The position numbers were made by a program, and so were the translations under genes. From positions 2,976,001 to 3,040,000 of the forward strand of contig NC_010681.1 of the NCBI RefSeq assembly GCF_000020125.1: a stretch of 64,000 nucleotides of DNA, written 5' to 3'. Within the stretch, counting starts at the first letter, position 1; each line of letters begins with the position of its first letter. Positions 1 to 64,000 of the stretch are shown piece by piece. The notes under the pieces are model-generated. The model had not been told where the DNA came from. It was given only the letters and a program-made list of their open reading frames with translations, and ran no database searches. Source of the stretch: Paraburkholderia phytofirmans PsJN (GTDB lineage Bacteria > Pseudomonadota > Gammaproteobacteria > Burkholderiales > Burkholderiaceae).

Positions 1-53
1 TTGCCGCTCCTTATTGCGCGCTTCATCGTATGTGCTCCGCTCGTGCGCGCCGC

Positions 54-1454
54 TCACTTCATGGGCTTGAGTCCATCGAGCAAGGTCGGAACAAGTTCGC
101 TGATGGTCGGGTGAATATGCATCGCGTACTGCAAGGTCGGATACGGCGCGTCCGCCGTCATGATGTCGATGAACGTGTGAAGCGCCTCATCGCCTTCAAT
201 GCCGTGAATCGCGGCCCCGAGTACCCGCTTGCTCTCCTTGTCGACCATCACCTTCATGAAGCCGTCGGTCTCGCCGCGTTCGCGCGCGCGGCCCACCCGT
301 GTCATCGGCATGGTGGCGATCAGCGCGTCGCGGCCGGACTTGCGCACTTCGGCCTCCGAGGCGCCGACCCGCGCGAGCGGCGGATCGACGAACACGGCGT
401 ACGCCATGATCCGCGTATCGACGCTGCGTGAGGCGCCGTCGAGCAGATTGGCCGCGACGATCTGATAGTCGTCGTAGGAGGTGTGAGTAAAGGCGCCGCG
501 TCCGTTGACGTCGCCGATCGCCCAGACGCCCGGCACGTTGGTGCGCAACTGGCCGTCGACGGGAATCGTGCCGTGCTTGTCCACCGCGATGCCGGCGGCG
601 GCGAGGCCGAGGTCGTCGGTGTTCGGTTCACGGCCGGTCGCGAACAGCAGGTGCGATGCTTCGAGCGCGGGAATGTTCTGCTCGAAGCCGACGCACACTT
701 CATTCTCGCGATGCGGATGCGGCTCCACCCGCGAAGGCTGCACATTGAAGCGAAATTCCACACCCTCACGCGCGAGTACCTTCTGCACGGAGTCGGCGAA
801 ATCGGCATCCTCGCGCGTGAGCAAGCGTTCGCCGCGCACCAGCACGGTCACCTGGCTGCCGAAGCGGCGAAAGATCTGTGCGAATTCGAGCGCGATATAA
901 CTCGCGCCGACGATCACCAGATGACTCGGCAATTCCGTCAGATCGAGTAGGTTGGAGTTGGTGTAGTAGCGAATCCGCTCGAGTCCGTCGAGCGGCGGCA
1001 CGACGGCGCGCGTGCCGGTATTGATGAAGACTTCGTCGGCGCTGATCTCGTCGAGCAGATTGCCGTCCGGTCCGCTGATAGCGAGTGCGCGCGGTCCGGT
1101 GAAACGCGCGTGGCCTTTGAACACGCTCATGTTCTGCGTGCCGCGCAGCCATGCTTCGACGCCGTCGCGCGACTGCCCGATGATCTTGTCCTTGCGTGCC
1201 TTGACCGCGGCCAGATCGACGCTGATCGCGCCGCCCACCTGCACGCCGAGTTCCGCGCAATGACGCGCGACATGCGCTGCGCGGGCGCTCGCCACATAGG
1301 ATTTGGTCGGCGTGCAGCCGACGTTCACGCAGGTGCCGCCAAACGCAGCCCGTTCAATGACCGCCGTTTCGCGGCCGCTTTTAGCGAGACGCACGGCGAG
1401 CGGTGAGCCGCCTTGTCCCGTACCGATCACAACTGCGTCGAAGTGCTGTGGCAT
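54..1454 (-). CDS. FAD-dependent pyridine nucleotide-disulfide oxidoreductase (mercuric-reductase-like)
   Basis: A 466-residue cytoplasmic flavoprotein of the class I disulfide reductase family. An N-terminal FAD-binding glycine motif (GTGQGG, residues 11-16) is followed by the redox-active pair in GGTCVNVGCTPTK (Cys42 and Cys47). A second Rossmann motif for NAD(P)H (IVGASYIALEF) lies near residue 185. The C-terminal dimer-interface motif HPTISE supplies the catalytic His-Glu pair. It lacks the N-terminal heavy-metal domain and C-terminal cysteine pair of true MerA, so mercury reduction is unlikely; it belongs to the broad RclA/MerA-like group whose substrate is unclear. The ATG start is supported by GGGAG seven bases upstream. 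It stands alone at the window edge. Confidence 0.9.
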   Translation of the reverse strand: MPQHFDAVVIGTGQGGSPLAVRLAKSGRETAVIERAAFGGTCVNVGCTPTKSYVASARAAHVARHCAELGVQVGGAISVDLAAVKARKDKIIGQSRDGVEAWLRGTQNMSVFKGHARFTGPRALAISGPDGNLLDEISADEVFINTGTRAVVPPLDGLERIRYYTNSNLLDLTELPSHLVIVGASYIALEFAQIFRRFGSQVTVLVRGERLLTREDADFADSVQKVLAREGVEFRFNVQPSRVEPHPHRENEVCVGFEQNIPALEASHLLFATGREPNTDDLGLAAAGIAVDKHGTIPVDGQLRTNVPGVWAIGDVNGRGAFTHTSYDDYQIVAANLLDGASRSVDTRIMAYAVFVDPPLARVGASEAEVRKSGRDALIATMPMTRVGRARERGETDGFMKVMVDKESKRVLGAAIHGIEGDEALHTFIDIMTADAPYPTLQYAMHIHPTISELVPTLLDGLKPMK

Positions 1455-1590
1455 GGCGACTCTCCCGAGGCTGGGGTGCTGGTCGTAGCATCTTACGCTT
1501 CGCCCCTGGAATCACCATGTTGTGCTGCTCACTACTGCCGCGGATTGTTGCGGATTGTCGCGGACGACTGCTGTTTTCCGTCCGTTGTGC

Positions 1591-1779
1591 TCAGGCGTGG
1601 CAATGCACGGCGCAGATCAGTTCGCGCGAACGTTGCAGCGCGGCCTGTGCACCGCGTGACGCCATCACCCAGCCGACCTGGCCGAGATTGAAATCTTGCG
1701 ACACCATCACCTGCATGAGGGCGACCATCGGTAGGACCACCGACGGCCGGTAAAGCTGGTCTCTGATTAAAGCTGGCAT
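1591..1779 (-). CDS. Small hypothetical protein
   Basis: A 62-residue product that I do not recognise. The start at 1779 is preceded by GGGAG at ideal spacing; in-frame starts further upstream (1791, 1821) lack this. The protein begins MPALIRDQLYRPSVVLPM, is moderately hydrophobic in the middle and ends CAVHCHA, with two cysteines and two histidines close together. No signal peptide or clear membrane segment is seen. Coding status rests on the ribosome binding site and its position in an otherwise empty gap between two minus-strand genes; it could be spurious. Confidence 0.5.
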   Translation of the reverse strand: MPALIRDQLYRPSVVLPMVALMQVMVSQDFNLGQVGWVMASRGAQAALQRSRELICAVHCHA

Positions 1780-2001
1780 GACAACTCCCATCGCACGACG
1801 CCGCTTCGGCATCGCGCTCAATTTACCTTTCGATGGGAGGATTTTAGGGAGACCGGCCTCGCGGATAAATACCGCGAACGCGAAGTCACTTGTCCAGCAA
1901 ACCGAACAATCCCGTCGGGATGTACGCGCGGCGCGCCGTGCAAGCCCGCATTCGCAAGCGCGGCAAGGGTTCCGGGCTTGCGTGCGGGACGGCCGGCAGG
2001 T

Positions 2002-4308
2002 TCAGGAGGCGTCGGCGACGTTGAGCTGTGCGTCCCACAAAGCGCGGGCATATGCACTGGCCCCGACCGGACGGCTGTAAAGATAGCCCTGCTGCTTGTC
2101 GCAATCGATCGCGCGCAGGAACGCCGCCTGTTCGGCGGTTTCCACCCCTTCGGCGGTGACGTTCATGCCGAGCGAGTGCGCCATCGCCACCACGGCCTGA
2201 GTAATCGCAATCGAATCGCGATGATCCGGCAAACCCGCGACGAACGAGCGGTCGATTTTCAGGTTATGCAGCGGGAAGCGCTTCAGATACGACAGCGACG
2301 AATAGCCGGTGCCGAAGTCGTCGACGGAAATGCGCACGCCCATGGCGTTCAGCGCGCTCAGCATCGGCAGGACCGTTTCGCTGTCGCTCATCAGCAGCCG
2401 TTCGGTGATCTCCAGCTCCAGCGCCGTCGGCTCGAGCCCGGACTGCGCGAGACAGCGTTCGATCCGCTCCACCAGGCCGTCGTTGAACTGCCGCGGCGAC
2501 AGGTTGACAGCGACGATCAGCTCCGGCGCCAGCGTGCGCCGCCATTGCGCCACCTGCTCGCAGGCCCGCGCCAGCACGAAGTCGCCGATCTCGACGATCA
2601 GCCCGGCATCTTCGGCCACGGGGATGAATTCCCCCGGCGACACGTTGCCCAGCTCGCTGTTGTACCAGCGCAGGAGCGCCTCCGCGCCGATCGTGCGGCC
2701 GTCGTGGCTGTCGACGATCGGCTGGTAGACGAGGCTCAGTTCGTTGCCGGCGAGCGCGCGCCGCAGCGATTGCTCGATCGTGAAGCGGCGTTGCAGGTGC
2801 TGATTCAGCTCGGCGGTGAAAAACTGGAAGTTATTGCGGCCGCGCTGCTTGGCGTGATACATCGCCGAATCCGCGTTGCGCATGAGCGTGGCGACGTCCT
2901 GGCCGTCTTCCGGAAAACGGCTGATGCCGATCGACGCGCCCAGGTAGTACTCGTTGTCCGCCACCGCGAACGGCACCGCGATCATGTCGAGAACGCGGCG
3001 CGCGAGGCCGATCAGATGCCCGCTGTTTTCATACGCGCTGATCACGATCACGAATTCGTCGCCGCCCACGCGCGCGAGCGTGTCCTCGGGCGCGATGCAC
3101 GCCGAGAGGCGCTCCGCCACGCTGCAGAGCAGGGAGTCGCCCGCCTCGTGGCCCGCCGTGTCGTTGACCTTCTTGAAGCCGTCCAGGTCGACGAAAAGCA
3201 CGGCGACGCTCGCCAGTTCGCCCATGCCGGACGACATGTGCGGCGTGAACAGGTCGCGCATCCGCTCGGTGAGATAGGCGCGGTTGTAGAGGCCGGTGAG
3301 CGAATCGCGGGTGGCGAGGAACTTGAGTTGGCGCTGCGCCTCGCGCACGGGTCCGATGTCGGTGAACGAGATCAGCACCGAACCGGGTTCGCTCTCGCCC
3401 GGCTTGATGATCGGCACGACGTTCTCGGTGATCCAGACAATGTCGCCGCCGATCAGCTCCACGCCGATCGTCACGCCGAGCACCGGTTTGCCGGTGCTCA
3501 ACACCTGCGCGGTCGGGCGGGCAGCGTCGACGACGAGCGAGCCGTCTTCGTGATACGCGCGCACCATCACCGTATGAATACTGCGGCCGACGATCTGCGG
3601 GGTGGCGCGCAAGATGCGCTGCGCGCTCGGATTGCAGGCGAGCACGACGCCGTCACGCGACTGCACGACGATTCCTTCGATCAGATGATCGACCACCAGC
3701 CGGTGATGCTCCTCGCTGTGCGCGAGGCGCTGGACCATGGTGTCCTGATGCACGGCGAGACCGACGCTGTGCCCGATGTCGCGCAGCATCGCTTCTTCCT
3801 CGGCGCCCGGACGGCGCGGCACGCGGTAGTAGACCGCGAAGGCGCCGAGCACCACGCCGGAATCGTTTTCAAAGGGCACCGACCAGCAGGCCCGCAAGCC
3901 GATCGGCAACGCGAGGTGCCGGAAGTCAGCCCACAGCGGATCGGTTTCGATATCCTCGACGACGACTAGGCGCCGCTCGTACATCGCGGTGCCGCATGAG
4001 CCGGCCCGTGGACCGATCGCCGTGCCGTCGATCGCCGCGCTGTAATGCGCCGGCAGCGACGGCGCGCCACCCACTCTGACGTGGACGCCGTCGGCGTCGA
4101 GCAACAGGATTGAACAGGACGCGCCTTCGCCCAGCAGCGCTTCAGCGCGGCGGCATACTTCGTCAAGCAATTCCGGCAGCGGCGTGTTGCGGGTGATCAA
4201 GCGCAACACCGTGCGCTCCGACGCCACCACGCCTTCGGCGAGATTCGATCCATAGCGGCCTTCAGGCGCTGCTTCCAGCTTGTTTTCTGATGTCGCTTCG
4301 CAAGTCAT
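2002..4308 (-). CDS. GAF-PAS-GGDEF-EAL cyclic-di-GMP signalling protein
   Basis: A 768-residue cytoplasmic protein with no membrane segments. An N-terminal GAF domain (about 30-190) is followed by a PAS domain (about 200-315), a diguanylate cyclase domain (about 325-495) and an EAL phosphodiesterase domain (about 505-755). The GGDEF signature is intact at 415-419 (RVGGDEFV). The EAL domain keeps EALLRW at 543-548 and the later DDFGTGYSS loop and KIDRSFV segment, so both synthesis and breakdown of c-di-GMP are chemically possible. The architecture matches E. coli-type sensor proteins in which GAF and PAS modulate catalysis. It is monocistronic, with no partner nearby. The ligand of GAF and PAS cannot be told. 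Confidence 0.93.
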   Translation of the reverse strand: MTCEATSENKLEAAPEGRYGSNLAEGVVASERTVLRLITRNTPLPELLDEVCRRAEALLGEGASCSILLLDADGVHVRVGGAPSLPAHYSAAIDGTAIGPRAGSCGTAMYERRLVVVEDIETDPLWADFRHLALPIGLRACWSVPFENDSGVVLGAFAVYYRVPRRPGAEEEAMLRDIGHSVGLAVHQDTMVQRLAHSEEHHRLVVDHLIEGIVVQSRDGVVLACNPSAQRILRATPQIVGRSIHTVMVRAYHEDGSLVVDAARPTAQVLSTGKPVLGVTIGVELIGGDIVWITENVVPIIKPGESEPGSVLISFTDIGPVREAQRQLKFLATRDSLTGLYNRAYLTERMRDLFTPHMSSGMGELASVAVLFVDLDGFKKVNDTAGHEAGDSLLCSVAERLSACIAPEDTLARVGGDEFVIVISAYENSGHLIGLARRVLDMIAVPFAVADNEYYLGASIGISRFPEDGQDVATLMRNADSAMYHAKQRGRNNFQFFTAELNQHLQRRFTIEQSLRRALAGNELSLVYQPIVDSHDGRTIGAEALLRWYNSELGNVSPGEFIPVAEDAGLIVEIGDFVLARACEQVAQWRRTLAPELIVAVNLSPRQFNDGLVERIERCLAQSGLEPTALELEITERLLMSDSETVLPMLSALNAMGVRISVDDFGTGYSSLSYLKRFPLHNLKIDRSFVAGLPDHRDSIAITQAVVAMAHSLGMNVTAEGVETAEQAAFLRAIDCDKQQGYLYSRPVGASAYARALWDAQLNVADAS

Positions 4309-4463
4309 ATGTGCGCCCCCTAACCCGACATCGGCAACTTAGTGTACGCGGCGCACCGGGGTTTACGCGAGGCCGGCGAATTTAATTCGTCGCGGATGGG
4401 AGACGGCGTGGCGAATCGGGCCGGTTGATGGAGTTGGGGAAACCGCGCAAAGGCCTTTCTGGA

Positions 4464-4692
4464 GCGGGTGATGGCGCTTTGGGCGGGCGCCGCGCGGGTA
4501 GCGTTTTGGGTTCCTCCGCTTTTGCAGAGTCGGAACCCGAATCACGGGGGGAAGCTGCGCGGCGACTTGCCTCAAGCGGGTGATGGCGCCCTCGGCGCGC
4601 GCCGCGCCGGCAGGGTTTCGGGTTCTGCCGCCGCCTGTTGCGGAGGCGGAACCCGATTTACGCTGGGACGCCTCGCGACGACTTGCCTAGAT
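4464..4692. repeat. Two tandem imperfect copies of a ~115-bp palindromic intergenic repeat
   Basis: Copy 1 is 4464-4575 and copy 2 is 4576-4692. Both open with GCGGGTGATGGCGC and close with CGACTTGCCT. Each holds an inverted repeat: 4508-4538 (GGGTTC...GGAACCC) and a longer one at 4620-4654 (GGGTTC...GGAACCC with a GC-rich stem). The unit sits between the convergent ends of transcription of the GGDEF-EAL gene promoter side and the SH3 gene stop. It resembles dispersed GC-rich palindromic intergenic repeats of Burkholderiaceae, which is inference. It may also serve as the terminator of the SH3 gene. Confidence 0.7.
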
Positions 4693-4697
4693 CGCGC

Positions 4698-5648
4698 TCA
4701 GCCGTGTTGGTCCGGCGGCCGGCCACCTCCACCGCTGCCGCCACCGCCCTGTCCTCCACCGCCGTTGCCGCCGTGGCCACCGCCCTGTCCTTCACCGCCG
4801 TTACCGCCGCCCGGCGGCCTGCCTCCGCCGCCTTGCGGAGGACTGCCTTGAGGGCGGCCACCCGCGTTACCTTGTGGACCACCGGGAGGCCGTCCGCCCG
4901 CATTGCCCTGTGGCTGGCCGCCCGGTGGCCGTCCGCTCGCATTACCCGATGGCTGACCACTCGGTGGCCGTCCGCCCGCATTACCCGGTGGTTGACCACC
5001 CGGTGGCCGTCCGCCCGCGTTGCCCGGTGGCTGACCGCCCGGCGGACGCCCACCTGCATTGCCCGATGGCTGCCCGCCCGGCGGACGCCCACCAACGTTC
5101 CCTGGAGGCGGCCCACCCGGCGGTCTTCCTCCGCCGTGCCCCGGAGGCGGTCCACCCGGCGGCCTTCCCCCGTCATGCCCCGGCGGTCTTCCACCCGGCG
5201 GCCATCCCGCGCCCGGCCGCGGCGGAGGTGGCGGCGGATGATGCGCCCAGCGCGATTGCTGACCGTACCAAGGCCGGCCGCGATAATAGTCGCCCCAATA
5301 CGAGCCGATGGAGAACGTCACGATCGGCAGCCCAATTACGGTGCCGTAGTTCATTACCGGCACATTGGCGCCCTGATACGGATAGCTGAGCGAGCCTGCA
5401 TACACCCAGCCGCGCAGGTTCGGCGCGGCGACATCGCACCATTGATAGCTGCTGATGCACCCCATCACGCTCAACGGCACTCCGCCGGGCAATTGCGTCA
5501 CGACCGGATAATCCGGCGCCGGGCCCGCGCGCACGTTGACGGTGGTGTTGGTATAGGCCTGCGACTGCGCGCAAGCCACGGCGGGCAAGGCCAGCACGCC
5601 GGCCGCCGCATACAGACATCTAAGACATCGAACGAGGTGTCGTTTCAT
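4698..5648 (-). CDS. Secreted bacterial SH3 (SH3_3) protein with Gly/Pro-rich repeat tail
   Basis: A 316-residue exported protein. The start at 5648 has GGGAG upstream and gives a clean signal peptide (MKRHLVRC... LPAVACAQ). A bacterial SH3 domain follows (about residues 30-95, with VNVRAGPAPDYPVV and the closing GWVYAGSL). A short linker leads to a tail from about residue 130 built of 13-residue units close to GGRPPGGQPPGNA, about ten copies, then a Gly-only region ending RPPDQHG. SH3_3 domains usually bind peptidoglycan or cell-wall peptides; the tail probably forms an extended flexible or sticky segment. The tail length is likely to vary between strains. The longer reading frame up to 5804 is rejected because it has no ribosome site and buries the signal peptide. 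Confidence 0.8.
   Translation of the reverse strand: MKRHLVRCLRCLYAAAGVLALPAVACAQSQAYTNTTVNVRAGPAPDYPVVTQLPGGVPLSVMGCISSYQWCDVAAPNLRGWVYAGSLSYPYQGANVPVMNYGTVIGLPIVTFSIGSYWGDYYRGRPWYGQQSRWAHHPPPPPPRPGAGWPPGGRPPGHDGGRPPGGPPPGHGGGRPPGGPPPGNVGGRPPGGQPSGNAGGRPPGGQPPGNAGGRPPGGQPPGNAGGRPPSGQPSGNASGRPPGGQPQGNAGGRPPGGPQGNAGGRPQGSPPQGGGGRPPGGGNGGEGQGGGHGGNGGGGQGGGGSGGGGRPPDQHG
4855..5210. repeat. Coding tandem repeat, ~39-bp units (GGRPPGGQPPGNA)
   Basis: Within the SH3 gene about nine to ten degenerate 39-bp units follow one another. Units differ mainly at Pro/Ser/Gln and Asn/Val/His positions, and some are shortened. The repeat should be prone to slippage, changing tail length in frame. Confidence 0.85.
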
Positions 5649-5950
5649 TTTTTCTCCCGTTTCAAGCGCCGCGTGTCTTGCCGGCCGGTCCTGCTGATGT
5701 AGTGAGTGCTTGTGGTTCCCGCGCGGCACGCCGCCTCGCCATGTAGCGCCGCGCGTGCCTCCGCTTATAGGCGAGTTGCACGGCACGTGCCTGCAAGCGT
5801 CCAATCAACTGCCCCGTCGATTGCCGCCGTCCGCGGGAGGCAAGATTTGGTAACCACCCACCTGAAGTCACGCGTTTTTCGGACGTCCGTGTTCGGGCAT
5901 CTCGGCCGATCATCCGTTGCATGAAAAAGCCATGCACTTCCGGGACCGCA
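5649..5950. other. Intergenic, divergent promoter region
   Basis: This 302-bp gap lies between the divergent SH3 and LprI-like genes and must hold both promoters. I see no RNA gene, strong palindrome or convincing short gene in it; reading frames that cross it are shadows. Confidence 0.5.
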
Positions 5951-6529
5951 ATGACCGTCATCCGCCCACTTCTGATCGCCGCGCTGATGCTCGCGCATCC
6001 AGTCGCCCATGCCACCAGCTTCGACTGCAACCGGGGACGCTCGCTAACCGAGAAGATGATTTGCAACAACCCCGCGCTCTCGAAGCTCGACGACACGCTG
6101 GGGCAACTGTACTGGAAAGCGCGTCGGCGGGTCAGCAACCGGCGCGCCTTTCTCACCGACAGCGACAGCAAATGGGCATGGCGTGAAGCGAACTGCCGCG
6201 ATGCGGCGTGTCTGGGGACGTGGTACGCGACGCGTATCGAGGAACTGCAGACGCTGATCGAAGGGATGCAAACCGGCACGCCGCCGCCATCCGCCACGCC
6301 AGTTGACCCCGACATGCGGCGCAGGCCGCTCACGGCTCCCGCGCAACTCACCGAGGTGGCGATGCGTCAGTGCACGGCGGCGAATCCTGGGATCGTGGTG
6401 AGCGAGCAGTGTTCCAGCGTGCTTAAGGCGACCAGCGGACAGTGGAAACATCAGCCGCGCGGCGGCGACTGGTTCTGCGGCATCGCGATGCTGGCGCCGG
6501 CGCAAATGCAGGTCGACGCCGCGCAATGA
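5951..6529 (+). CDS. LprI-like (DUF1311) exported protein
   Basis: A 192-residue protein with an N-terminal signal peptide (MTVIRPLLIAALMLAHPVAHA). The mature part begins with the LprI / DUF1311 signature: CNRGRSLTEKMICNNPALSKLDD followed by LGQLYWKA and a second pair CRDAACL, so conserved cysteines are spaced as in lysozyme-inhibitor LprI-type domains (about residues 22-105). The C-terminal half (from about 120) carries two further cysteines and has no recognised domain. LprI members sit in the periplasm and some inhibit lysozyme; that role here is inference. ATG at 5951 is chosen over 5921 because it opens directly into the signal peptide; the ribosome site is weak. Confidence 0.75.
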   Translation: MTVIRPLLIAALMLAHPVAHATSFDCNRGRSLTEKMICNNPALSKLDDTLGQLYWKARRRVSNRRAFLTDSDSKWAWREANCRDAACLGTWYATRIEELQTLIEGMQTGTPPPSATPVDPDMRRRPLTAPAQLTEVAMRQCTAANPGIVVSEQCSSVLKATSGQWKHQPRGGDWFCGIAMLAPAQMQVDAAQ

Positions 6530-6634
6530 CCCAAGCATGCTATGCATGTCGGCTCGGCGAGCTTGAGCACTCAAGCAGGGGTGCACACATCGCGCTTCTC
6601 TCTCGCGCAAGCGCACCAAGCGCAACAAGCACCG

Positions 6635-7177
6635 CTAGCGGCTGCTCCAGAATCCGCGCTGCACCGCCATCACCTCGGCTTCCACTTCGGGCACCGGTCC
6701 GATCACCTCGACCGGTTTCTGGCAATGGTCGAAGACATACCGGCAGTCCACGCTCATGGTCGGATTCTCGGCGTGATCGCCGGTCGCCTCCAGCAAGCGC
6801 TTCTCGGTCATGCCGAACACCACCCGCCCGATGTTGGCCCAATACATCGTGCCGGCACACATGCAGCAAGGCTCGACCGACGTGTACAACGTGCAACTCC
6901 ACAGATATTCAGGCGTGAAGTTCAACGCCGCCACGCGCGCCAGCACCGACTCGGCGTGATTCACCGTGTCGACGTTGCCCTGTTCCATCAGCACCGTCTC
7001 CTGGTCAGGTCCGACCAGCACCGCGCCAAACGGATGATGCCCCAGCAGCGTCGCCCGCTCGGCCACCCGGCTCGAATGCCGCAGATGCCGCACGATCTGC
7101 TCGTGCGTGGGCGTCAAACCCTGCGGCGGATAGTTGGCGGCCGCTGCGGCGGCCTCCGTCGAAACCGTCAGACTCAC
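6635..7177 (-). CDS. Zinc-dependent nucleoside/purine deaminase
   Basis: A 180-residue cytidine/deoxycytidylate-deaminase-fold enzyme. The zinc site is complete: HAESVLARV supplies the His and catalytic Glu, and EPCCMCAGTMYW the two cysteines of PCxxC. FGAVLVG lies in the substrate-binding strand. Length and the motif set fit guanine or other nucleobase deaminases (GuaD-like) rather than TadA, whose tRNA-contact regions differ. The start is GTG with AGGAGAT five bases upstream. It lies 43 bp downstream of a BMP-family nucleoside-binding protein gene on the same strand, which supports a purine salvage role. Exact substrate unknown. Confidence 0.85.
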   Translation of the reverse strand: MSLTVSTEAAAAAANYPPQGLTPTHEQIVRHLRHSSRVAERATLLGHHPFGAVLVGPDQETVLMEQGNVDTVNHAESVLARVAALNFTPEYLWSCTLYTSVEPCCMCAGTMYWANIGRVVFGMTEKRLLEATGDHAENPTMSVDCRYVFDHCQKPVEVIGPVPEVEAEVMAVQRGFWSSR

Positions 7178-7220
7178 GGGCGATCTCCTTGAATAATAGT
7201 TAGATTAGCGAAGCAAATTT

Positions 7221-8351
7221 TTACTTGGGCAGCGAGCCGTCCACGCCCTGTACGAACCAGTTCAAACGCAGCAGTTCCGGATCGCTCAACGACTTGCCGG
7301 CAGCGACCTTCACCGCGCCCGATTGATCCATGATCGGACCGGCAAACGGATTGAACTTGCCGGAGATGATGTCATCGCGCTTCTGGCTCAAGGCCTTTTG
7401 CGCGGCCGGCGAAACGGCGTCGGTGTTGATGTCCGCGAGGTCGATCGCTTTCTCTTTCAGCCCCCACCACACCGGCGAATTGTTCCAGGTGCCCGCCATC
7501 ACCTGATCGACCAGGTGCGTGTAGTACACGCCCCAGTTGCTCACGCATGCGCCGAGTTGCGCATTCGGCCCGAACTTCTTCATATCCGAGTCCCAGCCGA
7601 ACGCATGCACCTTCTTCTGCTCGGCGGTCTGCATCGTCGCCGTCGAATCGGTGTTCTGGATCAGCACGTCGGCGCCTTGGCCGATCAGCGTTTCGGCGGC
7701 CTGCTTTTCGCGGCCCGGATCGAACCAGCTATTGATCCACACCACTTTCACGCGCGCATTCGGATTGACCGAGCGGGCGCCCATCGTGAACGCGTTGATG
7801 TTGCGCACCACCTCGGGCACCGGCACGGAGCCGACAAAGCCGAGCGTGTTCGACTTGGTCGTATAGCCCGCGACGAGACCCGCCAGGTAGGCGCTCTGAT
7901 AGGTGCGCACGTCATAGGTCGCGAAGTTGGCGGCCTTCTTGTAGCCGGTGGCATGTTCGAACACGGCGTCGGGGAAGTCCTTGGCGACCTTCAGCTCGAA
8001 ATCCTGAAAGCCGAAGCTCGAACCCACCACGATCTTGTTGCCCTTGGACGCCAGATCGCGGAACACGCGCTCCGAATCCGCCGACTCCGGCACGTTCTCG
8101 ACGCGCGTCACCTTGATCTTGTCGCCGTATTTCGCCTCGAGCGCTTTCACGCCCTGTTCGTGCGCGTAGGTCCAGCCGGCGTCGCCCGGATTGCCGAGAT
8201 AGACGAAGGCAATGCCGATCGGCTGCGTGGCGGCGGCCGACGCCCCCGCGGCGCTGAATGCCAGCGTCGCGCCAAGCGCGGCAGCGAGGACGGTCCGGAC
8301 GGTTTTGATGCGCAGTGAACGATGCAGCGCTCGCGCCAGCGTTGTTTTCAT
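7221..8351 (-). CDS. BMP-family ABC transporter substrate-binding protein
   Basis: A 376-residue periplasmic binding protein with signal peptide ending ASAAATQP (about residue 40). The mature protein opens IGIAFVYLGNPGDAGWTYAHEQG, the typical start of the BMP/Med/PnrA nucleoside-binding family, and has VGSSFGFQD and the late GVYYTHLVDQVMAGTW segment. Family members bind purine nucleosides or related compounds for an ABC importer. The permease and ATPase genes that would complete the importer are not beside it. The start at 8351 gives the signal peptide directly; the frame extends upstream without a ribosome site. The deaminase gene 43 bp downstream probably shares its transcript. Confidence 0.9.
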   Translation of the reverse strand: MKTTLARALHRSLRIKTVRTVLAAALGATLAFSAAGASAAATQPIGIAFVYLGNPGDAGWTYAHEQGVKALEAKYGDKIKVTRVENVPESADSERVFRDLASKGNKIVVGSSFGFQDFELKVAKDFPDAVFEHATGYKKAANFATYDVRTYQSAYLAGLVAGYTTKSNTLGFVGSVPVPEVVRNINAFTMGARSVNPNARVKVVWINSWFDPGREKQAAETLIGQGADVLIQNTDSTATMQTAEQKKVHAFGWDSDMKKFGPNAQLGACVSNWGVYYTHLVDQVMAGTWNNSPVWWGLKEKAIDLADINTDAVSPAAQKALSQKRDDIISGKFNPFAGPIMDQSGAVKVAAGKSLSDPELLRLNWFVQGVDGSLPK

Positions 8352-8618
8352 GGATTCTCCGAAGATGGTTGAAGGTGCCTGCCCCAGCGCTCGGGATAAC
8401 CCGGGCAAGGCTCCAGCATAGGGGGCCATATTCGAAGGTCAATTTCAGCGGAAAAATTATTTCCCGTTATTCCGCCCATAACCAAGCTCGTATTTTGGTC
8501 CCGCCATCAACATGTTCGATACTTTCGAACGAGTGCGTCGGAGAAATGGTACGGCAAGGCCGCCGCGCAGGCGCAATATCACTCTCACCAACCCGCAACA
8601 CTCTTTCGGAGATTCAAA

Positions 8619-9368
8619 ATGACTCGCTTCCAAGGTAAGTCGGTTCTCGTCACCGGCGGCAGCAGCGGCATCGGCTTCGCAGCCGCCAAGGCATTCGCCG
8701 ATGAAGGCGCCCGCGTGGTCATCACCGGCCGCGATGCCGCCGCCCTCGAAACGGCAAGAAAGGCGCTCGGCGCCGATGCCGTCGCAGTGCGCAACGACGC
8801 CGGCTCGGTGGCGTCGGCGCGTGAACTGGCGGCTGCGATCAGCGCCGTCGGCATCCGCCTCGACGCGGTGTTCGTCAACGCCGGCACCGCGAAGTTCGCG
8901 CCGTTCCCGGACGTCGACGAAGCCTTCTGGGACGCGATGTTCAACACCAACGTCAAGGGCGCCTACTTCCAGATTCAGGCACTGCTGCCGTTGCTCAATC
9001 GCGGCGCGTCGATCGTGATCAACGGCTCGATCAATGCGCATATCGGCATGCCGGCGTCGTCCGTGTATGCGGCGAGCAAGGCTGCGGTGATTTCGCTGGC
9101 GAAGACGCTTTCGTCGGAACTGCTGCCGCAAGGCGTGCGCGTCAATGTGGTGAGTCCCGGCCCGGTGCAAACGCCGCTGTACGGCAAGCTCGGCCTCGAC
9201 GCCGCCGCGCTCGAAGCCACCGCCGCGCAGATTCTCGGCCAGGTGCCGGTGGGCCGCTTCGGCACGCCGGAAGAAATCGCCTCGACCGTGCTGCATCTGT
9301 CGGCGCCGGAGTCGGCATTTATCGTCGGTACGGAAATCATCGCCGATGGCGGGATGAGCCAGCTTTAA
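8619..9368 (+). CDS. Short-chain dehydrogenase/reductase
   Basis: A 249-residue classical SDR. The cofactor motif is TGGSSGIG (residues 12-19), with NAG (VFVNAGTAKF) near residue 88. The catalytic Ser (VINGSINAH) and YxxxK (YAASK) are near 139 and 152. It ends with the family's typical ADGGMSQL. NADP(H) preference is plausible from the ITGRDAAAL segment but not certain. ATG at 8619 follows GGAG at good spacing. It is divergent from the BMP gene and convergent with the helix-turn-helix gene. The substrate cannot be assigned. Confidence 0.92.
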   Translation: MTRFQGKSVLVTGGSSGIGFAAAKAFADEGARVVITGRDAAALETARKALGADAVAVRNDAGSVASARELAAAISAVGIRLDAVFVNAGTAKFAPFPDVDEAFWDAMFNTNVKGAYFQIQALLPLLNRGASIVINGSINAHIGMPASSVYAASKAAVISLAKTLSSELLPQGVRVNVVSPGPVQTPLYGKLGLDAAALEATAAQILGQVPVGRFGTPEEIASTVLHLSAPESAFIVGTEIIADGGMSQL

Positions 9369-9397
9369 AGCCACGCTCAGGCGAGCCGCGCTCGCAG

Positions 9398-9724
9398 TCA
9401 GTGAAGCTTCGGCTGCGGCTCCGCCTGATCCTCGTCGGGCGCATCGCCGTCGCCGTTGCCGTTGCCGTCGCCAAATAACTCGCCGCATAGACTTTGGCCC
9501 AGCTCGCTCAGACGCGCCGTGCCCGCGCCTTCCTCATTGAACGTCGTGTCCACCAGGCCGCCGTCGACGAGCGCCGTCAACTGCCGGCGCAAGCCGCTCA
9601 TCGGCACGCCAGCCTGCTTCGACAGCTTGGCGAGCGACCACGCGCCGCCCGGCGTTTCCCTATGCGCGCGCCACAATTGCGTCAAGATGGCGACCAGCAC
9701 CGGATCGAGTTCGTCGTCTTCCAT
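9398..9724 (-). CDS. Small winged-helix DNA-binding protein
   Basis: A 108-residue protein with a winged-helix fold: [12 protein letters not shown], then [30 protein letters not shown] as helix-turn-helix and wing, followed by [17 protein letters not shown]. The last 25 residues are an acidic, Gly/Asp-rich tail. The ATG at 9724 has a near-perfect AAGGAGGAG ribosome site. It lies 20 bp after the MocR gene on the same strand and is probably cotranscribed with it. ArsR/MarR-like folding is inferred; no metal-binding cysteines are present. Confidence 0.78.
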
Positions 9725-9744
9725 AGTCAGTGTCTCCTCCTTTT

Positions 9745-11178
9745 TTACGCCATCTGCATGACCAGTTCGCCGAGCGTCTTCAAAGCCGCTTCGGTCTGCG
9801 CGGTCCACGGATAGCTGTAGTTGAGCCGGATGAAGTGGCGAAAATCGTTACGCGTCGAAAACATCATGCCCGGCCCGACCGTGATGCTGCGCGCGAGCGC
9901 CGCCTGGTAGAGCCGCATCGAATCGACCCGCTCGGGCAGTTCCACCCACAGCACGTAGCCGCCCAGCGGCGTCGACATGCGCGTGCCGACCGGGAAAAAC
10001 CGCTGCACCATCGCCATCATGATGCTGGCCTGCTGCCGATAAACCTTGCGCACGTGCCGCAGATGCCGATCGTAGCCGTCCTGCCGCAAATAATCGGCGA
10101 CCGCGACTTGCGGCACCGACGGCGTGGTCAGCGTATTGAGAAACTTCAGCTTCTCGACCTGCGCGCGATAGCGTCCCGGCAGCGCCCAGCCGATCCGGTA
10201 CGACGCGGTCAAACTCTTCGAAAACGATGCGCAGTGCAGCACGAGCCCTTTCGTGTCGAAGCTCTTCAAGGTCGATGGCCGCGTCTCGCCGAAGTAAAGC
10301 TCCTGATAGACGTCGTTCTCGATCACCGGTATCTCGTGCGCCGCCAGCAGTTCGACCAGTTGCCGCTTGCGTGCATCGGGCATCTGGAAACCAAGCGGAT
10401 TCTGAAAGTTCGGCATCACCATGCAGGCCGCGATCTTCTGTTCGGCGATCACTTGAGCCAAGGCCTCGATGTCGATGCCGTGAACGGGATGCGTCGCCAC
10501 CTCGATTGCGCGCATGCCGAGCCTCTCGATGGCGTGCAGCATCGCGTAATAAGTCGGCGATTCGACGGCCACCGTGTCGCCGGGTTTGGCGACCGCCTGC
10601 AAGCTCAGGTTGATCGCTTCTGTCGCGCCGAGCGTAATGACGATTTCGTCGGGGTCGACCGGTACGCCGTTTTCGGCATAGCGGCGGGCAATCTGCCGGA
10701 TCAGCTCGGGGTTGCCCGGCGGCAGGTCGTCGATCAGGTTCCAACTTGCGTGGCGTCGCGCGATCGCGTTCGCGTACTGGTTGATGCGCCGCCACGGGAA
10801 CAGCGACGGATCCGGATACGGCGAGCCGAACGGCACGGCGTCGTGCGCGCGGATGCTGCGCAAAGTCGACAGCACGAGGCGGCTCACGTCCACCGCCGCG
10901 GCCACCGGCGGTGTGTGCGGCGTCAAAAGACGGCCGGGCCGCGGCTCGTCGAGCGCCACGGCCCGCGCCACCGCGTCGCGCACGAAATAGCCCGACTGCG
11001 GCCGCGTTTCGACAATCCCCCGGCTTTCCAGCAACGCGTACGCGTGCAACACGGTCTTGATACTCACGCCATGCTGCTGGCTCGCCTGCCGCACGGACGG
11101 AATCCGCTCGCCCGCCGCGAACACGCCGCGGCGCACGGCTTCGGTCATTTCATCGGCGAGTTTTTCGTACAGTTTCAA
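9745..11178 (-). CDS. MocR/PdxR-type transcriptional regulator (GntR + aminotransferase)
   Basis: A 477-residue fusion of an N-terminal GntR winged helix (about 1-75: [55 protein letters not shown]) and a class I aminotransferase-like domain (about 110-475). The PLP-lysine lies in the segment [14 protein letters not shown], and NPLGFQMP and [11 protein letters not shown] are typical of MocR proteins. These use PLP or an amino acid adduct as effector, usually for a divergent neighbour or vitamin B6/GABA-type genes. It is divergent from the molybdoenzyme gene at 11348, with 169 bp between, which makes that gene a candidate target. Confidence 0.92.
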
Positions 11179-11347
11179 GGACTTGAGTCGAGCGCAAGCG
11201 TGGGCTGAAGCGCCAGTCTAGGGCAAAACCGATCAACTGTATCCCTTCCCTTTCCAATTTTCTGTATGCTGCGCCTTTTTTGGAACACAGTAGGCTTGCA
11301 CCTATCGGCTCAACAGCCTCGTTCAAGCCCGATCCGGCGGCAACATC

Positions 11348-13663
11348 ATGAAGAAACCCGAAGCTCGCATCGAACCCTATACGCACCCCGCCGCTGGCTG
11401 GGGTGCGCTCAAGTACGTCGCCATCAACCTGATCAAGGAAAAGGTGACGGGCGGCGACTACCGCATGCTGTTCAAGCAGAATCAGCCAGACGGCTTCGAC
11501 TGCCCCGGCTGCGCGTGGCCGGATCGCGAGCATGCGTCCACCTTCGAGTTCTGCGAAAACGGCGTGAAGGCCGTGGCCGCCGAGGCGACCAGCAAACGCG
11601 TGACGCCGGCGTTCTTCGAGAAACATACGATCGCCGAACTGATGACGCAGTCGGACTTCGAACTCGAACAGCACGGCCGCCTGACCGACCCGCTCGTCTA
11701 CGACGCCGTGAGCGACCGTTACGTGCCGATCGGCTGGGACGAAGCGTTCGACCTGATCGCCGATCACCTGAAGCGGCTCGACGATCCGGACCGCGCCGCC
11801 TTCTACACCTCGGGCCGCGCGAGCAACGAAGCCGCCTTCCTCTATCAGCTGTTCGTGCGCATGTACGGCACCAACAACTTCCCCGACTGCTCGAACATGT
11901 GCCACGAGGCGACCAGCCGGGGTTTGCCGCATACGGTCGGCATCGGCAAAGGCACGGTCACGCTCGACGACTTCGAACACGCCGACACGCTGCTGATCTT
12001 CGGCCAGAATCCGGCCACCAACCATCCGCGGATGCTCGGCGAACTGCGCGAGTGCGCCAAGCGCGGCGCGACCATCGTGTCCATCAATCCGCTGAAGGAG
12101 CGCGGCCTCGAACGCTTTGCGAGCCCGCAGCATCCGGTGGAAATGCTGACGATGGGCAGCACGAAGATCAGCTCCGTGTTCATTCGCCCTAAAGTCGGCG
12201 GCGACTTCGCGTTGATCAAGGGCGTCGCCAAGCGCGTGATCGAGCTCGACGACGAAGCGTTGGCGTCGGGCCTCGAACGCGTTCTGGATGTCGCGTTCAT
12301 CGCCGAACATACCGTCGGCTTCGACGCCTTCGCCGATGATCTGCGCGCCGAGAACTGGGACACGATCGTCGCCGAAGCCGGCGTGCCGTTCGAAGACGTG
12401 CTGCAACTCGCCGACATCTACGTGAAGGGGCGCGCCGTGATTGCGACGTGGGGCATGGGCCTCACGCAGCACAAGAATTCAGTGCCGACGGTGCAGATCC
12501 TGTCCAACCTGATGATGATGCGCGGCAATATCGGCCGGCGCGGTGCGGGCCTGTGCCCGGTGCGCGGCCACTCGAACGTGCAAGGCGACCGGACGGTCGG
12601 AATCGAGGAACGGCCGACACAGGCGTTTCTCGACAAGCTCGGCGAAGTCTACGATTTCGAACCGCCGCGCGAGCACGGACTCGACGTCGTCAACACGATT
12701 CAGGCGATGCTCGACGGCAAGGTGAAGGTATTCATCGGCCTGGGCGGCAATTTCTCGATCGCGACGCCCGACACGCCGCGCACGTGGGAAGCGATGCGTT
12801 CGTGCGACCTCACCGTGCATATCACGACCAAGCTGAACCGCAGCCATCTCGTCCATGGACGCGACGCGCTGATTCTGCCGACGCTCGGCCGCACCGAAAT
12901 CGACTTGCAGAACGGCGTGGCGCAAGGCGTGAGCGTCGAGGATTCGATGAGCATGGTGCATATCTCGTACGGCATGAACAAACCGGCGTCGGAGAATCTG
13001 CTGTCGGAAATTGCGATTGTCGCGCGCATGGCGCATGCGACGCTCGGCAGCGCGAAAGTGGATTGGCTCGCGCAGGCCGCGGACTACTCGCTGATCCGCG
13101 ACGGCATCGCGCAAGTGATCGAAGGCTTCACCGACTACAACGAGCGCTTGAAGAATCCCGGCGGCTTCCACCTCGGCGTCGCGTCGCGCGAACGGATATG
13201 GAAGACGCCGAGCGGCAAGGCACAGTTCCTGGTGCACGCAATCGACATGGCGACGCCGATCCATCAAGCGCGCAAGGAACACGGCGAGCGCCTGATGACG
13301 TTGATGACGACCCGCTCACACGATCAGTACAACACGACGATTTACGGCCTCGACGACCGTTATCGCGGCGTGTACGGACAGCGTCGCGTGTTGTTCGCCA
13401 ACAAGGACGATCTCGCGATGCTCGGTTTCGCGGCGGGACAACGCGTGGATATCACGAGCGTGTGGGCCGACGGCATCGAGCGTCACGCCGATGGCTTTCT
13501 GCTCGTGGAGTACGACATTCCTCGCGGCTGTCTCGGCGCTTATTATCCGGAGACGAATCCGCTCGTGCCGCTGTCGTCGGTCGCCGATGGCGCGGGCACG
13601 CCGACGTCGAAGTCCATTCCGGTTCTGTTGAAGGCCTCCGAAGTCGAGGCGATCGCGGCTTGA
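11348..13663 (+). CDS. FdhF/YdeP-family molybdopterin oxidoreductase
   Basis: A 771-residue cytoplasmic protein of the formate-dehydrogenase-H-like YdeP family. An N-terminal cysteine cluster (FDCPGCAWPD ... FCENGVKA, about residues 54-80) can hold an iron-sulfur cluster, followed by the molybdopterin domain (GWDEAFDLIADHL, FYTSGRASNEAAFLYQLFVR, FGQNPATNHPR, GMGLTQHKNS, RGAGLCPVRGHSNVQGDR) and a C-terminal dinucleotide-binding domain (TTRSHDQYNT). It has no signal peptide and no selenocysteine codon. Substrates are not well known; E. coli YdeP is linked to acid resistance. An AT-richer promoter region at 11220-11347 separates it from the divergent MocR gene. Confidence 0.9.
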   Translation: MKKPEARIEPYTHPAAGWGALKYVAINLIKEKVTGGDYRMLFKQNQPDGFDCPGCAWPDREHASTFEFCENGVKAVAAEATSKRVTPAFFEKHTIAELMTQSDFELEQHGRLTDPLVYDAVSDRYVPIGWDEAFDLIADHLKRLDDPDRAAFYTSGRASNEAAFLYQLFVRMYGTNNFPDCSNMCHEATSRGLPHTVGIGKGTVTLDDFEHADTLLIFGQNPATNHPRMLGELRECAKRGATIVSINPLKERGLERFASPQHPVEMLTMGSTKISSVFIRPKVGGDFALIKGVAKRVIELDDEALASGLERVLDVAFIAEHTVGFDAFADDLRAENWDTIVAEAGVPFEDVLQLADIYVKGRAVIATWGMGLTQHKNSVPTVQILSNLMMMRGNIGRRGAGLCPVRGHSNVQGDRTVGIEERPTQAFLDKLGEVYDFEPPREHGLDVVNTIQAMLDGKVKVFIGLGGNFSIATPDTPRTWEAMRSCDLTVHITTKLNRSHLVHGRDALILPTLGRTEIDLQNGVAQGVSVEDSMSMVHISYGMNKPASENLLSEIAIVARMAHATLGSAKVDWLAQAADYSLIRDGIAQVIEGFTDYNERLKNPGGFHLGVASRERIWKTPSGKAQFLVHAIDMATPIHQARKEHGERLMTLMTTRSHDQYNTTIYGLDDRYRGVYGQRRVLFANKDDLAMLGFAAGQRVDITSVWADGIERHADGFLLVEYDIPRGCLGAYYPETNPLVPLSSVADGAGTPTSKSIPVLLKASEVEAIAA

Positions 13664-13666
13664 TCG

Positions 13667-14170
13667 TTAGACGGGCTTTTTTGCCAGCTCGCGCTGCGTC
13701 AGATAAAGACGCAGATCGAACTCGATCTGGTGGTAACCCGGCTGCATGAACTCGCACAGGCGGTAAAAGGCCTTGTTGTGGTCGCTTTCCTTCAGATGAG
13801 CGAGTTCGTGCACCACGATCATTTTCAGAAATTCCGGCGCCGCCGCTTTGAACAGCGACGCGATGCGGATTTCTTTCTTCGCCTTCAGCTTGCCGCCTTG
13901 CACGCGGGAGATGCTCGTGTGCAAACCTAGTGCGTGACGCACGACGTCGAGTTTGCTGTCGTAGGCGACCTTGTCGATCTGGTCCGCGCTGCGCAGGTGT
14001 TCGCGTTTCAGGTCGGCGCAGTAGGCGTACAGCGCCCGGTCTGTTTGCACGTCGTGCGTGTTCGGATAGCGCGCGGCAAGGTACTGGCCGAGCTGGTCGT
14101 CGGCGATCAGCTTTTTGACTTTTTCCTGAAGCGTGGGCGAGTAGCCAGTCAAATATTTCAGGTGGGACAT
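13667..14170 (-). CDS. YgjP-like metallopeptidase (DUF45)
   Basis: A 167-residue protein with the zinc metalloprotease motif HELAHLKESDHNKAF (HExxH, then the second histidine segment) around residues 125-140, followed by the GYHQIEFDLRLYL C-terminus. This is the YgjP/DUF45 layout, shorter than the usual 230-residue form. The ATG at 14170 is taken rather than 14242 because the upstream stretch overlaps the neighbour and lacks family features. It ends 4 bp from the convergent molybdoenzyme stop and follows the next gene by 19 bp on the same strand, probably as one transcript. Target proteins are unknown. Confidence 0.82.
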   Translation of the reverse strand: MSHLKYLTGYSPTLQEKVKKLIADDQLGQYLAARYPNTHDVQTDRALYAYCADLKREHLRSADQIDKVAYDSKLDVVRHALGLHTSISRVQGGKLKAKKEIRIASLFKAAAPEFLKMIVVHELAHLKESDHNKAFYRLCEFMQPGYHQIEFDLRLYLTQRELAKKPV

Positions 14171-14189
14171 GGTTGCGCTCGGCACCTGC

Positions 14190-14822
14190 TCAAACGCCAC
14201 GGCGATTGGCTTCGCAATCGTCCCAATACCGAAGCGGGTCACGATGATCCGGGTATTCCTTGTCCAGCCAGTCGGACAGAATCTTCCACTGCGGATGGTT
14301 CGGGCCGCTGCGCGTGTCCCAGAACGAATCCTTCAGGACGCCGTTGTTACGGCCGCGATCCCGCACGACGATCCGGCAATGGTCGTTCGATTCATGAAAT
14401 TCGGCCTTCAGGTAGTAGCGCGGCAGAATCTGCAATGCGGCGCCCTCCACGATGCGGCCCTGCGCACGAACGACGCCCGCGGATTCGATCCGCAAAACGC
14501 CGTCCACGGATTTGTCCGCGCGCCATCCAACCGGGAGCCTGACTACGCATTCGCCCTTGCCCACCTTGATCCAGTCCATGCGCCAGACGCGGGCGAGCGC
14601 ATCGCGCATGGCGGCCGCGTCCGCATAGCCGGGCGGCAGTTCGAACTGGCCGGGCAGGACGACCAGTTCGTCTCCGCTCGGCGTGACGCTGGCGGGATTG
14701 TCGAACGGGTCGTTGTCGAAAGGATTCGAGGGCCGGCTGGCCTCGGTGTTGCTGGTGGTCGGCAAATCCCCGAAGAGGCTTTCGGCAGCACGGCGTGCGC
14801 GCTTTGATTTTTCGTTGGCCAT
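14190..14822 (-). CDS. Hypothetical protein, Burkholderia-type
   Basis: A 210-residue cytoplasmic protein that I cannot assign. It opens with a basic segment (MANEKSKRARRAAESLFGDLP), then a Pro/Asn/Asp-rich stretch (SNPFDNDPFDNPASV). An ordered region with many Trp residues starts near 55 (LVVLPGQFELPPGY, WRMDWIKVGKGECVVRLPVGW, YYLKAEFHESNDHCRIVVRDRG) and the end is acidic (WDDCEANRRGV). No signal peptide or membrane span. It lies upstream of and close to the YgjP gene on the same strand. Both are likely housekeeping rather than island genes. Confidence 0.75.
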   Translation of the reverse strand: MANEKSKRARRAAESLFGDLPTTSNTEASRPSNPFDNDPFDNPASVTPSGDELVVLPGQFELPPGYADAAAMRDALARVWRMDWIKVGKGECVVRLPVGWRADKSVDGVLRIESAGVVRAQGRIVEGAALQILPRYYLKAEFHESNDHCRIVVRDRGRNNGVLKDSFWDTRSGPNHPQWKILSDWLDKEYPDHRDPLRYWDDCEANRRGV

Positions 14823-14907
14823 TGATTTTCTCGCTTGGGGTTGGGTTGGCCTGGTGGGAAACACTCGTAATGCAGATCGACGTGCGGATTGCATCAACCG
14901 AGCCGAT

Positions 14908-14950
14908 GGCTTGAACCCCGGACGCCGAATCGGCACCTCGGGTTCAAGCC
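14908..14950. repeat. Perfect 11-bp inverted repeat with 21-nt loop
   Basis: GGCTTGAACCC at 14908-14918 pairs exactly with GGGTTCAAGCC at 14940-14950. The loop holds a smaller hairpin GCCGAATCGGC (14924-14934). No T-tract follows on either strand directly. It lies between the promoter of the gene at 14822 and the stop of the gene at 15015. The arm GGTTCAA resembles a tRNA T-arm, but no tRNA can be folded here. Confidence 0.7.
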
Positions 14951-15014
14951 ATGCAGAAACCGCTATTGTAGTTTTTCCGGCGGCTGATCGTCGACGGCGC
15001 TGAAGATAGAGCGA

Positions 15015-15335
15015 TCAGACGCGCGGCAGGTCGTCGATACATTTTTCGACGTGGGCGCCAGGGACATCCGTGTCGATCCCATCGTGGCCGTCGGTGTGGG
15101 AGACGGGCACGATTTTGGGCCCCAGAAACCGCGTGCCACCGAGCGTAAAAAGGGACCAGACAGCGTCGCCCCGGCGCATTGCGGCGACCACGTCCGCCAC
15201 CTCGACGATCGACGTGGGGGACAACCAGTCACGCGTCGACGGGTCGACGGGAGCCCAGCGCACGTGGGTGATCCTGTCGCTCGCCGGGTTGATGCGAATG
15301 GCGTCGATAGCATAAGTATTCACGTCTGCCTCCAT
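15015..15335 (-). CDS. Conserved hypothetical protein
   Basis: A 106-residue product, unrecognised, starting MEADVNTYAIDAIRINPASD. Sequence such as HVRWAPVDPSTRDWLSPTSIVEVADVVAAMRRGDAVWSLF reads as a real folded protein with Trp and hydrophobic periodicity, and the end (HVEKCIDDLPRV) is acidic. No signal peptide. A second ATG three bases upstream (15338) is equally possible. It is divergent from the DUF1643 remnant with about 25 bp between their starts, tight for two promoters, which supports the idea that the remnant is not expressed normally. Confidence 0.65.
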   Translation of the reverse strand: MEADVNTYAIDAIRINPASDRITHVRWAPVDPSTRDWLSPTSIVEVADVVAAMRRGDAVWSLFTLGGTRFLGPKIVPVSHTDGHDGIDTDVPGAHVEKCIDDLPRV

Positions 15336-15361
15336 CATCCTGATCAGGGGATTTCGTCATT

Positions 15362-15580
15362 ATGCGCCGCATCGTTTGCCGGGGATTGGGTGGTGAAATC
15401 GGGAGCGCCGTTATCAGCCCGTGCGGCACCTATCGTTATGGGCTGATGTGCGCCGGCGAAGCGTTGTCGCCGGGGAAACCCGCCGCGCTGTTCGTCATGC
15501 TCAACCCGAGGACCGCCGATGCGCGACTCGACGATCCGACCATTCGCCGGCGCTGCGGCTTCGCGAAGGTCCGCTGGTGA
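15362..15580 (+). pseudogene. Truncated DUF1643 gene
   Basis: The 72-residue frame contains the N-terminal part of DUF1643: AVISPCGTYRYGLM ... PAALFVMLNPRTADARLDDPTIRRRCGFAKVRW, then a TGA. Family members run to about 150-180 residues with the second half carrying NLFA and DPxGP motifs. I see neither motif in any frame downstream to 15740, so this is a truncation, not a single frameshift. Its broken end is followed directly by the 3' end of the lipase gene on the other strand, which marks a possible rearrangement junction. Confidence 0.7.
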
Positions 15581-15740
15581 TACGGGACAGAGAATGGATA
15601 CAAGCCGGGCCCTGGAATCCGGGCGATGGCGGAACATCTCCGCCCCAAAATTCTTCGGGTGCGCTTTCACCAGCGAGTGAGCAGAAGCCGCCCACCCAAC
15701 AGGTTCGCGCCCTTGGCGAATGGCCGCGCGACCCACGAAC

Positions 15741-17360
15741 TCAGCCGGTCATCATCTCCGGGCGCGGTCCAAGCCACGGCCTCGCGGCGTAGTATCTCGC
15801 GTGGTCACAATAGACACGGCGCGGATCGTACAGGGCACACGGCCACGAAGTAAAGTGCGCCACGGAATCGTGGACATGCTCCGCCAGCAGGCTATCCGCC
15901 GCGGGAGGCACAGCGCAGGCATTGTCCCATGCCGACAGGATGAGGTTTTCATAGGCCGTACGCTCGCGCGGCCTGGCGGGCGGCCAGTCCCGGCTGTCCG
16001 CATGGCGCTCGACAGGATGGCGAAGGAATGTGACCTGAAGCGCGAGGCGTCGCTGTTCCCCCAACAACTGAGCCGCCTGCTTTTCCAGATTGGGCGTGAC
16101 CGCATACGTCCAGCCGGCCGGATCGCACTCGGGATGGTCATCATCGGTGGTCGCCGGCACCGCCTGACAGGCCGCCGAAGGCAATCCGCGTCCAACCAGT
16201 TGCCCGAGCACACGGGAGTCTTCGCCCCTCCGGGCAAGGCCGCCGCGCCACTGAAAATCAAGGCGGCGATGCACGTGAATCAGCGACTCCACATCATCGC
16301 CGTTTGCGGCGGGCAAAGCCGCCGTGTAATCTGTGTACGACTTCACCACCGGTTCGTCGTCCTCGAGCTCAAAGTAGCTTTGTCGGTCTGCCTGAATCCT
16401 GTCCAACGACAGCAGCGGGACACCGGCCTCCAGCGCTTGCGCATACATGTGGCGCAGCGGAATGCGCGCGAGCAGATTGCCGCGGCCCTGTTGATCCGGA
16501 GCGTAGCCGCCGCCGACATCCGAATGCACGCCGGGATAGACCACTTCCTCGCAGTTGGCCGGGTAGGTCCGATCCACACGCACCGAGTCGAGCGGAAACG
16601 CCTGCCGGACCTCATGAGCAGCGACGTAGTGCACGCATTGCTCGACCTCGGGTGGTATCGCCAGTTCGGATGCCCAGTCCAGATGCAGACCCGGCCCACC
16701 CACCGACGCGACCGTATCGAACAGTCCCAGGAAGGTGATGCGCAGCGGAATGCGCAACAGATTGCTATTGATCCAGCATGGTTGACCGTCCTTGTCGACG
16801 CAACGCGAAAGCAGCTTGCGCACGAAAGCTCTAGCCTCCGTCGCACCGCGCGAGAAACCGAACACCGCAAGACTGATAAACGGCATGTGCCGCTGTGCTC
16901 CTGCGCTCCAGTCCTCGCCGAGGATCATGGCAAATTCGGCGAGCGCCGCATCGATGCGCGTCTGTCCCCCGACGCCCAGACCCATGCCCGCCATCCCGCC
17001 GGGATCATTGCGCACTAGTTCGGCAGCATAGCCAGGCACGCGCCGGGGGATCTGGAACGGAGTACCGACGCCGGGAAAGTATCGAGGCGTAGCACCCTGT
17101 CTGGCGGGATCGTCGATCGCCGCCAGATACAGCTTGGCCACGTTCGACAACGCCTGCTCCTGCTCAGGCTTTTGCAGTTCCTGGTACAGGTTGTTGCCCG
17201 TACCGTCGAAGAAGAAACTGAGCTTCGGATAAAGCCGGCACTGTATGCGAGCCTTCAGATCGCTGGGGAATTCAGCGGCGATCCGCTTGATCGCTCCGCA
17301 TGCAGCAGCGTGGTCCAGCTCGGCGTCACTGACAGGCGCGCCCGCCTGACGTACAGTCAT
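15741..17360 (-). CDS. Tle1-like phospholipase, putative type VI secretion effector (DUF2235)
   Basis: A 539-residue alpha/beta-hydrolase of the DUF2235/Tle1 type. FFFDGTGNN near residue 49 opens the fold. The nucleophile elbow is GFSRG (168-172, Ser170), and YPGVHSDVGGGY holds the likely acid Asp281. A candidate catalytic histidine is in the C-terminal part (HVHDSVAHF). No signal peptide, as expected for a T6SS effector. The C-terminal region has basic and proline-rich stretches typical of effector loading or membrane contact. The lipoprotein gene 24 bp upstream on the same strand is the natural immunity candidate. No VgrG, PAAR or T6SS core gene lies in this window, so the pair is an orphan. 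T6SS delivery is inferred from the family. Confidence 0.85.
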   Translation of the reverse strand: MTVRQAGAPVSDAELDHAAACGAIKRIAAEFPSDLKARIQCRLYPKLSFFFDGTGNNLYQELQKPEQEQALSNVAKLYLAAIDDPARQGATPRYFPGVGTPFQIPRRVPGYAAELVRNDPGGMAGMGLGVGGQTRIDAALAEFAMILGEDWSAGAQRHMPFISLAVFGFSRGATEARAFVRKLLSRCVDKDGQPCWINSNLLRIPLRITFLGLFDTVASVGGPGLHLDWASELAIPPEVEQCVHYVAAHEVRQAFPLDSVRVDRTYPANCEEVVYPGVHSDVGGGYAPDQQGRGNLLARIPLRHMYAQALEAGVPLLSLDRIQADRQSYFELEDDEPVVKSYTDYTAALPAANGDDVESLIHVHRRLDFQWRGGLARRGEDSRVLGQLVGRGLPSAACQAVPATTDDDHPECDPAGWTYAVTPNLEKQAAQLLGEQRRLALQVTFLRHPVERHADSRDWPPARPRERTAYENLILSAWDNACAVPPAADSLLAEHVHDSVAHFTSWPCALYDPRRVYCDHARYYAARPWLGPRPEMMTG

Positions 17361-17384
17361 GTGGGAATCCTTATGGTTGCGGGG

Positions 17385-17843
17385 CTATTTTGTGGCGCAA
17401 CGCGTGGCGGCGCGCGAGAACGCCAGTTCGGCCGTGTCGTGTTCGCGCAAGATCAAGCACAGGTAGCGGTCGTCCCTCGCGGGGCCGCCCGGCGGGAAAT
17501 GCAAGATCATTGAATGGGGTTCGCGTGCTTTGATCACGGCCTTCGTTTTCGGATCGAGTTCCGTGCCCCACGTCCAGTGGACGGTGACCGGCTTGCCCCA
17601 GTCCCTGGGGCTGGGGTAACAGCAGACCGCCCCGCCGCCGCCGCCATGTGGAGGGGAGTCTCCCATGCCGTACCGCTCAACGGCCATGTTGATCGCCCAG
17701 CGGTCGGTCTGACTGATCGGCACCATCCACAGGGGGTGCCCGCTCGCGGGCGGATCGTCGGGCAGCAGCGAATTGTCCGCACAGGCTGACACGGCGAGCA
17801 GTGCGCTAGCGGCAAGTGCGGCAGCGCTCAGGTACGTTGCCAT
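17385..17843 (-). CDS. DUF3304-like lipoprotein, putative immunity to the adjacent lipase
   Basis: A 152-residue predicted lipoprotein: hydrophobic leader MATYLSAAALAASALLAVSAC with lipobox cysteine at about 21. The mature part has ISQTDRWAINMAVERYGMGD, a Gly run, VCCYPSPRDWGKPVTVHWTWGTELDP and HSMILHFPPGG ... YLCLILREHDTAELAFSR, the layout I associate with DUF3304 proteins found beside Tle1 lipases. A periplasm-facing lipoprotein is where immunity to a phospholipase effector must act. It is the first gene of the pair, 24 bp before the lipase. The start at 17843 is chosen for the signal peptide; its ribosome site is poor, and 17924 is an alternative. Confidence 0.72.
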   Translation of the reverse strand: MATYLSAAALAASALLAVSACADNSLLPDDPPASGHPLWMVPISQTDRWAINMAVERYGMGDSPPHGGGGGAVCCYPSPRDWGKPVTVHWTWGTELDPKTKAVIKAREPHSMILHFPPGGPARDDRYLCLILREHDTAELAFSRAATRCATK

Positions 17844-18290
17844 CGAACGCTTATGCGGCGCCCTACCCGAGCAATGCCGTCGACGCCCGGATATCGTACG
17901 TCGCGCGTCTCGCAGGTCCGCCATCGGCCGGCCTCCTTGCTGGGTTGTGGGGACGCGGCCTGACGCGAAAATTGCGAAAGAGAATGCCGGCCGCGATACT
18001 GAGCTTTTCCAGCCCTTCACACTTATAACCCGCACGATGATTCCGTCTCAATAGCGAAACTTCCGCAAATCAGTCGATTATTGACACGGCGCAATGCTAC
18101 TGGCGGCCTGGCTCAAATCCGTTAGGCGCAACGTTGACGTCGGTCCGGGATGGGACAACGCACCAGAATCATTGGAGCCAAACAGATGGTCGACGCCCGT
18201 TGGTCCAGACGCAGAGCGGCCATGGGCACGGTCGAGACCTCGCCGCTCCCGATTTCGTTCGCAAGTTTGGCAGCTGCTGGAGGACATAGC
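17844..18290. other. Gene-free stretch at the 3' side of tRNA-Leu
   Basis: About 450 bp with no convincing gene. Frames crossing it and ending in a GDRTRTDKP-type peptide are shadows of the tRNA. No integrase, transposase or copy of the tRNA 3' end is visible, though this is where a tRNA-targeting element would sit. Confidence 0.5.
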
Positions 18291-18375
18291 TGGTGCCGGG
18301 GATCGGACTCGAACCGACAAGCCGTGAGGCGGCGGATTTTAAGTCCGCTATGTTTACCAATTTCATCACCCCGGC
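18291..18375 (-). tRNA. tRNA-Leu (anticodon UAA)
   Basis: Read on the minus strand the 5' end is GCCGGGGTGATGAAATTGG and the 3' end CCCCGGCACCA, so the seven-pair acceptor stem GCCGGGG/CCCCGGC is perfect and CCA is encoded. The anticodon stem-loop GCGGACTTAAAATCCGC presents TAA. The long variable arm (CGCCTCACGGC region) identifies a class II tRNA, and the T-arm contains GGTTCGAGTCC. Length is 85 nt including CCA. Confidence 0.95.
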
Positions 18376-18530
18376 GGGGGTCGAAACGCGTGTGGACGCG
18401 AATTCTACCATTGCCCGCCGGGCGTACCAAACCGCCCCGCCGACGCTCCGCCCGCCTCCAGTTCCCCAAGTCGTATCCACAAATACCAACGTCATCCTCA
18501 AGTCACAAACCTTCCCGATAATCCGCTCAC

Positions 18531-18542
18531 GAAAACGTTTAC
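18531..18542. promoter_or_regulatory. LacI-family operator upstream of the regulator gene
   Basis: GAAAACGTTTAC lies 15 bp before the ATG of the LacI-type regulator. The AACGTT core is the usual central palindrome of LacI/GalR-family sites. An identical 12-mer occurs at 19689-19700 before the transporter operon, which supports autoregulation plus operon control. Confidence 0.72.
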
Positions 18543-18557
18543 ACCCGAGCGGAAACC

Positions 18558-19628
18558 ATGACCCCGACGATCAAAGATGTCGCTGCCCACGCCGGCTTCT
18601 CCATCGCCACCGTGTCGCGCGCGATCAACGCGCCGCATACCGTTAACCCGGTCACACTCGACAAGGTGCGTCAGTCCATCGACGCCCTGAACTTCCGCCC
18701 CAGCCCGCTCGGCCGGCAATTGCGCGGCGAACGCACGCGCCTGATCGGCGTGATCCTGCCGACGCTCGCCAACCCCGTGTTCGCCGAGTGCCTGCAAGGT
18801 ATCGACGAACTCGCCTCGGCGCAAGGCTACCGGCTCATGCTGATGACCACGCAGTACGACGCCGACCGCGAACGTCACGCCATCGAAACGCTGCGCGAAC
18901 ACCGCGTCGAAGGCCTGATCCTGACCGTCGCCGACGCCGACACGCACCCGCTGCTCGACGAACTCGACCGCGCAGGGCTGCTCTACGTGCTGATGCATAA
19001 CGACACGGTGCGTCGCCCGTCGGTCTCGGTCGACAATCGTCTGGCCGCCTACGACGGCGTGCGCATGCTGATAGCGCACGGCCATCGCCGCATCCTCATG
19101 CTCGCGGGCACGCTGGCCGCTTCCGATCGCGCCCGGCAGCGGCATCTGGGCTATTCGCAGGCGATGCAGCAGGCCGGCCTCACGCCGGCACCGGCGCTCG
19201 AAGTCGATTTCAACGCCGAAGAACTGTCGCCCTCGGTGCTCGCTCATCTCACGAGCGGCCCGAACCGCCCGAGCGCGCTCTTCTGCAGTAACGATCTGCT
19301 GGCGATGGTGGTCATGCGCGGCCTGCGCCGGGCGCGTCTGCAGATTCCTCACGACATGTCGATTCTCGGCTTCGACGGCCTCGCAATGGGCGAACTGCTG
19401 TCGCCCGCGCTCGCCAGCATCTGCGCACCGAATCGCGCGATCGGCTGCGCGGCCTGGCAGCGTTTGCTGGCACGCGTCACCGGCACGTACGAAGCGTTGA
19501 GCGAAACCTCGCTCACGCTGACCTTGCCGCACAGCTTGCGCCAAGGCGCCACCATCGCGGCGATTTCGAGCCGCGACGACGCAACGCCCACGCGTACGTC
19601 AATGCCCGCCGAACGGCCATTCGCCTGA
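18558..19628 (+). CDS. LacI-family transcriptional regulator
   Basis: A 356-residue repressor with a LacI helix-turn-helix at residues 4-27 (TIKDVAAHAGFSIATVSRAIN), the hinge region (RPSPLGRQLRGERT) and a periplasmic-binding-protein-like effector domain (about 60-335; LIGVILPTLANPVFAECLQGI, SVDNRLAAYDG, LFCSNDLLAMVVMRGL, ILGFDGLAMGELLSP). It lies 153 bp upstream of the ABC transporter operon in the same direction, with matching operators in front of each. The effector is unknown; the operon suggests a phosphodiester or related organophosphate. Confidence 0.93.
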   Translation: MTPTIKDVAAHAGFSIATVSRAINAPHTVNPVTLDKVRQSIDALNFRPSPLGRQLRGERTRLIGVILPTLANPVFAECLQGIDELASAQGYRLMLMTTQYDADRERHAIETLREHRVEGLILTVADADTHPLLDELDRAGLLYVLMHNDTVRRPSVSVDNRLAAYDGVRMLIAHGHRRILMLAGTLAASDRARQRHLGYSQAMQQAGLTPAPALEVDFNAEELSPSVLAHLTSGPNRPSALFCSNDLLAMVVMRGLRRARLQIPHDMSILGFDGLAMGELLSPALASICAPNRAIGCAAWQRLLARVTGTYEALSETSLTLTLPHSLRQGATIAAISSRDDATPTRTSMPAERPFA

Positions 19629-19688
19629 AGCGCCGCGCAAGCGCGCGTCGACCAAATAAGCGCGACATGCACCGACACATGCCGACAT

Positions 19689-19700
19689 GAAAACGTTTAC
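19689..19700. promoter_or_regulatory. LacI-family operator upstream of the ABC operon
   Basis: GAAAACGTTTAC, identical over 12 bp to the site at 18531-18542, lies 81 bp before the binding-protein start, where it would block or overlap the operon promoter. Confidence 0.72.
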
Positions 19701-19781
19701 CCCGCTGCCCTGCAAGACGACTTTGCGTCACCCACCCCAAAACCCGAACCACCCGCTCGCTTCTTCTCCTGGAGACCCGCA

Positions 19782-20870
19782 GTGACCCGCTCTTCCAAAC
19801 ATTTCGCTTCGCCAATCCAACCGCTCCGGCCGCTCTGGCATCGCCTCGCTCGCACCACGGCCGCCGCGCTGTCGGCCTGCATGGTGGTCGCCGCCGCGCT
19901 CGTCGCGATCGCACCGCAAGCCGCGCACGCCGATGAGTCCGCGATCTGCTACAACTGCCCGCCCGAATGGGCCGACTGGGCGAGCCAGATCAAGGCGATC
20001 CAGCAAAAGACCGGCATTCGTGTGCCGTTCGACAACAAGAACTCCGGTCAGTCGATCGCGCAACTGATGGCCGAGCAGAAGAGCCCGGTCGCCGACGTCG
20101 TGTATCTCGGCGTCTCGTCCGCTTTCCAGGCGAAGGACAAGGGCGTGATCCAGCCGTACAAGCCCGCGCATTGGGACGACATTCCCGCCAACCTGAAAGA
20201 CCCGCAAGGCTACTGGTTCTCGATTCACTCGGGCACGCTGGGCTTTTTCGTCAACAAAGACGCACTCGAAGGCAAGCCGGTGCCGCGCTCGTGGGCCGAC
20301 CTGCTCAAGCCTGAGTACAAAGGCATGATCGGCTACCTGGATCCGTCGAGCGCGTTTGTCGGCTATGCGGGCGCGGTCGCGGTGAACCAGGCGCTCGGCG
20401 GCACGCTCGATAACTTCGAGCCGGGCCTCGACTGGTTTCGCAAGCTGAAGGCCAACGCGCCGATCGTGCCGAAGCAGACCGCCTATGCACGCGTGATGTC
20501 CGGTGAAATCCCCATCCTGCTCGACTACGATTTCGACGCCTACCGCGCGAAGTACAAGGATCACGCGAACGTCGAATTCGTGATTCCGAAGGAAGGCACG
20601 ATCTCGGTGCCGTACGTGATGAGTCTCGTGAAGGGCGCGCCGCATGAAGCGAACGGCAAGAAAGTGCTCGACTTCGTGCTCTCCGACGAAGGCCAGAAGC
20701 TGTGGGCCGACGCCTACCTGCGTCCGGTGCGCGCGAACGCGATGAGCCCGGAAACCGCCGCCAAATTCCTGCCGGCCAGCGACTATGCGCGCGCCAAACC
20801 GGTGGACTTCGGCAAGATGGCCGAGAAGCAGTCGAGCTTCGGCGAGCGCTACTTGCAGGTGATGCATTGA
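19782..20870 (+). CDS. ABC transporter periplasmic solute-binding protein
   Basis: A 362-residue family 1 binding protein with a long signal peptide (cleavage near AHADES, residue 48). The mature sequence ICYNCPPEWADWASQIKAIQQKTGIRVPF, the PVADVVYLGVSSAF segment and YWFSIHSGTLGFFVN belong to the iron/polyamine/2-aminoethylphosphonate-type binding proteins (PotD/FbpA/PhnS fold). It heads a tightly packed operon with two permeases, an ATPase and a phosphodiesterase. The alternative start is unlikely because the twin-basic n-region suits the signal. The ligand is not determined by sequence. Confidence 0.88.
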   Translation: MTRSSKHFASPIQPLRPLWHRLARTTAAALSACMVVAAALVAIAPQAAHADESAICYNCPPEWADWASQIKAIQQKTGIRVPFDNKNSGQSIAQLMAEQKSPVADVVYLGVSSAFQAKDKGVIQPYKPAHWDDIPANLKDPQGYWFSIHSGTLGFFVNKDALEGKPVPRSWADLLKPEYKGMIGYLDPSSAFVGYAGAVAVNQALGGTLDNFEPGLDWFRKLKANAPIVPKQTAYARVMSGEIPILLDYDFDAYRAKYKDHANVEFVIPKEGTISVPYVMSLVKGAPHEANGKKVLDFVLSDEGQKLWADAYLRPVRANAMSPETAAKFLPASDYARAKPVDFGKMAEKQSSFGERYLQVMH

Positions 20871-21691
20871 ACGACATCACGTTCCCGCTGCGCTGGCGCA
20901 TCGCGTTGATCGCGCCGGCGCTGGCGGTGTTCATCGCCTTCTGGCTGCTGCCAATGGGTGCGCTCGCGCAGTTGAGCGGCGACGGCCACGCGTTCGCCAC
21001 CTATCGCGCGATGCTGACGAATCCGCGCTACATGTCGAGTCTCGGCGCGACCGTGCTGCTGTCCGCGGCGGTCACGGCGGCGACGCTGGTGCTCTCGGTG
21101 ATCGCGGGTCTGCTGCTGGCGCGGCGCGAGTTTCCTTTGAAACGCACGCTGCTTGCCTTGCTCACGTTTCCGCTGGCGTTTCCCGGCGTGGTGGTCGGCT
21201 TCATGGTCATCATGCTGGCGGGACGCCAGGGCCTCATCGGCGCGCTCTCGCTGAAACTCACGGGCGACCGCTGGGTCTTCGCCTACTCGATGAGCGGGCT
21301 CTTTCTTGGCTACCTGTACTTCTCGATTCCGCGCGTGATCGTCACCGTGATGGCTTCGGCGACCAAGCTCGATGCATCGCTTGAAGAAGCCGCGCGTTCG
21401 CTCGGCGCGTCGCCATGGCGCATCACGCGCGACATCGTGTTGCCCGCGCTTTCGCCCGGGCTGATCGCGGCGGGCGCGGTGTGCTTCGCCACCGCGATGG
21501 GCGCGTTCGGCACAGCGTTCACGCTCGCCACCGACATCGACGTACTGCCGATGACCATCTACACCGAGTTCACCCTCAACGCGAACATGGTGACGGCCGC
21601 GGGCCTCTCGATCGTGCTCGGCATCGTGACGTGGGCGGTGCTGGCCCTGGCGCGCAGCGTAAGCGGCTCGGCCGTGGCGGCAAGCGCATGA
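20867..21691 (+). CDS. ABC transporter permease (first)
   Basis: A 274-residue inner-membrane permease with about six transmembrane segments. It starts with TTG at 20867, overlapping the previous stop as TTGA, a translational coupling arrangement; the frame upstream of this lies inside the binding-protein gene. The EAA loop for ATPase contact is LEEAARSLGASPWRITRDIVLPALSPGL (about 165-190). The segment FPLAFPGVVVGFMVIML is typical of the AEP/iron-type permeases. The next gene follows at once. Confidence 0.88.
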   Translation: MNDITFPLRWRIALIAPALAVFIAFWLLPMGALAQLSGDGHAFATYRAMLTNPRYMSSLGATVLLSAAVTAATLVLSVIAGLLLARREFPLKRTLLALLTFPLAFPGVVVGFMVIMLAGRQGLIGALSLKLTGDRWVFAYSMSGLFLGYLYFSIPRVIVTVMASATKLDASLEEAARSLGASPWRITRDIVLPALSPGLIAAGAVCFATAMGAFGTAFTLATDIDVLPMTIYTEFTLNANMVTAAGLSIVLGIVTWAVLALARSVSGSAVAASA

Positions 21692-21738
21692 ACGGCGTTT
21701 CAAAACCTGCGGCTTCCAAAGCGGAGGAAAGGACTTCA

Positions 21739-22641
21739 ATGAACTCCATCACAACCTCTCTGCAACCGTCAGCGAAGCCTCGCTCCCGGCTTGGCTGGCC
21801 GGACGCAAGAACGTGGCTCGCAACCGGCCAATGGCTCGTCACGCTGCTGCTGTGCGCGTTTCTGATCGTGCCGGTCGTCATGTCGATCATGGCGGGCCTG
21901 ACGGTCAACTACTTCAAGGGCGTGTCGAGCGGACTCACGCTGCGCTGGCTGGGTGAAGTGTGGACGCAGTATCACAGCTCGGTGTTTCTCTCGCTCGAAG
22001 TGGCGGCGGCGACCTTGCTCATCACGCTCTTGACCGGTGTGCCCGCGGGTTATGTGCTCGCGCGCAGCAAGACGCGGCTCTCGCGCATCATCGAAGAGTT
22101 TCTGGTGCTGCCGATCGCACTGCCCGGTCTCGCGTCCGCGCTTGCGCTGCTGGTGGTGTACGGCGGCTTCACGATGTTCCGCATGAGCGTGGCGTTCATC
22201 GTGGTCGGGCATGTGGTGTTCACGCTGCCCTTCATGGTGCGCGCGGTCGCGGCGGTGTGCGCGAGCAGCGATCTGCGCACGCTCGAGGAAGGCGCGGCGA
22301 GTCTCGGCGCGAGCTTCCTGCAGCGCTTCGTGACGATCGTGCTGCCCAATGCGCGCCCCGGCATCGTGGCCGGTGCGCTGGCGGTGCTGACGCTTTCGAT
22401 CGGCGAATTCAACCTCACGTGGATGCTGCACACGCCCGATACCAAGACGCTGCCGGTGGGTCTCGCGGACACCTACGCGTCGTTGCGCATCGAGATCGGC
22501 AGCGCCTACACGATTCTGTTTTTCATCATGACGATGCCTCTACTCGTCGCAATGCAATGGCTCGGCGTCGATGCGACCGGGCAGCGCAGCGCGGCGAAAA
22601 AACGCGTCGCGCGCTCTTCTTCAAAGGCCATCCAGCCATGA
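21739..22641 (+). CDS. ABC transporter permease (second)
   Basis: A 300-residue permease, about six membrane segments, EAA loop LEEGAASLGASFLQRFVTIVLPNARPGI (about 190-215). Start choice: ATG 21739 has GGAGG and AAAGGA just upstream; ATG 21688 would overlap the preceding stop (ATGA) and add 17 residues, and is also plausible. It pairs with the first permease to form the heterodimeric channel. Its stop overlaps the ATPase start by 4 bp. Confidence 0.87.
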   Translation: MNSITTSLQPSAKPRSRLGWPDARTWLATGQWLVTLLLCAFLIVPVVMSIMAGLTVNYFKGVSSGLTLRWLGEVWTQYHSSVFLSLEVAAATLLITLLTGVPAGYVLARSKTRLSRIIEEFLVLPIALPGLASALALLVVYGGFTMFRMSVAFIVVGHVVFTLPFMVRAVAAVCASSDLRTLEEGAASLGASFLQRFVTIVLPNARPGIVAGALAVLTLSIGEFNLTWMLHTPDTKTLPVGLADTYASLRIEIGSAYTILFFIMTMPLLVAMQWLGVDATGQRSAAKKRVARSSSKAIQP

Positions 22642-23684
22642 AACTCGCCTCCATTCCAATCACGCTGACGCAATGCGCGAAAACGTTTCGCGGCACGCGC
22701 GTGCTCGAACCGCTCGACCTGCATATCGATGCCGGCGAAACGCTCGTGCTGCTCGGGCCGTCCGGCTGCGGCAAGACCACGACGCTGCGCATGATCGCGG
22801 GTCTGGAAACGCCGGATGCCGGCGGCCGCATCGCGTTCGGTGACGACGACGTCACCGCGCTGCCGATCGAAAAGCGCCAGGTCGGCATGGTGTTCCAGAG
22901 CTACGCGCTGTTTCCGAATCTGACGGTGCGCGGCAACATCGGCTACGGGTTGAAGATCAAACGCGTGCCCGCGGAGACGGCGCGGCAACGCGTCGACGAA
23001 CTGCTCGGCATGATGCGTCTCACCGCGCACGCCGACAAACCGATCGACCAGCTTTCCGGCGGTCAGCGTCAACGGGTGGCGCTCGCTCGAGCACTCGCCG
23101 TGCAGCCGCGCGTGCTGTTGCTCGACGAACCGTTGACCGCCCTCGACGCCCGTTTGCGCGACACCTTGCGCAGCGAGATGAACACGCTGCTGCGCGAGTT
23201 GGGCATCACGACCGTTTACGTCACGCACGATCAGGCCGAAGCGATGGAACTCGGCGACCGTATCGTCGTGATGAGCGCGGGGCGCATCGAGCAGATCGGC
23301 TCGCCGCGCGAGATCTATTACCGCCCCGCCAATCGCACGGTCGCGCAGTTCGTCGGCACCATCAACCGGCTTGCGGGCGAGCGGCGCGACGGCATGCTGA
23401 GTACCACGGGCGGTGCAGTGCCGCTGCCTGCGGGCTCCGCGCACGCGAACTCGGTACACGAGATTTTCTTCCGCCCGGAAGACGCGTATCTGGCCGATCC
23501 GGCTCACGCGCAATTGCGTGGGCATATCGAAAGCGCCGCGTTTCTCGGCGAGCGCACGCGTCTGACGGTCGGCGGCGCCGCGCCGGACGCGTTGCTGATC
23601 GACGTAGCCGGCCGCGTGGAATTGGCGCGCGGCACGCCGGTCGGCATTTCCATCGCGCAGGACGCGCTGATTGCGCTATCGTAA
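22638..23684 (+). CDS. ABC transporter ATP-binding protein
   Basis: A 348-residue ATPase of the CUT/POT type. Walker A is GPSGCGKTT (40-48), the Q-loop VFQSYALFP, signature LSGGQRQRVALARAL, Walker B LLLDEPLTALD and the switch histidine in YVTHDQAEAM. The C-terminal third (from about 245) is a TOBE-like domain (FVGTINRL, EIFFRPEDAYL). ATG at 22638 overlaps the permease stop as ATGA. A sequence close to the operator (GAAAACGTTTCGC) lies inside the gene at 22679. Confidence 0.93.
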   Translation: MKLASIPITLTQCAKTFRGTRVLEPLDLHIDAGETLVLLGPSGCGKTTTLRMIAGLETPDAGGRIAFGDDDVTALPIEKRQVGMVFQSYALFPNLTVRGNIGYGLKIKRVPAETARQRVDELLGMMRLTAHADKPIDQLSGGQRQRVALARALAVQPRVLLLDEPLTALDARLRDTLRSEMNTLLRELGITTVYVTHDQAEAMELGDRIVVMSAGRIEQIGSPREIYYRPANRTVAQFVGTINRLAGERRDGMLSTTGGAVPLPAGSAHANSVHEIFFRPEDAYLADPAHAQLRGHIESAAFLGERTRLTVGGAAPDALLIDVAGRVELARGTPVGISIAQDALIALS

Positions 23685-23729
23685 TGAAGTCGCGCTGCTT
23701 CAACAGCGCGCTATAACAGGAACATCCCC

Positions 23730-24557
23730 ATGCTGCTGGCCCAAATTAGCGACCTGCATATCAAACGGCCCGGCGCGCTCGCGTATCGCCGCGTCGACAC
23801 CGGCGCCTATCTCGCACGCTGCGTCGCCGCCCTCAATGCGCTCGAGCCGCGTCCCGACGCGGTGATCATGACCGGCGACCTCGTCGATCAGGGTGATCCG
23901 GAACAGTACGAACACCTGAAGACATTGCTCGCGCCGCTAGAGATTCCCTACTTCATGCTGGTCGGCAATCACGACGAACGCGCTGCGTTGCGCGCCGCGT
24001 TTCCCGATCGCAAGGAATTGCAAAGCGGTGGCGAGTTCGTGCAATACGCCGTCGATGTCGGGCCGCTGCGGGTCATCGCACTCGATTCGATGGTGCCGGG
24101 ACAAAGCGCCGGCGATCTGTGCGATGCGCGGCTCGCGTGGCTCGCCACGCAACTCGATGCGGCCCAGGGCAAACCGACGGTCGTCGCGTTGCATCATCCG
24201 CCGTTCGTGTGCGGCATCGGGCATATGGACGAACTCCGGCTCGATCCCGCTGCCGCCAACAAACTCGCCGCGTTGATCGCGTGTTATCCGAATGTGGAGC
24301 GGGTGATCTGCGGGCATGTGCACCGGCCCATGTTCGTGCGCTTCGGCGGCACGATCGCCTCCGCGGTGCCGGCGCCCGCGCATCAGGTCGCGCTCGATCT
24401 GCGCGAGGATTCGCCGTCCGCGTTCATGATGGAACCGCCCGCGTATGCGCTGCATCACTACGATCCGGCGACCGGCATCGTCACGCATCACGCGTATGTC
24501 GAGAAAGCCGACGGCCCGTATCCGTTTTACGAGCCCGAGGGTGATCTGATCGATTGA
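23730..24557 (+). CDS. GpdQ-like binuclear metallophosphodiesterase
   Basis: A 275-residue calcineurin-fold phosphoesterase. Metal ligands are visible as DLH (8-10), GDLVDQGD, GNHDE, then HHPPF and GHVHRP near 150 and 200. Order and spacing match class III cyclic-nucleotide phosphodiesterases and glycerophosphodiesterase GpdQ, including the start MLLAQISDLHIKRPGALAYRRVD. It lacks a signal peptide, so it acts on imported substrate. It is 45 bp after the ATPase gene with the operon's orientation. Likely substrates are glycerophosphodiesters or similar phosphodiesters; CpdA-like cAMP hydrolysis is the alternative. Confidence 0.88.
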   Translation: MLLAQISDLHIKRPGALAYRRVDTGAYLARCVAALNALEPRPDAVIMTGDLVDQGDPEQYEHLKTLLAPLEIPYFMLVGNHDERAALRAAFPDRKELQSGGEFVQYAVDVGPLRVIALDSMVPGQSAGDLCDARLAWLATQLDAAQGKPTVVALHHPPFVCGIGHMDELRLDPAAANKLAALIACYPNVERVICGHVHRPMFVRFGGTIASAVPAPAHQVALDLREDSPSAFMMEPPAYALHHYDPATGIVTHHAYVEKADGPYPFYEPEGDLID

Positions 24558-24567
24558 CGCCTGCGTG

Positions 24568-25053
24568 TCAGGCGTCGATGAAAGTCTCGCGAACGCGCCG
24601 GGAAAGCCTGAAATACGGAATCCCGAGCGCGGCCGCCGCGACAGCCTGAATGAAGCCGTCGAACGGAATGTCGATGTCGATGCCGATCGCGTGCGTCATG
24701 TAATCGCCGAGCAGATACGCGCCGGTCCGCATTGCGACAATCGCCAGCAGCCAAGCCTGAACGTGTACGGTAAAACGCGGCGACTTGCGCCATGCAAGCA
24801 GCGCCAGCCAGCCCATGCCCACGACGATGAACACGCCCGTGAGCACGTCGCAGCCCACCATCACGATTATGGTGCGATACCAGCCGTGCGTTTCGGGCCG
24901 TGCGAACACGGCCAGTATTTCCCATTCGAGCATGAGTTTTAGCGGATCGCGCATCGCGATCGCGGTATAGAGCGCCCACGCCGCCAGGCAAATCAGCGCG
25001 ATGAGCAGCGAGCCGCCTATGGGTCGAGGTTCATGTTTCGTAGTTGGTGTCAT
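24568..25053 (-). CDS. DUF2569-like four-helix membrane protein
   Basis: A 161-residue inner-membrane protein with four hydrophobic segments (about 13-33, 60-85, 98-115, 130-148). The N-terminus RPIGGSLLIALICLAAWAL and the charged RKSPRF loop resemble DUF2569 proteins, whose function is unknown. It converges on the phosphodiesterase gene with only 10 bp between stops. Confidence 0.72.
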   Translation of the reverse strand: MTPTTKHEPRPIGGSLLIALICLAAWALYTAIAMRDPLKLMLEWEILAVFARPETHGWYRTIIVMVGCDVLTGVFIVVGMGWLALLAWRKSPRFTVHVQAWLLAIVAMRTGAYLLGDYMTHAIGIDIDIPFDGFIQAVAAAALGIPYFRLSRRVRETFIDA

Positions 25054-25262
25054 GGAGTCGTTCTGATAATCGTCGGTCGGTTAAGCGCGCCGATTCTACG
25101 AACGAACGCCGAACAACCATCTCATTTTGTTGGCAGGGCGTTGTGAGGCGGTGTGCGAACGTGCTGCTCCGCCTCGTAGCCGTCAGCACGATCCGCTGTG
25201 CTCCGGTATGATCGGCACGCTTGAGGACCGCGCATGGGCCGGTCCGTCGACCGCACCCTCTC

Positions 25263-26462
25263 ATGTCCACTTCCAACGCGTCCAGTCCCGCCTCCGCCGA
25301 CCGGTCGTTGCGCGGCCTGCTGTTTCTGCTCGCCACCATCGCCGGGGTCTCGGTTGCGAACATTTATTACAACCAGCCGCTGCTCGACGACTTCCGCCAA
25401 TCGTTTCCGCACAGCGCGTCGTGGGTCGGCGCGGTGCCGGCCGTCACGCAACTCGGCTATGCGGCCGGTATGCTGCTGCTTGCGCCGCTCGGCGACCGTT
25501 TCGACCGGCGTCGTCTGATCCTGTTGCAGATCGCCGCCATCTGCGTCGCGTTGGTCGTGGCGGCTACCGCGCCGACGCTGACCGTGCTGATCGTCGCGAG
25601 TCTGGCGATCGGCGTGCTCGCCACCATCGCGCAACAAGCGGTGCCGTTCGCGGCGGAAATCGCGCCGCCGTCCGAACGCGGGCACGCGGTCGGCATGGTG
25701 ATGAGTGGTTTGCTGCTAGGGATTCTGCTGGCGCGAACAGCGTCAGGCCTGATCGCCGAATATTTCGGCTGGCGCGCGGTCTTCGGCGCCTCCGTGGTCG
25801 CGCTGCTGGTGCTGGCGGCCGTCATCATGGCGCGGCTGCCGAAAAGCCAGCCGACGTCGACGCTAACCTACGGCAAGCTGCTGGTGTCGATGTGGCATCT
25901 GATCGTCGAGCATCGCGAGCTGCGCGAAGCATCGCTCACCGGCGCGGCCCTGTTCGCGGCATTCAGTATCTTCTGGTCGGTGCTGGCCTTGTTGCTGGCC
26001 GGCGCGCCGTTTCATCTCGGACCGCAGGCAGCCGGGCTATTCGGTATTGTCGGCGCGGCAGGGGCGATGGCCGCGCCGCTCGCCGGCAAGTTTTCCGATC
26101 GACGCGGACCGCGCGCGATCATCACCGTGTCGATCGTGCTGGTGGCAATTTCGTTCGTCGTATTCGGTGTATCGGCGAAGAGCATCGCCGGACTCGTGGT
26201 CGGCGTGATCATCCTGGATATCGGCGTGCAGGCCGCGCAGATTTCCAATCAGTCGCGCATCTACGCACTCAAGCCGGACGCGCGCAGCCGCGTGAATACG
26301 GTGTACATGGTGGCGTATTTCATCGGCGGAGCGCTCGGCTCCAGTGTCGGCGCGGTGGTGTGGCCGGCGTTCGGATGGATTGGCGTGAGCGTGGCCGGAA
26401 TCGTATTCGCGGGGCTTGCGGCGTGGAATCATCTGGCGCTTCCCGCACGCGCGACGAGTTAG
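25263..26462 (+). CDS. MFS transporter
   Basis: A 399-residue major facilitator with about 12 transmembrane segments. NIYYNQPLLDDFRQSF near residue 32 is typical of the YgaY/sugar-efflux-like MFS group, and the loop 2-3 signature appears as LLLAPLGDRFDRRRLILLQ. The second half repeats it as GKFSDRRGPRAI. The start at 25263 omits an upstream stretch lacking a ribosome site. Substrate unknown; small-molecule efflux is the likely role. It converges on the response-regulator genes. Confidence 0.88.
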   Translation: MSTSNASSPASADRSLRGLLFLLATIAGVSVANIYYNQPLLDDFRQSFPHSASWVGAVPAVTQLGYAAGMLLLAPLGDRFDRRRLILLQIAAICVALVVAATAPTLTVLIVASLAIGVLATIAQQAVPFAAEIAPPSERGHAVGMVMSGLLLGILLARTASGLIAEYFGWRAVFGASVVALLVLAAVIMARLPKSQPTSTLTYGKLLVSMWHLIVEHRELREASLTGAALFAAFSIFWSVLALLLAGAPFHLGPQAAGLFGIVGAAGAMAAPLAGKFSDRRGPRAIITVSIVLVAISFVVFGVSAKSIAGLVVGVIILDIGVQAAQISNQSRIYALKPDARSRVNTVYMVAYFIGGALGSSVGAVVWPAFGWIGVSVAGIVFAGLAAWNHLALPARATS

Positions 26463-26490
26463 GCCGCGCTATCTGCACGGCGCAAAGCGC

Positions 26491-26940
26491 TTACTTGCTG
26501 CTTCGCGCGTACGCGTATTCGTGCAGCGCGTCGATCACACGGTCGAATTCGAACGACTTGTCGTAAAAGTGCCGCACGCCATATTGCTCGCAGCGCTCCC
26601 GGTACGCAGGCAACGCGTGGTTCGTCAGCACTGCGGCGAACACCCTGTCGATCAATCCTTCACGCTGCAAGTAGGCGAGCACCGGCACGCCCGAGCCCTG
26701 CTTCAACTGCAGGTCGACGATCACCGCGTCGAAGGATTCATCGCCCAACAGTGCAATGGCCTGATCCGCCGAATCCGCGTAGGCGGCGACCTTGAGCAGG
26801 CCGGACGCGTCGATCGTTTCCACGAGGCTTCTGCGAATCAGCGGCGAATCCTCGATCAGCAGCACACGCAACGGCGCGTGGCGGGCTGGGTCGGCAACAG
26901 GGTTCGATTCGCTGTTCATCGGAATATCTCGATCGTCCAT
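26491..26940 (-). CDS. Single-domain response regulator
   Basis: A 149-residue stand-alone receiver. The phospho-acceptor is Asp76 (VIVDLQLK), the acidic pair is in LLIEDSPL and the conserved lysine in HFYDKSFEFD. There is no output domain, so it probably acts as a phosphate shuttle or by protein contact. Its ATG overlaps the stop of the LuxR-type regulator by one base (TAATG), so the two are coupled. Confidence 0.87.
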   Translation of the reverse strand: MDDRDIPMNSESNPVADPARHAPLRVLLIEDSPLIRRSLVETIDASGLLKVAAYADSADQAIALLGDESFDAVIVDLQLKQGSGVPVLAYLQREGLIDRVFAAVLTNHALPAYRERCEQYGVRHFYDKSFEFDRVIDALHEYAYARSSK

Positions 26941-27572
26941 TATTCGATCAAGCCGTTCTTGATCGCGTAATAAGTCAGATCGGCATTGTTCGCCAACCGC
27001 ATTTTCTCCAGCACGCGAGCCCGGTAAGTGCTCACGGTCTTCACGGACAGATGCAGTTCCTCCGCGATGTCAGTGGGAATCTGCCCCGCCGCGAGCTTGC
27101 AGAAAATCTGGAACTCGCGCTCGGAGAGCGCTTCGTGCGGACGCCCAGCCGCCGGTTTGTCGAGGTTGTCGGCGAGCGTGTCGGCAACCGCTTCGGAAAG
27201 GTAACGGTGCCCGCGCGCCACCGCGCGAATCGCCCGCACGATTTCCTCCGGCTCGCAGTCCTTGTTCAGATAACCGTTCGCGCCCGCGCGCAATAGATTG
27301 ATTGCGTACTGGCTCTCCGGATAGCCCGACAGAATCAGCACGCCTTGTTCCGGGCGCACCTGCTTGATCACGCGCAAGGTGTCGATGCCGTTCTTGTCCG
27401 GCATCGCGATGTCGAGCAGCACCACGTCGAAGGCCTGTTCGCGCACGAGGCTGATGGTCTGGTCGCCGGTGGCCGCTTCGGCCGCGACGCACATATCCGG
27501 CTCGTCGGCGACGAACTGTTTGAAGCCACCTCGGACGATCGCATGGTCGTCAGCTATCAGCACTCGAATCAT
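26940..27572 (-). CDS. NarL/LuxR-family response regulator
   Basis: A 210-residue regulator with receiver (1-120; acidic DD at 8-9, phospho-acceptor Asp54 in LLDIAMPDK, Lys in YLNKD) and a C-terminal LuxR helix-turn-helix (about 145-205; LSEREFQIFCKLAAGQIPTDIAEELHLSVKTVSTYRARVLEKM). The start MIRVLIADDH is standard; the frame extends upstream but this is not coding. The NarL-type kinase at 29226 is its most likely partner, though three small genes separate them. Followed by the receiver-only gene. Confidence 0.92.
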   Translation of the reverse strand: MIRVLIADDHAIVRGGFKQFVADEPDMCVAAEAATGDQTISLVREQAFDVVLLDIAMPDKNGIDTLRVIKQVRPEQGVLILSGYPESQYAINLLRAGANGYLNKDCEPEEIVRAIRAVARGHRYLSEAVADTLADNLDKPAAGRPHEALSEREFQIFCKLAAGQIPTDIAEELHLSVKTVSTYRARVLEKMRLANNADLTYYAIKNGLIE

Positions 27573-27863
27573 CGGTTTGGGTGTCCGTGCAATGGAACAG
27601 TGGAATCGCTCCAAAACAGACATTGTAATGATCTCCGGCATGGCTTCTGCCGGATTGGGAAAACCGGGCGGCGCACGCCGGGGCGGGAAACCTTGCGGCC
27701 CACCCGCGCCCTTCGCGCCGTCCGCCACGCTGCCTGAACTGGCTGAGCGGGCCGCGATGTACAGCGCTGCCGCTCGCCGTCGTGCTGCGTTTCTTTAATG
27801 CGCTGTTTGCTTTTGCGTTGTACGGTTTTCGCGCCGCCGCCGCACACGCTTGCGAGCTGGTAC

Positions 27864-28436
27864 TTACTCGCGTCCTTCGAGCAGATCCGCCATGTCGTCG
27901 GCATGCTCTTCTTCGACAGCGAGAATTTCTTCGAACATACGACGCGTCGTCACGTCCTTATCGCCCAGATAGCGGATGATCTCGCGATACGTATCGATTG
28001 CAATACGCTCGGCGATCAGGTTCTCCTTGATCATGTCCGTGAGGTTCGCGCCTTCCTTGTATTCCGAATGCGAGCGCGTCTTCAGACCGTCCGGCGCGAA
28101 ATCCGGCTCGCCGCCCAGTTGCACGATCCGTTCGGCGATGCTGTCGGCGTGTTGCTGTTCCTCGGCGGCATGCTCGGCGAACTCTGCGGCCACGGCTTCG
28201 GAGTTGATGCCCTTCGCCATGAAATGATGCCGCTTGTAACGCAGCACGCAGACGATTTCCGTGGCCAGTGCATCGTTACACAGCTTCAGCACCGTCTCGC
28301 GATCCGCGCCGTAGGATTGCGTGACCGGACCATCCGACATGTGCTTGCGCGCGTCTTCGCGAATCTTCTGCAGATCCATCACGAACGGATCGCTGGATTG
28401 CGTCGGCGCACCCTGAGCGGTTGATGACTTCGACAT
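27864..28436 (-). CDS. Ferritin-like / bacterioferritin-type protein
   Basis: A 190-residue four-helix-bundle protein. Iron ligands of a di-iron site are in the helices ALATEIVCVLRYKRHHF, EFAEHAAEEQQHADSIAERI (EExxH), ENLIAERIAIDTYREII and FEEILAVEEEHADDMADLLEGRE (ExxH), the arrangement of bacterioferritin-like proteins. An N-terminal 40-residue extension (KSSTAQGAPTQSSDPFVM) is variable. It is probably an iron store or peroxide-consuming protein. The ATG has AGGAGA upstream. Next on the same strand are DUF1328 genes. Confidence 0.85.
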   Translation of the reverse strand: MSKSSTAQGAPTQSSDPFVMDLQKIREDARKHMSDGPVTQSYGADRETVLKLCNDALATEIVCVLRYKRHHFMAKGINSEAVAAEFAEHAAEEQQHADSIAERIVQLGGEPDFAPDGLKTRSHSEYKEGANLTDMIKENLIAERIAIDTYREIIRYLGDKDVTTRRMFEEILAVEEEHADDMADLLEGRE

Positions 28437-28536
28437 TGAATTTCTCCTTTATCCGGTATTGGGGGAATTGCGCATCACGCACGAATCGCGCCTGATGCGC
28501 CGGCACAAGGAACGATGGCCGCGAACGACCACCCGT

Positions 28537-28698
28537 CTAAGTTCGGAAGACGCCGAGCAGCAGCGTGACCACGAATACGACGAGGAAAATGTAGAACAGG
28601 ATCTTGGCAATTTCGGCCGCGCCCGCTGCAATGCCGGTAAAACCGAACACGGCGGCGATGATCGCAATCACGAAAAAGACGATGGCATAGTGAAGCAT
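28537..28698 (-). CDS. DUF1328 small membrane protein
   Basis: A 53-residue peptide: [20 protein letters not shown], then [20 protein letters not shown] and VFRT at the end. Two transmembrane helices with the [15 protein letters not shown] turn identify DUF1328 (YtjA type), often stress or envelope linked. AGGAGAG precedes the start. A paralogue lies 108 bp upstream. Probably in the ferritin-like gene's stress set. Confidence 0.88.
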
Positions 28699-28805
28699 GA
28701 CGACTCTCCTTCTTGTTGTATCTGCGTGGCATGGGCACACAACACTGATCGACGAACCGTTCCCGCACCTGGAAAAGCGGCTCGCGACTTCCTCATCGAG
28801 CAGCG

Positions 28806-28982
28806 CTAATCGACGATCTTTTTCGTCACCACGAAGCCCAGCACGAGGAACACCACGCACAGAATCACGAACACGACGAACAGGAACTTGGCGATCGCCG
28901 CCGCGCCTGCCGCGACACCGGTAAAGCCGAGAAGACCGGCGATCACCGCGATGACGGCGAAGAACAACGCCCATTTCAGCAT
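28806..28982 (-). CDS. DUF1328 small membrane protein (paralogue)
   Basis: A 58-residue two-helix peptide ([39 protein letters not shown], tail VVTKKIVD). It is clearly related to the 53-residue neighbour and carries the same GFTGxAAGAA turn. GGAGGAAG precedes the ATG. The pair looks like a local duplication. It is divergent from the sensor kinase. Confidence 0.88.
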
Positions 28983-29225
28983 GATGGCTTCCTCCCGAAA
29001 CATTGATTGAACAATCAGGTTCATCCTATCGATCGGCCACGCGCGGCGCATTCCGACGCACGCCGGTTTTCGTGTGAGAATCCGCTTACATTGGATTACG
29101 GCAGCGTTACGGCGCGCACGATCGCCTCGCCAGGCCGGCGTGCGGCGCTGCAACGGCCGCGCGACGGCGGCACCATCGCCGGATGCAGCGGACGTTACAC
29201 TGATGCCCCATCAGAGGAGCCGAAT

Positions 29226-30710
29226 GTGCCAAATGTGCAGAACGTGCCGGACACGGGTGATGCAGGTCGCGCCGCGCCGGGAGCCGCCGCCTGGCTGAGC
29301 GACTGGATGCGCAACCGCAGTTGGGCGATCGCCATGACGGTGGCGATCGTCATTACCGTGGGCGGGCTCGTGATACTCGAGACCGCGCGCCAGCGCATTG
29401 CTGCAGAATACGAAACCGCGCTCGAAGCGCGCGACGTCACCGTGCAACTGAGCACGCTGGCGAGCCAGCTATCGCGCCTGAGCGCCCAGCAAAGCGACTT
29501 TCTTCTGACGAAGCAGGACGCCGCCGCGCACGAGTTCTGCGCGACCGCGGTGCGCATCCGCCAGAGCGAACAGCAGTTGAACCGCTTCTATCGCGGCGGC
29601 AAAGCCGACAGCGCCGAGCTTGCCAGCTTCACACAAATTCTTGCGTTGATCGACGCGCGCATTGGCGCGGGCGCGTCCGCGCTGCAACGCGCGGCGCCGC
29701 ATCCGCTCGATCTGTCGGCTTGCGGCGGCGCGAGCGAGGCCAATCCCGCCGACGCGTCGCTGGTGGACAGCACGCTCTCGCTACTGCGCGACAACGAAGA
29801 ACGCCGCGCGCAACATGCGCTCGCCGCGAGCCGCGGCGATCAGCGCATCTCCACCCTGTGCGCGGCGGGTCTCTCGGCGCTGAACATCGTGCTGTTCATT
29901 CTGCTGTTTCGCAATCTCGGCATTCAGATCGATCGTCAGGCACGCGTGCAGCGTCAATTGATCACGCAACAGGAAAGTCTCGATCAGCTCGTCAACGAAC
30001 GCACCCGGCAGCTCGAAGCGCTCGGCTGGCACTTGCAGGCGGTCAGCGAAAACGAGAAGACCCAGCTCGCGCGCGAATTGCACGACGAACTCGGCGCGAT
30101 TCTGACCGCCAGCAAAATGGATGTGGCGTGGGCCAACCGCAAGCTGAAGGACAGCGAGCCGGACATCGCCGACAAACTCAAACGGGCGCTCGCCAATCTC
30201 GACCAGGGCATCGCGCTGAAACGCCGCATCATCGAAGATATGCGGCCTACGGTGCTGGCCAACTTCGGGCTCGTCACCGCCTTGCGCACGCTCGCCGACG
30301 AAGCCGCGCAGCGCAACAACTGGACGCTCGACCTGCATCTGCCCGCCGACGATATCAAGCTCGACGAGCAAACCGAAATCGCGCTGTTCCGTGTCGCGCA
30401 GGAGTCGCTGACCAACGCGGCCAAGTACGCGCGAGCCTCGAAGGTATCGATCGCCTTGCAGGTCGGCGACGGCCAGGTGGCGCTGCATATCGCCGATAAC
30501 GGCGTCGGCATCAAGCCGGCCGATCTGAACCGCACGCACACCCACGGCCTGCTCGGCATGCGCCAGCGCGTCGCCGCGCATGGCGGACGCTTCGATATCC
30601 GGCGCGGCGTGCCGAACGGCACCGACATCCACGTGGAAATGCCGAGCGTGAGCACCGCGACGCCATCGGTCGATCTGCCGCCGGCGACGCCTTCGCGAAC
30701 CTCCGTATAA
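29226..30710 (+). CDS. NarL-type (HisKA_3) sensor histidine kinase
   Basis: A 494-residue membrane kinase when started at GTG 29226, which has AGAGGAG seven bases upstream; longer frames to 29007 have no such site. It has two transmembrane helices (about 27-47 and 212-232) around a periplasmic region rich in Gln and Ala. A coiled-coil follows (QQESLDQLVNERTRQLEAL), then the HisKA_3 box with phospho-histidine in ELHDELGAIL (about 283) and the ATPase domain (NAAKYARASK, DNGVGI, HGLLGMRQRV). It is divergent from the DUF1328 pair; the LuxR regulator at 26940-27572 is the best partner candidate. The signal is unknown. Confidence 0.87.
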   Translation: MPNVQNVPDTGDAGRAAPGAAAWLSDWMRNRSWAIAMTVAIVITVGGLVILETARQRIAAEYETALEARDVTVQLSTLASQLSRLSAQQSDFLLTKQDAAAHEFCATAVRIRQSEQQLNRFYRGGKADSAELASFTQILALIDARIGAGASALQRAAPHPLDLSACGGASEANPADASLVDSTLSLLRDNEERRAQHALAASRGDQRISTLCAAGLSALNIVLFILLFRNLGIQIDRQARVQRQLITQQESLDQLVNERTRQLEALGWHLQAVSENEKTQLARELHDELGAILTASKMDVAWANRKLKDSEPDIADKLKRALANLDQGIALKRRIIEDMRPTVLANFGLVTALRTLADEAAQRNNWTLDLHLPADDIKLDEQTEIALFRVAQESLTNAAKYARASKVSIALQVGDGQVALHIADNGVGIKPADLNRTHTHGLLGMRQRVAAHGGRFDIRRGVPNGTDIHVEMPSVSTATPSVDLPPATPSRTSV

Positions 30711-30943
30711 CAAGGGCCCGCGCGGCGTTGCGGCAGACGTGTAGGAGTGCGCCGACGCAAACACCGGAGCACACCTACAAGAAAATCGCGGCGCAGCCGA
30801 CAGCGCTGCCCCCGTCCTTTTTTTACCATGCAATCAGACCGGATCGACTGGCGTAAGCCCCGGTCGGACGACAGCTAGCTCAGCTGGCGCGTGCCGTAAA
30901 GATGGGCACGTCAACCAATGCATTCTCGACAAGGAGAACTTTC

Positions 30944-31078
30944 ATGAATCGACTGATCGCTTTGCTTCTCATTGCAGGGACAGCTGCGCTCGCCGGTTGC
31001 AACACGATGGCGGGGGCCGGGCAGGATATTTCGAAGGGTGGCAACGCCATCACGAACTCGGCCGAACAGGCCAAGTAA
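30944..31078 (+). CDS. Entericidin-family small lipoprotein
   Basis: A 44-residue gene: MNRLIALLLIAGTAALAGC with lipobox cysteine at 19, then NTMAGAGQDISKGGNAITNS and AEQAK. This is the entericidin A/B pattern (toxin/antidote lipoproteins or envelope stress lipoproteins). AAGGAG lies eight bases before the ATG, and a factor-independent terminator follows at 31141. Only one entericidin is present, so the toxin/antidote pairing of E. coli ecnAB is not shown. Confidence 0.9.
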   Translation: MNRLIALLLIAGTAALAGCNTMAGAGQDISKGGNAITNSAEQAK

Positions 31079-31115
31079 GCAGCGTATAACGAAGCAGATG
31101 CCGGGCGCTTGATAG

Positions 31116-34517
<3,402 letters not shown>

Positions 34518-34572
34518 AACGAGCGGGTCGTCGCCCGCTTCAGGTCGAACTCAGGTCAAACGCAGGCCAAAC

Positions 34573-35502
34573 TCAGGCGAGTCCCTTCTTGCGGTAATCG
34601 AACCAGAAAGACAGCCCCACGCTCGCCAGAATCACGACAGTCGCGACCACCGTGGAACGTGTGACCGGCTCGCCGAGCAGGAGCGCGCCGAGCGCGACGG
34701 CCACTACTGGATTCACATACATGCAACTGCTGGCGATGATCGGGCTGGTGTGCCGGATCAGAAAACCGTACGCCACATAAGCGGCCATCGTCCCGATCAG
34801 CATCAGGTAGATAAACGCCAGCACCGGCAGGAAATGCACTTCGAGCATGCGCTCGCCCGAGACCCACGCGACCAGCGTCGACATTGCGCCGCCCAGGCCG
34901 ATTTGCAGCGACGTCGAGAGAAACAGGTCAGAAGGCAGCTTCAGACGCCCGGCCAGATGCGCGCCGCCGGCCCAGAAAAGCGCGCCGCACAGAATCGCGA
35001 GGCTCCCGCCCGCCGAGCCGGGCGCGCTGTCGCCATGGCTGAGAATCGCAATGCCGACCAGACCGAGCCCAACCGCGAACCACTCGCCGCGGCCGATCTT
35101 GCGCCCCGCCACCGCCGCGATCACCGTCGCGAACAGCGGCACGGTCGCGACCATGACCGCCGCGGTGCCGGTGCCGACGGTGCGCATCCCATAGGCGAGC
35201 ATGCCGCTCGACAAACCGACCAGCATGGTGCCGACGAGCCCGGCGTTGCGGATTTCGGCGGCGCTCGGCCAGACCGGATTGCGACGCGCGGCGAAGATGA
35301 ACAGCCCTACGCCGGCGAACAGGTTGCGCATCCCGGAGAGCAGCAGCGGCGGAAACGAACCGAGCGCGACGTGCACGGCGAGATACGTCGAGCCCCACAC
35401 GAGATAAACGACGGCGAGCGCGAGCGCAACCTGCCCGTTGCGCGATTGCGGCAAACGGATCGGCAAACCACGTGAAAAACGATTCAGGAATTGCAGCGAC
35501 AT
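34573..35502 (-). CDS. EamA-family drug/metabolite transporter (YedA-like)
   Basis: A 309-residue protein with ten hydrophobic segments in two EamA repeats. VVYLVWGSTYLAVHVALGSFPPLLLSGMRNLFAG is typical of YedA/RarD-like permeases, and the second repeat shows YGFLIRHTSPIIASSCMYVNPVVAVALGALLLGEPVT. It probably exports a small metabolite. It converges on fadH with 55 bp between stops. No regulator is close. Confidence 0.88.
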   Translation of the reverse strand: MSLQFLNRFSRGLPIRLPQSRNGQVALALAVVYLVWGSTYLAVHVALGSFPPLLLSGMRNLFAGVGLFIFAARRNPVWPSAAEIRNAGLVGTMLVGLSSGMLAYGMRTVGTGTAAVMVATVPLFATVIAAVAGRKIGRGEWFAVGLGLVGIAILSHGDSAPGSAGGSLAILCGALFWAGGAHLAGRLKLPSDLFLSTSLQIGLGGAMSTLVAWVSGERMLEVHFLPVLAFIYLMLIGTMAAYVAYGFLIRHTSPIIASSCMYVNPVVAVALGALLLGEPVTRSTVVATVVILASVGLSFWFDYRKKGLA

Positions 35503-35866
35503 GCGTTCAGCCCGCCCACGCCGCTCGAGGTGCTCCGCCCCCGCTGAAGACCCTTAGGCGGGATGGCGGACACCACATCGGCGATGCGGTCTGACGGGCG
35601 AGGCTGGCGGACATGTCGGTGGAACGGAAGGACGATAGATGGCCAATGGGGCCACAACGCCGCGGCGATCCGAACAGATCGAGCCACGGCGAACACGCGC
35701 CAAACGTTTGGCGCGCATCGCATTATGCAGTAAGCGCCCACCGCGCCGCCTGAAAGAATCGTAACTCTTTGGCGTACTTGCAACAGAAAGCCGGGGACAT
35801 GCCCCGGCTTTCTGTGGTGCAGCCGCCAACGCATTCCCGCTATGCGGGCCGCATAGTCAGGACGGC
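35503..35866. other. Intergenic between EamA and MXKDX genes
   Basis: About 360 bp. It holds the MXKDX terminator at 35784-35814 and the EamA promoter; no gene is seen. Confidence 0.45.
35784..35814 (-). terminator. Strong hairpin terminator of the MXKDX gene
   Basis: CAGAAAGCCGGGG (35784-35796) pairs perfectly with CCCCGGCTTTCTG (35802-35814), a 13-bp stem with a five-base loop. On the minus strand the stem is followed by TTGCAAG rather than a long U-run, but the CTTTCTGTT end is U-rich. Confidence 0.75.
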
Positions 35867-36112
35867 TCAGTTCGCCATCGCGCCCGAAGCTTCGTGCTTC
35901 ATGCCCATCGCGTCGCTCTTTTTCATCTTGTTGTGCTTCATCGTGTCCTTCTTCATGCCGCCCTTCGACATGCTGTCCTTGGACATGGCATCTTTCGACA
36001 TGGTGTCCTTCGACATCGCATCGTTGGACATGGCGCCGCTTGCCTGGGCGAATGCGGCGCCGCCGCTGGTCAGGAGAGCGATGGTCAGTGCTGCAAGTGC
36101 GAACTTTTTCAT
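35867..36112 (-). CDS. Exported pentapeptide MXKDX-repeat protein
   Basis: An 81-residue protein with signal peptide (MKKFALAALTIALLTSGGAAFAQA), then a repetitive tail of five-residue units such as MSNDA, MSKDT, MSKDA, MSKDS, MKKDT. This is the known Burkholderia/Ralstonia MXKDX family. Methionines every fifth residue could face one side of a helix and act as a copper ligand or oxidant sink; that is inference. It lies downstream of the sulfite-oxidase-like and cytochrome b genes on the same strand. A 15-bp DNA repeat underlies the tail. A hairpin terminator follows. Confidence 0.9.
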   Translation of the reverse strand: MKKFALAALTIALLTSGGAAFAQASGAMSNDAMSKDTMSKDAMSKDSMSKGGMKKDTMKHNKMKKSDAMGMKHEASGAMAN

Positions 36113-36229
36113 GAGTGACTCCGAGTGTTGTGGATGAATCAAAACCGGCCATAGCACCAGCCGGCGTATTTCCGAAGCTTCTGCCGTCCGGGGTCGCGCC
36201 GCCGTTCCAGCGGTGCCGACCCGCGCGCG

Positions 36230-37021
36230 TCAGGAGCCTCCGAACCAGTTGTAGCCCTGGTCGACCCAATAGCCGCCGGGATACGTGTTGGTGACGAACA
36301 TCTCGACGATGTGCTTCGGGTTTTTGTAGCCGAGCTTGGTCGGCATGCGCAGCTTCATCGGGAAGCCGTATTTCGCGGGCAGGCGCTCGCCGTCGTACGA
36401 GAACGTGAGCAGCGTTTGCGGATGCAGCGCGGTCGGCATGTCGATGCTTTCGTAGTAGTCGTCGGCGCATTTGAAGCCGACGTACTTCGCGCTCGTGTCC
36501 GCGCCGATGCGCCGCAGAAAGTCGCCAAACGGCGTGCCGCCCCAGCGGCCGATCGCGCTCCATCCTTCCACGCAGATATGCCGCGTGATCTGCTCGGCGT
36601 GCGGCAACGCGTACAGTTCGGGCAACGTCCAGACGCGCTGCCCGGTCACGAGTCCGCTGATCTGCAGCTTGTAGTCGGCGCCGTCCACTTCGGGCACGTC
36701 GTCGATGCCGTAGAACGCGTTGAACGGAAACGGCCGCGTGATCTGCGCTTCGGTGTAAGTCGGCGCGAGTTGCTTCGGATCGAACAGCGCCGCTTGCGCG
36801 CGGTCGTTCAGGCGCGAGACGGCAGTGAGGAATGTGTTGACCGAGTCGTCGTCGGTGAGCGAGCAGCCGGTCAGCATCGACAGGCCGCCCAGCGTCAGAA
36901 GGCGTTTGCCGAACAGACGACGCGACGGCATCGCGAGTTCGCGGCGTGCGTCGATCAGGATCGATTCGCTGTCGAGTTTTTGGCCGGCAGAGCGAGTGGG
37001 TTTTCGAGCGGATTGGTTCAT
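36230..37021 (-). CDS. Exported sulfite-oxidase-fold (YedY-like) molybdenum enzyme
   Basis: A 263-residue oxidoreductase. The molybdenum-ligand cysteine lies in HICVEGWSAIGRWGG (about residue 150). Downstream GFKCADDYYESIDM and PMKLRMPTKLGYKNPKHI complete the SUOX fold. The N-terminus holds SRRLFGKRLLTLGGLSML with twin arginines and a TGC lipobox, suggesting Tat export with the cofactor in place. The start could be ATG 37021 or 36931. The cytochrome b gene 40 bp upstream resembles the MsrPQ arrangement (periplasmic molybdoenzyme with membrane haem partner), so methionine-sulfoxide repair or similar reduction is possible; catalysis is not proven. Confidence 0.85.
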   Translation of the reverse strand: MNQSARKPTRSAGQKLDSESILIDARRELAMPSRRLFGKRLLTLGGLSMLTGCSLTDDDSVNTFLTAVSRLNDRAQAALFDPKQLAPTYTEAQITRPFPFNAFYGIDDVPEVDGADYKLQISGLVTGQRVWTLPELYALPHAEQITRHICVEGWSAIGRWGGTPFGDFLRRIGADTSAKYVGFKCADDYYESIDMPTALHPQTLLTFSYDGERLPAKYGFPMKLRMPTKLGYKNPKHIVEMFVTNTYPGGYWVDQGYNWFGGS

Positions 37022-37061
37022 GATTCGGTATCCGTAATGTTCGCTTTAGCGGGTGAACGGC

Positions 37062-37703
37062 TCAGCGGCCGCGCAACATGGCGAGCAGCGAGCGCGGCAC
37101 GAGCGCCACCATCACCAGATGCACGGCGATGAACGCGGCCATCAGCGACATCGCGCAGAAGTGGACGATGCGAGCGTTGTCGTAGCCGCCCATCAGTTCG
37201 CGCAGCAGCGGAAACTGCACCGACTTCCAGATCGCGAGACCCGATAGCACCAGCACGATCAGATCGCAGACCACGAACAGGTAAGCGAATTTCTGCACTG
37301 CGTTATAGACGCGCAAGTCGGCATGCGAGAGCTTGCCGGTCAACGCGGCGACGAAATCGCGCAGCACGGCGCGCGGCGACACCGGCAGAAACTTTCGCAC
37401 GAAGCGTCCGCTCGCGAGGTTCAACGCGAGATACAGCAGACCGTTGAAGACCAGCAGCCACATCGCCGCAAAATGCCATTGCAGCGCGCCGCCGAGCCAG
37501 CCGCCCAGCGTGATGGCGGGCGGAAAATGGAACGCCGGGAAGATCGGCGAGGCGTCGTAGATGCGCCAGCCCGACAGCATCATCAGGATGGCCGCGAGCG
37601 CGTTGAGCCAATGCGTGAGCCGCACCCACAACGGATGAATCGCACCGCTTTTTTTCGGCTCGGCCGACGGCACGCTGTCGCGAAGTGCATGATGGGTTGC
37701 CAT
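37062..37703 (-). CDS. Cytochrome b561-type membrane haem protein
   Basis: A 213-residue integral protein with four to five membrane helices. Candidate haem b histidines are LTHWLN (about 30), LQWHFAAMW (about 76), IVHFCAMS and AVHLVMVALV near the end, the pattern of diheme b-type cytochromes. It should pass electrons between the quinone pool and the periplasmic molybdoenzyme encoded 40 bp downstream. It lies 30 bp after the DUF1223 gene. GGAGAG precedes the start. Confidence 0.85.
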   Translation of the reverse strand: MATHHALRDSVPSAEPKKSGAIHPLWVRLTHWLNALAAILMMLSGWRIYDASPIFPAFHFPPAITLGGWLGGALQWHFAAMWLLVFNGLLYLALNLASGRFVRKFLPVSPRAVLRDFVAALTGKLSHADLRVYNAVQKFAYLFVVCDLIVLVLSGLAIWKSVQFPLLRELMGGYDNARIVHFCAMSLMAAFIAVHLVMVALVPRSLLAMLRGR

Positions 37704-37733
37704 GAAACTCTCCTGTGAGCGCGGACGCGGCGA

Positions 37734-38579
37734 TCAATGGCACGCGGCCAGTTCGGCCACTTGCAGAACATCGCCGCTCGCCGCGTTTTCGACGAAGGCG
37801 ACCACGCCAAAGCGGTCGGCGGGCGCGTTGAGATTGGCATCCGCGGCGGCGTCCTGGACGCGGACATCGCGGCGAATCTGTGCGTTGCCCGCGACGAGCG
37901 GCACCGGGCCGATCCATTGCCGCACGACGCGTTCGTGATGCAAGGTGACGCCGCTGTTTTCGCCGGCGCCGACTTGCGAACTCAGCGAGTTTTCATAGAC
38001 GGCGACGTAGGCTTCGAGTTGGCCCGCCGGGTCCGCCAACTTGCTGGTGAATTGCGCCACGACGTTGAATGCACCCGGCGTCTGCTGCGCCTTGAGTTCC
38101 AGCGCGACGTTCGCTTGCGCCGGCTCGGCGACCACCTTGCCGATGCGGCTCTCGAAACTGTCGCGTTGCGACCAGCTACGCAGCTCGCGGCCCGAGACGA
38201 AGATTTCCGGCGTGTAGATGGTGTGCCCGCCGGCGAGATCGGTGAGCGCCTGCTGACGTTCGGTGAAACGATGTTGCGAGAAGCGGTCGGTCCAGCCGAG
38301 ACTGTTCCAATAGTCCACGTGCAGTGCCAACGGCACGATGCTTTGCGTCGCGCCGCTGTTTTTCCATTGGCTCAGCCAGTTGTCGGCGGGCGGGCAGCTA
38401 TTGCAGCCTTCGCTGCTGTACAACTCGACCAGAGCCACGCGATGCGCCGGACTATGCGCGCTGCAGATCGCGCTAGCCGCGTTCGCGAGACCGCTGGTCA
38501 CAAGCGTGGTCAGCGCGACAGCGAGCGCGATGCTTCGAGTGAAACGCCGATTGTCTCGGCGGGGTCCGGCGGTTTGCAT
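37734..38579 (-). CDS. Exported DUF1223 protein (thioredoxin-like fold)
   Basis: A 281-residue periplasmic protein. Signal peptide ends near GLANAASA. The mature part holds VELYSSEGCNSCPPADNWL with the CNSC pair, VDYWNSLGWTDRFS and YTPEIFVSG, the DUF1223 signature with a thioredoxin-like core. The ATG at 38579 has GGAG nine bases upstream; a TTG further up is less likely. It leads a run of same-strand redox genes (cytochrome b, molybdoenzyme, MXKDX peptide) and probably belongs to the same envelope redox system. Confidence 0.87.
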   Translation of the reverse strand: MQTAGPRRDNRRFTRSIALAVALTTLVTSGLANAASAICSAHSPAHRVALVELYSSEGCNSCPPADNWLSQWKNSGATQSIVPLALHVDYWNSLGWTDRFSQHRFTERQQALTDLAGGHTIYTPEIFVSGRELRSWSQRDSFESRIGKVVAEPAQANVALELKAQQTPGAFNVVAQFTSKLADPAGQLEAYVAVYENSLSSQVGAGENSGVTLHHERVVRQWIGPVPLVAGNAQIRRDVRVQDAAADANLNAPADRFGVVAFVENAASGDVLQVAELAACH

Positions 38580-39019
38580 GACGTGCTCCAATCAGGATCT
38601 GCACGTTTGTCGAACCACATGGCCGGTTATGACAGCCCGTTTCCAACTTTTTTCCTGGAGCGTGAAGACGCCAGGCGATGCACGACTCGCGTGCTAACAT
38701 TAGCCTTTCTATTGCGCGCGTTCAGTCAGATGAATGGCAGCGCCCTCTTCACTCTCTTTCGCTACCCGCCGGCTACTTCGATGCGCTTTCCGACTTCCCG
38801 TGCCTTCTTCCGCTTGCGCCCCCGTCGCGCAACCGGCTGCGCGCGCGCGGAACTCATGCCGCGTCGCGCCGGCGAGCCGTCCCGAACGCTCCCGCTCCAC
38901 GCCGCCCGGCGCCCGATCTAACGTTGCTCGCTCCATTGCCTGAGCCGCGTTGCCGGGCTCCGGGCCGATCTCATCCGCACGCTGTTTCCTCAAATGTAGA
39001 TCGAATTGGAGTACCCGTC
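38580..39019. other. Intergenic, divergent promoter region
   Basis: About 440 bp between the DUF1223 and rnk genes. A reading frame is open across it into rnk, but its content (Arg/Ser/Pro-rich) and lack of a ribosome site argue against coding. No RNA gene seen. Confidence 0.45.
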
Positions 39020-39430
39020 GTGAAAAAGACGAAAACCTGTTATCTCACCGAACTCGACGTCGCCCGTCTCGAGAAACACGCAGCCAGAGCTGGCGCGCAA
39101 GCGCACTTGCAAGACATGCTCGACGACGTGCTGGAGCGCGCCGTGATCGTCGATTCACGCGAAATTCCGGCCAACGTCGTCACGATGAACTCACAAGCCA
39201 CGCTGGTCGACGAAACCAGCGGCGAGCAGATGACCTGGACCGTGGTCTATCCGCCCAATGCGGACTTCGCGCACGGCCGCCTGAACGTGTTCTCGCCCGC
39301 CGGCATCGCCTTGCTCGGCGCCAAACGCGGCGAGCGCATCCGCTTCACGCCGCCGAGCGGCACGGAGAAAGTGCTGAAGTTGGAGAAGATCCTGTATCAG
39401 CCCGAAGCCGCCGACGATTTCACGTTGTAA
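39020..39430 (+). CDS. rnk: Nucleoside diphosphate kinase regulator Rnk
   Basis: A 136-residue protein starting at GTG 39020 (VKKTKTCYLTELDVARL), with GGAG eight bases upstream. Helical N-terminal part (8-50) and a C-terminal FKBP-like domain of GreA/GreB type (ANVVTMNSQATLVDE ... FSPAGIALLGAKRGERIRF) fit Rnk, which binds RNA polymerase and influences nucleotide pools. The frame extends 340 bp upstream, which I reject. It stands alone. Confidence 0.88.
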   Translation: MKKTKTCYLTELDVARLEKHAARAGAQAHLQDMLDDVLERAVIVDSREIPANVVTMNSQATLVDETSGEQMTWTVVYPPNADFAHGRLNVFSPAGIALLGAKRGERIRFTPPSGTEKVLKLEKILYQPEAADDFTL

Positions 39431-39587
39431 GCAACGCCCCGCACTTCACGCAGAACTTTTGCCGCATCATCTCCGGCTGCCTCGTCGATGCACTAAAAGC
39501 GCGTGGCGACCCGCGGCTGTTGCCGTGATCCGAATTTTCAAGATGGGTTGCCAAGCAGCGGGCGGCCGGTGTATCGTGTGCGCTGCT

Positions 39588-39687
39588 AACGCGGGGGTCC
39601 TGCGTCGCACGGAGGTTGGAGGTCCGTGCCGCGTGGGTGAGAAATACCCTTTGAACCTGATCTGGATAATGCCAGCGCAGGGAAGCG
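39588..39687 (+). promoter_or_regulatory. TPP riboswitch (thi box) upstream of thiC
   Basis: The thi-box core is intact: GCGGGGGTCC at 39591, TGAGAAATACCCTTTGAACC (39638-39657), then CTGATCTGGATAATGCC and GCGCAGGGAAGC to 39686. The spacing to the thiC start (about 108 bp) allows control of translation or transcription. It senses thiamine pyrophosphate; thiC shut-off when TPP is bound is the known behaviour. Confidence 0.95.
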
Positions 39688-39785
39688 TACGGATTTCGCA
39701 CCCAAGCCTTATCGCCTCATCTCTCGCGAATTCCGACTACTTCCGTCTCGTCTCCTGCTTAGCCGCCCCACATAGCTCTGCATAG

Positions 39786-41726
<1,941 letters not shown>

Positions 41727-41795
41727 GGTTCGGATCGCGGATCGGGCGTCGTTGTTACGCCACCCGATCCGCCAGGCCCCTGCATTGCAGCAACG

Positions 41796-41818
41796 AAGCC
41801 CGCCACTGGCGGGCTTTT
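41796..41818 (+). terminator. thiC terminator
   Basis: AAGCCCGCC (41796-41804) pairs with GGCGGGCTT (41808-41816), followed by TTTT. Confidence 0.87.
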
Positions 41819-41982
41819 GCGTCTACGCGACCCGGGCACGCCGCGTGCTGCAGGAAGGACAACATTTGATTACGAAACCGTCGGTTCGCTGACAAGCGCA
41901 CACATCCGGATACAGGATGCGGCGATACCATCAAATGCAGGGGCGGTGCTTACTGCCGACCATAACTACTGGAGTCGACATC

Positions 41983-42195
41983 ATGAAATCGATACGTCAA
42001 ATCGGTACGTTTGCGGCCATCGCGGCCATTCTGGTAAGCCTTTCCGCATGTGACGGCATGAGCCGTCAGGGGCGCGACACGGCAATCGGCGCGGGTCTGG
42101 GCGGCGCGGCGGGCGCGGCGGTCGGCGGCAATGCGCTGTCGACGCTCGGCGGCGCGGCGGCGGGCGGCGTCATTGGCCATGAGGTGGGCAAGTAA
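41983..42195 (+). CDS. OsmB-like glycine-zipper lipoprotein
   Basis: A 70-residue lipoprotein: MKSIRQIGTFAAIAAILVSL, lipobox LSAC (Cys near 24), then DGMSRQGRDTAIGAGLGGAAG with a glycine-zipper repeat (GGNALSTLGGAAAGGVIGHEVGK). This matches osmotically inducible OsmB/YMGG-type lipoproteins of the outer membrane. GGAG precedes the ATG. It lies between thiC and another small lipoprotein. Confidence 0.85.
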   Translation: MKSIRQIGTFAAIAAILVSLSACDGMSRQGRDTAIGAGLGGAAGAAVGGNALSTLGGAAAGGVIGHEVGK

Positions 42196-42350
42196 TCAAC
42201 AAATCAAGCGTACGGCGACAGGTCGCGCCACCCGCTGCAATGAGGCGAAATAAGCCGTTACGGTTTTGCAATCCTGTTGGCCCAGAGGCGGCGTAAGCTC
42301 ATGACGTGACGCCCCCTGATTGCGGCGTTCGATTCAACCAGGAGCGCGTC

Positions 42351-42842
42351 ATGAAGTCCCGCCTCATCAACACGGTGTGCGCGATCGGCCAGCGGTTGCC
42401 GCTGCGCTTTTCCCAGTCTTTTCCACGTCCTTCGCAAACAGGCATCGCGCTCGGCGGCGCGGTCTGTTTGCTCACGCTCTCCGGCTGCTATTACCCGTAC
42501 GGTTACTATCCGGCGGGCTATTCGCCGTATTACGCGACGGCGGTCCCCGCAGCGGGAACCCAACAGGCAGTCCCGGTCGGGCAAGACGACTACTCGGCGG
42601 CTCAGCAGCAGCAACAGTCGCAACAAGCGCAGACAGGTCAGCCAGCTTCGCCGCCGACATATGCGGTCGCCGCCCCGCCCGTGTATGTCGCCCCCGCTCC
42701 CATTTACTATCCGCCGCCGGTCTATCCGGCCTATTACGGCTATCCAGGTTGGTATGGGCCGTCGGTGTCGATCGGCGTCGGATTCGGTGGTTATTGGGGT
42801 GGCCACGGCGGCGGATGGGGCGGCCATGGCCATTGGCACTGA
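42351..42842 (+). CDS. Tyr/Gly/Pro-rich lipoprotein
   Basis: A 163-residue protein of unknown function. A long n-region with Arg residues leads to a hydrophobic stretch and a lipobox LLTLSGCYYPYG (Cys about 46). The mature part is low-complexity: many Tyr-Pro units (YPYGYYPAGYSPYYATA), a Gln run, then YVAPAPIYYPPPVYPAYYGYP and a Gly/His/Trp end (GGHGGGWGGHGHWH) that could bind metal. The ATG at 42351 has AGGAGC upstream. Such YPYG-type proteins recur in Burkholderia envelopes. Confidence 0.78.
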   Translation: MKSRLINTVCAIGQRLPLRFSQSFPRPSQTGIALGGAVCLLTLSGCYYPYGYYPAGYSPYYATAVPAAGTQQAVPVGQDDYSAAQQQQQSQQAQTGQPASPPTYAVAAPPVYVAPAPIYYPPPVYPAYYGYPGWYGPSVSIGVGFGGYWGGHGGGWGGHGHWH

Positions 42843-43180
42843 CGCTCACCTGCGCCGTTCAATCTCCTTGTCTTCACACGATGCGCTTGCCCAGCGGATT
42901 CGCGCGGTGCCGTGCGGTGCCGGCGCTATATCGCGCGTTGCGCGCCACGCCGGCCGGCTCGCGCAAGCCGCGCTCCCAGCGCCCATCCGCTGCGCCCGTA
43001 GTTTCCCTTCTTGACGCCGCCCGGCTGGGTTCTATCCTTGGTAAGCCACATGCAGTATCCGTTTAAAAAAGCGCTCCCGTCCGCTCCCGCGTGCCGGCGA
43101 CGCCCATCCGTCATGCCATAGCGACGCGCTCCGGAGTGCGTGGTGCCGCGTCGAGTCCGAACAACAATGAAGGAGACGTG
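42843..43180. other. Intergenic before the lactate permease
   Basis: About 340 bp with no recognisable gene or strong hairpin. It should hold the lactate permease promoter. Confidence 0.4.
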
Positions 43181-44779
43181 ATGTTTCACCAACTACTCAC
43201 TCCTGTCGGCAATTCGCTATTGCCATCGTTCCTCGTCGCGGCTTTGCCGATCATCGTCGTGCTGCTTCTGCTCGGCTGGGCGCGCCGGCCGGCGTGGCAG
43301 GCGTCGCTCGCGGGGTTGGTCGTCGGCTTGATCGTGGCGATCTTTGTCTGGCAATTTCCGGTGGGCCTCGCGGTCGACTCGGTGGTCGCCGGCGCGGTGT
43401 TCGCCTGCTGGCCGGTCATGTGGATCGTGTTCGCGGCGATCCTGCTTTACAACATCTCGCAACGCTCGGGCCGCTTCGCGGCCTTTCGCATGTGGATGAT
43501 CGACAACCTGCCGAACGACCGGCGCGTCGTGCTGGTGGTGATCGGGTTTTCGTTCGGCGCGCTGCTCGAAGGGATTTCGGGCTTCGGCACGCCGGTCGCC
43601 ATCACCAGTTCGCTGCTGATTCTGCTCGGCTTTCCCACGCTCGAAGCGCTCACCTTCACGCTGATCTTCAACACCGCGCCGGTTGCCTTCGGCGCACTCG
43701 GCGTGCCGATCACCGTGCTCGGCGCGGTCACGCATTTGCCGGCCGATTCGCTCGCCAAGATGGTCGGCCGCCAGTTGCCGTTCTTCGCTTTTCTGCTGCC
43801 CTTCTATGTGATCGGCGTCTATGCGGGCTTTCGCAACATGCTGCGGGTGTGGCCGGTGCTGCTGGTGTCGGGCGCGAGCTTCGCGCTGACGCAGTTCGTC
43901 GCGTCGAACTATGTGAACTACAGCCTGACCGACGTGTTGTCGTCGATGGTCTCGCTCATTCTCACGATCGCCTTCCTGCGCGTCTGGAAGCCCGCGGCGG
44001 ATCCGAAGTTCGCGGTCAACATCGACCGCGTGGGTGAAGTGCGCGGCAAGATCGGCGGCGCCCAGGGCTGGTATCCGTGGATCATCGTGTCGGTGGTGGT
44101 GATCATCTGGACCGTAGCGAAGATCTTCCTGATCGGCGACGTCAAGGTGCCGTGGCCGGGGCTCGACAAGGCCGTCTTCATCACCCTGTACAACACGCCG
44201 TACAGCGCGGTGTGGGACTTCCAGCCGCTCGCCACCGGCACCGCCATCCTGGTCGCCGCGCTCATTACGGCGGCCGTGGTCAAACTGAGTCCGCGCGAGT
44301 TCGGCGCGGCCGTCGCCGACACGTGGGTGCAGACGCGCATCGCCATCCTGACGGTGGCGACCATCGTCGGGCTCGCGTATCTGATGAATTACTCGGGGCT
44401 CACTTATACGCTCGGCCTCGGCGCGTCGTCGGTCGGACCGTTCTTTCCGCTGGTGTCGGCGTTCCTCGGCTGGGTCGCGGTGTTCCTGTCCGGCAGCGAC
44501 ACGTCGGGTAACGCGCTGTTCGGCAACCTGCAGGTGGTGGCGGCCAATCAGTTGAATCTCAACCCGATTCTGATGGCGGCTGCGAACTCGTCGGGCGGCG
44601 TGATGGGCAAGATGATTTCGCCGCAGAACATTTCGACGGGGGTGGCGACCACCGAATTGAAAGGCAAGGAAGGCGTGGTGTTCGCTAAAACCTTCAAGCA
44701 TTCGATTCTGTTGACGGTGCTGCTCGGCGTGCTGGTGTGGCTGCAGCAGAATTTCTTGCAGTGGATGATTCCGCATTGA
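43181..44779 (+). CDS. lctP: L-lactate permease (LctP family)
   Basis: A 532-residue inner-membrane symporter with about 12-13 helices. GFSFGALLEGISGFGTPVAIT and the C-terminal FLSGSDTSGNALFGNLQ and MGKMISPQNISTGVATTEL are highly conserved LctP signatures. It takes up L-lactate, D-lactate or glycolate with protons. ATG 43181 has AAGGAG seven bases upstream. A 32-bp palindrome follows the stop. No lactate dehydrogenase gene is next to it. Confidence 0.94.
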   Translation: MFHQLLTPVGNSLLPSFLVAALPIIVVLLLLGWARRPAWQASLAGLVVGLIVAIFVWQFPVGLAVDSVVAGAVFACWPVMWIVFAAILLYNISQRSGRFAAFRMWMIDNLPNDRRVVLVVIGFSFGALLEGISGFGTPVAITSSLLILLGFPTLEALTFTLIFNTAPVAFGALGVPITVLGAVTHLPADSLAKMVGRQLPFFAFLLPFYVIGVYAGFRNMLRVWPVLLVSGASFALTQFVASNYVNYSLTDVLSSMVSLILTIAFLRVWKPAADPKFAVNIDRVGEVRGKIGGAQGWYPWIIVSVVVIIWTVAKIFLIGDVKVPWPGLDKAVFITLYNTPYSAVWDFQPLATGTAILVAALITAAVVKLSPREFGAAVADTWVQTRIAILTVATIVGLAYLMNYSGLTYTLGLGASSVGPFFPLVSAFLGWVAVFLSGSDTSGNALFGNLQVVAANQLNLNPILMAAANSSGGVMGKMISPQNISTGVATTELKGKEGVVFAKTFKHSILLTVLLGVLVWLQQNFLQWMIPH

Positions 44780-44787
44780 GGCAGGCG

Positions 44788-44819
44788 GGGTTGTGCGGGC
44801 CGCGCGGCCCGCACAACCC
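44788..44819 (+). terminator. 32-bp perfect palindrome after lctP, likely terminator
   Basis: GGGTTGTGCGGGCCGC (44788-44803) is followed at once by its exact reverse complement (44804-44819), then GTTCG. There is no U-tract, so it is either a weak terminator or an mRNA 3'-end stabiliser. Confidence 0.65.
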
Positions 44820-45213
44820 GTTCGATCGACTCACGCGATGCGCTCCGAATAGCCGGCAGAGGCCGCGTGAACGCCGGCGTGCGTTGCTTTAGCCTGGAAG
44901 GATCTGGCGAGTTCGCCGCCTATCTGCTATGGACTTGCTGCGGCAAAATAATTCACGTCGCGAACGTCAGCTTATTCACCCGCCTCTGCATCTGCGCCCC
45001 GCTCCACCATCCAGATCGCAATATTTCTCACATCAGCGTGAGAATTGCTCGTTTTGCGCGGGCCGCCGCTGCGCTTACGATCAACCATTATCAAATTATC
45101 AAATGCCTCCGTCTCCCGGATCTTGCCGTTTCATTCCAGCCTGAAACGTTTCGCATGACTGCGCTGCTACGATGCACAGGCGTCGCGACTCAACCGCGCG
45201 TGGCGCCACCTCG
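44820..45213. other. Intergenic, partly AT-rich
   Basis: About 390 bp. The AT-rich part near 45070-45110 (ACGATCAACCATTATCAAATTATC) probably contains the promoter of the EamA gene. No gene is seen. Confidence 0.4.
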
Positions 45214-46140
45214 ATGAATGCTAAAAACCTGTTCCAGTTGCTGATTCTCGCCGCCCTGTGGGGTGCCTCGTTCCTGTTCATCCGGGTCGGCGTCACCGAC
45301 TTCGGCGTCGCGCCTTTGATGGCGCTGCGCGTCGGCATCGGCGCGGCCTTTCTCGCGATCGTACTGATCGCGCGACGTCCGCTGCGCCAGTCCGCAACGA
45401 TCCTGCGCACGCGGGCCTTCCCGCTGCTAGTGGTCGGCATCCTGAATTCGGCGGCGCCCTTCTGCCTGTTCGCCTATGCCGAGTTGACGCTGTCGGCTGG
45501 CGTCACGTCGGTGATCAATGCGAGCACGCCGCTGTGGGGCGCGCTAGTCGGCTTTCTGTGGCTGCGCGACAGATTGAGCGCGCTGCGCACGCTCGGTCTG
45601 GTGATCGGCTTTCTCGGCGTGCTAATGCTGGTGTGGGATCAGATCGCCGCGCCCAATGGCACGCCGGCGACGCCGCTCACCACCGCGCTCGCGGCCGGCG
45701 CCGCGCTCGGCGCCACCTTGCTGTACGGCATCGCGGCCAACTACACCAAGCGCCATCTGACCGGCGTCGACGCCCTCACCGTCGCCACCGGCACGATGAC
45801 CGGCGCCACCATCGTGCTGCTGCCGCTCGCCGTGATCTACTGGCCGGCGGCGCCCATCTCGCTGCACGCATGGGGCGCGGTGATCGCGCTCGGCGTCGCC
45901 TGTACCGGCGTCGCGTATATGCTGTTCTTCCATCTGATCGCGGTGGCCGGACCGGCGCGCGCGATTACGGTGACCTTCGTCATTCCGATCTTCGGCATTC
46001 TGTGGGGCGCGCTGTTTCTCGGCGAAGGCGTCTCGCCCGGCATGCTCGAAGGCTGCGGCGTGATTCTGGTCGGCACTGCGCTCGCCACCGGCGTGATCAA
46101 GCGTCTGCCGTGGCTCGGCACGCGCCGCGCCGATACCTGA
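45214..46140 (+). CDS. EamA-family transporter
   Basis: A 308-residue ten-helix transporter with two EamA repeats. The start MNAKNLFQLLILAALWGASFLFIRVGVTDFG is typical of RhaT/EamA-like exporters; the second repeat has LFFHLIAVAGPARAITVTFVIPIFGILWGALFLGE. It probably exports metabolites; substrate unknown. ATG 45214 is taken over 45172, which lies in non-coding-like sequence. Distinct from the EamA gene at 34573. Confidence 0.88.
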   Translation: MNAKNLFQLLILAALWGASFLFIRVGVTDFGVAPLMALRVGIGAAFLAIVLIARRPLRQSATILRTRAFPLLVVGILNSAAPFCLFAYAELTLSAGVTSVINASTPLWGALVGFLWLRDRLSALRTLGLVIGFLGVLMLVWDQIAAPNGTPATPLTTALAAGAALGATLLYGIAANYTKRHLTGVDALTVATGTMTGATIVLLPLAVIYWPAAPISLHAWGAVIALGVACTGVAYMLFFHLIAVAGPARAITVTFVIPIFGILWGALFLGEGVSPGMLEGCGVILVGTALATGVIKRLPWLGTRRADT

Positions 46141-46238
46141 TATCTGATACTCGCGTCATTCCGCGCGACGCTTACCCGGCGTCGCCGACTCTCATGTTTC
46201 GCGCCGCCCCGACGGCCGCAACCAATCCCGAGCACACC

Positions 46239-46274
46239 AAAAAAATAGCCCGCACTCCATGTCGGAGTGCGGGC
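46239..46274 (-). terminator. Factor-independent terminator of the intergenic RNA
   Basis: GCCCGCACTCC (46248-46258) pairs perfectly with GGAGTGCGGGC (46264-46274), an 11-bp stem. On the minus strand it is followed by TATTTTTTTGG, a seven-U run, so it stops minus-strand transcripts. No minus-strand gene precedes it other than the predicted RNA. Confidence 0.9.
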
Positions 46275-46452
46275 GAAACCGTCGCCCTACGAGGATAGGC
46301 GACGGGGCCACCGAGGCCGCGCGCCGCGCGCGCAGGCCGTCATCGGGCGAAACATCGGTTCGTCGGCCGATGCTGGAATGGTCTGGGATCGTTTTGGATC
46401 GTCGATCGGGAATCGCTGCCAACTCACGCCGGGTCATGCAATCCGGCCCCAT
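46241..46452 (-). ncRNA. Predicted sigma-54-dependent small RNA (~210 nt)
   Basis: A transcript starting about 12 nt beyond the sigma-54 promoter (near 46452) would end at the terminator near 46241. Besides the terminator stem it holds an 8-bp hairpin, CCGTCGCC with GGCGACGG (46279-46286 and 46298-46305), whose loop on the RNA reads TATCCTCGTAG. The TCCTC is complementary to Shine-Dalgarno sequences, as in target-pairing loops of many small RNAs. Further stems are likely. No family is recognised. Coding is unlikely: the longest frame from the start runs through the terminator, and a 46-codon GTG frame (46427-46287) has no ribosome site. Regulation via sigma-54, IHF and an activator is indicated by the upstream sites. 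Confidence 0.65.
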
Positions 46453-46463
46453 GAGTCTGTAAA

Positions 46464-46479
46464 AGCAGCTTATGTGCCA
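46464..46479 (-). promoter_or_regulatory. Sigma-54 (-24/-12) promoter
   Basis: On the minus strand TGGCACATAAGCTGCT matches the consensus TGGCACGNNNNTTGCW at 13 to 14 informative positions, with the obligatory GG and GC exactly 10 bp apart. It implies a start near 46453. Confidence 0.8.
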
Positions 46480-46509
46480 GTTTTTACATATCGTTAAAAA
46501 AACTAGCGG

Positions 46510-46522
46510 CAACCTTTTGATT
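46510..46522 (-). promoter_or_regulatory. IHF binding site
   Basis: On the minus strand AATCAAAAGGTTG is an exact match to WATCAANNNNTTR. It lies in an AT-rich stretch (46495-46540) between the sigma-54 promoter and the upstream palindrome, where IHF bends DNA at such promoters. Confidence 0.72.
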
Positions 46523-46582
46523 TTTATTGATTTTTTCTGCTGCCGGAGGTTGCGGAGAATGGTGTTCAGGAAGGCCTGGAAA

Positions 46583-46611
46583 GTTACGTCACCGGGGTAA
46601 CGTCACGTTAC
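46583..46611. promoter_or_regulatory. Upstream palindromic activator site
   Basis: GTAACGTCACGTTAC (46597-46611) is a perfect 7+1+7 palindrome. A further half-site GTTACGTCAC at 46583-46592 forms a GTTAC-N9-GTAAC pair with it. The centre lies about 125 bp upstream of the sigma-54 promoter, the usual distance for an enhancer-binding activator. Confidence 0.68.
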
Positions 46612-46648
46612 ATGAGGCCGCACGAAGCGGCCCCGCCGACGGGCCGGG

Positions 46649-46804
46649 TCACAGCGTTGGCCACTTCGTGCGCTGCGCCGTGCCATGCCGAAGCCGCAGG
46701 CCGGTTGGCCGCGGCGATTCGCGCGGGCTCAAGGCCGCGCCGCAGACCAGCGCCAGGACGAGCAAGCTCGCCGCCCACATCCAGTAAGGAATCACGTCGA
46801 ACAT
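46649..46804 (-). CDS. Small single-span membrane peptide
   Basis: A 51-residue frame: MFDVIPYWMWAASLLVLALVCGAAL, then a basic tail (SPRESPRPTGLRLRHGTAQRTKWPTL). One transmembrane helix is clear. GGGAG lies six bases before the ATG at 46804. It is unrecognised. It lies directly upstream (on the minus strand) of the palindromic site and the small RNA, and downstream of bamC. The signal and the hydrophobic helix make it more likely real than not. Confidence 0.55.
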   Translation of the reverse strand: MFDVIPYWMWAASLLVLALVCGAALSPRESPRPTGLRLRHGTAQRTKWPTL

Positions 46805-46916
46805 GGTCATCTCCCGTTGAACGCCGGATCGGGCCGGTATTTAGGGAACCAAGCAAAAGACGTGCGCATGCACCGGACGATCGCTTATCGGCAAGGTGTT
46901 GCCGGAATCTCAGGGC

Positions 46917-46953
46917 AAAAAAAAACCCGCCCGGAGTGTGCCTCGGGCGGGTT
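46917..46953 (-). terminator. bamC terminator
   Basis: AACCCGCCCG (46924-46933) pairs with CGGGCGGGTT (46944-46953); on the minus strand the stem is followed by TTTTTTTT. Confidence 0.9.
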
Positions 46954-46985
46954 CGGATAGCGTTGCCGCCCTGCGGCGGCCCTGC

Positions 46986-48215
46986 TCAGTGCAACTGGTC
47001 GGCCATCAGACTCATGATCTGTTTGGCCTGCGGGCTCTGGTCAATCGTACCCTTGTCGTCGACCACGGCCACGCGCGTCTGGTTAGGCGTCACCGCGCGC
47101 ACGTTCACCATGTACTGCTTGGCAACTTTTTCCTTCCTGCCGTGGAAAACCTGGCTCCAGAAGCCCTGTTCCGCCGATGTCATGTCCTTCGGATCGACAT
47201 AGCGCACGAAGTACAGGCCACGGGTCAGGTCGCGGTCGTCGACGGTGAAGTTGCTGCGGTCGAGCGCGAGGCCCACGCGCAACCAGGCGCGGTCGTACGG
47301 CTCGCCGAGCGTGAGTTCCGTCGACGACAGTTGGGCTTCGGTGCCGTTCGCGTCCGCAGCCGGCAAGGGTTGCTGGGCGGACAGCGAGACGTTTTGCGCC
47401 GCCGTGGCCGCAGCCGCCGATTTGGCGCCCGCAGTGGCCGCGTTCGGCGCCGTCTGCGCGCCGGCCGACAGGTCGGCGTTTTGCGCGTCAGCCGGTTTCG
47501 AGCGCGAATCGGCCAGTGCCAGCGCCGCCATCAGACGCTTCAGATATTCCTGCTCGAGGCCCGGATCGTTCGGCTTCGCCACCCACGTGCTCGAGTCGTT
47601 GTTCGTGCCGGTCAGCGCCTCACGCATGCCCTTCTGGCTGACGAACACGTACGTGCCGCCGTTCGGCGCCGCTTCCAGACGCGTGCGGTACTTGTTGCGT
47701 TCCGAGGTCACGTAGCTGTTGCCCATGGCCTTGGACAGCGTATTGCGGATCAGGCCTTCGTTGATCTGCGCGTGCGTTTCGTTCCAGTCGGTTTCCATCA
47801 CGCCCTTGTCGCGCTGGTCGACCACCAGCAGGAAGCCCTGTTCCTGCCAGAAGCGGCGAATCTGCGGCCATGCCTGCTCGGGCGCCTTGTTGTCGATGAC
47901 GAGCCAGCTTTCCGTGCCGTCGCGCTGGATATGCATGCCGTTGACCGCCGGCGCCACCACCACGGAATTGGCCGACGGCGCTTGCGCCTGAACCTGCTTG
48001 AGCGTGGACAACGAGGTTTCGCCGCCCTGCGGGGGCAACGAACGCTGATCGGCCGTCTCATCGATCATGTTCGGCGGTACGGCAAGTGACACCTGCTTCG
48101 ATTTCGAGTCGCTCTTGTAGTCGACTTTGGTCGGCGACGACGTGCCGCAGCCGGCGACCAGACCGCCTGCCATCAGCATTACTGCAAACCGCTTGGTAAG
48201 ACGAAGATCAGTCAT
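46986..48215 (-). CDS. bamC: Outer-membrane protein assembly factor BamC
   Basis: A 409-residue lipoprotein of the BAM complex. Signal MTDLRLTKRFAVMLMAGGLVAGC with Cys23 as lipid site. The unstructured segment that contacts BamD (YKSDSKSKQVSLAVPPNMIDETADQR) comes first, then two helix-grip domains (about 110-250 and 310-405; WLVIDNKAPEQAWPQIRRFWQEQGF and the later DRAWLRVGLALDRSNFTVDDRDL). An Ala/Asn-rich linker (about 260-300) separates them. It helps insert beta-barrel proteins. Usually dapA precedes bamC in Burkholderia; here no gene of that kind lies upstream within 450 bp. A strong terminator follows. Confidence 0.92.
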   Translation of the reverse strand: MTDLRLTKRFAVMLMAGGLVAGCGTSSPTKVDYKSDSKSKQVSLAVPPNMIDETADQRSLPPQGGETSLSTLKQVQAQAPSANSVVVAPAVNGMHIQRDGTESWLVIDNKAPEQAWPQIRRFWQEQGFLLVVDQRDKGVMETDWNETHAQINEGLIRNTLSKAMGNSYVTSERNKYRTRLEAAPNGGTYVFVSQKGMREALTGTNNDSSTWVAKPNDPGLEQEYLKRLMAALALADSRSKPADAQNADLSAGAQTAPNAATAGAKSAAAATAAQNVSLSAQQPLPAADANGTEAQLSSTELTLGEPYDRAWLRVGLALDRSNFTVDDRDLTRGLYFVRYVDPKDMTSAEQGFWSQVFHGRKEKVAKQYMVNVRAVTPNQTRVAVVDDKGTIDQSPQAKQIMSLMADQLH

Positions 48216-48675
48216 GTTCGGGGAATCCTTCCGCTACGCCACGGCAAGTTTCCGTGGATCAACCCAACATTTTACCGATCCCGGCGAGTCATGTGCAAAA
48301 ACCCGGGTTTGCCCGTGAATTGAGCAGCGCGAGACGCGTGCAAACGACGCGGAATCGACGCGCGAAAAGGACGCCGAAGCGTCTACTTCAGAGCGCCTTT
48401 CCGTGTGCCGCAAGCGGCTCGTTTTCGCGCCCGAAAGAGACCTGACGCACGGCCAATTTAACACTTGCCTACATTTCCCAACGCCGTGTCAGATGCGCCC
48501 TACGCCGTCGTCAGATCATTGATTCCACAGCACTTTCCGAACTCCGCTCACGGCCAATTTCGATATATCCAAATAGCCGAATACGGCTTCCAGTAACGGT
48601 TCAAAAACCCGAGTGATATCTTGAAATGGACATCACCAGAAGCCTTTGAGCACTTCAGCCACGGGACCGACCGTC
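48216..48675. other. Intergenic, divergent promoter region
   Basis: About 460 bp. AT-rich stretches near 48565-48620 (CGATATATCCAAATAGCC) may hold the promoter for the DUF2844 gene. No gene, riboswitch or strong hairpin is seen. Confidence 0.4.
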
Positions 48676-49140
48676 ATGCCATTACCTACTCTTACGCCAA
48701 CTCTCGCAGCCTCGGCGATTGCTTTTGCCGCTTTGTCCGCGAGCCTCGACGCGCGCGCCGAATTGGGGGGCGTCATGCCGTCCAGGGCGGAAGCGAGCGC
48801 CAGCGCGCCGCGCGCCATGTTGAACGGGGCGCTGCGCATGCGCACGCTCACCGACGCGGGCAACACCACCATCGCCGAGTACGCGACGAACACCGGCCAG
48901 ATCATCGCCTACGCGTGGCAAGGCCCAACCATGCCGGACTTGCCCGCGCTGCTCGGCAAGTACGCCACCTCGTATCGCGCCGGCGCCGCGGCGGCGACAG
49001 CGGACGGCAATCTGCACGTCTCCCGGGTGGCGCGGCCGGACCTGATCGTGGAATCCGGCGGCCCGATGCGCGGCTACGCGGGTCGCGCATGGCTGCCTGC
49101 GGCGCTCCCGCCCGGCGTGACGGCCGACGATTTCCAGTGA
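48676..49140 (+). CDS. DUF2844 exported protein
   Basis: A 154-residue protein with signal peptide (MPLPTLTPTLAASAIAFAAL, cleaved near DARAELGG). The mature part has TLTDAGNTTIAEYATNTGQIIAYAWQGPTMPDL, GKYATSYRAGAA and LIVESGGPMRGYAGRAWLP, the DUF2844 pattern. It is followed 58 bp later by a DUF3443 gene; the two are usually paired. The start could be ATG 48646, but 48676 opens directly into the signal. Function unknown, envelope-located. Confidence 0.82.
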   Translation: MPLPTLTPTLAASAIAFAALSASLDARAELGGVMPSRAEASASAPRAMLNGALRMRTLTDAGNTTIAEYATNTGQIIAYAWQGPTMPDLPALLGKYATSYRAGAAAATADGNLHVSRVARPDLIVESGGPMRGYAGRAWLPAALPPGVTADDFQ

Positions 49141-49198
49141 GGCGCCCCCGCGCCCGCACTTGGCATCAAAACTCCCCCTCGACGAACCCTCGACGAAC

Positions 49199-50494
49199 AT
49201 GAGCCACGCCATGAAATCTGCCCTTTCCTTGTATGCCCTGCTGCTGGTCTGCACCGCCTTGGCGGGATGCGGCGGCGGTGGCGGCGGCGCACCGGCCGCC
49301 ACGTCCCAGACCGGCTCGGCCGCACCTGGCAGCAACCCGGACGCCGCCAGCGCGCCGATAGCCGCCGCGCCGCCTGAGGCCTCGGGCGCGAGTCCAGGGG
49401 CTTCGGTGCCGCGCTCAAGCACGCCCAACGTCCAGCCGATCGCCGTCAGCGCCGCGCCGGGGCTGACGCGCAACATGCTGACGACGAGCGTCACCGTCTG
49501 CCAGCCCGGCACCAGCCATTGCGCGACGATCGACAACATCCAGGTCGACACCGGTTCGCACGGACTCAGGATTCTCGCGTCCGCATTGCCGGCGGACCTG
49601 CCGCTCGCGGCGATCGCATCGGGCAGCGGGATTGCGGGCGAATGCGCGGTGTTCGGCGGCGGATACACGTGGGGCGCGGTACGCAGCGCGGATGTCCGCA
49701 TGGCGGGCCAGTTGGCCGCCTCGATCCCGATCCAGACGATCGCCGATCCCGCGCTCGCCACCGCGCCCACCGACTGCGCTGGGTCCGGCCGCGCCATGCA
49801 GACGGTGGCCGGCCTGCGCTCGAACGGCATTCTCGGCGTGGGCCTGTTCGCGGCCGACTGCGGCGGCGGCTGCGTCAGCGCCGCGCTGCCGCGCTGGTAC
49901 TACAGCTGCGACGCCAGCGGCGCCTGTCTCGCCAGCACGCAATCCCTGGCGCAGCAGGTGACCAATCCGGTCAGCCGCTTTGCACTCGACAACAACGGCG
50001 TGGTGATCGACCTGCCGGCCATCGCCGATGCCGGCGCGGCCAGCGTATCCGGCTCGATGATCTTCGGCATCGGCACCCAGGCCAACAACACGCTGAACGG
50101 CGCCAGCGTCCTCAAGGCGAATCCGGTGACGGGCTACGTCGTCACGGCGAGCGGCGGGCAGACCTATTCGCAAAGCTACGTCGACAGCGGCTCGAATGGG
50201 CTGTTCTTCCGCACGAGCCAGTTCCCGCAGTGCGGCCTCTGGTACTGCCCGGCTTCGACTCAAGCCGCGAACGCCGCGATCACCGGCACGGATGGCGCGT
50301 CGAACACGGTGTCGTTTGCGATCGGCAATTCGAGCGCGCTGTTCACGTCGTCGAACAACGCGTTCAATAATCTGGCCGGCGTGGCCAGCAGCGGCTTCGG
50401 CTGGGGCTTGCCGTTCTTCTTCGGACGACGCGTTTATACCGCCATCGCCTCGCGCGAGACGTCGGCGGGCCCGGGGCCGTATTACGCGTTCTGA
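49199..50494 (+). CDS. DUF3443 lipoprotein (aspartic-protease-like fold)
   Basis: A 431-residue predicted lipoprotein: hydrophobic leader with LVCTALAGC (Cys about 24), followed by a Gly/Ala/Ser-rich linker to about 95. The folded part has TIDNIQVDTGSHGLRILASAL and later QSYVDSGSNGLFF, two D-[ST]-GS motifs spaced like the two catalytic aspartate loops of pepsin-like or retropepsin-like folds. That supports a distant aspartic protease or binding protein role, which is inference. The alternative start is ATG 49211. DUF2844 precedes it. Confidence 0.82.
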   Translation: MSHAMKSALSLYALLLVCTALAGCGGGGGGAPAATSQTGSAAPGSNPDAASAPIAAAPPEASGASPGASVPRSSTPNVQPIAVSAAPGLTRNMLTTSVTVCQPGTSHCATIDNIQVDTGSHGLRILASALPADLPLAAIASGSGIAGECAVFGGGYTWGAVRSADVRMAGQLAASIPIQTIADPALATAPTDCAGSGRAMQTVAGLRSNGILGVGLFAADCGGGCVSAALPRWYYSCDASGACLASTQSLAQQVTNPVSRFALDNNGVVIDLPAIADAGAASVSGSMIFGIGTQANNTLNGASVLKANPVTGYVVTASGGQTYSQSYVDSGSNGLFFRTSQFPQCGLWYCPASTQAANAAITGTDGASNTVSFAIGNSSALFTSSNNAFNNLAGVASSGFGWGLPFFFGRRVYTAIASRETSAGPGPYYAF

Positions 50495-50633
50495 ACCGCC
50501 GGCTTCTTTCGACGCTGAAATTTCGCAAACTCATCTAGCCGATAAATTTGGGACCCACCGGCTGAGATAATTCCACGCTCCGGCTAACTCCGTTTCAATT
50601 AGTTAGTCATGCAAATTCTGGACTTGTCGGCAG

Positions 50634-52508
50634 ATGGAAGAATCCACTTTTTCGCTCGATCATTTCGAGCAGCTCGTCTACACGCGGCAGCATGTAAAAG
50701 CCGCGATCCAGTTCATTGCCGCGCTGGCGCTTCTGCAGCAGAAGCGCGGCGAGCTGGACGGCAGCTTTCGCGCCTCGGGCATGGCCGATCTGCCGCCTGC
50801 CGAGCAACGCAAGCGCTTCTGCACACGCCTCGCGAGCGCGGCTTCAACCCTGTTCGCGGACCCGGCATTCCAGTTGCCGCCCGAGTGTTTCAGATTGCTT
50901 CTGACACTGCACGAATGGGTTGGAGTGGTGTTTGCCTGCACGCCGTTCGGCAATGCGGACCACGTAAGCCGTCACCTTAATCCGCGCGGTCCGGACAACA
51001 CGCAGTTTCTGCTTGGCGACAGCTTTATCGAAAAACTGTGCGTGCTTTATTCGACCGAGTCCGAACTGGAACTTAACTTCGCCGCGCTGTGGGCTTATGA
51101 CAAATCGCTCGCCGCCTGTCTAGCACTCGTTTTGCTGGCGCCGGTATTCAAAGGCTCGGCGAGCGCGCACCTCAAACGCGAAGCGCTCATGGAATGGCTG
51201 CCCGGCAAACTGCAGCAGATCGACGACCTCGACGACCTGCCCACCGCGCTGCTGCATAACGCGTATATGTTCTGCAGCTACGCGGACACGCCGCGGCGGC
51301 ACGAGATCAAGCGGGACATCAACGCGCTGGTCCGGCGCAAGCTGGACCAGTTGGGACTGACCGATATTCCCGCGCCACAACTGGCGCGCGCGAAAAGCCG
51401 CAAGCAACGCGGCAAAAAACCGCTCATGCTGGTCGTGCTCGAGTGGTTCAGCGGCGCCCATTCGATCTACCGCACGCACTCGCTCACGCTCGAAGCCGCG
51501 CGCGAGCATTTCGAAGTGGTGGCATTCGGCTTCGGCTACGCCGTGGACGATGTCGGGCGCGCGGCGTTCGACCGTTTCATCGAACTTGAAGAGCCGGAAT
51601 ATATCGGCGAGTGTCTTAAAACGATTCGCGATTTCGCCGAGGCGGAACAGCCCGACGTGCTTTATATGCCGAGCGTCGGCATGTTCGCGCTCACGGTGTT
51701 CATGTCCAACCTGCGCGTTGCGCCGCTGCAGATCGCCGGCCTCGGCCACCCGGCCACCACGCACTCCGACAAGATCGATTACGTCAGCGTGGAGGAAGAC
51801 TACGTCGGCAACCCTGCCTGTTTCAGCGAGCGTCTGATGAAGCTGCCGAAAGACGGTCAACCGTACCGGCCATCGGTTGCGCTGCCGGACATCGTCGCCG
51901 AGATTCCGCCGTCACGCGAGACGCTGGAGATCGTCATCACGGCCAGCGCAATGAAGCTCAATCCCGGCTTTCTCGAAACGTGCCGTGAAATCGGCGAGCG
52001 CGCGGCGACGCCGGTCCAGTTTCATTTCATGAGCGGCGTGCCGTTCGGTTTACCGCTCGAACGCATGCGCGACGTGATCCGCCAGACGCTGCCGCGCGCC
52101 TTCGTGCATAGCTTTCACGAATACGCGGGCTACCTGTCGCGCGTCAATCGCTCCGATCTGTTCCTCAGCCCGTTTCCGTTCGGCAATACCAACGGTATTG
52201 TCGACGCGCTTACGCTGGGTTTGCCCGGCATCTGCAAGCGCGGGCCGGAAGTGTTCGAGCGGATCGACGGCGCGCTGTTCGAGCGCGTGGGCATGCCGTC
52301 GTGGACCACGGCAGAGAGCGGCGAGGATTACATCGCCGCCGCTGTGCGAATGATCGACGCCCACGGCGAGCGCACGGCCTTGCGGCAGCGTCTGATCGAT
52401 ACGCGGGCGGTGGAGCGTTGCTTTGAAGGGCGTCCGCAGGCGTTCGCGGAATGCGTGCTGGGGCGGATGCGGGCGAAGCAACGCAAGCGAGACGAGGCGA
52501 TGGCTTGA
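50634..52508 (+). CDS. HMW1C-like cytoplasmic N-glycosyltransferase (GT41)
   Basis: A 624-residue soluble enzyme closely resembling HMW1C and Actinobacillus NGT. An N-terminal all-alpha domain (about 1-255) is followed by the GT-B domains. GHPATTHSDKIDYVSVEEDYVG (about 372-393) and FPFGNTNGIVDALTLGLPGICKRGPEVFERID (about 520-551) match conserved family segments for sugar nucleotide and acceptor binding. Such enzymes add glucose or galactose from UDP-sugar to Asn of NX[ST] sequons in the cytoplasm. The usual autotransporter or HMW1A adhesin and HMW1B partner are missing nearby, so the substrate is unknown. ATG 50634 opens the family's usual start. AT-rich DNA precedes it. Confidence 0.88.
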   Translation: MEESTFSLDHFEQLVYTRQHVKAAIQFIAALALLQQKRGELDGSFRASGMADLPPAEQRKRFCTRLASAASTLFADPAFQLPPECFRLLLTLHEWVGVVFACTPFGNADHVSRHLNPRGPDNTQFLLGDSFIEKLCVLYSTESELELNFAALWAYDKSLAACLALVLLAPVFKGSASAHLKREALMEWLPGKLQQIDDLDDLPTALLHNAYMFCSYADTPRRHEIKRDINALVRRKLDQLGLTDIPAPQLARAKSRKQRGKKPLMLVVLEWFSGAHSIYRTHSLTLEAAREHFEVVAFGFGYAVDDVGRAAFDRFIELEEPEYIGECLKTIRDFAEAEQPDVLYMPSVGMFALTVFMSNLRVAPLQIAGLGHPATTHSDKIDYVSVEEDYVGNPACFSERLMKLPKDGQPYRPSVALPDIVAEIPPSRETLEIVITASAMKLNPGFLETCREIGERAATPVQFHFMSGVPFGLPLERMRDVIRQTLPRAFVHSFHEYAGYLSRVNRSDLFLSPFPFGNTNGIVDALTLGLPGICKRGPEVFERIDGALFERVGMPSWTTAESGEDYIAAAVRMIDAHGERTALRQRLIDTRAVERCFEGRPQAFAECVLGRMRAKQRKRDEAMA

Positions 52509-52677
52509 GTTTCCGCGCCGCGCTCTGTGCTAGTCGGTCGCGTCGGTGGCCGGCGTCACCAAATTGGCCGGCGCGAGCCTGTTGAATGAGGTTGGCTTGA
52601 ATTTCCGCGCGCGCCGCGCTATTCGGTCGCGTCGGTGGCCGGCGCCACCAGATTGGCCGGCGCGAGCCAGTTGAATA
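52501..52677. repeat. Tandem ~87-bp duplication at the glycosyltransferase / lipoprotein junction
   Basis: Copy 1 (52501-52587) and copy 2 (52593-52677) both run from TGGCTTGA through GTCGGTGGCCGGCG to the end GTTGAAT, with a few substitutions. Copy 2 is the C-terminal coding end of the lipoprotein at 52619. Copy 1 repeats it in frame on the minus strand as FNRLAPANLVTPATDATD and stop, beyond the current stop. Confidence 0.85.
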
Positions 52678-53107
52678 CATTCAACGTCGGGCCGTTGAAC
52701 GTGCACTCCGCGGCCGCCGGCGTGACGGTCTTCCGCGTCTTGGCAGATTTAAACCAGAACGCTTTGGTTGCCGATGCATCTGACGCGTTCGACGCGTTTG
52801 ACGCGTTTGACGCGCTTAACGCGCCCGCCGCACCGACAGCCACCGCCGAGTCCGCAAGCGGCGCACTCGCCGCCGCGGACGCGGACGCCGGGGCCACCAC
52901 ATGTTCAATCGATCCTTCGACCACCACGCGCGAGCCGTGGATGCCTGTTGCGGCATGGGTGATCTTGAGCGTATCGGGCGACGTTTCCGCCAGCTTGCTT
53001 CGCATCAACTGTTCGCACGCGTCCGTGTTCTTGTAGACGGCCGTGCAGCCCGTCAGCAGCGCAGCAGCGGTCGTGACGCAGACGAGAGGGAGAATCCGAA
53101 TCTTCAT
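52619..53107 (-). CDS. Small lipoprotein with Asn-Ala-Ser repeat
   Basis: A 162-residue lipoprotein, signal MKIRILPLVCVTTAAALLTGC with Cys21. A folded region follows (TAVYKNTDACEQLMRSKLAET, DTLKITHAATGIHGSRVVVEGSIEHV), then an Ala/Ser-rich and SNASNASNASDAS repeat linker (about 95-118), and TKAFWFKSAKTRKTVTPAAAECTFNGPTL to the end. Unrecognised. NxS sequons in the repeat are notable beside an N-glycosyltransferase, but the lipoprotein is exported early, so modification is only a possibility. The C-terminal coding end is duplicated downstream. Confidence 0.75.
   Translation of the reverse strand: MKIRILPLVCVTTAAALLTGCTAVYKNTDACEQLMRSKLAETSPDTLKITHAATGIHGSRVVVEGSIEHVVAPASASAAASAPLADSAVAVGAAGALSASNASNASNASDASATKAFWFKSAKTRKTVTPAAAECTFNGPTLNVFNWLAPANLVAPATDATE
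52782..52826. repeat. 9-bp tandem repeat (GACGCGTTT) within the lipoprotein gene
   Basis: Five units, GACGCGTTC, GACGCGTTT (twice), GACGCGCTT and AACGCGCCC, encode the repeated Asn-Ala-Ser triplets on the minus strand. Confidence 0.85.
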
Positions 53108-53422
53108 TGATGTTCCGTTTTTCAAGCCGTCGGCAATTGTAGCTTACGGCCTGCCTGACCGGCAGCGGCATTCGGCGCCCGCTGGGTACATCGATCCGGC
53201 GCTACAGCACCGCGCGTTCGCGGCTGATTCTTTTGATCATCGGCGTCTCTGTGGTCACGCAGAACGATACGCAGCGGATCGTGTCCGGACGCTGCCCGTG
53301 CCCGTATTCAGGCCACACGCGGCCCCATCGCCCGAAAGAGGCTCAATTAAACAGAACAGTTCGTGCAGGGATGCGCTGCTGTTCAGCGCGCGATGCGGCA
53401 CGACCGTCGTCGGCGCGTCCGC
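53108..53422. other. Intergenic between two small envelope genes
   Basis: About 315 bp. I see no coding frame with a ribosome site and no strong hairpin. Confidence 0.4.
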
Positions 53423-53752
53423 TCAATTCGACGGCATTGGCGGTTGCACGTAGGTGCGCACACCGGCGAGCGGCGAACCGTAACCGCCGGAATTGGTGTG
53501 ATTCGGCAAGCCGTTGACCAGTTGCGCGCGCGGGTCGGTTGGATTCAGGTTCATTTCGCCTGCTTGCTGGTTGCCGTGCGTCGGATATTCGCTGCCCCGC
53601 GCCGCGTTCGGCATCAAGCGCGTGCTGTTTTGCGGCGCGTTCATGTCGTCCTGCGGGCTCAAACCCTGCGCGCCCGCCTGTGCGGCAACCGCGCATGCAG
53701 CCGCGCACAGCAAAAACCGCCCTACCCGCAACATCGTCGATGTTCGTTTCAT
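53423..53752 (-). CDS. Small exported hypothetical protein
   Basis: A 109-residue protein with signal peptide (MKRTSTMLRVGRFLLCAAACAVAAQAGAQ) and a short, disordered, Asn/Pro/Gly-rich mature chain (GLSPQDDMNAPQNSTRLMPN ... NGLPNHTNSGGYGSPLAGV). ATG 53752 is preceded by GGAGGCAGGT and opens straight into the signal; the longer frame is not coding. Not recognised. Confidence 0.75.
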   Translation of the reverse strand: MKRTSTMLRVGRFLLCAAACAVAAQAGAQGLSPQDDMNAPQNSTRLMPNAARGSEYPTHGNQQAGEMNLNPTDPRAQLVNGLPNHTNSGGYGSPLAGVRTYVQPPMPSN

Positions 53753-54018
53753 ACCTGCCTCCGGCAAAATGAAGTGAAGGGGATCAAGTCGCGCGCGGCA
53801 CACAACAGGCCCACACGCGACGGCCAACGCTGAACACACCCATTTATACGCGCCACGCCGCGCTTCGGATTCGGCGACCTTCAGGGCGCGGCGCGTCAGT
53901 AGGGGAAACCGGCGGGCACGGTCTTTTATTCCGGTTGCGGCGAGCGCCACGCAAAACCCGGCAAGCGCCTATCCTTATGCCGATTACCGATTTCCTTCCC
54001 GCGCGATCGCGCCCGATA

Positions 54019-54915
54019 ATGGACATCATGAACCCACAACCCAATCTTCAGGCTCGCACGCTACGCGCCGCGCTTGCGGCGCTCACCGCAACGCTGCTGC
54101 TGGCGGCCTGCGCCGGCCCATCGGCCGCGACTTCCAGTTCGACTGCCGCATCCGCATCGGCCAGTCCGGCGCTGCTCGATGCCGCGATTTCCGGACCGCA
54201 ACGCGGCGACAAGGCCCGCGCCCGCGACATCTACCGCCATCCGAAAGAAACGCTGCAATTCTTCGAACTCGCGCCGTCGCAAAGCGTGCTGGAGATCGAA
54301 CCCGGCGGCGGCTGGTACACGGATATCCTCGCGCCGTATCTGCGTGACCACGGCAAGCTCTATGAGGCGCAGTACGACGGCCCGCAGAGTGCGCCATCGG
54401 CGGAGGCACAGGCCAATCGGGCCGCGTTTGCCCACAAGCTGGCGGCCACGCCCGCCGTCTACGGCCATGTCGTGGTCGGCACGCTGCACGCCGGCCAGTT
54501 CAGCGGTTTTCCGGCCGATGCCAGCGTCGACGAAGTCCTGACCTTCCGCAACATCCATAACTGGATCAAGGACGGCCAGATCGACGCCAACCTGCGCGCG
54601 TTCTACGCGGCGCTCAAGCCAGGCGGCGTGCTCGGTGTCGAGGAACATCGCGCGGCGCCGGGCACCTCGCTGCAGCAGACCATCGACACCGGCTACGTGA
54701 CGGAAGACTACGTCATTGAACATGCGCGCGCGGCGGGCTTCGAACTGTCCGGCAAGAGCGAAGTGAACGCTAACCCGCGCGACACCAAAAATTACCCGAA
54801 CGGCGTCTGGTCACTGCCGCCAACCTTCGAAGGCGGCGACGTCGACCGGGCGAAATATGCGGCGATCGGCGAATCGGACCGCATGACCTTGCGCTTCGTG
54901 AAACCCGCGCATTGA
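54019..54915 (+). CDS. Exported SAM-methyltransferase-fold lipoprotein (COG4798-like)
   Basis: A 298-residue protein with a lipoprotein-type leader (TLRAALAALTATLLLAACAG, Cys near 33). It then has a class I methyltransferase core: motif I region VLEIEPGGGWYTDILAPYL, acidic EAQYD, and VDEVLTFRNIHNWI ... LKPGGVLGVEEH and YVTEDYVIEHARAAGFEL. This is the predicted-methyltransferase family (COG4798) often seen with signals. SAM is not expected in the periplasm, so it may be non-catalytic or bind another ligand. Starts at 53977, 54019 and 54028 are possible. Confidence 0.78.
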   Translation: MDIMNPQPNLQARTLRAALAALTATLLLAACAGPSAATSSSTAASASASPALLDAAISGPQRGDKARARDIYRHPKETLQFFELAPSQSVLEIEPGGGWYTDILAPYLRDHGKLYEAQYDGPQSAPSAEAQANRAAFAHKLAATPAVYGHVVVGTLHAGQFSGFPADASVDEVLTFRNIHNWIKDGQIDANLRAFYAALKPGGVLGVEEHRAAPGTSLQQTIDTGYVTEDYVIEHARAAGFELSGKSEVNANPRDTKNYPNGVWSLPPTFEGGDVDRAKYAAIGESDRMTLRFVKPAH

Positions 54916-54939
54916 CGCCCGCCCCTCTCGATCCACAAG

Positions 54940-54962
54940 GGGACGGCGCTTGACGCCGTCCC
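54940..54962. terminator. Hairpin after the methyltransferase gene
   Basis: GGGACGGCG (54940-54948) pairs perfectly with CGCCGTCCC (54954-54962) around a five-base loop. GATAATAT follows. Without a U-tract it could terminate weakly or be part of the leuA control region. Confidence 0.55.
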
Positions 54963-54968
54963 GATAAT

Positions 54969-55067
54969 ATGGTCCTATTGCGCACTATGTACCGCGCCCA
55001 GACCATCCTATCGCTACTACTAGCCCCCTCTACCGGGCTAGGTCTGCTGCTGCGCGCTTCCATCTGA
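54969..55067 (+). CDS. Leucine-rich leader peptide of leuA
   Basis: A 32-codon frame, M V L L R T M Y R A, then QTILSLLLAPSTGLGLLLRA and S I, ends 117 bp before leuA. Ten residues are Leu, in runs of three, and six use CTA, a rare codon in this GC-rich genome; the others are CTG or TTG. That is the classic design of an attenuation leader: ribosome stalling when charged tRNA-Leu is scarce. The upstream hairpin and region to leuA may form the alternative RNA structures. The start has no strong Shine-Dalgarno; ATG 54987 is an alternative giving 26 residues. Confidence 0.7.
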   Translation: MVLLRTMYRAQTILSLLLAPSTGLGLLLRASI

Positions 55068-55184
55068 TACACCCGAAGCACCGCAAAATTCCCCAGTAAC
55101 TGACCCAGCCCCGGTTTTCGACCGGCGCCTCGTCATGTCTTTTCGTCGTCCGGTCGACTCCCAGCTACCTGGTCTCACCCACGG
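55068..55184 (+). promoter_or_regulatory. leuA leader structures
   Basis: Competing inverted repeats lie here: CCGGTTTTCGACCGG (55111-55125, a short hairpin) and TCGACCGG (55118-55125) with CCGGTCGA (55150-55157). They share the same strand segment, so they are mutually exclusive as in attenuators. No U-tract follows, so translational or Rho-dependent control is as likely as intrinsic termination. Confidence 0.5.
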
Positions 55185-56912
55185 ATGATGAAAATGTTAA
55201 AGAACCCCGCTACCAAGTATCGCTCGTTCAAGCCCGTCACCTTGACGGATCGCCAGTGGCCGTCGCGCACCATCACGCACCCGCCGATCTGGATGAGCAC
55301 CGACCTGCGCGACGGAAATCAGTCGCTGTTCGAGCCGATGGACGCGCAGCGCAAGATGCGCATGTTCAAGACGCTGGTGCAGATCGGCTTCAAGGAAATC
55401 GAAGTCGCGTTTCCGTCCGCTTCGCAGACCGACTTCAATTTCGTGCGTGAACTGATCGAAGGCGGCCACATCCCCGACGACGTCACCATCGAAGTCTTGA
55501 CGCAAGCGCGCGACGACCTGATCGAGCGCACCTTCGAATCCTTGCGTGGCGTGCCGCGCGCCATCGTCCACCTGTACAACGCGACCGCGCCGGAATTCCG
55601 CAAGATCGTCTTCAATCTGGAAAAGAGCGGCGTGAAGGAGTTGGCGCAAAACGCAGCGCGCACGATGAAACGCATCGCCGCCACCATGCCGGAAACGCAG
55701 TTCACGTTCCAGTACAGCCCGGAAGTATTCAGCGGCACCGAAATCGAATTCGCCAAAGAAGTCTGCGACGCCGTGTTCGACGTCTGGCAACCGACGCCGG
55801 AACACAAAGCCATCGTCAATCTGCCGGCCACCGTCGAAATGTCCACGCCGAACATCTACGCGGACCAGATCGAGTGGATGCACCGCAACCTCGCGCGCCG
55901 CGATTCGCTGATCATCTCCGTGCATCCGCATAACGATCGCGGCACCGCCGTGGCGGCGGCAGAACTCGCCGTGATGGCCGGCGCGGATCGTATCGAAGGC
56001 TGTTTGTTCGGCAACGGCGAGCGCACCGGCAACGTGGACCTCGTCACGCTCGCGTTGAACCTGTACACGCAAGGCGTCGATCCGGGCCTCGACTTCTCGA
56101 ACATCAACGAAGTCGCGCGTACCGCTGAAGAATGCACGCAACTGCCGATCCATCCGCGTCATCCGTATGTCGGCGATCTGGTGTTCACGGCCTTCTCGGG
56201 CTCGCATCAGGACGCGATCAAGAAGGGCTTCGCGGTGCAGAAACCGGACGCGGTCTGGGAAGTGCCCTACATGCCGATCGATCCGGCCGATCTCGGCCGC
56301 ACCTACGACTCGGTGATTCGCGTGAACAGCCAGTCGGGCAAGGGCGGCATCGCGTATCTGCTCGAACAGGGCTACGGCGTCGTGTTGCCGCGCCGCTTGC
56401 AAGTGGACTTCAGCTCGGCCGTGCAGCGCTTCACCGACGACAGCGGCCAGGAAGTCACGTCCGCGCAGATCTGGGAATTGTTCCAGCAGGAATATGTGCA
56501 GAACACGGCGCCGATTCATTATGTGGGCCACAGCCTGTCCGAGCGCGAAGGACGCGAGCGCATCAAACTGACGGTCGACATCCACGGCACGCGGCGTGTG
56601 TTGACCGGCGAAGGCAATGGCCCGCTCGACGCGTTGATGCACGCGATCGGCGTACCGGTGCGGATTCAGCACTATGAAGAGCGTGCGTTGACGCAGGGCG
56701 CGGATGCCCGAGCGGTGGCCGTCGCTGAAATGGCCGGCGCCGATGTGACCGGCAGCGCGTTCGGCGTCGGCATCGACGCCAATCTGGTGACGGCGTCGAT
56801 TCGCGCGGTGATCAGCGGGGTGAATCGCGCTTATGCTCGAGTCAATGCGCAGGCGCAGGAGAACTTCTTCGACGCTGCGATGAACGATGCCGCGGAGAGC
56901 GTGGGCGTTTAA
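55185..56912 (+). CDS. leuA: 2-isopropylmalate synthase
   Basis: A 575-residue enzyme that condenses acetyl-CoA with 2-ketoisovalerate, the first committed step of leucine synthesis. The TIM-barrel metal site shows [11 protein letters not shown] near residue 39 and [16 protein letters not shown], with [12 protein letters not shown] close by. The C-terminal allosteric (LeuA dimer) domain extends from about 450 to 565 ([25 protein letters not shown]) and confers leucine feedback. The size and start are of the Burkholderia long form. ATG 55185 and 55194 are both possible. A leucine leader precedes it, and a terminator follows. Confidence 0.97.
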
Positions 56913-56954
56913 GGGTCTCTGCAGTCAGTGACAGACTTGTAGCGGTTATGTGCG

Positions 56955-56986
56955 AAGGGGGCGTTCCGGCAACGCCCCCTTTTTTA
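56955..56986 (+). terminator. leuA terminator
   Basis: AAGGGGGCGTT (56955-56965) pairs with AACGCCCCCTT (56971-56981), followed by TTTTT. Confidence 0.92.
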
Positions 56987-57032
56987 TCCAGCCGCATGGC
57001 CACATTGCCACGTGACTGCCATCAGGTCCGCA

Positions 57033-57800
57033 TCATTGCGTCCACTCATCCGGCAGACTATGCGTCAGCGTCGAAACGAAACGCTCCGTTTCCGGTGCAC
57101 GCGGCTGCATGAAGATCTCGCGCGACGGTCCAGCCTCCACCACCACGCCGTTATTCAGAAACACCACATCACGCGCGATCGTCGCGGCGAGCCGCAAGTC
57201 GTGCGTGGCCATCAGCATGGTCATACCTTCAACGGCGAGTTGCTTGAGCACCTCCACCACTTCCGCGGCGAGACCGGGGTCGAGCGCCGAGGTCGGCTCG
57301 TCGCACAACAGCACTTCCGGCGACGGCGCCAACGCCCGCGCAATCGCCACACGCTGTTGCTGGCCGCCGGACAGCGTCGAAGGCCACGCATCCGCTTTGT
57401 GCGCGATGCCGACCTTTTCCAGCAATTCGTCGGCGCGAGCCCGCGCCTTGTCCTTGTCCCACTTCTGCACGGTCAGCAGGCCTTCCATCACGTTCTGCCG
57501 CACCGTCAGATGCGGGAACAGCTGAAAATTCTGAAACACCATGCCGGTGCGGCGGCGAATCGTCAGCACCGCTTCGCGCGAAGGCCGGTGGTCGCGGCTG
57601 AACTCCAGCCGCTGATCGCCGAGTTCGAGCGAACCGGACTCGGGAATCTCGAGCAGATTCACGCAACGCAACAGCGTGCTCTTGCCGCTGCCCGACGGAC
57701 CGATCAGCGCGGTGACATTACCCGAGGCGAGTTGCAGATCGACCGAGTTGAGCACTCGCAGGCCGCCGAAATACTTGTCGATTTTTTCCAGTCGGATCAT
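57033..57800 (-). CDS. Amino acid ABC transporter ATP-binding protein
   Basis: A 255-residue ATPase of the polar amino acid class. Walker A GPSGSGKST (about 34-42), Q-loop VFQNFQLFPHLTVRQNVMEG, signature LSGGQQQRVAIARAL, Walker B VLLCDEPTSALD, switch histidine in MATHDLRLA. ATG 57800 overlaps the permease stop (ATGA), so it is the third gene of the operon. Resembles YecC/TcyN (cystine) ATPases. It converges on leuA. Confidence 0.92.
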   Translation of the reverse strand: MIRLEKIDKYFGGLRVLNSVDLQLASGNVTALIGPSGSGKSTLLRCVNLLEIPESGSLELGDQRLEFSRDHRPSREAVLTIRRRTGMVFQNFQLFPHLTVRQNVMEGLLTVQKWDKDKARARADELLEKVGIAHKADAWPSTLSGGQQQRVAIARALAPSPEVLLCDEPTSALDPGLAAEVVEVLKQLAVEGMTMLMATHDLRLAATIARDVVFLNNGVVVEAGPSREIFMQPRAPETERFVSTLTHSLPDEWTQ

Positions 57801-58477
57801 CAGTTGCCTGCCTGGAAAAGTGCGTGGCGCCCGAACTTGCGCTCGAGCCTGACTTGCGCCGACGACAACACGGAACTGAACACCAGATAAACCAGCGCCG
57901 CTTCCGTGTACAGAATCAGCGGCTCGTAAGTCACCGACGCAATCCGCTGCGCGGCCTGAAACACCTCGGGCACGGTCAGCACCGCGGCGAGCGAGGTGTC
58001 CTTCACCAGCGCGATAAACGAATTGGACAACGGCGGCAACGCGACGCGCGCGGCTTGCGGCAGGATCGCGCGACGCAGGGCCTGCTCGCGCGTCATCCCC
58101 ATCGAATAGGCCGCTTCCCACTGCCCTTTCGGGATCGACTCGATCACGCCGCGTATCACTTCGGAGTTATACGCGCCGACGTTCAGCGAAAAGCCGATGA
58201 TCGCCGCCGTCAACGGATCGAGCACGATGCCCACGTTCGGCAAGCCGTAGAAGATCACGAACAGCTGCACGAGCAACGGCGAACCGCGAAACAGCCACAC
58301 GTAAAAGCGCACGATCGCCACGGCCCACTTCGGCCCGAACAACCGGACCAGCGCGACGAGAAACGCCAACGCGAGCCCGATCGCGAACGAGATCAGCGTA
58401 AGCGGCACGGTGAAGACGAGCCCCGCATATAGCAGGGGCCACAGCGACTGCGCCATCAGATGCAACCATGCCGGCAT
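57800..58477 (-). CDS. Amino acid ABC transporter permease
   Basis: A 225-residue permease with five membrane segments of the HisM/GlnP type. The EAA loop is YSMGMTREQALRRAILPQAARVALPPLSN (about 125-153), and GSPLLVQLFVIFYGLPNVGI is typical of YecS-like permeases. It forms the homodimeric channel for the ATPase. It follows the binding-protein gene by 22 bp. Confidence 0.92.
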   Translation of the reverse strand: MPAWLHLMAQSLWPLLYAGLVFTVPLTLISFAIGLALAFLVALVRLFGPKWAVAIVRFYVWLFRGSPLLVQLFVIFYGLPNVGIVLDPLTAAIIGFSLNVGAYNSEVIRGVIESIPKGQWEAAYSMGMTREQALRRAILPQAARVALPPLSNSFIALVKDTSLAAVLTVPEVFQAAQRIASVTYEPLILYTEAALVYLVFSSVLSSAQVRLERKFGRHALFQAGN

Positions 58478-58499
58478 GATTCAGACTCGCTGAAGGCGT

Positions 58500-59282
58500 T
58501 TACTGGGAGACGTCTTTGCCGAAATACTTCTGCGAGATTTTCAGGTAGCTGCCGTCTTTCTTCATGTCGGCGAGCGCCTTGTTGATCGCGGCCTGCAATT
58601 CGGGGTTGCCTTTGCGGATCAGCACTGCGGACTTGTCGCTGCTGTCTGCCGACGTATCGAGCGCGGCGATCTTCACTTTCGCATCCGGCTTGTGCTTCTT
58701 GAAGTCGAGAAACGACAGCGAGTCGTTGACGGTGGCATCGACGCGACCCGAGGTCAGCAGATCGATCGACTCATTGAAACCCTGCACCGGGATCACTTCC
58801 GCGCCGTGCGCCGCCGCGATCTTGCCGAAGTTGCTGGTCAGCGTATTGGCCGACTTCTTGCCCTTCAGGTCGTCGAAGTTCTTGATCGTGGTGTTGTTCG
58901 ACGCCACGATCAGCGCCGCGTGCGACGTGATGTACGGGTCGGAGAAATCGTATTTGGCCTTGCGCGCATCGGTCACCGCCACTTCGTTGATCACCGCGTC
59001 GTAACGGTTCACATCGAGGCCGGCAATCAGACCGTCCCATTTACCTTCGACGAATTGCGGCTTGACGCCGAGACGCTTCGCGATCTCCGTACCGATCTCG
59101 ACGTCGAAACCGGTCAGCTTGCCGGATTCGTCGTGGTACGTGAACGGCGCATAGGTGCCTTCAGTGCCGATCTTGAACACGCCGGCGGATTTGATCTGCG
59201 CGAGTTCGTCGGCGGCGAATGCGGAACTCACGGCCACGGCCTGGAACAACGCGATCAGCAGAATGGAACGAATCGATTTCAT
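58500..59282 (-). CDS. Polar amino acid-binding periplasmic protein (cystine-like)
   Basis: A 260-residue family 3 binding protein with signal peptide ending SSAFA. The mature part has GVFKIGTEGTYAPFTYHDESGKLTGFDVEIGTEIAKRLG, KPQFVEGKWDGLIAGLDVNRYDAV and FSDPYITSHAAL, typical of FliY/TcyJ cystine-binding proteins; the ligand-arginine segment is NEVAVTDARKAKYDF. With the permease and ATPase it forms a complete three-gene importer. Cystine is the best guess; other small amino acids are possible. Confidence 0.88.
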   Translation of the reverse strand: MKSIRSILLIALFQAVAVSSAFAADELAQIKSAGVFKIGTEGTYAPFTYHDESGKLTGFDVEIGTEIAKRLGVKPQFVEGKWDGLIAGLDVNRYDAVINEVAVTDARKAKYDFSDPYITSHAALIVASNNTTIKNFDDLKGKKSANTLTSNFGKIAAAHGAEVIPVQGFNESIDLLTSGRVDATVNDSLSFLDFKKHKPDAKVKIAALDTSADSSDKSAVLIRKGNPELQAAINKALADMKKDGSYLKISQKYFGKDVSQ

Positions 59283-59582
59283 CAGGCGGCTCCGTCAAAT
59301 GTGCCACGCGAGTGGCTGAGTCTTGTGTTGGACAGTCCCCGCCGGCGTTTGCGCCGGGCAGAGTGGGCGGACTGTAGCAAACGGCCTGCGTTTTTACAAA
59401 GGATCAGGTTTTCGATCGATATGCGCTTGCGTGCTAAGTGAACAGCCGTGGCCTCCACTATCACGTGGATTCCAACTCTACAGCAGATAGACAGACGCGG
59501 CATGCATCGCAACACGGAACCCATGCGGTGCGCCATCGGGGAAAACGCGAGAGGTCTCGCCGCGGCGAACGCGCGGCAGGAG
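59283..59582. other. Intergenic, promoter of the ABC operon
   Basis: About 300 bp. It holds the promoter for the minus-strand ABC operon and ends at the hydA terminator. No gene is seen. Confidence 0.4.
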
Positions 59583-59619
59583 AAAAACAGGCGGCGCCGC
59601 GTTTGAAAACGGCGCCGCC
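59583..59619 (-). terminator. hydA terminator
   Basis: GGCGGCGCCG (59590-59599) pairs with CGGCGCCGCC (59610-59619); on the minus strand TGTTTTTCT follows. Confidence 0.87.
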
Positions 59620-59637
59620 CGTCGGTTTGCGAAAGGC

Positions 59638-61101
<1,464 letters not shown>

Positions 61102-61155
61102 TTATGAACTGCTGGTTTCGGTGCTGCGTAATTCGTTGGTGCTCATATGGCTGGT

Positions 61156-62667
61156 TTATGCGCTCGCCACGCGCGCGCTCGGTCCTTTGCTGAGCTTCAT
61201 CCACGCGCTGTATACGATCGACGCCAACGCGAGCCCGACGAACCACGCATACGTGTAGAGCGTATTGAAGATCGCCGGCACGTTCGGGAACGAGGCCGGA
61301 AACGCGGTATGCAAAAAGCCCGGCAGATTCGGCAGCACGCCGATCACGAGCGCGACCACCGCGCCGATATTCCAGCCACCCGTGTAGCTGTATTCGCCGT
61401 GTTCGTCGAACAGTTCTCGCGTGTCGAGACGCGTGCCGCGGATCAGGAAATAGTCGACCATCAGAATGCCCGCAACCGGACCGAGCAGCGCCGAGTAGCC
61501 GACCAGCCACGTGAAGATATAACCCTGCGTGGTGGCGAGAATCTTCCACGGCATCATCACGATCGCGATGGTCGCGGTGATCATGCCGCCGACACGATAC
61601 GAAATGCCCTTGGGCCACAGGCTCGAAAAATCGTAAGCAGGCCCGACGAGATTTGCCGCGAGATTGCAGCACATGGTGTCGAGCGTCAGGATGATCAGCG
61701 CGACGCCCACGCCGATGCCGGTCATGCGGCTCGTCAGATCGATAGGATCCCAGATCGCCTTGCCGTAGATCACCACCGTCGCCGACGTGACGACCACCGA
61801 GATCACCGAGAGCAGCGCCATCGGCACTGGCAAGCCGACCGACTGGCCGATGATCTGATCGCGCTGCGTTCTGGCAAAGCGCGTGAAGTCGGGGATATTG
61901 AGCGCGAGCGTGGCCCAGAAGCCGACCATGGCGGTGAGGCCCGGCCAGAACGTGGCCCAGAACAAGCCTTCTTTCTTGCCGCCCGGCACGAATTGCGACG
62001 GCGCCGACAGCATCGAACCGAGACCGCCCGCTTTCGACGTCGCCCACCACACCAGCGCAATGCACATCACGATCTTGATCGGCGCGGACCAGCTTTCGAG
62101 CCAGCGGATCGAATCGGTGCCATGAACTATGAAGTAGATTTGCAGCGCCCAGAACACGAGGAAACACGCGAGCTGCGCGAGCGAGATGTCGAGAAACGGC
62201 AGAACCGCGCCATGCAGCGCGTTGCCGGTGAGAATGTTGAGCAGCGTATAGATCGCGCTGCCGCCGAGCCAAGTCTGAATCCCGTACCAGCCGCACGCGA
62301 CAATGGCGCGCAGCATTGCCGGTAATTTGGCGCCCTGCGTGCCGAACGAGGAGCGCACCAGCACCGCGTACGGAATGCCGTGCTTCGCGCCCGCGTGGCC
62401 GATAAGCAGCATCGGCACCAGCACGATCAGGTTGCCGAGCAGCACGGTCGCGACTGCCTGCCACGGCGACATGCCCTCTTCCGTCAAGCCGGCGGCGAGC
62501 ATGTACGACGCGATGTTCATCACCATGCCGACCCACAGCGCTGCGAAGTGATACCACTTCCACGTGCGCTGCGCGACGCCGGTCGGCGCAAGATCGTCGT
62601 TGTAAAGACTGCTGCCCTGCACGCCGGCCGCGAACTGCGGGTCGGCGGGTTGCGCTGTCTGCTTCAT
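61156..62667 (-). CDS. NCS1-family nucleobase transporter
   Basis: A 503-residue 12-helix symporter of the uracil/allantoin/hydantoin (PucI/Mhp1-like) group. LYNDDLAPTGVAQRTWKWYHFAALWVGMVMNIASYMLAAGLTEEGMS is the conserved start, followed by GLTAMVGFWATLALNIPDFTRFARTQRDQ. It probably imports uracil, thymine or a hydantoin for degradation by neighbouring enzymes. It lies between preA and hydA on the same strand. Confidence 0.92.
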   Translation of the reverse strand: MKQTAQPADPQFAAGVQGSSLYNDDLAPTGVAQRTWKWYHFAALWVGMVMNIASYMLAAGLTEEGMSPWQAVATVLLGNLIVLVPMLLIGHAGAKHGIPYAVLVRSSFGTQGAKLPAMLRAIVACGWYGIQTWLGGSAIYTLLNILTGNALHGAVLPFLDISLAQLACFLVFWALQIYFIVHGTDSIRWLESWSAPIKIVMCIALVWWATSKAGGLGSMLSAPSQFVPGGKKEGLFWATFWPGLTAMVGFWATLALNIPDFTRFARTQRDQIIGQSVGLPVPMALLSVISVVVTSATVVIYGKAIWDPIDLTSRMTGIGVGVALIILTLDTMCCNLAANLVGPAYDFSSLWPKGISYRVGGMITATIAIVMMPWKILATTQGYIFTWLVGYSALLGPVAGILMVDYFLIRGTRLDTRELFDEHGEYSYTGGWNIGAVVALVIGVLPNLPGFLHTAFPASFPNVPAIFNTLYTYAWFVGLALASIVYSAWMKLSKGPSARVASA

Positions 62668-62811
62668 CTAGAGCTCTCCACTCGATCGTTGAGGCCCGCG
62701 CGGCTTCTGTCGGCGCGTCGGGCCTTTTGGGGAATGACAGGTTCAGTACTAGCGCTGCGTTTGTTTCAGGTTGCCTCAGTTTGCTTTAGTTTTCTTCAAC
62801 CACGTCCTGTT

Positions 62812-64000
62812 TCAGGCGGCTTTTGCCGCGTGCGCGTGCGCGTGCTCGGCGGTTTCAGCCGTGTCCGCCGATGCGCTCACGCCTGCGTCCACGCGCGCCG
62901 GATTGTTCGGATGCGTGGTCCAGTTCGCGTATTCGCCGTTGTCGACGCGCTCCATCGAGATGCACTGCTCGACCGGACACACGTGCATGCACAGATTGCA
63001 GCCGACACATTCGGAGTCCATCACTTCAAAATGCCGGACGCCATCTTTTTCTTTCATGATGGCCTGGTGAGCCGTGTCTTCGCAGGCGATATGACACAGA
63101 CCGCACTGGATGCACTTGTCCTGGTCGATGCGCGCCTTGATGTCGTATTTCAGGTTCAGGTACTTCCAGTCGGTAACGTTCTGGACGGCGCGGCCGCGAA
63201 TATCGTCGAGTGTCGCGTAGCCTTTTTCGTCCATCCAGTTGGAGAGGCCGTCGGTCAAGTCGGAAACGATACGGAATCCGTAGTGCATCGCCGCGGTGCA
63301 GACCTGCACGCTGCCCGCGCCGAGCACCATGAATTCGGCCGCGTCGCGCCATGTCGTAATCCCGCCGATGCCGGAGATCGGCAGATTCGGCGTTTCCACA
63401 TCGCGCGCGATTTCCGCGACCATATTCAGCGCGATCGGCTTCACGGCCGGGCCGCAATAGCCGCCGTGCGTGCCCTTGCCATCGACCATCGGCAACGGCG
63501 ACATCGCGTCGAGATCGACGGCGACGATCGAGTTGATCGTGTTGATCAGCGACACGCCGTCCGCGCCGCCTTTATAGGCCGCGCGCGAACCCGTTCGAAT
63601 GTCGCTGATGTTCGGCGTGAGTTTGACGAGGCACGGCAGCCTGGTGCCTTCCTTCACCCAGCGCGTGACCATCTCGACATACTCAGGCACCTGCCCGACG
63701 GCCGCGCCCATGCCGCGCTCGCTCATGCCGTGCGGGCAGCCGAAATTCAGTTCGACCGCATCCGCGCCGGTGTCTTCGACGAGCGGCAGAATCCACTTCC
63801 AGTCGCGTTCGTTGCACGGCACCATCAGCGAGACGATCATCGCGCGGTCCGGCCAGTCGCGTTTGACTTGCGTGATCTCCTTCAGGTTGACGTCGAGCGG
63901 GCGGTCCGTGATCAGCTCGATGTTGTTCAGGCCCGCCATGCGCTGGCCGTTCCATTGCACTGCGCCGTAGCGCGAGCTGACGTTCACCACGTGCGGGTCG
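62812..64000 (-). CDS. preA: Dihydropyrimidine dehydrogenase subunit PreA (partial)
   Basis: The last 396 residues or so of PreA; the N-terminus lies beyond the window end (the frame is open to 64000, and about 50 residues are missing). The FMN barrel shows VNVSSRYGAVQWNGQRMAGLNNIELITDRPLD, NFGCPHGMSERGMGAAVGQ and ISGIGGITTWRDAAEFM. The C-terminal ferredoxin part holds two 4Fe-4S motifs, CIQCGLCHIAC and CVGCNLCMHVCPVEQC. With PreT it reduces uracil and thymine by NADH. A His/Ala-rich tail ends it. NCS1 permease and hydA follow on the same strand. Confidence 0.95.
   Translation of the reverse strand, partial: DPHVVNVSSRYGAVQWNGQRMAGLNNIELITDRPLDVNLKEITQVKRDWPDRAMIVSLMVPCNERDWKWILPLVEDTGADAVELNFGCPHGMSERGMGAAVGQVPEYVEMVTRWVKEGTRLPCLVKLTPNISDIRTGSRAAYKGGADGVSLINTINSIVAVDLDAMSPLPMVDGKGTHGGYCGPAVKPIALNMVAEIARDVETPNLPISGIGGITTWRDAAEFMVLGAGSVQVCTAAMHYGFRIVSDLTDGLSNWMDEKGYATLDDIRGRAVQNVTDWKYLNLKYDIKARIDQDKCIQCGLCHIACEDTAHQAIMKEKDGVRHFEVMDSECVGCNLCMHVCPVEQCISMERVDNGEYANWTTHPNNPARVDAGVSASADTAETAEHAHAHAAKAA

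Follow-up and report, generated by a model that had tools for sequence, protein, structure and literature searches.

Is the space between a bamC-like gene and a convergent EamA-type gene of Paraburkholderia phytofirmans PsJN occupied by a small RNA (sRNA) gene and, if so, which protein would switch it on, and on what would the RNA act? An earlier note on the window (the whole stretch of 64,000 nucleotides analysed here) had claimed that a sigma-54 promoter with an upstream activator site drives an RNA at this place. From the comparison of related genomes, we find it very likely that the locus is a real and conserved sRNA gene under sigma-54 control. We propose, as a reasonably probable reading overall, that it encodes a trans-acting sRNA, that the enhancer-binding protein GtrR activates its sigma-54 promoter through an array of GTNAC pentamers, and that the RNA operates by anti-Shine-Dalgarno action.

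The locus and its conserved RNA module

The predicted parts of the locus are collected in Table 1. The terminator consists of a 12-pair stem (46274-46248, minus strand) followed by TATTTTTTT, and the RNA folds better than its shuffled versions (z -2.87; 3 of 200 shuffles were equally good). The minus-strand open frames across the RNA are not credible genes, in agreement with the earlier note, because the leader varies freely in length and sequence between species, and the -24 element of locus L151 starts only 62 nt before H2.

Table 1. Predicted features of the locus, in window positions
Feature	Sequence or type	Position	Strand	Basis
First GTNAC block	GTAAC-GTGAC-GTTAC, GTAACGTGACGTTAC	46597..46611	-	sequence and genome comparison
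Second GTNAC block	GTGAC-GTAAC, GTGACGTAAC	46583..46592	-	sequence and comparison
IHF-like site	AATCAAAAGGTTG	46510..46522	-	sequence
Sigma-54 promoter (-24/-12)	TGGCACATAAGCTGCT, GG-N10-GC	46464..46479	-	sequence and comparison
Predicted sRNA	start to end of terminator T-run	46240..46453	-	start (about 46453) inferred from the -12 element
Hairpin H1	variable sequence, covarying pairs	46315..46338	-	covariance model
Hairpin H2	loop UAUCCUCGUA, anti-Shine-Dalgarno core UCCUC	46279..46305	-	covariance model
Intrinsic terminator	H3 and T-run, covarying stem	46240..46274	-	fold and covariance
bamC-like gene	conserved upstream neighbour	46986..48215	-	profile score and gene order

The bamC-like gene scores 27.2 bits against the BamC profile, far under the cut-off of 371. 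Among the matches listed, 107 of 120 loci have bamC on the same strand no more than 900 bp upstream; the remaining 13 have no bamC, but just 45-1011 nt of their upstream DNA was covered. The envelope link once proposed from this neighbour thus holds as a conserved gene order and goes no further; the link to a Tad/Flp pilus cluster and GtrR, described below, is better supported. Between bamC and the array lies a small membrane ORF (MTMFDVIPYWMW...; 46649-46810, minus strand), which could be a genuine gene for a conserved micro-protein, since a similar reading (MFDVVLYWMW...) is found at the matching place in L380.

When the region was searched by BLAST in 59 genomes, 24 of them (the PsJN genome included) had matches, the weakest being short GC-rich stretches. 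Searching named genomes for the exact H2 pattern returned at least 120 loci (L042-L161) in Burkholderia, Paraburkholderia, Caballeronia and Trinickia, among them that of Paraburkholderia xenovorans LB400 (L134); because these loci were chosen through that pattern, which the BLAST and covariance-model loci were not, the conservation inside it is partly by construction. In a covariance model of three hairpins and 42 sequences, double changes occur in 13 of 26 pairs, mostly in H1 and H3, and the H2 loop is near-invariant, as are the H2 stem and the preceding UGGCCCC, all partly owing to the choice of loci. Run on 299 genomes of the family, the model matched 134 at E <=1e-3, and the genomes scoring at least 81 bits (104 by hand count) all lie within the four genera. 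In other genera, where matches under about 40 bits were not counted as homologues, array-bearing homologues at L400 (63 bits), L403 (50 bits) and L401 (44 bits) retain the UCCUCGU loop core; L403 has no T-run after its final hairpin.

With bamC on one side and a convergent EamA-type gene on the other, the location would also suit a terminator shared by convergent genes next to a fortuitous promoter, with no sRNA gene at all. We regard this as highly improbable, given the conservation of the array, of the promoter and of H1/H2, the covariation, and the finding that, in Caballeronia and in L151, the promoter or the leader length differs while the RNA module stays the same. The unit described earlier stood up well to the comparison, its putative activator site, promoter, hairpin and terminator being conserved together across related species.

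Promoter and activator array

Sigma-54 promoters have the -24/-12 consensus TGGCACG-N4-TTGC, and TGGCACATAAGCTGCT comes near to it, as had been claimed. We scored array and promoter at those loci among the matches listed that have at least 330 nt of upstream DNA, the groups being set by hand from titles and site type. Both elements occur together at 81 of 81 loci outside Caballeronia (Burkholderia, 34/34; Paraburkholderia, 43/43; Trinickia, 4/4). As a conserved far-upstream activator site, the array starts at a distance of 102-145 bp from the -24 element (83 loci among the matches listed). For Caballeronia, the 33 loci comprise 6 with the array, 7 with the promoter, 2 with both and 22 with neither. 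Caballeronia loci such as L085, L121 and L053 retain the RNA module with a different upstream sequence, in which the array and the -24/-12 element were not found, and this suggests a promoter swap.

The activator site had been presented as a palindrome with an extra half-site, GTAACGTGACGTTAC being given in its plus-strand reading. These sequences are present, but they are better described as tandem GTNAC pentamers on the minus strand. Their arrangement varies, with GTAAC-GTGAC-GTTAC in most Paraburkholderia, GTGAC-GTTAC-GTAAC in most loci of the B. cepacia group and GTCAC-GTGAC-GTTAC in Trinickia, while L401, from another genus, carries six tandem GTNAC at the homologous place. Both GTAACGTNACGTTAC and the triple array GTNACGTNACGTNAC have a single zero-mismatch occurrence in the 8.2 Mb PsJN genome, where GTAACGTNACGTTAC at up to two mismatches is no commoner than its reversed control. 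Across 144 genomes of the genus, GTAACGTNACGTTAC occurs in 62 (once in 61 and twice in one), as compared with 4 for the reversed control. All 80 clusters of at least four GTNAC in 50 bp lie within the sRNA promoter (947 kb of L042-L161, among the matches listed). One genome (G088) has GTAACGTNACGTTAC unconnected with the RNA, and another (G065) retains the array with the RNA absent.

The IHF consensus is WATCAANNNNTTR, to which the site in Table 1 is an exact match. This part of the earlier note is correct for PsJN, but the near-consensus form (WATCA[AG]N4[CT]TR) is common only in Paraburkholderia (37/43 loci, as compared with 2/4 in Trinickia and 3/34 in Burkholderia, among the matches listed). 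The WATCA core of the site is found at 29 of the 34 listed Burkholderia loci.

GtrR as the candidate activator

The PsJN genome encodes 20 strong Sigma54_activat proteins, which we compared through best BLAST hits with the enhancer-binding proteins of B. cenocepacia (19), T. dabaoshanensis (16) and two promoter-less Caballeronia (20 and 14). Only one of the 20, encoded at C3:1878090-1879478, matches the presence or absence of the promoter in the four genomes, with 81-83% identity in B. cenocepacia and T. dabaoshanensis and best hits of 40% in the two Caballeronia. This protein has the Pfam domains Sigma54_activat and HTH_8 and scores far under the LuxO and GlrR cut-offs of NCBIfam; its gene is the last of a Tad/Flp pilus cluster, in which RcpC, secretin, TadZ and Tad domains are encoded, and has an Hfq gene nearby. 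In B. cenocepacia, the two gtrR primers of PMC8174753 match the start and the end of the orthologous ORF with 0 mismatches, and its length equals the 463 residues given there for GtrR, so that we identify the protein as GtrR (BCAL1536). According to the accessible parts of PMC12838280 and PMC9684580, GtrR partners RpfR in signalling by BDSF and c-di-GMP and is a global regulator that connects biofilm, motility and virulence with BDSF quorum sensing and c-di-GMP. Trinickia dabaoshanensis (G172) has a second GtrR-like protein (L265, C15:100002-101339), about 59-60% identical to that of PsJN.

A GTNAC array also stands upstream of the pilin gene flp in nine of nine Tad loci, which were selected for having gtrR. 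In an alignment of eight of these upstream regions, the array provides 20 of the 29 invariant columns and every adjacent run, the other 9 being scattered singles. Since the array is common to the sRNA promoter and to flp, before the Tad genes, GtrR is indicated as the switch of the RNA, which is probably a GtrR target and hence part of the Tad-pilus/BDSF regulon. The sole four-GTNAC cluster that we saw outside the sRNA and flp promoters is beside gtrR (L318:4172-4205, genome G184). Upstream of the Hfq gene near gtrR, GTAAC-N5-GTTAC or GTAAC-N5-GTAAC occurs in PsJN and B. cenocepacia (L289:10109-10123 and L290:7520-7534), possibly as another array-type site.

The RNA and gtrR co-occur. Among the 49 genomes behind the listed loci, gtrR is found in 20/20 of those outside Caballeronia with array and promoter, in 5/6 of the Caballeronia with the promoter, in 2/3 of the Caballeronia with the array only and in 5/20 of those with neither; both listed Caballeronia loci with the two elements (L052 and L072) come with gtrR. 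Of the 144 genus genomes, 68 have gtrR and the RNA, 9 the RNA only, 19 gtrR only and 48 neither (association assessed by a Fisher test that ignores kinship). Ten of the 11 genomes with gtrR and the RNA but without the palindrome were examined, and all ten have array and promoter.

In 7 of the 9 RNA-only genomes the array or promoter is lost or altered, two of these changes being slight. Four (G148, G161, G021 and G032) have lost both elements and have altered RNAs (61-86 bits); G137 retains the array with TGGCGG at -24; G160 has a broken middle array unit and TGGCGC at -24; and G094 retains the array and differs solely by TGGCGC. The array and promoter are intact in G157 (RNA of 62 bits) and G019 (10% contamination), which have no gtrR orthologue. 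Outside the genus, G232 has both the array and gtrR (76%), G265 has the array and a perfect promoter with no gtrR orthologue, G252 has a six-unit array and a mutated -24 with no orthologue, and G373, G293 and G313 have GtrR-like proteins (59-64%) with no array at their weak model matches.

Several observations weigh against GtrR. First, no conserved -24/-12 element was found upstream of flp in the nine Tad loci and the eight-genome alignment, so that the array there must act with another sigma factor, or else its binder is not GtrR. Second, the bclACB promoter, reportedly a published GtrR target, has no array in its 506-bp probe region in B. cenocepacia, only two isolated GTNAC. Third, G265, G157 and G019 keep array and promoter, and G252 its six-unit array, without a gtrR orthologue. 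Fourth, the 19 gtrR-only genomes have no RNA, and five Caballeronia behind the listed loci carry gtrR although both the array and the promoter are missing at their RNA. Fifth, the TGGCGC that sets G094 apart is found also in L158, which comes with gtrR and is the one carrier among the 89 promoters of L042-L161 (among the matches listed).

The flp and bclACB regions, together with G265, G157 and G019, would suit a sigma-54-driven sRNA activated by another GTNAC-recognising enhancer-binding protein, gtrR co-occurring through its position in the Tad cluster. Similar half-sites do occur with other activators, since CbrB of Pseudomonas has TGTTAC/GTAACA subsites according to the accessible part of PMC6296734. 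We nevertheless judge another activator unlikely: none of the other 19 enhancer-binding proteins of PsJN fits the pattern in the four genomes, although a ubiquitous protein would escape such a pattern, and the changes seen in seven RNA-only genomes speak for GtrR. Two activators considered for the likeness of their motifs were rejected, namely CbrB, because the CbrAB system is said to be confined to pseudomonads, and GcsR, whose consensus is different. We likewise discarded the idea that an enhancer-binding protein controls its own gene through the array: among 17 of the 20 PsJN genes, one (L205) has two close upstream GTNAC and 16 have none.

Mode of action of the RNA

Keeping GtrR as the favoured activator, we infer the following pathway. 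Sigma-54 RNA polymerase would transcribe the RNA from 46479-46464, and GtrR, whose gene closes the Tad/Flp cluster, would bind the array at 46583-46611, IHF aiding the looping in Paraburkholderia. The RNA, which may use Hfq, would have the double-hairpin module as its 3' end, and the UCCUC loop would pair with the Shine-Dalgarno regions of target mRNAs to repress translation. The Tad pilin mRNA would be one possible target.

That anti-Shine-Dalgarno pairing is the mode of action is plausible in view of the sRNAs that the RNA resembles. Over the whole window, only a TPP riboswitch (39583-39701, plus strand) and tRNA reach an Rfam gathering score, and no GlmY/GlmZ, Qrr or CrcZ family does, so that the RNA is indeed one that Rfam does not recognise. 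It scores 31.1 bits (E 1.2e-5) against anti-hemB (RF02837, gathering score 49.5) and 22.8 bits against the Betaproteobacteria toxic sRNA family (RF02278, gathering score 50). With RF02278 (ncS03, ncS05, ncS27 and ncS62) and anti-hemB (ncS04), it shares the last two hairpins in the same order, i.e. a UCCUC-loop stem, a U-rich linker and a GCCCG...CGGGC terminator; it differs from them by an extra 5' part, hairpin H1 and the predicted sigma-54 promoter. RpoN and sigma54 are absent from the main text of the paper on the double-hairpin sRNAs (PMC5688073). In the accessible parts of PMC5688073 and PMC11722255, an action on ribosome binding sites is predicted or reported for ncS03, ncS05, ncS27 and ncS62, with their CU-rich loops, and in PMC11722255 also for the 3' module of Bordetella S17. 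As predicted for the RNA studied here, S17 is a long transcript whose 3' module can pair with ribosome binding sites, but, as far as that source goes, it has a sigma-A promoter, sits between a glycosyltransferase gene and coq7, and represses a sigma-54 activator, whereas our RNA is proposed to be driven by one.

The near-invariance of the H2 stem and UGGCCCC, even if due in part to the choice of loci, goes beyond the needs of simple loop pairing, and no target stood out in our screen. Both points would fit an RNA under sigma-54 control whose main effect is protein titration, or in which H2 is a protein-binding or processing element; such a reading is compatible with either GtrR or another activator. 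We consider it fairly unlikely because of the CU-rich-loop sRNAs and S17, with their same order of elements, and of the sub-threshold match to anti-hemB.

Under the anti-Shine-Dalgarno action that we favour, flp mRNA is a weak lead only. CGAGG is present in 9/9 flp ribosome-binding regions versus 48/266 background starts, but the flp-sRNA duplex energies are no better than background and, in 8 of 9 cases, weaker than the background mean, which counts against the proposal. The idea that the 5' leader masks the 3' module was rejected, the complementary stretches that exist being no longer than in shuffles.

Relation to known sRNAs

Sequence comparison shows the conservation of the array, promoter, RNA structure and terminator, the sharing of the array with flp and the association with gtrR. 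The RNA does not appear, by extrapolated position, in Table 1 of PMC5688073 or Table 2 of PMC10987360, whose supplementary tables may list it. Within the accessible literature, we found no report of this RNA, of its sigma-54 control or of a GTNAC motif for GtrR. In B. cenocepacia, NcS25 is likewise a conserved Burkholderia sRNA with a regulatory role (PMC10117139, accessible part), but its authors found no sigma-54 motif upstream of it. Identity with ncS11 of B. cenocepacia, a minus-strand sRNA of similar length (208 nt), was rejected on position, assuming collinearity: ncS11 maps to 2.545 Mb, with ncS63/hemP some 3 kb away, whereas in strain NCTC13227 the hfq gene beside gtrR is separated from the RNA by about 51 kb, and the h2cR coordinates place hfq2 of J2315 at about 1.705 Mb. 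The RNA would thus be expected at about 1.756 Mb in J2315, on the minus strand.

LuxO-Qrr, GlrR-GlmY/GlmZ and CbrB-CrcZ are sRNAs driven by sigma-54 and an enhancer-binding protein. The predicted unit has the same make-up (enhancer-binding protein, far-upstream array, sigma-54 promoter and non-coding RNA), with a different RNA, as judged by Rfam gathering scores, and a different activator, as judged by NCBIfam. By analogy with LuxO-Qrr, we tentatively suggest, as a possibility that we hold to be doubtful, that the RNA is the sRNA arm of BDSF/c-di-GMP quorum sensing: RpfR-GtrR and sigma-54 would turn it on at high cell density, and it would retune Tad-pilus and other mRNAs. GtrR would then resemble FleQ in its dual mode of regulation, its GTNAC arrays serving together with sigma-54 at the sRNA promoter and together with a different sigma factor at flp.

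We propose the GTNAC array as a binding motif for GtrR, for which the accessible literature gave us no published one. The array offers a direct test of GtrR action, with or without sigma-54. If our proposal is true, the Tad pilus and a conserved sRNA would join the GtrR regulon, and an enhancer-binding-protein/sRNA pair of the LuxO-Qrr kind would be added in Burkholderiaceae.
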